DNA of 36,447 nucleotides, taken from contig QKCF01000262.1 in assembly GCA_003246935.1 (NCBI GenBank), forward strand, positions 1-36,447, read 5' to 3'. The translations under genes were made by a program, and so were the position numbers. Below the pieces are notes generated by a model. The model was not told the origin of the DNA, did not search any database, and worked only from the letters and a program-made list of their open reading frames with translations. This document shows positions 1 to 36,447 of the stretch, piece by piece (the first letter of the stretch is position 1; each line of letters starts with the position of its first letter). This stretch comes from Sunxiuqinia sp. Its GTDB lineage: Bacteria; Bacteroidota; Bacteroidia; Bacteroidales; Prolixibacteraceae.

Positions 1-3
1 ACA

Positions 4-1593
4 ATGGGATCTACGCCTCAGGTCCCCGGTGCAGTAGCTATTTTTAACTCCAGTGGCATTGCTTTCGGAACACTTGGCGGCGGAATTCTGGAAGCTAAAG
101 CTGAACGGCTCGCGATCGAAGCTATCAATTCAAAACAAACGATTCTCCACGAAATCAACTTTAAATCCAAAATTGACGATCAATCCGGTGCTATATGCGG
201 CGGTTCTGCCCTCTTTCTACTCGATGCCAATCCAAAGGCCAGCTATTCGGTTTTCAAACAAATAAACGATTCCCTGCAGCAAAACACTCCCGGAGTTCTT
301 CTCACCGAAATTATCCAAATATCGGAATCAGCAATTACACTAAACCGATACTGGGTCAAAGCGGATGACAAAATTCCCGAAATACTGGTATCTCAATATA
401 AGCTATCGAAAAACACACTCGCTGAAATCCGAAACACGAAAAAAAACGGAATTCTGAATCATCCGGATAACCCACATTACAAGAAAATAGAATCCATCCT
501 GTTTGCACAGGCCACTGTCCCTCCCCCTCAACTGATCATCGCAGGAGCTGGCCACATTGGCCAGGCACTTTGCCATTTGGGACACTTTCTGGGTTTTGAA
601 GTCACCGTGCTGGATAACCGGCCGGATTTGGCCACAACCAAACGTTTCCCTGAAGCAAGCCGATTGATTGTCAAAAATATGAAAGAAGCTTTTGAGGATG
701 TACCGATTTCGAAGAACTCTTTCGTTGTTATTGTCACACAAGGGCATCGAACCGATATGGAAGCTTTGGCTGCATGCATTCATTCGGATGCCAACTATAT
801 CGGGATGATTGGCAGCAAACGCAAAATTGCACTTGTACATGATCATTTCATCAGCCAGGGCATCTGCAGTGATGATGATTTTAAACGGGTTCATGCCCCC
901 ATTGGTTTGGATATTCATTCAGTCACTGTTCCCGAAATTGCAACCAGCATTGCCGCTCAGCTAATCGAAGTCAAAAACCGGGAAACAAAGTCATCCACTC
1001 CTCCCCCCGTTTGGTGCATGGTACTCGCCGCCGGAAAGTCAACAAGAATGAAACAACAAAAACTATTGATGTGGTGGAACGGGCAGACAATCATCGAAAC
1101 CGTCGTCCAAAAAGCATTGGACTCGTTTACCGAAAAAGTGTTAATTGTTACCGGCAGCCACAACGAAGAAATCAAAAATCAAATCCGCCAAATGCCGGTT
1201 TTAACTATTAAAAATAAAGATTTCGCGAATGGCATGTTATCCTCCGTCCAATGCGGAATTCAAGCCGTCCCCGGCGAAGTCGGTGCCGTTATAATCATGC
1301 TTGGCGACCAGCCTATGATTGAAACCAAATTAATTAACCAACTCATCCGGGCATGGCAAGAAACCCATAAAGGACTAATTGTGCCTGTTTGGAAAGGGAA
1401 ACGAGGCCATCCGCTTTTAATCGACCTGAAATTCAGAAACGATATTAACCTGCTCGATCAAAATATCGGTTTGCGCGAACTGCTATTAAATCATCCCGAA
1501 GAGATCCTAGAACTTGACGTCGCTTCTGATACTATTCTGAAAGATATTGACACCCCTGAAGATTACCAAAAAGAACTAAACCTAAAAGTCTGA
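4..1593 (+). CDS. XdhC/CoxF-family protein fused to a C-terminal MobA-like nucleotidyltransferase (5' end probably cut by the window edge)
   Basis: ORF starts within a typical XdhC motif (GSTPQVPGA), has a Rossmann segment (LIIAGAGHIGQALCHLGHFLGFEVTVLDNR), then an NTP-transferase segment (VWCMVLAAGKSTRMKQQKLLMWW ... MLGDQPMI). Confidence 0.88.
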   Translation: MGSTPQVPGAVAIFNSSGIAFGTLGGGILEAKAERLAIEAINSKQTILHEINFKSKIDDQSGAICGGSALFLLDANPKASYSVFKQINDSLQQNTPGVLLTEIIQISESAITLNRYWVKADDKIPEILVSQYKLSKNTLAEIRNTKKNGILNHPDNPHYKKIESILFAQATVPPPQLIIAGAGHIGQALCHLGHFLGFEVTVLDNRPDLATTKRFPEASRLIVKNMKEAFEDVPISKNSFVVIVTQGHRTDMEALAACIHSDANYIGMIGSKRKIALVHDHFISQGICSDDDFKRVHAPIGLDIHSVTVPEIATSIAAQLIEVKNRETKSSTPPPVWCMVLAAGKSTRMKQQKLLMWWNGQTIIETVVQKALDSFTEKVLIVTGSHNEEIKNQIRQMPVLTIKNKDFANGMLSSVQCGIQAVPGEVGAVIIMLGDQPMIETKLINQLIRAWQETHKGLIVPVWKGKRGHPLLIDLKFRNDINLLDQNIGLRELLLNHPEEILELDVASDTILKDIDTPEDYQKELNLKV

Positions 1594-1594
1594 T

Positions 1595-2077
<483 letters not shown>

Positions 2078-2096
2078 TTGAAAAATCGATCCGATC

Positions 2097-4250
2097 ATGA
2101 AAGAAACTAAAGAATACAACGAATATACCGCCGGTGAAACTTCCGTTCCCGGCTTGCGAAGAAGAGACTTTTTCAAATTATTGGGCGGAGGTTTGTATGT
2201 CTTTTTTAATGTCACCGATGCCCTCAACGTTCTGGCAACCGAGTCAGAACAGCGCAGATCGTTGCCAACCGATTACAATGCATTTTTGCTGATCCATGAA
2301 GACGGTACTGTCTCTTGCTATACCGGAAAAATCGAAATGGGTCAGGGCGTAATTACTTCGCTGGCCCAGATGCTGGCCGACGAGCTGGATGTGGCCTACG
2401 AAAAAGTAAAAATGGTTATGGGAGATACAATGCTTTGTCCTTGGGACATGGGTACTTTTGGTTCCATGTCGACCCGCTTCTTTGGTCCGCCGTTGCGTGC
2501 CGCTGCAGCCGAAGCCCTGGCTGTTCTTTTGGATATGGCTGCAGAAAAACTTGGCATTTCTGCGGAGCAGCTAACAGTTGAAGACGGAGTGATCATCAGC
2601 AAACAAGATAAAGGGAAAAAAATTGCTTACCGGGAACTAACTTCAGGAAAAAAAATAGAACGTTACCTTGACCAGAAGCCCGAAGTGAAAGATTACTCGG
2701 AATTCCGGATCATGGGAAAATCATTCAACCATCAGGATGGTCGTCTAAAAGTAACCGGTGAAGCCAAATACACAGCCGACATTCGTGTGCCTGGCATGTT
2801 GTATGCCCGAATCTTACGCCCGCCTTCACACGGAGCCAAATTGGTTTCGGTCGATACATCAGAGGCAGAAAAACAGGATGGTGTTTTGGTGGTAAAAGAC
2901 CGTGACCTCATAGCTGTCCTGCACGAAAACCCGGAGAAAGCAGAAGAATCCCGCGATAAAATTAAGGCTGAATACGAATTCGATGAGAAAGACGTGAACG
3001 ATCAAAACCTGTTCGACTACCTTTTGAAAAATGCCCCGGAAGGACAAATCATTAACAGTCAAGGGGATTTAGACATAGGAAAAAGGATGGTTGACACGCT
3101 TGTTGAATCGGAATATTACAACAGCTATGTTGCGCATGCAACCATGGAAACGCACGCAGCATTGGCGCATATTGAAGATGAAAAGATCACTGTCTGGGCA
3201 TCAACCCAGACACCATTTCCTGCGCAAGAGACCATTTCCCGAGTAACCGGGTTTCCGCTTGAAAATGTCCGCATCATTCCTCCGTTTCTCGGAGGAGGAT
3301 TCGGAGGAAAAACCGCCCATAGCCAGGCCGTTGAAGCTGCCCGACTGGCCAAAATAACCGGCAAACCCGTTATGGTAGACTGGAGCCGTGAGGAAGAATT
3401 TTTTTACGACACATTCCGCCCGGCTGCTGTTGTACAAATTTCAACAGGAACTGACGCCAGTGGTAAAATCAACCTTTGGGATTACAAAGAGTATTATGCC
3501 GGAGAACGGGGATCTGATACCATTTATGACGTTCCTCACCAACGCACAATGGCTTTTGGCAGAGGATGGCGGGCACCCGAAGTTCATCCGTTTGCAACAG
3601 GAGCATGGCGGGCGCCTGGCAACAATACCAACACCTTTGCCCGCGAATCGCAAATTGATATAATGGCTGCCAAAGCTCAAACGGACCCCATCGAATTTCG
3701 GCTGAAAAACCTGACCGACCAACGGATGATCGGGGTACTGAAAGAGGTTGCTGAAAAAGCAGGATGGAAACCGGCGGCATCACCTAGTGGAAGAGGCTTC
3801 GGCGTAGCCTGCGGGTTCGATGCCGGAGCACACGTTGCCCATATTGCTGAAGTTGAAGTAGACCAAGCCACAGGACGAGTACAGGTAAAACGTGTTGTTT
3901 GTGCCCAGGACATGGGCTTCTGCATCAACCCTGAGGGAGCTACCATTCAAATGGAAGGCTGTATCAACATGGGGCTGGGCTATTCACTGACAGAAGAAGT
4001 TAAGTTTACCGGAGGAAAAATTGAAACGAAAGATTTTAGCAGCTATCAGCTTCCGCGGTTTTCATGGATCCCCAAGATTGAAACGCATATCCTCGAATTA
4101 AACGAGCCGCCTCAAGGTGGTGGCGAACCGGCAATCATCTGCATGGGAGCAGTGATTGCCAATGCCATTTTTGATGCTACAGGCGCCCGCCTTTACCATT
4201 TACCAATGACACCGGATAGAGTGCTGGATGCCCTGAAAAATAAATTATAA
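2097..4250 (+). CDS. Molybdopterin-binding (large) subunit of a xanthine dehydrogenase-family aldehyde/isoquinoline oxidoreductase
   Basis: Motifs GKIEMGQGVITSLAQMLADELD, GGGFGGKTAHSQAVEAARLAKITGKPV, GAWRAPGNN; Tat-like RRRDFFKLLGGG near the N-terminus. Confidence 0.93.
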   Translation: MKETKEYNEYTAGETSVPGLRRRDFFKLLGGGLYVFFNVTDALNVLATESEQRRSLPTDYNAFLLIHEDGTVSCYTGKIEMGQGVITSLAQMLADELDVAYEKVKMVMGDTMLCPWDMGTFGSMSTRFFGPPLRAAAAEALAVLLDMAAEKLGISAEQLTVEDGVIISKQDKGKKIAYRELTSGKKIERYLDQKPEVKDYSEFRIMGKSFNHQDGRLKVTGEAKYTADIRVPGMLYARILRPPSHGAKLVSVDTSEAEKQDGVLVVKDRDLIAVLHENPEKAEESRDKIKAEYEFDEKDVNDQNLFDYLLKNAPEGQIINSQGDLDIGKRMVDTLVESEYYNSYVAHATMETHAALAHIEDEKITVWASTQTPFPAQETISRVTGFPLENVRIIPPFLGGGFGGKTAHSQAVEAARLAKITGKPVMVDWSREEEFFYDTFRPAAVVQISTGTDASGKINLWDYKEYYAGERGSDTIYDVPHQRTMAFGRGWRAPEVHPFATGAWRAPGNNTNTFARESQIDIMAAKAQTDPIEFRLKNLTDQRMIGVLKEVAEKAGWKPAASPSGRGFGVACGFDAGAHVAHIAEVEVDQATGRVQVKRVVCAQDMGFCINPEGATIQMEGCINMGLGYSLTEEVKFTGGKIETKDFSSYQLPRFSWIPKIETHILELNEPPQGGGEPAIICMGAVIANAIFDATGARLYHLPMTPDRVLDALKNKL

Positions 4251-4267
4251 CACAAATTAGATCATCA

Positions 4268-4296
4268 AAGGACTCTTTCGATTCGAGGGAGTCCTT
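4268..4296 (+). terminator. Hairpin terminator downstream of the molybdenum hydroxylase operon
   Basis: AAGGACTCTTTCG-ATT-CGAGGGAGTCCTT forms a 13-bp stem with G-U pairs, 3-nt loop, then ATTTATT. Confidence 0.7.
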
Positions 4297-4444
4297 ATTT
4301 ATTGCTCAACTTTTTCGATTTAATAGACCAAGTTGGCTACCGTTATTTCAATTATCATCATTCGGATTATTGCTGTTCGTTACTATGTGGCTTTGCCCAA
4401 GGTCGAATTCTAAGAATAGACTATTGTTTTTTTCAATTGCAGAT

Positions 4445-4717
4445 GATTCACCAATAGCTGCAAGCAATTCACCAAATCATGCAAATGGTTCACCACCCCC
4501 TGTAGACGATTCACTAACTCCGGCACACGATTCACCAATTCCTGCAGTTAAGGAATCCATAAAAGCAGTCTTTTCACCAAGTTTTCCGGGCAAGTCACCA
4601 AGATCATCAAACCATTCACCAAATTCAGCAGCTATTTTATCAATCCAATCGGATGTGTCACCAATTGGAACCGACGGTTCACCCACTGATGTATCCGCTT
4701 CACCGGGAGATCCCTGC
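4445..4717. repeat. Degenerate tandem array, 13 units of 21 bp, core TTCACCAA (minus strand TTGGTGAA)
   Basis: Units align without indels: GATTCACCAATAGCTGCAAGC / AATTCACCAAATCATGCAAAT / GGTTCACCACCCCCTGTAGAC / ... / GCTTCACCGGGAGATCCCTGC. Two units have lost the core. Confidence 0.85.
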
Positions 4718-5188
4718 AACAGCAATGTTTTTAAAATCGAGGTGATGCATAATCTCGCGAATTATCAACAGGTAGGCAGCAAAACCCAAATCATCGGGAA
4801 TGATATCCTGGCTTGCAGGTAAACCTTTCACGATCGCCGCAAACCGGTCGAACACATTCTCTAACTCAATTTGAGGAACAAGAGTTTCTCCTGTTTCCGT
4901 TTTGCTGGTATTAAAAGCCAAATCGGCGATTGCCTTTACCTGCGGATCATTTGATCGCAATATCAATTCTTCCTTAAACGCATCCTCTACTTCGGCTAAA
5001 ACTTCTTCCGTAAAGTTTATGGCCCGGTCTACTTCATTGTAAGTCGGTGGGAACGCGGAGTAAAATTGATCGGCCAGTTGTTTCCAACCGATATTTAGGC
5101 TTGTTTCGTCAACTCGGCCCCCTTGCTTGCGAACCAAACTAGTTGTGGTTTCGCCAATATTGAAATATATGTTGTGATTGCTTTTCAT
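4700..5188 (-). CDS. Hypothetical protein (162 aa)
   Basis: ATG-initiated ORF with plausible acidic/helical composition; its stop codon lies in the first unit of the 21-bp array. Confidence 0.65.
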   Translation of the reverse strand: MKSNHNIYFNIGETTTSLVRKQGGRVDETSLNIGWKQLADQFYSAFPPTYNEVDRAINFTEEVLAEVEDAFKEELILRSNDPQVKAIADLAFNTSKTETGETLVPQIELENVFDRFAAIVKGLPASQDIIPDDLGFAAYLLIIREIMHHLDFKNIAVAGISR

Positions 5189-5289
5189 CGCTCAAATCTT
5201 TTTCTACAAAGATCCGAACTATCAGTGCGCATGTGGTAACACTTTCAGGAAAACGAGTTGTAGTTTTTGGAAATGGGAATCAACCCTCA

Positions 5290-6408
5290 TCAGCTTGTTT
5301 TCCGATAGCGCCAAATGGCCAACGTAAGAAAGGACAACCCGATAACAGTCAATGAAACGAATTCTTCAAAAAGATCTTTGAAGCCCGATCCTTTTAAACA
5401 AACCATACGCATAATGCGGATGAAATAATAGATCGGGTTTAAGCGGTCGAGTTGCTGTGCCCAATGTGGCATACTTTCGACCGGGGTGAATATTCCACCC
5501 ATTAACACAAAGATCATCATGAAAAAGAAAGTGATGAACATGACCTGCTGCTGCGTTTCGGTAACTGTTGAAATAAACAGACCGAGTCCAAGTACTCCAA
5601 CCAGGTAAAGGGCACCGAAACCAAAAAGAAGTACCAAACTTCCCTCAACGGGTAAATTGAAAACAACTCGGGCAATGATGAGTCCGAAGCCCAGATCAAG
5701 CAAAGCAATAACCAGGAAAGGCAACAATTTACCAAGAATGAACTGCCATTTTTTGATCGGAGTCACATTCAATTGCTCAATGGTCCCCATTTCTTTCTCG
5801 CGCACCAAGTTCATCCCCGACAGGAACATGCCGATAATGGTTACAAGTATTGATAGAATACCGGGGGCCATATACCATTTGTAATCCAACTCCGGGTTGA
5901 ACCAATAATTATCGTGCGCCTCAACACGCATCGGCGGATTGAAATCAGGCAGGCCCTTCCAGTGCATAATAACCTGCTTATTGTAGCCCGATATGATATT
6001 TCGAGTGTATTGATAGATCAATGATGCTTTGTTGCCATCGATGGCATTGATCAGCAATTGCACATCTGCCTCATCCTCCCGAACCAGCGAACGTTCAAAA
6101 TCCGGTGGAATCACTAGGATAAAATCTGATTCTTCTTTTTTCAGTTGATTCATGCCGTCCTCCAGGTCGAATGACGCATCGTGAATATTGAAAAACGGCG
6201 ATGCCTCAAAGTGATTAATCAAACCTCGGCTGGTATCCGACAAATCCTGATCGACCACGTAGATATCGACATTCTTCAGATCGTAAGTGGCTGCAAACAC
6301 CAAGATCAGCATCTGCACCATCGGCAGCATGATAATCATTCGCAACATCGTTTTGTTCCGTCTGATTTGCGCAAATTCTTTTTGTAGGATGTATTTGATT
6401 GTTCTCAT
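5290..6408 (-). CDS. ABC-2 type transporter permease
   Basis: Multiple TM segments, ABC-2 motif MNLVREKEMGTIEQLNVTPIKKWQFILGKLLPF; sits in an efflux operon. Confidence 0.92.
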   Translation of the reverse strand: MRTIKYILQKEFAQIRRNKTMLRMIIMLPMVQMLILVFAATYDLKNVDIYVVDQDLSDTSRGLINHFEASPFFNIHDASFDLEDGMNQLKKEESDFILVIPPDFERSLVREDEADVQLLINAIDGNKASLIYQYTRNIISGYNKQVIMHWKGLPDFNPPMRVEAHDNYWFNPELDYKWYMAPGILSILVTIIGMFLSGMNLVREKEMGTIEQLNVTPIKKWQFILGKLLPFLVIALLDLGFGLIIARVVFNLPVEGSLVLLFGFGALYLVGVLGLGLFISTVTETQQQVMFITFFFMMIFVLMGGIFTPVESMPHWAQQLDRLNPIYYFIRIMRMVCLKGSGFKDLFEEFVSLTVIGLSFLTLAIWRYRKTS

Positions 6409-6411
6409 TTA

Positions 6412-6482
6412 AGTCTCAGTTTTCAGTCTCAGTTTTCAGTTGACTTCAACGCATTTTTCTCCGCCAACTGTGACTGCGACTG
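6412..6482. repeat. Intergenic CAGT-rich inverted repeat with an internal perfect 13-bp tandem duplication
   Basis: AGTCTCAGTTTTC occurs twice (6412-6424, 6425-6437). CAGTCTCAGTTTTCAGTTG (6424-6442) opposes CAACTGTGACTGCGACTG (6465-6482). Confidence 0.75.
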
Positions 6483-6488
6483 TATACT

Positions 6489-7595
6489 CTATTCAAGTCT
6501 CGTTTTAAACTTCTTCACGGCAACTGTGACAAACACAGCTGACATGAATACCAATATCAATGTTTCTTTCCAGACGTAGGCTAAGCCAACTCCTTTTAGC
6601 ATGATGTTGCGGAGGATTACGATAAACCAACGTGGCGGAATGATATGAGATACCACCTGAAGCGGTAGGGGCATGTTCTCAATCGAGAAAATAAAACCCG
6701 ACAACAAGATCGTTGGCAACATCAGGGCAATAAGCGAGATAAACATGGCCACCATCTGCGTTTTGGCCAGCGACGAAATCATGATTCCCAAACTAAGCGC
6801 CATCATAATAAACAGGATACTCTCTCCCATTAACAGCACCCAACTACCCTTAATTGGCACACCGAAAATAAAATGCCCGATTCCTAATATGACAAGTGCG
6901 TTTATGATCGAAAGTACCAGGTACGGCATTACTTTCCCCAGGATAATCTGTGCAGGACGCAATGGAGAAACCAACAGAATTTCCATCGTACCCAATTCTT
7001 TCTCTCGGGTAATGGAAATGGAAGTCATCATGGCCGAAATCAGCATCAGGATCATGGCCATAATACCCGGGACAAACATGTAGACAGACTTCAATCCTTC
7101 GTTATACACCATACGCACCTCCGGTTCAATCTGCATCGGCAAATGCAGATCGCCCATTTGTTTGAAAATATAATCGTTGATAATTCCGGTGGTATATGAG
7201 GCCAACATTTTCCCAAGGTTTGGGTCGGAAGCATCGGCAATAATGTGCACATTGGCTTTTCCTTCACGCTTCAACTTTCTGCTAAAATCGCGTCCGAATA
7301 CCAACACTTCTTTCACCCTTCCCTGTTTGAAAATGCCTTCAATATCTTTCGCGCTCTCCAAATTCCGATCAAGCAAAAAATAGCCCGATGACAAAAGTTT
7401 GGCTGTGATTTCCTGCGTCACCTCATCTTTCGACTGGTCGTAGATAGCGATGCGCGCATCTTTAATCTCATTTGTAATCACCGTACCAAACAGCATGAGT
7501 TGCATGATTGGTATCCCAAAGAGGATGATCATTGTCCGCCTGTCGCGAAAAATGTGAAAGAATTCTTTTTTGACAAAACCGAGAAAGCGATCCAT
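6489..7595 (-). CDS. ABC-2 type transporter permease
   Basis: MDRFLGFVKKEFFHIFRDRRTMIILFGIPIMQL...ITREKELGTMEILLVSPLRPAQIILGKVMPY. The track start at 7646 adds residues translated from the flanking repeat; ATG at 7595 is preferred. Confidence 0.9.
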   Translation of the reverse strand: MDRFLGFVKKEFFHIFRDRRTMIILFGIPIMQLMLFGTVITNEIKDARIAIYDQSKDEVTQEITAKLLSSGYFLLDRNLESAKDIEGIFKQGRVKEVLVFGRDFSRKLKREGKANVHIIADASDPNLGKMLASYTTGIINDYIFKQMGDLHLPMQIEPEVRMVYNEGLKSVYMFVPGIMAMILMLISAMMTSISITREKELGTMEILLVSPLRPAQIILGKVMPYLVLSIINALVILGIGHFIFGVPIKGSWVLLMGESILFIMMALSLGIMISSLAKTQMVAMFISLIALMLPTILLSGFIFSIENMPLPLQVVSHIIPPRWFIVILRNIMLKGVGLAYVWKETLILVFMSAVFVTVAVKKFKTRLE

Positions 7596-7643
7596 ATTAT
7601 GAGTTTGTTTATTACGTAACCACTGAGTTACACTGAGCTTTTT

Positions 7644-7660
7644 CACAGAGTTTCACCGAG
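7644..7660 (+). repeat. Left arm of the inverted repeat flanking the GxxExxY gene
   Basis: CACAGAGTTTCACCGAG; reverse complement (1 mismatch) at 8071-8087. Preceded by CACTGAGTTACACTGAG. Confidence 0.8.
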
Positions 7661-7662
7661 GG

Positions 7663-8034
7663 TTAGTTCGCTAATCTTTTTATTCCGTGTTTTAGAGATG
7701 CCACATTAAAATTCAGCAGCAATCCAATTTTGCATCCAGACAATTTCAAATAAGTCAATACTTGAGCAACATGAACTTCGGTAAGTACCTCTACTGATTT
7801 GATCTCAACAACAACACGATTTTCTACCAACAAATCAATTCTATATCCGGCATCCAACTTCACTTCTTTATAAACCAAAGGCAGCGCCTTTTGCTTTTGA
7901 ACCAACAATCCGGATTGAATTAATTCATAAAACAAACATTCTTCATAAGCGCTTTCCAGCAAACCCGGCCCCAATGCAGAGTGAACTTGAAACGCACATT
8001 TCAAAATCTGTTCTGTAAGTTTATTTATTTCCAT
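7663..8034 (-). CDS. GxxExxY family protein
   Basis: ALGPGLLESAYEECLFYEL (GxxExxY motif), YKEVKLDAGYRIDLLVENRVVVEIKSVE, HVAQVLTYLKLSGCKIGLLLNFN; all family hallmarks. Confidence 0.93.
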   Translation of the reverse strand: MEINKLTEQILKCAFQVHSALGPGLLESAYEECLFYELIQSGLLVQKQKALPLVYKEVKLDAGYRIDLLVENRVVVEIKSVEVLTEVHVAQVLTYLKLSGCKIGLLLNFNVASLKHGIKRLAN

Positions 8035-8070
8035 AGTTCATCAGTAAAACTCATTAAACTCTGTGTCAGA

Positions 8071-8087
8071 CTCGGAGAAACTCTGTG
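8071..8087 (-). repeat. Right arm of the inverted repeat flanking the GxxExxY gene
   Basis: Plus strand CTCGGAGAAACTCTGTG; reverse complement CACAGAGTTTCTCCGAG. Confidence 0.8.
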
Positions 8088-8093
8088 TTAAAA

Positions 8094-8903
8094 TCAGTCA
8101 GTCCTGGTTGCTCCACGAGCCAACTGCAAAAACACGCCATTCATATCTTCCGAGTTGAATTGCTTTTTCAAATTATCCGGCTTATCGAGAGCTGCAATCC
8201 GGCCGTCCACCATAATGGAAACCCGGTCGCAATACTCTGCTTCGTCCATATAGTGAGTCGTCACAAAAATTGTTTTCCCTTCGGCGGCAGCTTCGTAAAT
8301 AAAATCCCAAAACTGACGTCGGGTGATTGGGTCTACCCCGCCGGTTGGCTCATCGAGAAACACAATCTGAGGATCGTGCAAAAGAGCAACCGAGAAAGCC
8401 AGTTTTTGTTTCCACCCCAATGGTAGTGATGCAATCAGTTTATCCCGTTCCGGTTCCAGCCCCAGCTTTTTCAGCAAGAGATCTTCCTTCTCTTTTCGCT
8501 GTTGACGCGACAGTCCGTAAATGCCAGCGTAAAAGCGAATATTTTCAGCAATGGTCATATCCTCATACAAAGAGAACTTCTGGCTCATATAGCCAATATT
8601 GCGTTTGATTAATTCAGCCTGTTTGTAAACGTCGTAACCACCAACCGTCAGTTCACCGGATGTTGGACTACTCAAACCGCATAGAATCCGCATGGCGGTC
8701 GTTTTTCCGGCGCCGTTAGCTCCCAGAAAGCCAAAGATCTCCCCCTTGTACACTTCAAAAGTCAGGTGATCGTTAGCTACAAAGTGCCCGAATTTCTTGA
8801 CCAAATTCTTGACTGATATTACCGGAATACGCTTCGTTGAAAAGTCATCAGTCACAGTCTCAGTTTGCAGTCCACTTTTATCATCATTCTCTTTCATCAT
8901 CAT
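8094..8903 (-). CDS. ABC transporter ATP-binding protein
   Basis: Walker A GFLGANGAGKTTAMRILCGL, Walker B QIVFLDEPTGGVDP, H-loop FVTTHYMDEAEYCDR. Confidence 0.95.
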   Translation of the reverse strand: MMMKENDDKSGLQTETVTDDFSTKRIPVISVKNLVKKFGHFVANDHLTFEVYKGEIFGFLGANGAGKTTAMRILCGLSSPTSGELTVGGYDVYKQAELIKRNIGYMSQKFSLYEDMTIAENIRFYAGIYGLSRQQRKEKEDLLLKKLGLEPERDKLIASLPLGWKQKLAFSVALLHDPQIVFLDEPTGGVDPITRRQFWDFIYEAAAEGKTIFVTTHYMDEAEYCDRVSIMVDGRIAALDKPDNLKKQFNSEDMNGVFLQLARGATRTD

Positions 8904-9274
8904 TCATTTTCTTTACATCCAAACTTTCCAGGGTGCTGAATCATGTAATTGATGAGCCTTCCAATTTCCAGTGTTTCATTGTACATCTTCTCGTACTCCT
9001 CTTTTGAAACATAGCCACATGACAATGCTAAATCTAACCAAACAGCCGTTTCACTATTCTCAGCATCAGAATCTGTCAGTTTACTGATAAAGTTTTTAAC
9101 ATACATCCGCTTTCGATAAGCCTCCGCCATATTCGCGCAAACAGACCGAGAGGCTCTCCTAATCTGATCCGTCAAAGAATAAGTTTCTTCTTTCGGGAAT
9201 TGCGTTGAAACTTGAAAAATCGTCATTGACAACTTAAAGGCTTTCTGATATGCCATTAATTCTTTAAAATCCAT
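8900..9274 (-). CDS. Four-helix-bundle protein (23S rRNA intervening-sequence protein family)
   Basis: MDFKELMAYQKAFKLSMTIFQVSTQFPKEETYSLTDQIRRASRSVCANMAEAYRKR, diagnostic of the family. Confidence 0.93.
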   Translation of the reverse strand: MDFKELMAYQKAFKLSMTIFQVSTQFPKEETYSLTDQIRRASRSVCANMAEAYRKRMYVKNFISKLTDSDAENSETAVWLDLALSCGYVSKEEYEKMYNETLEIGRLINYMIQHPGKFGCKENE

Positions 9275-9294
9275 AACTGAATATTCTTAACTGG

Positions 9295-10221
9295 TTACTG
9301 AGACTGAACACTGCGACTTTCTCTTGTCATCAGTGCCATAAACACATCCTCAATACCAGCCCTAATAAACGAGCTTTGTATATTCTGATGGTTTAATTGT
9401 TCAAGATACGCTGTAACTGTTTCGGGCTTTACCTGCTTGTCGACAGGCGTTACGTGCACGAATTGACCAAAAGCGTAAGCAGTTTCTACCTGATCCCATT
9501 GTCGCAAATCATGGATCAACCGGTGCATTTCGTCGGAGCGAACAGCCAAAAGCGGACGATCGTAATTACTGACAATCTGCTCGGGAGAATCAATGCTGAG
9601 AATTTCACCTTTCTGCATCAATGCAACCCGGTCGCACAATCCCGCTTCATCCATATAGGGGGTTGATACCAAAATGGTGATTCCTTGCTGCTGCAACTTC
9701 TTCAGCATCTCCCAAAATTCTTTCCGTGAAACCGCGTCAACACCCGTTGTTGGCTCATCCAAAACCAAAATCTCAGGTTTATGGATCAGCGCACACGAAA
9801 GGGCCAGTTTTTGCTTCATTCCTCCGGATAGTCTTCCTGCCAAGCGATTTTTGAATGGCTCAATCTGCACGTAAATGTCCTTGATCAGATCGTAATTCTC
9901 TTCAATCGTAGTTCCGAACACCGTTGCAAAAAACGACAGGTTTTCCTCAACTGTCAAATCCTGATAGAGCGAAAATCGACCGGGCATATAACCAACGAGA
10001 CGGCGAATCTTACGGTAGTCCTTAACCACATCAAGGCCGGCCATCTTTGCTTCCCCTCCGCCAGGTAAGAGCAGAGTCATCAGAATACGCATCAGGCTGG
10101 TCTTACCGGCACCATCGGGCCCAATCAGTCCAAACAACTCTCCTTTCTCCACTGAAAAAGAAATGTCTTTTAGTGCTTGAACGTCATTGTAAGATTTTGA
10201 TATTTGGCGTACTTCAATCAT
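9295..10221 (-). CDS. ABC transporter ATP-binding protein
   Basis: GLIGPDGAGKTSLMRILMTL, RLSGGMKQKLALSCALIHKPEILVLDEPTTGVD. Confidence 0.95.
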   Translation of the reverse strand: MIEVRQISKSYNDVQALKDISFSVEKGELFGLIGPDGAGKTSLMRILMTLLLPGGGEAKMAGLDVVKDYRKIRRLVGYMPGRFSLYQDLTVEENLSFFATVFGTTIEENYDLIKDIYVQIEPFKNRLAGRLSGGMKQKLALSCALIHKPEILVLDEPTTGVDAVSRKEFWEMLKKLQQQGITILVSTPYMDEAGLCDRVALMQKGEILSIDSPEQIVSNYDRPLLAVRSDEMHRLIHDLRQWDQVETAYAFGQFVHVTPVDKQVKPETVTAYLEQLNHQNIQSSFIRAGIEDVFMALMTRESRSVQSQ

Positions 10222-10246
10222 TTTAAGTAGTGCTCAGTCTATGTAA

Positions 10247-11128
10247 TCACTTAAAGTTCGCTTCTCCGGGCATTCCGATTTTCAACCGCCCGTCATTCTT
10301 CACTTTTACTTTAACTGCATAAACCAGCTTCACCCGTTCTTCTTTGGTTTGAATAATTTTAGGCGTAAACTCAGCTTCCGAAGAAATCCAGCTAACTACG
10401 CCGTTCAGGCTTTGGTTAGTCTTCTTGTCCTCGTCAATCAACACTTCCACTGATTGTCCAATTTTGACATGCGGCAGTTGATCACCACTAACATACACCC
10501 GAAGATCGAGTTCTGACAGATCGGCTAATTTGACCAACGCTTTAGCCGGAGCAGCCAGTTCGCCGAGTTCTGTATATTTTTCAAGAATAGTTCCATTTAC
10601 GGGGCTTTTTATCACCGACTTATCCAGCTGATTTTGTGCCGATGCGATTTGGGCTTGCAACACCTCCATTTCACTGTCGATAGCCACAAACTGTGTTTGC
10701 TGACTCTGGATTTGTTGTTCGAGTACCCGCACCTGACCATCAATGTCGTCCACTTGTTGTTGAGTCGCAGCCTTGTCGGAAAACAGCTTATGTACCCGCT
10801 CCTGGGTAATTTTTGCATTTTTCAGTTGCTGTTTTAAGACGTCAATTTGAGACCGGAGATTAACTTTCTTTACTGCAATAGCATTCATTTGCGCTTGCAA
10901 TTGTAGGATCTGAAGGCTGACGGTACTGCTGTCGATCACCGCCAACACATCACCTTGTTTCACCTGACGCCCTTCTTCCCCTTCAAACCGTACCAATTTG
11001 CCGGCAATCTCTGAAGAAATAATGGTTTCGTCAGCCTCGAAGTTTCCGTAAGCATCCGATGTCTCATCGCCGTTTTTACAGGCCGCTGCCATCACAACAA
11101 GCAATAGTAAAAGATAAATTCGATTCAT
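10247..11128 (-). CDS. HlyD/EmrA-like efflux periplasmic adaptor (membrane fusion) protein, probable lipoprotein
   Basis: Start MNRIYLLLLLVVMAAACKNGDE at 11128 gives a lipobox; coiled-coil hairpin and KSPVNGTILEKYTELGELAAPAKALVKLADL motif. The track start at 11236 lies inside the upstream gene. Confidence 0.9.
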   Translation of the reverse strand: MNRIYLLLLLVVMAAACKNGDETSDAYGNFEADETIISSEIAGKLVRFEGEEGRQVKQGDVLAVIDSSTVSLQILQLQAQMNAIAVKKVNLRSQIDVLKQQLKNAKITQERVHKLFSDKAATQQQVDDIDGQVRVLEQQIQSQQTQFVAIDSEMEVLQAQIASAQNQLDKSVIKSPVNGTILEKYTELGELAAPAKALVKLADLSELDLRVYVSGDQLPHVKIGQSVEVLIDEDKKTNQSLNGVVSWISSEAEFTPKIIQTKEERVKLVYAVKVKVKNDGRLKIGMPGEANFK

Positions 11129-11144
11129 AGTTATGTCCGTGTTT

Positions 11145-12407
11145 TTATTGTCCAAGTAAATTCTGATAGGCTGTTTTTGCCAACTCCAACTGCACTTTAT
11201 GCGTTTCGAAAGTGATTTGCGCAGCCATTTCTGCATTCAAGTCCTGCAAATAATCGGCAGTAGTAATTGTTCCGTTTTCAAGCTTTGAGGCTGAACTTTT
11301 CGAAATACGCTCTTGTAGCCCGATTAGCTCCTGATCGCTTTCAAGCAGCTGTTGCAATTGTTTCATTTTCCGACTTTCTCCATCCAGTGCAATGTTGATA
11401 TTTCGCTCAAATTGATCCTGCTGTGTTTGCACCATCTCTTGCTGAAGCTGAATCACCTCTTTGCTACGTTTTGTTTGTTTCCAGTCGAAAGGAGTCCAAC
11501 TCATTCCGATACCAATCAGGTAATATGTATCGAAATCATTATTCAGCATATTTAAGGCCGGGCGCCCGTAGCCTGCTTGTCCAAAACCGAAGACTTTCGG
11601 ATTCCGGGCTTTTTGCGTCAGCCCTGCCGAAGCTTCCAACAGATCGGTTTGCTGGCTGAACAACTCCATTTCAGGACGTTGTATTTCAATTGCCGGTGAA
11701 ACTTCGGTGAGCTCAATCCCCAGCTCTTTCAGATCTTCCGTTTCTTTTCCTGTCAGGATAGCCAAGGCAGCCAGCGTAGTTTCCCGATTCGACTGCAATT
11801 CCAGCTGCTGCTGTTTCACTTTGACTAACTCTGCCAAAACCTGATCCAGATCCGACTGCAGGATGGCTCCATTTGACAAGGCTCCTTCCATCTGCATTTT
11901 CCTGGCTTCCAGTGTTTCCTGTTTTTTAGCCAAAAGTTCCAGATTTTGTTGGAGCAAGAAGGAAGCAAAAAACAAATTATTCACCTGCTCTTTAACCTTG
12001 TACAAATCGACCTCTACACCTTGCTGATTCGCAGACTCCTGTGCTCTTTCCACCTGGCTTCGAGCTTTCGACACACCACCATCCCAAATATTTTGTTTCA
12101 CATCGAGATATGCTTTGTACTGGTCTTTTGATACCGTTGGAATATTGACTCCAGATAAAGAGATGCCTACGTGTGTTACATCCGATTGATAGCTGGCCTG
12201 GGCGTTCACCCCTACCTGAGGTAACCAAGCAGTCCGGATATTCTCCGTTTTTAACTCGGCCATCTGCTTGTACAAATCCTTTTGGTTCAGCAACGGATGC
12301 ACTTCTCGAGCCCACTGCTGACAATCGCTTAATGTTACTGCTTGCTGGGCAAAAAGCCACTGTGCAGACAGCAAAAACATGACAAGTAAACGAATTCTGA
12401 TCTTCAT
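11145..12407 (-). CDS. TolC family outer membrane efflux protein
   Basis: Signal peptide, LSDCQQWAREVHPLLNQKDLYKQMAELKTENIRTAWLPQVGVNAQASYQSD, repeated helical architecture; adjacent to HlyD. Confidence 0.92.
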   Translation of the reverse strand: MKIRIRLLVMFLLSAQWLFAQQAVTLSDCQQWAREVHPLLNQKDLYKQMAELKTENIRTAWLPQVGVNAQASYQSDVTHVGISLSGVNIPTVSKDQYKAYLDVKQNIWDGGVSKARSQVERAQESANQQGVEVDLYKVKEQVNNLFFASFLLQQNLELLAKKQETLEARKMQMEGALSNGAILQSDLDQVLAELVKVKQQQLELQSNRETTLAALAILTGKETEDLKELGIELTEVSPAIEIQRPEMELFSQQTDLLEASAGLTQKARNPKVFGFGQAGYGRPALNMLNNDFDTYYLIGIGMSWTPFDWKQTKRSKEVIQLQQEMVQTQQDQFERNINIALDGESRKMKQLQQLLESDQELIGLQERISKSSASKLENGTITTADYLQDLNAEMAAQITFETHKVQLELAKTAYQNLLGQ

Positions 12408-12416
12408 AAAATTTTC

Positions 12417-13028
12417 TTATTCTGGTTGAATACCTTTCAGTACAAAAGATTTGACTTCCTGTTTTCGCTCAGCCAAAAATTGACTCAGAGCTTTATCATC
12501 TCCGGGAAAAGCAACATGACTAATCATCGGACGTGCAGCAAAAGGGAAAACGCACAAACCAATCACATTTACCACTAAATGTTCCGGTCTCATTTTCCGA
12601 ATCAGATCTTGATCCATTGCCTCCTGCAAGATTTTCAGAATCGGCTGAATTGAAAACTCCTTTTTCTCGATGAAACTGAAAAACGGTGTTGCATTGCGGT
12701 TCATCTCTTTAATGATAAAAGCAGGTAGAAACGGGTACTTCAGAAGCAAATCAATATAGGTATCAATCACTGTTTCGACTTTCTCCAATATCGGAAGGTC
12801 CGATTGCAAAATTTGACCAATACGGGGAAATGCAATACCAACCAACTTGGAAAAAATGGCATCGAAAAGCTTCTCTTTGCTTCTGAAATAATAGTGGAGT
12901 AAAGCTTTATTGATTCCTGCCAGATCGGCAATCTCCTGCATCCGGGCACCATCCATGCCTTTTTGCACAAAGACATCGGTTGCCGCATCAATAATCTTTT
13001 CTTCCGTATTATCTTTTTTTATTTCCAT
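12417..13028 (-). CDS. TetR/AcrR family transcriptional regulator
   Basis: N-terminal HTH: KIIDAATDVFVQKGMDGARMQEIADLAGINKALLHYYFRSKEKLFDAIF; first gene of the efflux operon. Confidence 0.95.
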   Translation of the reverse strand: MEIKKDNTEEKIIDAATDVFVQKGMDGARMQEIADLAGINKALLHYYFRSKEKLFDAIFSKLVGIAFPRIGQILQSDLPILEKVETVIDTYIDLLLKYPFLPAFIIKEMNRNATPFFSFIEKKEFSIQPILKILQEAMDQDLIRKMRPEHLVVNVIGLCVFPFAARPMISHVAFPGDDKALSQFLAERKQEVKSFVLKGIQPE

Positions 13029-13042
13029 CTTATCTTTCTGGT

Positions 13043-13058
13043 TTAACCAAACAGTTAA
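13043..13058. promoter_or_regulatory. Candidate TetR operator 1
   Basis: TTAACCAAACAGTTAA has outer dyad TTAAC...GTTAA and sits just upstream of the tetR start. Confidence 0.6.
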
Positions 13059-13066
13059 TTACTCGA

Positions 13067-13074
13067 CAAACATA
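13067..13074 (-). promoter_or_regulatory. Candidate Bacteroidota -7 promoter element for the tetR-efflux operon
   Basis: Minus strand TATGTTTG matches TAnnTTTG; TTG on the minus strand (13097-13095) lies 20 bp upstream. Confidence 0.5.
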
Positions 13075-13115
13075 GACTATTTTGAAATACGCGCCAATAA
13101 TTTTGACCAATTACT

Positions 13116-13131
13116 TTAACTATTTGGTTAA
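13116..13131. promoter_or_regulatory. Candidate TetR operator 2
   Basis: TTAACTATTTGGTTAA is the reverse complement of operator 1 with one substitution. Confidence 0.6.
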
Positions 13132-13179
13132 AAATAAAGAAAAAGAGATCTACTCCATGTGTAAAAGGAAATCTACTAT

Positions 13180-14103
13180 CTAAAATGTCCTTTTTTTTTG
13201 TGACTTTCGATTGGAGTAATTCATAATCAACAAAGATGAAGCGATAATCATCATGCCAACAATCGAATAAAACTCGGGGTGCTCATCGGGCATAATTGCC
13301 CAACTAAGAATCGCGCCGGAAACAGGGATCAAAAATTTCCATGTATTTAACTCAGATACTTTTACTCCGGGACGGCTGAGCAACGTGAACCAGATTGCAA
13401 ATGCGGCTGCAGACAGGAAACTTAGCCAGCCCAAAGACACAAAATATTCGGTAGATACAGCTCGTAAACCATATCCTTCAATAGGAACAGAGATCAATAT
13501 CAAAGCAATGCCACCAAAAAATAACGATGCTGAACTTAACACTACTGGCGACAAATCTTTGGGTTTCTTGGTAACTAACACATTCGCAAAGCCGGAAACC
13601 AGGTTATTACACAGTAGCAATGCAACTCCCAATAAACTAATCTGCTGCCCCACTGGCAGCGCAGACCGGCTGAAAGTTATCAATGCAACTCCGATTACAC
13701 CGAAAACAATGCTGACACTTTTCAGCCAGTCCATCTTATCGTTATACAAGGTAAAGTGTGACACGACAGAAATAAACAAAGGGGACGAACCAATTATCAT
13801 CGCAGAAACGGCTGCCGGCAACAGATTTATACCGGAGTAAAACAACATGTAAATGAGAACAGTCTGCAAAAGCGATACTTTAGCAATAAACTTCCAGCCC
13901 GTCTTTACTTCCTTCCAATAAGTTTTGAGGTTGTTAAAATAAAGCATGATCATCAATCCGGAGATCGTAAAACGCACTCCTGCAAACTGAAAGGGTGTAT
14001 GATACTTTAATCCAATCTTTACGCCAACGAAAGCTGAAGACCATAATAAGCAGGCAATTATTGCTAAAAAAATTGTGTTTGAAAAAATAGACTTTTTAAT
14101 CAT
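13180..14103 (-). CDS. EamA/DMT superfamily transporter
   Basis: About 10 TM segments; LLWSSAFVGVKIGLKYHTPFQFAGVRFTISGLMI typical of EamA proteins. Confidence 0.9.
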   Translation of the reverse strand: MIKKSIFSNTIFLAIIACLLWSSAFVGVKIGLKYHTPFQFAGVRFTISGLMIMLYFNNLKTYWKEVKTGWKFIAKVSLLQTVLIYMLFYSGINLLPAAVSAMIIGSSPLFISVVSHFTLYNDKMDWLKSVSIVFGVIGVALITFSRSALPVGQQISLLGVALLLCNNLVSGFANVLVTKKPKDLSPVVLSSASLFFGGIALILISVPIEGYGLRAVSTEYFVSLGWLSFLSAAAFAIWFTLLSRPGVKVSELNTWKFLIPVSGAILSWAIMPDEHPEFYSIVGMMIIASSLLIMNYSNRKSQKKRTF

Positions 14104-14317
14104 GCTGCAAAGTTGTACTTATTTTCAAGTTCGCCCAACAAAATAGAAATCCTAACCGCAAAGTTTTCAAAGTCTTCAACTAATGAACTTCGCTTTCTAA
14201 ATATTACACCAGACAGTGACGCAGATCAAAATAAACGCCTCACCCCTTCGTTTTGTAAAATGTAACTTTTTACAATTACTATATTTGTGCAAATGCACAC
14301 AACGCAACAATTGAAGA

Positions 14318-14824
14318 ATGCAGGAAGATATTGAAGATAAAGAGTGGTTTGCGTCCATATTTGATGAACACTACGAGTATATCAGGAATTACGTTTATTA
14401 TCTGTCTGGAGACATCACTCTATCTGAAGATTTAAGTCAGGATGCCTTTCTTCAGGCTTGGGAAGAGCGACGTTCAGTCAATCGAAAGACCTTACGATCA
14501 TACTTATTTACAATTGTCCGCAACAACTATTTTAAACACTATCGGAAAAAAAATATCAAACTCAACTTTATCAATTCAATCGTCGAAGAAAATGAACAGG
14601 AATCACCAGAATTCCTGATGGAAGTCAAAGAATTCGACATGCTGGTTCAGAGCGTAATCGCTAATATACCGGATAAAACCAGGGCGATTTTTTTGATGAG
14701 TCGCATCGACTCAATGAGCTACACAGAGATTGCAGACAATTTAAAAATCAGCAATAAAGCCGTTGAGAAACACATAAGCAAAGCTCTCAAAATTGTGAAA
14801 ACGAAGCTTGACCGAAAACTTTAA
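14318..14824 (+). CDS. RNA polymerase sigma-70 family ECF sigma factor
   Basis: Region 2 (LSEDLSQDAFLQAWEER) and region 4 (IPDKTRAIFLMSRIDSMSYTEIADNLKISNKAVEKHISKAL). Confidence 0.93.
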   Translation: MQEDIEDKEWFASIFDEHYEYIRNYVYYLSGDITLSEDLSQDAFLQAWEERRSVNRKTLRSYLFTIVRNNYFKHYRKKNIKLNFINSIVEENEQESPEFLMEVKEFDMLVQSVIANIPDKTRAIFLMSRIDSMSYTEIADNLKISNKAVEKHISKALKIVKTKLDRKL

Positions 14825-14828
14825 GCAT

Positions 14829-15677
14829 ATGAAACAAGACAAGCCAAATATTAATAAGCTGCTTTCTGGGTATAAAGTTCCGGGCACGAAAAGCAACCAT
14901 GAAGCCTACCTTCAATCTTTATCAGAAATTGAAGCGAAACAAAAACCAAAAACCCGCTACATGAATACTAGAAAAATTATTTACTGGGCAGGAAGTGTGT
15001 CTGCAGCAGCGATCATTGTCATTGCTTTTCTTTTAAATGGACTACAAACCAATCACGAATATTTAAATAACGAGCTTACAGCACAGGCAACTCAGCTTCC
15101 GGACAACAGTACCGTTTCATTAAAAACAAATTCATCGCTCCAATACAACGAAAGCATCCTGAATGGAACCCGTGCAGTTGAGATGATAGGGGAAGCTTTT
15201 TTTGAAGTCACAAAAGGGAAAACATTTAAAGTTCATTTTCCGGGCGGAAAGCTGCAGGTATTGGGAACAAAATTCAACATCCGATCATACAACAACAAAT
15301 ACGGACGTGTTGATTGCTATGAAGGATCTGTAAGGCTTGAAGTTCACGACAAGAGTATGGTACTAACCAAAGGTCAGGCAATCCGTTATTCCCCAACAAC
15401 GGTTGAAGGTCCTTTCGATTTCGACGTACAGGAAGCAATGAAAATACCGGATGGAAACTACCAGTGGATAAACCGGCCCCTGGAGGAAGTACTGACTTTT
15501 ATTTCTTCGAGAGCAGGATATGAATTGATTGCTTCTCCAAAGGTTTTAGATCTTCGATTTACAGGTACGCTCAACCTCACAAACAACAAAATTGCATTAA
15601 CCATTCTCAGCAAAGCAATGCATTTTAAATACGAGATAAAAGGCAAAAAATTAATCATCCTTGAAGAAACAAACTAG
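14829..15677 (+). CDS. FecR-family anti-sigma/sigma regulator
   Basis: Single TM, LPDNSTVSLKTNSSLQYNE, GEAFFEVTKGKTFKVHFPGGKLQVLGTKFNIRSY; ATG at 14829 preferred over the track start. Confidence 0.92.
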   Translation: MKQDKPNINKLLSGYKVPGTKSNHEAYLQSLSEIEAKQKPKTRYMNTRKIIYWAGSVSAAAIIVIAFLLNGLQTNHEYLNNELTAQATQLPDNSTVSLKTNSSLQYNESILNGTRAVEMIGEAFFEVTKGKTFKVHFPGGKLQVLGTKFNIRSYNNKYGRVDCYEGSVRLEVHDKSMVLTKGQAIRYSPTTVEGPFDFDVQEAMKIPDGNYQWINRPLEEVLTFISSRAGYELIASPKVLDLRFTGTLNLTNNKIALTILSKAMHFKYEIKGKKLIILEETN

Positions 15678-18225
15678 GTATATTATCCTACTGTTACTTT
15701 TATTACTAGCTGTCGGAAACGGCTTCGCTCAGGAGACAAAGATTTCAGTAAAAGGAAATGGACAAACTCTCAGCGACATGCTTGAAACTGTTAGCAAACA
15801 ACACCATATTCGATTTGCTTTCGACGCCAGCTATTTTTCTCAATTAAAAGTAAACGACGATTTCAACAATAAAGACCTATCTGATTTTTTGGACGCTGTG
15901 TGTAACAAGTTTCATTTAATTGCGGAAGATATAGATGGAACTATCGTACTTTACAGTAAGCCCCAAACTATCATGAAGTCAATTCACGATCGAATCGAAT
16001 TTGGAGGAATTGTCCTTGATAAAACAACCGGCGAGCCACTCTTATATTGTAATATCGCTTTTAATGATTCTGAAAATAGCGGAACAACAACCAATGAGCT
16101 CGGTATTTTCACAACCAAAATTAAAAAGAAAGACCAAATAGAAGTATCATTAAGTCATTTGGGATACCAACGATTGGACACACTCATCCATATCAATCAG
16201 CAATCGCTGCACACCATCCGTCTCTCACCTTTCACGATACAGATGGAAGCGATTAAAGTGACTCAACAGGAAAAAGATGTTATTGAAATGGGGAATCAAA
16301 CAGAGCGCATTGCCTTCAACCCAAAACAATCGACCAACTTTCCTCGTGTTGACGACAGTGATTTAATCAGCTCGTTACATCTCATTCCCGGTATCGATTT
16401 CATCGGGGGGCAAACCTCAGGAATTTTAATTCGCGGTAGTGCCCCCTCTGAAAATCTAGTCACATTAGACGGAATACCAATTCTGGAAACAAGTCACCTG
16501 TTTGGTAATCTTAGTGTACTAAATTCGAAATTTGTGTCGCAGGCCTTCGTTTCACGAGGTGCTTTCGACGCTCGCTATGGTGAAAAAATTTCCGGTATTA
16601 TTGAACTGAAGGGGAAGAGTGATTTTTATAAGCCCAGCCTTGATTTATCAGCAAACCTAATGAATGTAAGTGCCACGGCCAATGTACCAGTAAATAAAAA
16701 AGTGTCTGTTGTTGCCGCATTCCGCCGCTCGTACATCGATCGTTGGGAAAATTATCTGTATCGGACGATTTTAGATCAGGCAAGTTCAGACAACGAGGCT
16801 TCGGTTTCACCGATAGTCAAATTTGACGACCTCAATCTAAAAGTTGATTTGAGACCATCAGACAAACACGAGTTTTCGTTCAACTTCATCAACAGTACCG
16901 ATTTTCAGGAACGCAATTACGAGTTTAAAGAAAACTCGAGGCTGTATCACGACGAATATGCAGATAGCAACAACAATGGTTTAAGTGCAAACTGGTTCTT
17001 CCAGGTATCGAAGAATTTCCAACAACGATTGACAGCCGGATATAATGAGCTTACCAGAACCTCATATAATAATGCAGGAATGACAGAAAACAGCCAGGGC
17101 AATGGAGGCAAAGACGAACTGGACACTGACAATAACTTTCTAAAAGAATTTTCCGCATCGTGGAGCGCTGAGCTTACTTCCGGCAGAATGACACACCAAG
17201 CTGGATTTGGTGCAAACTTCGATGAGGTCCAATACAACTACCTGACAAACAAATCGACGGAAACGAAAGTTATGGATTCAGTTTCATTCTACAGTAAGAC
17301 AAACATTCTTCACGCTTACTTACAAGAAAAGATACATCTGAATGAAAAGCTTGAAGTTAGGGTAGGGGTACGTTCCAATTACCTCGATCTTACTCAAAAA
17401 TTCTATTTACAACCGCGCGTTGGTCTCACCTACTCGCTCAACAACAAAATTAAATTGATTTACGCAAGTGGATTATATAATCAGTTTTTAAGCCGCATTC
17501 GAAAAATAGATATCGACAATAATTCGGATTTGGTGTGGTATCTGCCAACCGACGATGGTGAAGGAGTTTTAAAAGCGTGGCAAAATTTGATAGGATTTCA
17601 ATACAGCTATAACGGTCTGACAATAAATGCTGAAGCCTATATGAAAAATACGACCGGCAGGGTGAATTTTTATGCTGAACAAACTTCATCAAAAGGAAAA
17701 CTAATTGAATACTACCTTCGCAATGGACAATCCAACAATAAAGGTATTGATGTGATGTTCCAATATCGTCATGCCCGATTTACACATATTTTAGGCAGCT
17801 CCATTTCCAGATCCGAAGAACAATTTGATGGCTTTAATGAGAATAAATACTATCCTTCTTTTTATGACCAAAGGCTCAAAATTAGGTGGACCGAACTTTT
17901 CAAGTTGAAAAATTGGGTGTTTTCAAGTAGTTTTTTCTACCATAGCGGTACACCATATCTCACTAATAATGATCTATCAACACCTATCAACATCGAAAAG
18001 CTCCCTTATTTTTTACAAGCTGACCTATATGTAACACGTAGACTTCGATATAAATTTTGTAGCTTTAACCTAGGTTTTTCACTAATGAATATTTTGGATA
18101 GGAAAAACATTTTGGAGGTTGATTATTTCAACATCTCTGATGCAACAGGAACATATGCGGTCCGTACGGACATTACATCCATACAATTTACCCCTGTGTT
18201 CTTCTTAAATGTTCTTTTGAAATAA
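15661..18225 (+). CDS. TonB-dependent receptor with N-terminal STN signalling domain and carboxypeptidase-like regulatory domain
   Basis: Signal peptide MKKQTRYIILLLLLLLAVGNGFAQ from a TTG start; STN-like LSDMLETVSKQHHIRFAFDASYF; GGIVLDKTTGEPL; plug domain GILIRGSAPSENLVTLDGIPIL; beta-barrel C-terminus. Confidence 0.9.
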   Translation: MKKQTRYIILLLLLLLAVGNGFAQETKISVKGNGQTLSDMLETVSKQHHIRFAFDASYFSQLKVNDDFNNKDLSDFLDAVCNKFHLIAEDIDGTIVLYSKPQTIMKSIHDRIEFGGIVLDKTTGEPLLYCNIAFNDSENSGTTTNELGIFTTKIKKKDQIEVSLSHLGYQRLDTLIHINQQSLHTIRLSPFTIQMEAIKVTQQEKDVIEMGNQTERIAFNPKQSTNFPRVDDSDLISSLHLIPGIDFIGGQTSGILIRGSAPSENLVTLDGIPILETSHLFGNLSVLNSKFVSQAFVSRGAFDARYGEKISGIIELKGKSDFYKPSLDLSANLMNVSATANVPVNKKVSVVAAFRRSYIDRWENYLYRTILDQASSDNEASVSPIVKFDDLNLKVDLRPSDKHEFSFNFINSTDFQERNYEFKENSRLYHDEYADSNNNGLSANWFFQVSKNFQQRLTAGYNELTRTSYNNAGMTENSQGNGGKDELDTDNNFLKEFSASWSAELTSGRMTHQAGFGANFDEVQYNYLTNKSTETKVMDSVSFYSKTNILHAYLQEKIHLNEKLEVRVGVRSNYLDLTQKFYLQPRVGLTYSLNNKIKLIYASGLYNQFLSRIRKIDIDNNSDLVWYLPTDDGEGVLKAWQNLIGFQYSYNGLTINAEAYMKNTTGRVNFYAEQTSSKGKLIEYYLRNGQSNNKGIDVMFQYRHARFTHILGSSISRSEEQFDGFNENKYYPSFYDQRLKIRWTELFKLKNWVFSSSFFYHSGTPYLTNNDLSTPINIEKLPYFLQADLYVTRRLRYKFCSFNLGFSLMNILDRKNILEVDYFNISDATGTYAVRTDITSIQFTPVFFLNVLLK

Positions 18226-18253
18226 AAATTGAAAAAAATCGATTTTTGCGGTA

Positions 18254-18280
18254 GGGTTTTTCCTTATGAAAGGATATTAA
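18254..18280 (+). promoter_or_regulatory. Possible ECF-type promoter element upstream of the second FecR gene
   Basis: GTAGGGTTTTTCC-containing stretch in the gap between the receptor and the second FecR gene. Confidence 0.3.
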
Positions 18281-18377
18281 GTTTCGAACAATGATATGAA
18301 CTATGTTTGAAACACGCGAAATAATATTACTCTCTACCTCGTCTGTTCTCTCAAAAAGAGAGAGAAAGACCGAGAGC

Positions 18378-19187
18378 ATGATTAAATCCTTTCGTGTTCC
18401 TGAAAATAAGGACAAACATACGGCATATCATGATACTCTGAAAAAGATTGAAGAAGGTAAAAGACGACGGACTGGGCACGAAGCTCTATTACTAAGTCCT
18501 GTTTATCGAATCGCAATTTCAACCGCTGCTTCTCTCATCCTGATTTTCCTTCTTCATCTTTTTCTTTTTAGTTCAACCACCTTACAAACAGGGAACCAAG
18601 CTACGTCATTTCGCTTACCCGATCATTCTCGGGTAATTTTAACTTCCAATAGTGCTATTAATTATTCGACATATTTCTGGAATAGAAAATTACGATTAGA
18701 GGGCGAAGCATACTTCGAGGTAAACAAGGGGAAAAAGTTTATTGTAAAAACAGACGAAGGTAGTGTTAGCGTTCTGGGAACACGTTTTCTGGTGACAGAA
18801 AAGGAAAATCAATTGACAGTGAATTGTTTTGAAGGTAAAGTTTCATTTGAAAACAAAAATGTGCACGAAATTATTCCGGCTGGAACGAGTGCATATTTTG
18901 AAAACAATGCTCTGGCTAGTAAAACGGAAACAACGTTGCTGTATCCAAGTGCAGCAATATTCAACCAGCAGTACTCTGCTGAAGAAGTTCAAAACGTTTT
19001 AGTAGCTCTCGAGAATTTCTTTCAGGTAACTATTCATTTTCAAACCATTAATCAACATTTTTTTAGTGGGCATTTGGAAACTGCCAATTTAGAAACGGCC
19101 TTAAAAATAATCAGTCGTTCTCTGAATCTCGATTACTCCTTCCAATCTGACGAAGTAATTTATTTAACTGAAAAAAGAGAAGTATGA
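18378..19187 (+). CDS. Second FecR-family regulator
   Basis: FRLPDHSRVILTSNSAINYSTYF...LEGEAYFEVNKGKKFIVKTDEGSVSVLGTRFLV; TM segment; ATG at 18378 preferred. Confidence 0.88.
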   Translation: MIKSFRVPENKDKHTAYHDTLKKIEEGKRRRTGHEALLLSPVYRIAISTAASLILIFLLHLFLFSSTTLQTGNQATSFRLPDHSRVILTSNSAINYSTYFWNRKLRLEGEAYFEVNKGKKFIVKTDEGSVSVLGTRFLVTEKENQLTVNCFEGKVSFENKNVHEIIPAGTSAYFENNALASKTETTLLYPSAAIFNQQYSAEEVQNVLVALENFFQVTIHFQTINQHFFSGHLETANLETALKIISRSLNLDYSFQSDEVIYLTEKREV

Positions 19188-20368
19188 AAAGAAAGATGAA
19201 AACAGCCTTTTTTATTTTATCGGCGTTGGTAGTCACCCTTTTTTCATCGTGTTCCCAATTGGATAACGATGGAGTGGTAAACAATGAAACCCAAAGCGGT
19301 CTCAAAATTCTGTTAACGGATGCACCGTTCCCTTATGGATCAGTAGCTGAAGCTAACATCGTAATTGATGGTGTATCAATCAGAAAGGAGGATGATGCGT
19401 CAACTGACGATGATGAATCCGGATGGATCGAATTAACACCTGCGATCACTGATCCAATTAATTTACTTGACCTTCAAAACGGGAACGTAGCAACATTAGT
19501 CGAAGATACAGTAATTGAAAACGGAACATACAGTGAGATTCGACTTCACATTGCGAGCGCAGAGATCGTGTATACCAGCGAAGCTGGTGGTGGAACTGAA
19601 CCTATGAAAATCCCGAGCGGTACAAGTAGTGGATTGAAGATAAAAATTGATGGCAACCTCGATGTTCATGGAATGAACCCTACTGCTTTAATCCTGGATT
19701 TTGATGTTAGTAGATCATTCCTTGTACAAGGAAATCCGGATAATACTGGAAGATACGAAGGGTTCAAATTTAAACCTGTTATTCGCGCTACGGCCGAAGA
19801 CATTAGCGGATGGGTATTTGGTAATGTAACATTCGATGATTATGACAATGCAAACATTCCAGATGTCGAAAGCCTTGTTGTGGCAGTTTTGGATGAAAAT
19901 GGCGATACAATATCGTCCGCAAAACCGGATATGACTGGCTACTATGCTGTAATAGGTCTGCTTCCTGGCAATTATGTAGTTGCATGTTCAGCTGAAGGAT
20001 ACGACGACGTTCAATTAGATGCTATTGTGAATGCTCAAGAGGGGACACAAGTCGACATCGAATTAACAGAGACTTTAGCAACAGTTACAGGAAAGGTTGT
20101 TATTTCAGATGGTACAACACCGTTAGACGGTGTCAGCGTAAATATATCAGGCGCAACAACAGCGTTTACAGCAACAACCGGAGAAGATGGAACGTTTGAA
20201 ATTGGTAGCATCCCTCCGGACAGTTATACCGTAACACTTGCAAAGGATGGCTACGATGGCCAGACTCTTCCGTCCTTTGATTTGATACTTGGAGAAGTTA
20301 AGGATTTGGGAGTTATTACCATGTCTGCGACTGCTGCATCTACAACTACTGCGACAGGTGCAAATTAA
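19184..20368 (+). CDS. DUF4382 domain-containing lipoprotein with carboxypeptidase-regulatory-like repeats
   Basis: Lipobox TLFSSCSQ; GLKILLTDAPFPYGSVAEANIVIDGVSI; later VTGKVVISDGTTPLDGVSVNISGATTAFTATTGEDGTFEIGSIPPDSYTVTL. Confidence 0.87.
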   Translation: MKRKMKTAFFILSALVVTLFSSCSQLDNDGVVNNETQSGLKILLTDAPFPYGSVAEANIVIDGVSIRKEDDASTDDDESGWIELTPAITDPINLLDLQNGNVATLVEDTVIENGTYSEIRLHIASAEIVYTSEAGGGTEPMKIPSGTSSGLKIKIDGNLDVHGMNPTALILDFDVSRSFLVQGNPDNTGRYEGFKFKPVIRATAEDISGWVFGNVTFDDYDNANIPDVESLVVAVLDENGDTISSAKPDMTGYYAVIGLLPGNYVVACSAEGYDDVQLDAIVNAQEGTQVDIELTETLATVTGKVVISDGTTPLDGVSVNISGATTAFTATTGEDGTFEIGSIPPDSYTVTLAKDGYDGQTLPSFDLILGEVKDLGVITMSATAASTTTATGAN

Positions 20369-20418
20369 ATAGAATTACCGTATTTACATACGTGTAAATA
20401 TATCTCTAAAAGCAAAAT

Positions 20419-20446
20419 GAAAGGCATCCCTTCGGGGATGCCTTTC
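20419..20446. terminator. Bidirectional rho-independent terminator
   Basis: GAAAGGCATCCC-TTCG-GGGATGCCTTTC: perfect 12-bp stem with UUCG loop between convergent genes. Confidence 0.9.
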
Positions 20447-20469
20447 TCATATCTGCTAAATAATCTTTT

Positions 20470-21102
20470 CTAGAAAGTATATTCAATCCCAAGACGGGTT
20501 GAGAAACGAGCCATATTGTTGTCGTTCTTGTCATACAATTTTTTGAAATACAACGTGTATTCAGGAGACAACGTTACGCCCCACTTGCTATTGATATTGT
20601 ATTTCAGAATTGCACTTCCAACGAAGCCTGTCATATTCTCAGCATATTTGGAAGACACGTAACCTGCGTCCGAAACAGAACCGTCAGTCAACTCTGTTTC
20701 CTGATTTGAGTCAGAGATATACTCAAGCTTCAAACCCGGAGATACAAACAGTTCTAACTTATTTTTATTCCAAACCCGAAAATCCAAATGAGGATTAATA
20801 TTAAAATAGTTCAGATCCATTGTCGTTTTCAACAATTCTGCACCCGTGTACTCCTGACCATAACTGTACTTACCGAATCTAGACTCAACCCGGAACCGTA
20901 CAGCATCAGAAAATTTATAGCCTAAATCAGCTCCCCAGCTGAACTCAGCCCCATCCTGATCAAAAAAGTTGTAATTGTTATAGCTGTAATACTTATTGGT
21001 TGTGTGGTCCCAGCCAGCATTCAAGTTGATAAAAAAACGAGATTTAGCGAATCCACAAAACGGTATTGCAAAAATTGCAACCAGAATAAATAACTTCTTC
21101 AT
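20470..21102 (-). CDS. Outer membrane beta-barrel protein
   Basis: Signal peptide MKKLFILVAIFAIPFCGFA, alternating amphipathic strands, C-terminal ...RLGIEYTF. Confidence 0.8.
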   Translation of the reverse strand: MKKLFILVAIFAIPFCGFAKSRFFINLNAGWDHTTNKYYSYNNYNFFDQDGAEFSWGADLGYKFSDAVRFRVESRFGKYSYGQEYTGAELLKTTMDLNYFNINPHLDFRVWNKNKLELFVSPGLKLEYISDSNQETELTDGSVSDAGYVSSKYAENMTGFVGSAILKYNINSKWGVTLSPEYTLYFKKLYDKNDNNMARFSTRLGIEYTF

Positions 21103-21422
21103 GCGTACTTTTAGTTTATTTGTTTCTTAGTTAGTTCCCCAAAGCTCATCACAACAGTATATGAGCAATAGGCATTATCACTTTTTATTAGAGAGGAACC
21201 GTCCTTCCAATACATAAAGCCTGGAAGAGAACGATTTGAGCAAACAATAATTATTCCATTAATCCCTCCGAAAAAGGCCTTACCCTACTTTCAGAATTGG
21301 CAATTTCCGAATTTCATTCTAATTTTGTCGCTCAATTTACTGAGAAGCAAAGATAAAGCCGGACAACGTTATTTCGGCATTTTTATTCTCAAAATTGCAC
21401 ACTGATATTTGAAAGATAAAAG

Positions 21423-22601
21423 ATGAAAAGGGTAGTTATTGGGTTATCGGGTGGAGTTGATTCCAGTGTTGCAGCTTATCTGCTGAAACAACAAGGGTAT
21501 GAAGTGATTGCATTGTTCATGATTAACTGGCACGACCGTACCGGAACATTAACAGGCCAATGTACTTGGGAAGATGATGCATTAATCGCAGAAATGGTTG
21601 CCAAGAAACTGGATATGCCATTCCACATTGTTGACCTAAGCGAGCACTACAAAAAGCGCGTGGTCGACTACATGTTTGATGAGTACAGCAAAGGTCGAAC
21701 GCCAAATCCCGATGTACTTTGTAACCGCGAAATCAAATTCGACATCTTCATGGACGAGTGCCTGAAGCATGGGGCAGATTACGTTGCGACCGGCCATTAC
21801 TGCCAGAAAACTGAATTTGAGAAAGACGGACAAATGATCTACCAGCTTCGTGCCGGAGCCGACAACAACAAAGATCAAAGTTATTTTCTTTGTCAGCTAA
21901 ATCAGGAACAACTGAGCAAGGCCTTATTCCCGATCGGCCATTTGGACAAACCCGAAGTAAGAAAAATAGCTGCCGAGCAACAATTGCCGACTGCTACCCG
22001 CAAAGATTCTCAGGGTATTTGCTTCGTGGGGAAAGTTGACCTGCCAACCTTTCTTCAGCAACAATTGGAAGCTAAAACAGGTAACGTAATTGAAATTCCT
22101 ACTGAATTCATGGCCAAGAAAAAGCAGGTTGAAAAAACGCAGGAAAACTTTAAAAAACTATGCTTTGCCTATCCTTACAAACCATGGAACGGGAAAGTTA
22201 TTGGCGAACACAGAGGAGCCCATTACTACACTGTTGGTCAACGCAAAGGACTCAACATTGGGGGGCACGAGGAGCCACTGTTTGTTACCGGAACCGATGT
22301 AAAACGAAACATCATTTATGTAGGTGAAGGAACCGAGCACCCGGGGCTTTACCGCGCAGGGCTGTTTATTAGCAAAGAAGAAATCCATTGGATCAGAACC
22401 GATATTGCAATGGAAGTTGGAGAAATTCGGGACTATGATGTTCGGATCCGCTATCGCCAGCCGCTTGAAAAAGCAACGCTTTACCGCAAAGAAGAAGGGA
22501 TCTACATACTGTTCGATCAAGAGCAAAGAGGTATTACTTCCGGGCAATTTGCAGCCTGGTACGAAGGAAACGAATTGATCGGCTCCGGCGTAATCGTTTA
22601 A
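21423..22601 (+). CDS. mnmA: tRNA-specific 2-thiouridylase MnmA
   Basis: GLSGGVDSSVAAYLLKQQGYEVIALFM, GRTPNPDVLCNREIKFD, ATGHYC, KDQSYFLCQL, DSQGICFVGKVD. Confidence 0.97.
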   Translation: MKRVVIGLSGGVDSSVAAYLLKQQGYEVIALFMINWHDRTGTLTGQCTWEDDALIAEMVAKKLDMPFHIVDLSEHYKKRVVDYMFDEYSKGRTPNPDVLCNREIKFDIFMDECLKHGADYVATGHYCQKTEFEKDGQMIYQLRAGADNNKDQSYFLCQLNQEQLSKALFPIGHLDKPEVRKIAAEQQLPTATRKDSQGICFVGKVDLPTFLQQQLEAKTGNVIEIPTEFMAKKKQVEKTQENFKKLCFAYPYKPWNGKVIGEHRGAHYYTVGQRKGLNIGGHEEPLFVTGTDVKRNIIYVGEGTEHPGLYRAGLFISKEEIHWIRTDIAMEVGEIRDYDVRIRYRQPLEKATLYRKEEGIYILFDQEQRGITSGQFAAWYEGNELIGSGVIV

Positions 22602-22800
22602 AATCACTTGGCTTATCGTTAAAAAATAGACTCTACAAAAGCTAAATTGCTCTTCACTAAAGTAACAAGGTGATCTAAAAATTCATTTCGGCAACAGGAC
22701 GTTTTCCGAGGAATGCTAATTTCACTTAAAAACATATCGGTTACGTTTAGTATAGAGCAAGTACATAACGCCTGAAACTATTCCTTTCAAGGAAAAATTA

Positions 22801-22808
22801 TAACTTTG
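22801..22808 (+). promoter_or_regulatory. Candidate -7 element for yicC-gmk-nadD
   Basis: TAACTTTG matches TAnnTTTG, 22 bp upstream of the yicC ATG; no clear -33 element seen. Confidence 0.4.
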
Positions 22809-22829
22809 GCGACAACTAAAAAGAAGCAC

Positions 22830-23705
22830 ATGATCAAATCGATGACCGGCTATGGAAAAGCCGAATTTGAAACAGGTAACAAAAAGATTACCATTGAGCT
22901 TAAATCGCTAAACAGCAAACAGCTGGACATGAATTCTCGTCTCCCAATGCTTTACCGTGAAAAAGATTTGGTCATTCGTAAAGCAATTTCGGAGAAGTTA
23001 ATCCGAGGTAAAGTCGATTTTTCGTTATACATCGAAAACTTGGGAACTGAAAGCAACTCTGCAATCAACGGAAATATCGTTACAGCCTATTTCAAGCAAC
23101 TGAGCGAAATTCAACAAAAGCTGGGATTGCCTGTAACCGAGCAAATTATGCAAAACGTGATGCGCCTGCCGGATACGGTGAAGACAGTTTATGAAGAACT
23201 GGATGAAAACGAGTGGGTGGAAATCATGAAAAAAATCCAGTCGGTTATTGAGATGCTGGATGGTTTCCGTGTACAGGAAGGTCAAGCACTGGAACGTGAC
23301 ATTCGCTCAAACATTACCGACATCCAGAATTTGCTAAGCCAAATTGAACCATTCGAGAAACAGCGCATCGAAAATGTCAAATCGAGAATTCAGGATAGCC
23401 TGAACGAAATTGCATTGAATGGCAATATGGATAAAAACCGTTTCGAGCAGGAAATGATTTACTACCTCGAAAAATTGGATATCAACGAAGAAAAAGTACG
23501 GTTAACGAATCATTGCAACTATTTCCTCGAAACGCTGGAAGCAACCGCCGATGTTGGTAAAAAGCTGGGGTTCATTGCGCAGGAAATCGGACGCGAAATA
23601 AATACGATCGGTAGCAAAGCCAACGAAAGTAACATTCAACGCATTGTTGTTCAAATGAAAGATGCTTTGGAACGCATCAAAGAGCAGCTATTAAACGTAC
23701 TCTAA
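22830..23705 (+). CDS. YicC family protein (endoribonuclease/stress-induced)
   Basis: MIKSMTGYGKAEFE...LKSLNSKQLDMNSRLP...GFIAQEIGREINTIGSKANESNIQRIVVQMKDALERIKEQLLNV; ATG at 22830. Confidence 0.95.
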   Translation: MIKSMTGYGKAEFETGNKKITIELKSLNSKQLDMNSRLPMLYREKDLVIRKAISEKLIRGKVDFSLYIENLGTESNSAINGNIVTAYFKQLSEIQQKLGLPVTEQIMQNVMRLPDTVKTVYEELDENEWVEIMKKIQSVIEMLDGFRVQEGQALERDIRSNITDIQNLLSQIEPFEKQRIENVKSRIQDSLNEIALNGNMDKNRFEQEMIYYLEKLDINEEKVRLTNHCNYFLETLEATADVGKKLGFIAQEIGREINTIGSKANESNIQRIVVQMKDALERIKEQLLNVL

Positions 23706-23780
23706 CGAAGCAAAAAGTAAGTCCGTCCGGGAGCCTCTTGGAATCTTTGGATTTCTTATTTTAAATTTTTGACTTTAACC

Positions 23781-24353
23781 ATGGAAAAAGGTAAACTCAT
23801 TATATTTTCTGCCCCTTCAGGAGCCGGTAAAACAACGATTGTCAAGCATTTGTTAAAACAAGACTTCGGCCTGGAATTCTCTATTTCGGCAACCAGCCGG
23901 GCTCCACGGCATACCGAAACCAATGGGGTTGACTATTATTTTCTTTCTCCGGATGAGTTTCAACAAAAAGTTGCCGCAGACGAATTTCTGGAATGGGAAG
24001 AAGTATACAAAGGCACTTGCTATGGCACATTAAAGTCGGAGGTAGAAAGAATTCGGAACAAAGGCAACCACGTGATTTTTGACGTGGATGTTGTCGGAGG
24101 GCTCAATATCAAAAAATATTATGGAGATGAAGCCTTGGCTATATTTGTTAAACCGCCTTCAATTGAAGAATTGAGAAACAGGCTGGTTGGTCGTTCAACG
24201 GATTCGGATGAGGTTATTGAAAAACGAGTTGCCAAAGCTGAATATGAACTGACATTCGCTCCAAAATTTGACGTAATTTTAGTTAGTCAAGAGCTTCATG
24301 TAACCCTTTCCAATGCAGAAAAACTGGTAACCGACTTTACCAATCATAAATAA
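23781..24353 (+). CDS. gmk: Guanylate kinase
   Basis: GKLIIFSAPSGAGKTTIVKHLL, FSISATSRAPRHTETNGVDYYFLSPDEF; ATG at 23781. Confidence 0.97.
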   Translation: MEKGKLIIFSAPSGAGKTTIVKHLLKQDFGLEFSISATSRAPRHTETNGVDYYFLSPDEFQQKVAADEFLEWEEVYKGTCYGTLKSEVERIRNKGNHVIFDVDVVGGLNIKKYYGDEALAIFVKPPSIEELRNRLVGRSTDSDEVIEKRVAKAEYELTFAPKFDVILVSQELHVTLSNAEKLVTDFTNHK

Positions 24354-24358
24354 GACGG

Positions 24359-24931
24359 ATGAAGGTAGGTCTCTATTTCGGAACGTTCAATCCTATTCAT
24401 ATCGGGCATATGGCTATTGCAAACTATATGCTCGAATATGCCGGATTAGAGAAACTATGGTTTGTGGTTAGTCCGCAAAACCCCTTCAAAAACAAAAAAC
24501 ATTTACTTCAGGACTACCATCGTCTCCAGCTCGTAAGACAAGCCATAGAGGATGACTTTCGGTTTTCGGCCAGCTCCATTGAGTTTGACTTACCCAAACC
24601 TTCATATACGATTGATACTTTAACCTACCTGCACGAGAAATATCCACAGCATGAGTTTTGGTTAATCGTAGGTTCAGACAATCTCGATTCGTTTCATAAA
24701 TGGAAGAATTACGAGGATTTGGTGGCCAATTATAATATTTTGGTTTATCCTAGGCCGGGTTTTAAAGGCAGCGAGTGGCTGGAGCATCCGCACGTGAATT
24801 TAGTTGAAGCTCCTCTAATGGAAATTTCAGCCTCATTTATCCGGGAGGCCATCAAGGAAGGGAGAGATATTCGGCATTTTCTCCCCTGTAAAACATGGCA
24901 ATACCTGAGCGAAATGAATTTTTATAAATAA
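24359..24931 (+). CDS. nadD: Nicotinate-nucleotide adenylyltransferase
   Basis: LYFGTFNPIHIGHMAIANYML, FWLIVGSDNLDSFHKWKNYEDL, ISASFIREAIKEGRDIRHFLP. Confidence 0.96.
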   Translation: MKVGLYFGTFNPIHIGHMAIANYMLEYAGLEKLWFVVSPQNPFKNKKHLLQDYHRLQLVRQAIEDDFRFSASSIEFDLPKPSYTIDTLTYLHEKYPQHEFWLIVGSDNLDSFHKWKNYEDLVANYNILVYPRPGFKGSEWLEHPHVNLVEAPLMEISASFIREAIKEGRDIRHFLPCKTWQYLSEMNFYK

Positions 24932-24969
24932 CATCCCGGTCAGGTATCGTTTCAAATTTCAACTGAAAA

Positions 24970-25575
24970 CTATTCGCTTTTAGCAACTCCAATCACACCG
25001 ATTGCAACGCGTTTTCCGGCTGCTCCGGTTGGCTGCGAAACCAAATCATCCTCATCTGCATGCACAATAATTCCACGCCCCAAAATTGATTCAACGCCAC
25101 TGAAAGTCATTCCGGGGTACGTAACCTCATAAATTGCTACGCCTGCTTCGTTGGCTTCCAAGTTACCTAGATCGCCCACATGACGCATTTCCCCATGTGG
25201 AGCACCGTGATCGTGACCGGTTGGGTTAAAGTGCCCTCCTGCCGATGTACCATCGGGAGCAGTTACATCGCCATACTGGTGGATATGAAATCCGTGTTTG
25301 CCCGGTGTTAATCCGCTCACCTCTGCTTTCACAACCATTCCTGCATCCGTTTTCGTAAAAGTAATTGTGCCAGTAACTTCATTCCCTGCAGTGGGTTGAA
25401 GCACACAAATAGCCTTAGTAACACCATTATCAGGTGCAGACTGCACATTGTCGGTGATTACCATACCGTGATCGTGTTCGGCTTCTGTTTTTGTCCCCGA
25501 ATTACAGGCTTGTACTGCAAAAACAACGACCGCAGATAAAAAAGTCAATCTCAAAAATTTTCTGGTTTTCATCAT
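24970..25575 (-). CDS. sodC: Cu/Zn superoxide dismutase (lipoprotein)
   Basis: Lipobox VFAVQACNSG; GKHGFHIHQYGDVTAPDGTSAGGHFNPTGHDHGAPHGEMRHVGDLGNL, IVHADEDDL. Confidence 0.95.
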   Translation of the reverse strand: MMKTRKFLRLTFLSAVVVFAVQACNSGTKTEAEHDHGMVITDNVQSAPDNGVTKAICVLQPTAGNEVTGTITFTKTDAGMVVKAEVSGLTPGKHGFHIHQYGDVTAPDGTSAGGHFNPTGHDHGAPHGEMRHVGDLGNLEANEAGVAIYEVTYPGMTFSGVESILGRGIIVHADEDDLVSQPTGAAGKRVAIGVIGVAKSE

Positions 25576-25808
25576 CGTACATATTTTGTTTTACTTTTCT
25601 TATAAACTCATAACTACGCAGATTGTTTTTAGATATGCAAGTCTTTTAATAAGCAAATAATTTCAACGCAGCAGCAAGTTCACACTGACGAGCAAAACCC
25701 AAGAACCAAAGTCGATACAACTTGTTTTATAGCATGTGATAAAAGCATTACAAATATTCGAGTCCTGACTCAATAAATATAGATATTTGTATATTTGAAT
25801 TCAGAATA

Positions 25809-25920
25809 CTCCGAGTTTAATCAGCTAAGTGCAACGCATAAGCTTTTTAAACCGATGGGTTAAAGCGGAAACGATTTAGCCTCCCGATTTCGTCAGAGGG
25901 CGAATGACTTTGGAAAGGAG
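25809..25920 (+). ncRNA. Structured leader of the molybdenum cofactor operon, candidate Moco-type riboswitch aptamer
   Basis: Closing CTCC(25809-25812)/GGAG(25917-25920); helix GCTAAGT(25824-25830)/ATTTAGC(25874-25880); hairpin GCTTT-TTA-AACC-GATG-GGTT-AAAGC (25842-25866); GAAA tetraloop candidate CGGAAACG; followed by a terminator hairpin and the Moco genes. Confidence 0.55.
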
Positions 25921-25963
25921 AAGAAAATGGCTCATATTTGATTAGTATAAATTGCCAGAAATT

Positions 25964-25993
25964 CCCCTTTTCATAAACAGAGAAGGGGTTTTT
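25964..25993 (+). terminator. Leader terminator hairpin just upstream of the mobB-like gene
   Basis: CCCCTTTTC-ATAAACA-GAGAAGGGG then TTTTTC, ending about 12 nt before the ATG at 26006. Confidence 0.75.
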
Positions 25994-26005
25994 CATTTTT
26001 AGATT

Positions 26006-26539
26006 ATGAAACAAAAATGGGCAAACATACTATTAATTGCAGGTTCTGGGCAAAACTCCGGGAAAACAACATTCATCTGCCAGTTGCTTGAGCAGCTGAG
26101 GCGTTTTGCGCCAATTGCCGTTAAAGTATCACATCACTTCTACGATCCAACTCCCGGTTTAAAATTGATAGCGGAAGAAGACGGCTTTCAACTTTTCGAG
26201 GAGACCAACAGAACAACGAACAAAGACAGTTCGCTTTATCTCCAACATGGAGCACTGCGGTCTTTTTACATTCAATGCAAGGATGAGAAATTACAAAGGG
26301 CATTTATATCGCTTCTTCCCTACCTGGAAGCCGATCAACCAGTTTTGATCGAATCAGCAGCTTTGCACCACATCATCGACGCCGGTCTTTTTGTACTCGT
26401 CGTCAACGAAAGTTTGAAGCCCAAACCGGCGACTGAAATTAACCGAAAAATTGCCGATGTAATTGTCGTCTCTGACGGACGGCAATTTACGCCAGCGCCG
26501 GATCAATTAATTTTTGATACAACATGGAGAAAAGAATAG
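26006..26539 (+). CDS. MobB-like P-loop GTP-binding protein (molybdopterin-guanine dinucleotide biosynthesis-related)
   Basis: LLIAGSGQNSGKTTFICQLLEQLRRFAPIAVKVSHH; first gene of a Moco cluster. Confidence 0.75.
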   Translation: MKQKWANILLIAGSGQNSGKTTFICQLLEQLRRFAPIAVKVSHHFYDPTPGLKLIAEEDGFQLFEETNRTTNKDSSLYLQHGALRSFYIQCKDEKLQRAFISLLPYLEADQPVLIESAALHHIIDAGLFVLVVNESLKPKPATEINRKIADVIVVSDGRQFTPAPDQLIFDTTWRKE

Positions 26540-27714
26540 GTATAAACTTACAAGAAGCACTGACACTCGCATTTGAATGTGCACATTCCCTGCCAACTGA
26601 AAAAGTTGATTACATCAGCTCTGCCGGGCGAATATTGGCAACCGATGTTTATTCTGATGTCAACATGCCGCCCTTCAATAAATCGGCTATGGATGGTTAT
26701 GCTTGCAGAAAAGAAGATTTAGGCAACTGGCTTGATATGCTGGAAGTAATTCCGGCGGGGCGCTCTCCCCAATATGAAATAGCAGTTGGCAAATGCTCGA
26801 AAATAATGACAGGGGCCGAAGTTCCGGCCGGAGCCGATACGGTATTCATGATTGAACAGAGCGAAACGGATAACTTGGGACGTGTGCGTTTTACAGGCAC
26901 AAAAACGAACAGTAATATTTGTCTTTTAGGTGAAGACGTAAAAACCGGCGATCGGGTTTTAAAAACTGGCACTATGCTTAAAGCACAACACATTGCGATG
27001 TTGGCTTCGGTTGGATGCACACAGCCCGAAGTTTACCACAAACCAAAGGTTGGAATTATCTCAACTGGCTCCGAATTGATTGAACCTGAAGCATTTCCAC
27101 AAGCATCACAGATCCGCAACTCAAACGGTCACCAAATACGCGTGCAGGCGGCACAATGTAGTTGTAATGTGAATTATTACGGCACTGTAATGGATGATCA
27201 AGAAAGTACGCGAAAAATAATTTCCCAATCGGTCGATGAAAACGACGTTACCCTAATCTCCGGCGGTGTTTCGGTAGGCGATTTCGACTACGTTCAGCAA
27301 ATCATTGAACAATTAGGCTTTGCAATCCAGTTCAATCAAATAATTGTAAAACCCGGGAAACACACCACGTTTGCAAGCAACAATAACAAATATATTATCG
27401 GGCTGCCGGGAAACCCGGTTTCGTCGTTTATTCAGTTTGATATTTTTGCAAAACCGTTCTTATACAGACTGATGAACTACACCACGCCAGATTTAAAACT
27501 ACCTTTACCTTTGGCTGCCGACTACCAACGGAAAAAAGCCGACCGCGAAGAGTTTATCCCGGTCAAAATAAACGATCAAAACGAGGTTGAAACGATTCGT
27601 TATCACGGATCAGCACATATACACGCCTACCACGAAGCTTCAGGTTATATGAGTATTCCGGAAGGTATTTCTACAATTAAGAAAGGAGATACGGTATATG
27701 TTAGACCGTTATAA
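26524..27714 (+). CDS. moeA: Molybdopterin molybdenumtransferase MoeA
   Basis: DVNMPPFNKSAMDGYA, IMTGAEVPAGADTVFMIEQ, GIISTGSELIEPE, IVKPGKHTTFA...IGLPGNPVSSFIQFDIFAKPFL. Confidence 0.96.
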   Translation: MEKRIGINLQEALTLAFECAHSLPTEKVDYISSAGRILATDVYSDVNMPPFNKSAMDGYACRKEDLGNWLDMLEVIPAGRSPQYEIAVGKCSKIMTGAEVPAGADTVFMIEQSETDNLGRVRFTGTKTNSNICLLGEDVKTGDRVLKTGTMLKAQHIAMLASVGCTQPEVYHKPKVGIISTGSELIEPEAFPQASQIRNSNGHQIRVQAAQCSCNVNYYGTVMDDQESTRKIISQSVDENDVTLISGGVSVGDFDYVQQIIEQLGFAIQFNQIIVKPGKHTTFASNNNKYIIGLPGNPVSSFIQFDIFAKPFLYRLMNYTTPDLKLPLPLAADYQRKKADREEFIPVKINDQNEVETIRYHGSAHIHAYHEASGYMSIPEGISTIKKGDTVYVRPL

Positions 27715-28497
27715 ACGCCATATCAATTACCTGCGAATTTCTGTTACCGACCGTTGTAACCTCCGATGCACCTATTGCATGCCTGCCGACGGCGTCAAAC
27801 TAATGAAGCACGACGATTTACTTTCATTTGAAGAAATTGAAAGTTTCACCCAGTTAGCAGTCGCCAAAGGCATCTCAAAAGTGCGGTTGACAGGAGGTGA
27901 GCCGTTGGTGCGAAAAAACATCGTCGAACTGGTGCAGAGACTAGCATCAATCGAAGGATTGGAAGACCTGGCATTAACAACGAACGGGATTTTACTTCCC
28001 CAATTTGCTGAAGATCTAAAAAAAGCAGGTTTGAAACGGGTCAACATTAGCTTGGATACCCTCAATGCTGATCGTTATTGCGAGATTACAAGAACCGGAA
28101 ATATCAAGGACGTTTTCAAAGGAATAGAAGCTGCGCAAAAAGCAGGATTTCATCCGATCAAAATCAATATTGTGTTTTATTAGGTGAGCCCAATGATGAG
28201 GTTAACCAACTAAAACAATATTGCTCGGATCATCATTTAGATTTGCGCTTTATCCACCAGATGAACTTACAAAATGGTGAGTTCTCAAAAGTTGAAGGCG
28301 GAGAAGGCGGAAACTGCAGTCGTTGCAATCGAGTTCGATTGCTGGCTAACGGCGATGTAAAACCATGCCTTTTCAGTGATTTGGCTTACAATATCCGAGA
28401 ACTGGGGCACGAACAAGCTCTGAATTTGGCCATTGGCAACAAGCCTCGATCGGGAACATTCAATAAATCAGGTGAGTTTTACAACATCGGAGGATAA
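27698..28497 (+). pseudogene. moaA: GTP 3',8-cyclase MoaA with an apparent frameshift (ORFs 27698-28183 and 28078-28497)
   Basis: Frame 1: YLRISVTDRCNLRCTYCMPADG...VRLTGGEPLVRKN...HPIKINIVFY*. Frame 2 from about 28170: LLGEPNDEVNQLKQYCSDHHLDLRFIHQMN...CSRCNRVRLLANGDVKPCLF...FYNIGG. Confidence 0.88.
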
Positions 28498-28543
28498 TAC
28501 AAGTATTCAGGTTTCAGTCACAGTTAACAGTCATCAAATTTTT

Positions 28544-28996
28544 ATGAAAAAACTAACACACATCGACGACGCGGGAAGAGCCAATATGGTTGATGTCGGG
28601 CACAAAAGCCAACAAAGCAGATCAGCCACAGCCGAAGGTTTCATCTCGTTGAATGCTGAAACGCTAAAATTAATTAGCGAAAACCAACTAAAAAAAGGGG
28701 ATGTGATTACAGTGGCCGAAATTGCCGGCATTCAAGGCGCCAAGCGAACCAGTGACCTCATCCCCCTTTGCCATACGCTTCTATTGACGAAAGTAGAAGT
28801 TCATTGCGAAATTAGTGACAGCGGAATAAAAGCCACGTGTACAGCAAAATGTATCGGACAAACAGGCGTTGAGATGGAAGCTTTAACAGGCGTACAAGTT
28901 GCACTGCTTACCATTTACGACATGTGCAAAGCTGTTGATAAGGCAATGGTAATTTCAGATGTTCGCTTACTCAAAAAAACAAAAACAGACCTATAA
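28544..28996 (+). CDS. moaC: Cyclic pyranopterin monophosphate synthase MoaC
   Basis: [33 protein letters not shown]...[26 protein letters not shown]...[31 protein letters not shown] at 28544. Confidence 0.96.
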
Positions 28997-29008
28997 TCAA
29001 ATTCAATC

Positions 29009-29944
29009 ATGACAACCAATATTGCCATCCTTTCAGTCAATGTTTCCGAAAAAAAAGGCACAATTAAGAAGCCTGTTCCTCAAATAAAATTAACCGGAAT
29101 AGGTGTTGTCGGTGATGCGCATTCGGGCAATTGGCATCGACAGGTAAGTCTGCTTGCAAAGGAAAGTATCGATAAATTTGCAATCGAAGCAGGACGACAA
29201 ATCAAATTTGGAGAATTTGCCGAAAACATCACCACTGAAGGTTTACTCCTTCACACAACAAAACCGATGGATCGCTTTATTGGGGAGAACATTGAACTGG
29301 AAGTAACGCAAATCGGGAAAAAATGTCACGGCGATAACTGCAACATATTTCGGGAAGTTGGCAACTGTGTGATGCCAAAGGAAGGCATCTTTGCACGTGT
29401 AATCCGTCACGGGGAACTTAAAGCAGGAGAACAGCTTGCTTACCAACCACGAATTTTGAAAATCAAGATTATAACCATGAGCGATCGGGCAAGCCGCGGC
29501 GAGTATGATGACAAAAGCGGGCCACAAATCAAAAACCTCAGTCAAAAATATTTTGAAACGATCAATCGCAAGTTCCATTTCGAACAAACACTAATTCCCG
29601 ACCAAGCTGATTTATTAAAAGCGGAAATTGAAGCTGCAGTTGATGATCAGTTTGATGTAATTTTCACAACCGGAGGAACAGGAATAGGTCCGCGTGATAT
29701 CACTCCGGAAACAATACGCCCAATGCTGCACAAAGAAATCCCCGGAATTATGGAGCTCATCCGTGTAAAATACGGCATGGAAAAACCAGCAGCCTTGCTC
29801 AGCCGCGGAATCGCTGGACTAATTAAGCAAACACTCATTTATGCCATGCCGGGTAGCGTAAAAGCTGTCACTGAGTATTGCAACGAGATCTTGCCAACCA
29901 TTGAACACTCTTTATACATGATCCACGGGATCGACAGTCATTAA
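29009..29944 (+). CDS. MOSC domain fused to MogA/MoaB-like molybdopterin adenylyltransferase
   Basis: N-terminal GVVGDAHSGNWHRQVSLLAKESIDKF...FAENITTEGLLL (MOSC); C-terminal IITMSDRASRGEYDDKSGP...DVIFTTGGTGIGPRDITPETIRPML (MogA). Confidence 0.92.
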   Translation: MTTNIAILSVNVSEKKGTIKKPVPQIKLTGIGVVGDAHSGNWHRQVSLLAKESIDKFAIEAGRQIKFGEFAENITTEGLLLHTTKPMDRFIGENIELEVTQIGKKCHGDNCNIFREVGNCVMPKEGIFARVIRHGELKAGEQLAYQPRILKIKIITMSDRASRGEYDDKSGPQIKNLSQKYFETINRKFHFEQTLIPDQADLLKAEIEAAVDDQFDVIFTTGGTGIGPRDITPETIRPMLHKEIPGIMELIRVKYGMEKPAALLSRGIAGLIKQTLIYAMPGSVKAVTEYCNEILPTIEHSLYMIHGIDSH

Positions 29945-29947
29945 AAA

Positions 29948-29971
29948 ATCCCGACGAAAAATCGCCGGGAT
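29948..29971 (-). terminator. Hairpin terminator between convergent genes (T-tract on the minus strand)
   Basis: ATCCCG-A-CGA-AAAA-TCG-C-CGGGAT preceded on the plus strand by AAAAA. Confidence 0.7.
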
Positions 29972-30063
29972 CCATGATATCATTAACTCATATTTACTGA
30001 GTTAGTGTACACCGATCGGATCTGCATTTCCATCCGGATCTCCGATTACATAGCCATCTGTTT

Positions 30064-31194
30064 TTACAGCACCCAACACATATGCGGAGAAGCCATTGAT
30101 GTCCCGCTTAAAGTAGCATAACCACCATCTTTGTATGTGGAGTAAATACTAACCCCCGGTTCACAATAGTCAATCGGAGGATTTCCGTAATTTGAGAAAT
30201 ATGCAAATTCATCGCTGCTATCCATTGCCGAAACAGTGTAAATATTAGCACCGTTAGCACGTGCAGGAGAATGATTATTCGCATCATCCGACTCGTTACC
30301 GGCAGCTAAAGCGAATTTCACAGTAGCCGAAGCAGCAACAACAGCATCATCCAACGAGGTTGACACACCACCGCCTAAACTCATATTGGCAACATCTCCA
30401 TTAGCCGCATTTGCATCAACATAGTCGATGCCGGCAATTACTCCAGAAGTAGTACCACTGCCACGACGGTTCAAAACTTTTACAGGAACCACAGTGGCAC
30501 CTGCTGCAACTCCGACAACACCGATTTCGTTATCCAAAGCAGCAATAGTTCCGGCAACATGAGTACCGTGTCCATTCAGATCATCACCATCACGGTCTGA
30601 AGTAAAGTTAGCTGCACGTGTTTCATCGACATTCAAATCAGGATGATCAAAGTCTACACCAGTATCAATAATCCATACAGTTTTACCTGCTGCTGCGACA
30701 CCTCCGTTCACGCGAGTAATCCCCCAAGGAATCGTTTGTGCCGGATCACCGGACGAATCAGTACCGGGTTTTACTTTTACCACAATTGGACTTAAAGCGA
30801 TAACCTGATCTTCTTCAATGCGTGCAATAGAAGGATCACCTTCCAATTTTTTCACTTGCCCGGGAGGAAGCTTAACAGCAAACCCTTTAAGTGCTGAAGC
30901 GTAAACATATTCAATCTCTCCGTCAGTAACATCCAATTTTTTCAAAAGCTTCTCCACTGCTTCAGAAACTTTATCTTTCTTTTTTCCATAACCCAGTGTC
31001 GATGCTAATTGAGCATTCAACTCCAGATCATTTAAAGTAACAATGTAAGATGTTTTTCCGGGTGCGGCCGATTTCAAACTTGCCTCTGTTTCAACAGAAT
31101 TCACATCATCAGCTGATTTTTCACAAGAATACATGACCGCTGCGCAAGCCAATACCCCGCAGACTAGTCCGAGACGTTTTAAGTTTTTCATCAT
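30064..31194 (-). CDS. S8 family (subtilisin-like) serine protease with I9 propeptide, lipoprotein signal; 3' end frame-disrupted
   Basis: VWIIDTGVDFDHPDLN, NGHGTHVAGTIAA, LSGTSMASPH; N-terminal YIVTLNDLELNAQLA...inhibitor-like domain. Ends abruptly at MCWVL*. Confidence 0.92.
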   Translation of the reverse strand: MMKNLKRLGLVCGVLACAAVMYSCEKSADDVNSVETEASLKSAAPGKTSYIVTLNDLELNAQLASTLGYGKKKDKVSEAVEKLLKKLDVTDGEIEYVYASALKGFAVKLPPGQVKKLEGDPSIARIEEDQVIALSPIVVKVKPGTDSSGDPAQTIPWGITRVNGGVAAAGKTVWIIDTGVDFDHPDLNVDETRAANFTSDRDGDDLNGHGTHVAGTIAALDNEIGVVGVAAGATVVPVKVLNRRGSGTTSGVIAGIDYVDANAANGDVANMSLGGGVSTSLDDAVVAASATVKFALAAGNESDDANNHSPARANGANIYTVSAMDSSDEFAYFSNYGNPPIDYCEPGVSIYSTYKDGGYATLSGTSMASPHMCWVL

Positions 31195-31324
31195 TTCTAG
31201 GAATTTTGGATTAATAAAAAGTTAGTCCTCCCAAACAACTTTTTCTCTTAGTAAAAATGTAACGCACATTTGTGCCAAATGTTTTACATTCTGTTAATTT
31301 AAATTCCTACTGTACATCATTATT

Positions 31325-34300
31325 CTATTTTCCGTACTGACTAGGCGGAACATTGTAACGTTCTTTAAACTTTTTACTGAAGTATTTTAAGTCATTGAAT
31401 CCGCATGCATAAGCTGCCTCAGAAACATTATATCCTCCGGAAACCAAGTACTGCGCTGCAATCTGTAGTTTCGTATTTCTCAAAAATTCAACGGGGCTCA
31501 TACCTGTCAAACTTTTGATCTTATTGTAAAAAACAGTACGTCCTAAAGCGGTCTCTTTGACCAATGCATCAACATTGAATTCCGAATTTTGACAATTTTC
31601 CGTGATCAAATCCACTAACGATTTCAAAAACTCTTCGTCCTTATTTGTAATTTTCAGGTCGCCCGGGAACGGATTGCTCTTACTAAAGTAAGCCAACACA
31701 TTCTGCCGTTGTCGAATCAAGTTCTGAACAACGCTCAGCAAATACTCCGAGTTGAAAGGCTTGATCACATATGCCTCAGCACCGGACTCAATTCCCTCAA
31801 TTTGTGAATCGACGGCAGACTTGGCTGTCAACATCACCACCGGAATATGACTCAATTCAAAATCCTTCTTGATTTCACGAGTCATTTGAATTCCGTCCAT
31901 CACCGGCATCATCAAATCGGTCACTATTAAATCAGGATGTTTTTCGCGCGTTAACTGCAAGCCCTGCTCACCGTTTTCAGCGTGTAAAATTTCGAAATTA
32001 CCTCCTAATATTGAAGCTAGATACTGACGGATCTCAGTCTGATCCTCAACCAGCAATATCGAATACTTCTTTTTATCGGCGTTCATGTCTGTGCCATTCG
32101 CTAACTCCAAATCAGGAGTTAACTCCAGCTCGTCTGCATGCGAAATTGGTCTGATCTGATCGGCGGGTTTGTAGCTCAACTCGTCGCTCGTGAAATGCTT
32201 TTGCCCATGCTTTAAGGTTACGGTGAAGGTACTTCCCTGCCCTTCCTCACTTTGAACTTCAATGTCTCCCTTGTGCAATTTCATCAACTCGTAGGAATAT
32301 GCCAGGCCAATTCCACTGCCGCTGTGCTCAGGGTTATCATCCGACAAAGCCGTAAAGCGTTGGAAAAGCATCGGCATTTTGTTTTTTGCTATTCCCTTGC
32401 CTTCGTCCGCCACGAAAATCTGCACCCGATTATTTTTCCGATCTTCTTCAATGCGAACAGAGATCCGTTTGCCACTTGGTGTAAACTTGAAAGCATTCGA
32501 CAATAAATTGAATAAAACAGAGTCCATCTTTTCGGCATCAATCCAAACAGGAATTGCCTCATGCTTCTCCGGCAAGACAAAATCAATCTGTTTTTGCTCT
32601 GCCATTTGCTCGAAATTCTGACAGATGTCGCATACAAAAGACACTAAATCAACCTCTCCCAGTTTTAGTCGCATCTTCTGGTTCTGCACCTTCCGGAAAT
32701 CCAGCAACTGGTTAATCAATCGCAGCATTCGCTTTCCGTTGCTACTCATTATCTCAATCGGCTGTTTGACTGATGCTGGCAACTCGCTCATTCGTTTTAA
32801 GTCTTCGAGCGGACCAAGCACTAAGGTTAACGGGGTTCTGATTTCATGCGAGATATTCGTAAAGAACTTCAATTTGATCTCATTTACTTTTCGCTCTACA
32901 CGCAAATCGGTACTTAGACGATTGTATTTAATGAAGATCCGCCGCGACGTCTCACCAATAAATAACGCTAACAATACATAAGCGGCATAAGCCCAATTAG
33001 TACGCCACCAAGGAGGCAAAATTGTAATATGTAATTCACGTGGATTATCAGCCCAGGTACCATTCCAGTTTGCAGCTTTCACTTTGAATGTGTAATCGCC
33101 GGGCGCCAGGTTTGTATAAGCAGCCTTTCGCTCATTGCGAACATCGTACCATTGCTGATCAAAGCCATCCAAAGTGTAGGAATAGCGATTTTTTTGCGGA
33201 TCAAAGAAACTCAATGCCGCATATTCGATACTAAAGCTTGACTGATTGTATTTCAACACCAGGTGATCTGTAAAGTTGATATGTGTTTTTAGAGGGGAGT
33301 CTTCACTTCTGTAATCCACTTCCTCGTTGAACAATGAAAAAGAGGTAAATATCACCGGAGGTTGAAACGACTGGACCTTCACTTCACTTTCCCGAACAAT
33401 CAGCAATCCATCCAGTGTTCCGAACAACAGACGCCCGTCCTTCAACTTGTAACAGGTTCCCTCGGAAAAGTTACTGCACATCAAACCGTTATTCGTATCG
33501 TAGTTTTCAAAATCCTTGGTTTGAATATTATAGCGTGAAATACCATTCTCGGTACTTAACCACAGGTTTCCGTTTTTCCCTTCCAGCATTCCGAAGACAG
33601 CATCATTTATTAAGCCTTCCTGCTCACTTACATGACTGAAAATTACTTCGTCGTCGGAGTTCTGCATAATCCGGTTCAAACCTCCGCCAAACGTCCCGAG
33701 CCACATTCGGTGCGCCTCATCTTCGTACAGGTAAATCAAGTCGTTGTAGCTCATGCTTCGATCGTAATTCACATCGTAGAAGTAAGATTTGAAGCGCGGA
33801 TTCGGGTCGGTTATCGGGCTTATCAACTCATTTAGACCGAAGGTTGTTGCCACCCAAACAGTTCCCCCTAAATCAACCAAAACATAACGAACCTCGTTAC
33901 TCGAGAGGTTGCTGTTTGCTGTTGACACATTACGGAAACGCAAATGATCGGAAGTTGGATTGTCAATTACATCGATACCGGAACCATAAGTTCCTGCCAG
34001 GATTCGCCCCTCATGATCTTCAGTAATACAATACACATTGTCGTTTGCCAATGATTGAGGATTGCCTTCCTGGTGGCGATAGATTTGAAACGAAAGATCG
34101 GCATAATTCCGGTAGCTCTGCAACGGGCGATTACTTCGTGCTAAACCGCCACCCTTCGATCCCAGCCAAATATAGCCGAGCTTGTCCTGCAAAATCGTGT
34201 ACACATTAAAGCGTCCCATTCGCCCTTGAGCCGTAGGAATACCATCATATTTATGAATAAGCTTGAACTGCGGATCGTAAACGTACAAACGCCCCGACTT

Positions 34301-35710
34301 TGTAGCCAACCAAATATTTTGACGGTTATCCTGAGTGATCGCCCTGATAACATTATCGCTCAGGCTCTCCACTTTCTTCTCAACTTTCAGCTGACGAAAC
34401 ATCGGATTGGCAGGCATCAGTTTATTGATACCACCATTAAACTGACCGGCGCCAATCCACAGCAAGCCCGATTTATCTTCTGCAACACAGTATGCAATAT
34501 CCGAGCTTAGTGAATTAGGATCGTTGGGATCGTTACGATAAAAGCGAAATTCCTCCTTGTTTTCATCAAAAAGACCTAAACCGCCACCATGAGTAGCAAC
34601 CCACAGATTTCCTTCGCGATCTTCAAAAAGAAACTGCCTTTGTAAATCCACCAATGATTGAATTTCCTTCGGCACTAACTGGTAAAAAACAGCCTTTGCC
34701 AAATCATATTTAATACGTGTGATTCCAAAATCATCTGTTGTTACCCACAATGCATTGTGCGAGTCTTCGTAAACATCAACTATAGTTTGTCCATCCATAA
34801 ACTGCTTCACCACTTGGCCATCGGCTTTACAAATAAACAAACCGCCGGATTTTGTGCCAATTAACAGCTTACCATCGCTCCTGAGTTTTACCAGATTCAC
34901 AACGTCGTTCAAGCCCGTTATTGAAAGCTTTTCCAACTTTTTCTGCTCCAAATCCATCCGCAACAAGCCATTCATTCGGGTACCGAAGTAAAGGTATTTG
35001 CCATCGGCAACGCCGCAAGTGAAACTTAGTTCTTTTGAAAAAACCTGTGTAGCTTCAGTATGGCTATCTGATTTAGTCTCCAAACTAAAATATTTCAATC
35101 CGACAGCTGTGCCAACCCAAATCCCCGAATCCTTATCGGCAATGATAAAATTAATGGCGGGGTTGGCTAAATCTCCTCCATCTTTCAAGCTTATCTCACC
35201 AACCTGATAAATATCGTTTCCCCTTTCCGGAGCCTGCAACCGATAAATACCTGCATTGTTTGTGCCCAACCAAATCTGATCGTTCAACTCCAAAAAGGAG
35301 GTCACTTGCGTATTGCGGGGATTCCCGGGCTCGGTTGTTGGCGGAAATGAATAAAACCGCTCCGTTCTTAAATCCAGGTAATGATAATGCCCGTCATGAG
35401 AAGCCAGCCAAATAAAACCCCGTTTATCCTCCCAAATTGAAACAATGCGGTTGTTTGTTAACGAATACGGATTGTTGTATTGTGTTTTGTACACTTTGAA
35501 TTCATAACCATCATAACGATTCAATCCGTCCATCGTGCCAAACCACATATAGCCGCGACTGTCGCAAAAAATACTTTGAACTGAATTCTGAGAAAGTCCG
35601 TCGTTGGTATTCAATACCTCAAAACGTTCCACCTCGACAGCCCAAAGGGTGCAATGAATAAACAGGAAAAGAAGGCCAAAGAAAAGCTTTTGAAAATGCT
35701 TCACACTCAT
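31325..35710 (-). CDS. Hybrid two-component system regulator (propeller sensor, Y_Y_Y, HisKA, HATPase, REC, AraC-type HTH)
   Basis: Repeated propeller blades (GLSQNSVQSIFCDSRGYMWFGTMDGLNRYDG), FFTNISHEIRTPLTLVLGPLEDL, GSGIGLAYSYELMKLHKGDIEV, LLVEDQTEIRQYL...DLIVTDLMMPVMDGI, VSEAAYACGFNDLKYFSKKFKERYNVPPSQY. Start at 35710 gives a signal peptide. Confidence 0.96.
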   Translation of the reverse strand: MSVKHFQKLFFGLLFLFIHCTLWAVEVERFEVLNTNDGLSQNSVQSIFCDSRGYMWFGTMDGLNRYDGYEFKVYKTQYNNPYSLTNNRIVSIWEDKRGFIWLASHDGHYHYLDLRTERFYSFPPTTEPGNPRNTQVTSFLELNDQIWLGTNNAGIYRLQAPERGNDIYQVGEISLKDGGDLANPAINFIIADKDSGIWVGTAVGLKYFSLETKSDSHTEATQVFSKELSFTCGVADGKYLYFGTRMNGLLRMDLEQKKLEKLSITGLNDVVNLVKLRSDGKLLIGTKSGGLFICKADGQVVKQFMDGQTIVDVYEDSHNALWVTTDDFGITRIKYDLAKAVFYQLVPKEIQSLVDLQRQFLFEDREGNLWVATHGGGLGLFDENKEEFRFYRNDPNDPNSLSSDIAYCVAEDKSGLLWIGAGQFNGGINKLMPANPMFRQLKVEKKVESLSDNVIRAITQDNRQNIWLATKSGRLYVYDPQFKLIHKYDGIPTAQGRMGRFNVYTILQDKLGYIWLGSKGGGLARSNRPLQSYRNYADLSFQIYRHQEGNPQSLANDNVYCITEDHEGRILAGTYGSGIDVIDNPTSDHLRFRNVSTANSNLSSNEVRYVLVDLGGTVWVATTFGLNELISPITDPNPRFKSYFYDVNYDRSMSYNDLIYLYEDEAHRMWLGTFGGGLNRIMQNSDDEVIFSHVSEQEGLINDAVFGMLEGKNGNLWLSTENGISRYNIQTKDFENYDTNNGLMCSNFSEGTCYKLKDGRLLFGTLDGLLIVRESEVKVQSFQPPVIFTSFSLFNEEVDYRSEDSPLKTHINFTDHLVLKYNQSSFSIEYAALSFFDPQKNRYSYTLDGFDQQWYDVRNERKAAYTNLAPGDYTFKVKAANWNGTWADNPRELHITILPPWWRTNWAYAAYVLLALFIGETSRRIFIKYNRLSTDLRVERKVNEIKLKFFTNISHEIRTPLTLVLGPLEDLKRMSELPASVKQPIEIMSSNGKRMLRLINQLLDFRKVQNQKMRLKLGEVDLVSFVCDICQNFEQMAEQKQIDFVLPEKHEAIPVWIDAEKMDSVLFNLLSNAFKFTPSGKRISVRIEEDRKNNRVQIFVADEGKGIAKNKMPMLFQRFTALSDDNPEHSGSGIGLAYSYELMKLHKGDIEVQSEEGQGSTFTVTLKHGQKHFTSDELSYKPADQIRPISHADELELTPDLELANGTDMNADKKKYSILLVEDQTEIRQYLASILGGNFEILHAENGEQGLQLTREKHPDLIVTDLMMPVMDGIQMTREIKKDFELSHIPVVMLTAKSAVDSQIEGIESGAEAYVIKPFNSEYLLSVVQNLIRQRQNVLAYFSKSNPFPGDLKITNKDEEFLKSLVDLITENCQNSEFNVDALVKETALGRTVFYNKIKSLTGMSPVEFLRNTKLQIAAQYLVSGGYNVSEAAYACGFNDLKYFSKKFKERYNVPPSQYGK

Positions 35711-35835
35711 TCGTTTTAGATTTCCCAAATTTGGCAAAAAACAAGTCGTCTGCAAAAATTTGCTATGGCAAAATACAATATTCAAACCTTGTAAAGTCCT
35801 TTTCAGTAAGCGCTATCACAATGTTTTTGAATAGT

Positions 35836-35876
35836 GCGATAAACAATTCACCCCCCTATAACAGTCAATTTATCGC
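35836..35876. promoter_or_regulatory. Inverted repeat in the divergent regulator/GH28 intergenic region
   Basis: GCGATAAA (35836-35843) and TTTATCGC (35869-35876): perfect 8-bp inverted repeat with a 25-bp spacer. Confidence 0.4.
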
Positions 35877-35975
35877 CAATAAAAGAGAGCGGGATCAATT
35901 AAGTTTGCAATCGATTGAATTCATAAAAGCAATTCAGTGACGAAAACAATTCATGTAGAACATCTTTTTACACCT

Positions 35976-36447
35976 ATGAAATCCATTAAATTAATCATCG
36001 CAGTTGCATTCATTGCCATCTTCAGTTGGTCGGCAAAGGCCATTCAGGACGAATCGAAGTGGGCCGAGATTTACGAAATCGTAAATAATATCCAAGAACC
36101 GGTTTTTCCCGACAAAACCTTCAGCATTGTTGATTTTGGAGCTAAAGCCGATGGAACCACTTTAAACACCAAGGCTATCAATAATGCGATCATAGCATGT
36201 ACCGAAGCTGGAGGTGGTACGGTATTGGTGCCGAAAGGAACATTCCTGACTGGCGCAGTTCACTTGCAGAACAACGTGAACCTGCACATTGCAGAAGGTG
36301 CATCATTGAAGTTCTCAACAAACCCCAAAGATTATTTGCCATTGGTACAAACCCGCTGGGAAGGTAACGACGTATTCAACTACTCTCCGCTGATCTATGC
36401 CAACGGTCAAAATAACATTGCCATCACTGGAAAAGGAACCGTTGACG
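35976..36447 (+). CDS. Glycoside hydrolase family 28 (polygalacturonase-like) protein, 3' end outside the window
   Basis: My translation: MKSIKLIIAVAFIAIFSWSAKA...FSIVDFGAKADGTTLNTKAINNAIIACTEAGGGTVLVPKGTFLTGAVHLQNNVNLHIAEGASLKFSTNPKDYLP...PLIYANGQNNIAITGKGTVD. Confidence 0.9.
   Translation, partial: MKSIKLIIAVAFIAIFSWSAKAIQDESKWAEIYEIVNNIQEPVFPDKTFSIVDFGAKADGTTLNTKAINNAIIACTEAGGGTVLVPKGTFLTGAVHLQNNVNLHIAEGASLKFSTNPKDYLPLVQTRWEGNDVFNYSPLIYANGQNNIAITGKGTVD

Follow-up and report, generated by a model that had tools for sequence, protein, structure and literature searches.

A P3-lacking Moco/Tuco-family riboswitch with a predicted transcription-terminating OFF platform before a molybdenum cofactor operon in Sunxiuqinia

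The stretch of DNA analysed here, called the window, is 36,447 nt of a Sunxiuqinia sp. contig (QKCF01000262.1) and carries an operon for biosynthesis of the molybdenum cofactor (Moco). The leader of that operon contains a compact foldable RNA, and an earlier note, made from the letters alone, had proposed it as a Moco-sensing OFF switch while leaving aside whether it belongs to the known riboswitch class or to a distinct one. Cmscan answers in favor of the known class, matching the leader to the full-length model of RF01055, the Moco/Tuco riboswitch, with 65.8 bits and E = 7.8 × 10−14 against a gathering score of 36 bits. The match is the single copy in the genome, and we regard membership of the leader RNA in this family as well supported. 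The leader also folds better than its own shuffles (z = −2.83, with 0/200 shuffles as good). A second Rfam match, to a PyrR site, was set aside as chance, its 21.6 bits falling short of the gathering score of 54.

The family alignment has P1, P2, P4 and P5 all present in the leader around the conserved junction, together with the GNRA tetraloop of P4 and its receptor in the P2 bulge. P1, P2 with its tetraloop receptor, the GAAA of P4, P5 and the invariant junction are the features that the leader shares with RF01055 as described by Regulski et al. 2008 (PMC2408646). Stem P3 is absent, and the P2–P4 junction consists of GAU only. Two elements of the earlier note fit into this arrangement, the CTCC/GGAG closure of the domain being P1 and the CG-GAAA-CG element being the P4 tetraloop, while two others had to be given up. 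Of the two sides of the proposed GCTAAGT/ATTTAGC pairing, CUAAG lies in P2, on its tetraloop-receptor side, and AUUUAGC makes up the 3′ strand of P4. A strong bulged hairpin at 25842-25866 would bring together the 3′ strand of P2 and the 5′ strand of P4. The helix is at odds with both the family structure and the MFE fold, and the hairpin is absent from both. The leader does have an extra hairpin inside the P5 loop, for which we coin the name P5a, pairing 25889-25894 with 25899-25904. Of the non-redundant family leaders, 55/55 have a hairpin of 4 bp or more in this loop, its stem sequence differing widely from leader to leader; in the order and phylum sets many leaders have one, though not all. 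P5a lies outside the Rfam consensus, in which the P5-loop stretch is a variable insert. It is possible that P5a substitutes for the missing P3. Coordinates are collected in Table 1.

Table 1. Features of the leader and operon, numbered by position in the window
Feature	Position	Strand	Basis or remark
Putative −7 box TATATTTG, Bacteroidota-type promoter (TAnnTTTG)	25790..25797	+	sequence
RF01055 aptamer, P3-lacking form	25797..25936	+	cmscan; P3 columns deleted
P1 5′ strand CUCC	25809..25812	+	paired with 25917-25920; 100% of cells paired
P2, internal loop CUAAG...CAUA as tetraloop receptor equivalent	25815..25852	+	CM alignment; compensatory changes
P4, GAAA tetraloop cap at 25868-25871	25857..25882	+	CM alignment; both-side changes in 4/10 pairs
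P5	25883-25884 with 25912-25913	+	CM alignment
P5a, 6 bp, loop AGAG, inside P5 loop	25889..25904	+	
Antiterminator 5′ strand GGAAAGGAGAA (P5/P1 3′ strands)	25912..25922	+	occupancy 0.97-0.99
P1 3′ strand GGAG, common to antiterminator	25917..25920	+	CM alignment, folding series
Antiterminator 3′ strand UUCCCCUUUUC, overlaps terminator 5′ arm	25962..25972	+	
Intrinsic terminator hairpin, 9 bp, 7-nt loop	25964..25988	+	
Terminator U-tract TTTTT	25989..25993	+	
MobB-like P-loop protein, first operon gene	26006..26539	+	
moeA	26524..27714	+	
moaA (short form), frameshift near 28171-28177	27698..28497	+	
moaC, start at conserved MKKLTHID	28544..28996	+	
MOSC-MogA fusion	29009..29944	+	

Downstream, the operon has the order that had been read from it, mobB-like, moeA, moaA, moaC and MOSC-MogA; moaA, however, is frameshifted. 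The gene is intact, with 265 residues, in the relatives L002, L004 and L007, and the frameshift may stem from an error in sequencing or assembling this fragmented genome. A second apparent frameshift of the same genome is seen in a PhsA/PsrA-like reductase gene (L095, G000:C347, 3339-5586), where two overlapping frames are read in place of one. At the standard cut-off the MobB-like protein itself matches no protein family, and its homologues match PF03205 MobB weakly, just below the cut-off. The MoaE gene is on a different contig of the genome. The box TATATTTG agrees with TAnnTTTG, which we take to be the Bacteroidota promoter consensus; it stands right before P1, and many relatives have it just 5′ of their aptamers, which makes a transcription start at the aptamer probable, a few bases ahead of P1. 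A search for sigma-70-type promoters, using a tool that does not include the Bacteroidota type, found none.

The same RNA precedes the same operon in five named relatives, namely two Mangrovibacterium, Sunxiuqinia elliptica and two Prolixibacter, and its placement upstream of Moco synthesis genes is that of the 2008 family as well (PMC2408646). RF01055 scores above the cut-off in 80/140 genomes of the family, 23/247 of the order sample and 19/396 of the phylum sample; a 30-bit match in genome G286 (L030), below the cut-off, contained no aptamer core and was dropped. Bacteroidota are not in the survey list of 2008 (PMC2408646), and we found no report of an RF01055 RNA from this group in the open-access literature.

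The point of interest is which cofactor such an RNA would sense. RNAs lacking P3 have been proposed to sense the tungsten cofactor (Tuco), having tracked with tungsten-related genes in 17/19 such organisms (Regulski 2008, PMC2408646). The same RNA and platform with Tuco as ligand is what the absence of P3 predicts here, and P3 is absent in all four relatives whose alignments were inspected, the P2–P4 junction being 3-6 nt in family leaders where readable. The gene content argues against it. AFOR, the best-known tungsten-enzyme family, was not found in the genome itself, which is 86% complete, or in its three congeners, and it occurs in 2/80 riboswitch-bearing family genomes, the tungsten-gene search being one for AFOR. 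Enzymes of PF00384 or PF02738 (DMSO-reductase or xanthine-dehydrogenase family) occur in 80/80 riboswitch-bearing genomes versus 26/60 without the riboswitch, the genomes not being independent of each other. PF00384-family pterin enzymes can hold tungsten. Close at hand, window positions 4-4250 at the start of the contig encode an XdhC-MocA fusion, a 2Fe-2S subunit and a xanthine-dehydrogenase-family large subunit, a molybdenum hydroxylase operon on the same contig as the riboswitch. A PhsA-like reductase, with MobA close to it, and ModA are likewise encoded in the genome, and in the relative G397 a narG cluster is found near the operon.

Because AFOR is so rare, the PF00384/PF02738 enzymes so constant and the enzymes of this genome of molybdenum type, we consider Moco clearly the likelier ligand; with an aptamer of the P3-lacking subtype, it is we who infer Moco-sensing over Tuco-sensing. 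Tuco as the ligand appears rather unlikely. The leader resembles the Tuco subtype in lacking P3 and in its site before pterin-biosynthesis genes, and differs from it in a host lineage with molybdenum-type enzymes and very little AFOR. Compared with RF01055 as first described, it differs in the absence of P3 without AFOR in the genome, and in the extra hairpin of the P5 loop. The P3 rule may fail in this lineage.

A second indication about the regulon comes from its first gene. In 23/80 family loci, and also in members of the order, the gene directly after the riboswitch encodes a TauE/SafE (PF01925) permease, examples being L096:5966-6691 and L097:4529-5257. In the two loci that were read through, the permease is followed by mobA, mobB-like, moeA, moaA, moaC and MOSC-mogA. 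ModA is lacking from 21/23 permease-first family genomes versus 4/57 comparison genomes, and it is present in 51/55 of the genomes in which the mobB-like gene comes first (Fisher p = 2.8 × 10−13 against permease-first). Genera g174 and g352 each contain both states, so a single ancient split does not account for all of it. The simplest reading, made from gene neighborhood and gene content, suggests that the permease takes over from ModABC as importer of molybdate (or tungstate); the alternative is that it exports sulfite or another sulfur compound. In the open-access literature we came across no TauE/SafE protein reported to import molybdate. The combined proposal, that P3-lacking aptamers of the Bacteroidota lineage, which carry the additional hairpin in P5, sense Moco, the absence of P3 being no mark of tungsten, and that the TauE/SafE permease of the regulon replaces ModABC, we put forward as tentative, at somewhat less than even confidence.

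How would such an aptamer act on the operon? Behind it, the 9-bp hairpin CCCCTTTTC/GAGAAGGGG that had been picked out as a terminator is followed by TTTTTC and stands 17 nt before the ATG at 26006. It is the sole terminator-like site in 25600-26100, where shuffles average 0.2. The competing pairing of the P1-side strand GAAAGGAG with CCCCTTTTC is also there as first described, and it extends to 10 pairs around one A-C mismatch. The antiterminator duplex of the window taken alone is modestly above shuffles (p = 0.02, and p = 0.11 with a shorter segment). Partition functions of growing unliganded transcripts have P1 forming first at an occupancy of 0.87. In transcripts ending at 25974-25986 the antiterminator takes over at 0.97-0.99 and P1 goes to 0, and from 25994 on P1 and the terminator win, at −54.8 kcal/mol versus −52.0 kcal/mol for the full leader folded with the antiterminator, energies that leave out ligand, tertiary contacts and kinetics. 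The aptamer strand, antiterminator and terminator are mutually exclusive in these computations. From this order of events, a ligand that holds P1 would expose the terminator, which agrees with the OFF logic of the earlier note, where stabilizing the closing helix frees the terminator. The relatives behave alike: in a set of 12 non-redundant terminator-bearing leaders, that of the window among them, antiterminator occupancy reaches at least 0.9 en route in 11, versus 8/144 platform-shuffled leaders, and L090 is the one relative that does not exhibit the computed switch.

The helices are also conserved. Over 13 leaders with the architecture of the window, with P5a counted as helix 6, the aptamer and terminator helices keep 88.8% of their pairs and have 17 pairs changed on both sides; 0/500 shuffles reach either value, and slid versions pair at 37-59%. 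The pair count of the antiterminator helix does not exceed that of its own shuffles, and every slid version pairs less. Its core is uninformative for covariation because the 5′ strand is invariant, fixed by the aptamer. The 3′ flank of the antiterminator does vary, with pairing kept as GAAU/AUUC (L002), GAUAA/UUAUC (L111) and GAGGCA/UGCC (L125), and there is an 11-bp match in L011, the leader of another class.

Terminators lie behind the aptamer in 17/55 non-redundant family leaders versus 1.8 expected from shuffles. The other 38 have no recognizable terminator, which indicates that the expression platform varies within the family. In one genus (L088, L089, L099 and L115) there is no intrinsic terminator downstream of the aptamer, and a GAGC...GCTCCTTCCCTTCC element is complementary to the 3′ region of P1; its complementarity suggests another expression platform there.

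We hold it very likely that the mobB-like-moeA-moaA-moaC-MOSC/mogA operon is under the control of a P3-lacking RF01055 member whose OFF platform terminates transcription. With no ligand, once the transcript is past about 25974, the 3′ strands of P5 and P1 (GGAAAGGAGAA) would desert the aptamer for UUCCCCUUUUC, the antiterminator would mask the terminator's 5′ arm, and transcription would run on into the operon. With the cofactor bound, P1 would be held closed and the 5′ arm left free, the 9-bp terminator would form, and transcription would end before the first gene when the cofactor is plentiful. Binding of the ligand and an actual change in termination are steps that we infer from the computed folds.

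Control of translation by a P1 that sequesters a ribosome binding site, the mechanism proposed for E. coli moaA, is improbable. The AAAGGAG in the 3′ strand of P1 does resemble a Shine-Dalgarno sequence, and a 4-codon ORF (ATG GCT CAT ATT TGA, 25927-25941) comes right behind P1, but this ORF is missing in L004 and L117, and the first gene begins 85 nt past P1, beyond the terminator. Bacteroidota, moreover, seldom use Shine-Dalgarno pairing. The E. coli moaA RNA shares the aptamer family and the controlled pathway with the present leader and is repressed when Moco is made, but it has P3 and is described with its ribosome binding site inside P1 (PMC2408646). For E. coli moaA, too, early termination is indicated by RNA-seq and by data on Rho (PMC12121620, PMC7815308), through a platform other than the intrinsic terminator seen in the present leader. 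Least probable of all is a terminator that has nothing to do with the aptamer and serves as a constitutive attenuator or ends a transcript from upstream: intergenic terminators are common and one of the 12 relatives does not show the computed switch, but the upstream gene, Cu/Zn superoxide dismutase-like (24970-25575, minus strand), points away from the leader, and the terminator, with a 3′ arm that varies, keeps in its 5′ arm a complementarity to the invariant GGAAAGGAG strand of the aptamer that beats shuffles at a combined Fisher p = 4.5 × 10−8, overstated because the leaders share descent.

The aptamer family, the P3-lacking subtype and terminator platforms (PMC2408646) are all already known, and the interest here lies in the TauE/SafE permease and in the clash with the P3 rule. 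The switch favored above, with its transcription-terminating platform, would place a complete, conserved Moco-family OFF switch in Bacteroidota, where it is open to a termination assay. Through its position in the regulon, the riboswitch points to an uncharacterized permease as a candidate molybdate importer. Since its P3-lacking RNAs occur together with molybdenum-type enzymes and almost no AFOR, the lineage lends itself to a natural test of whether P3 divides molybdenum-sensing from tungsten-sensing RNAs, as was proposed in 2008.
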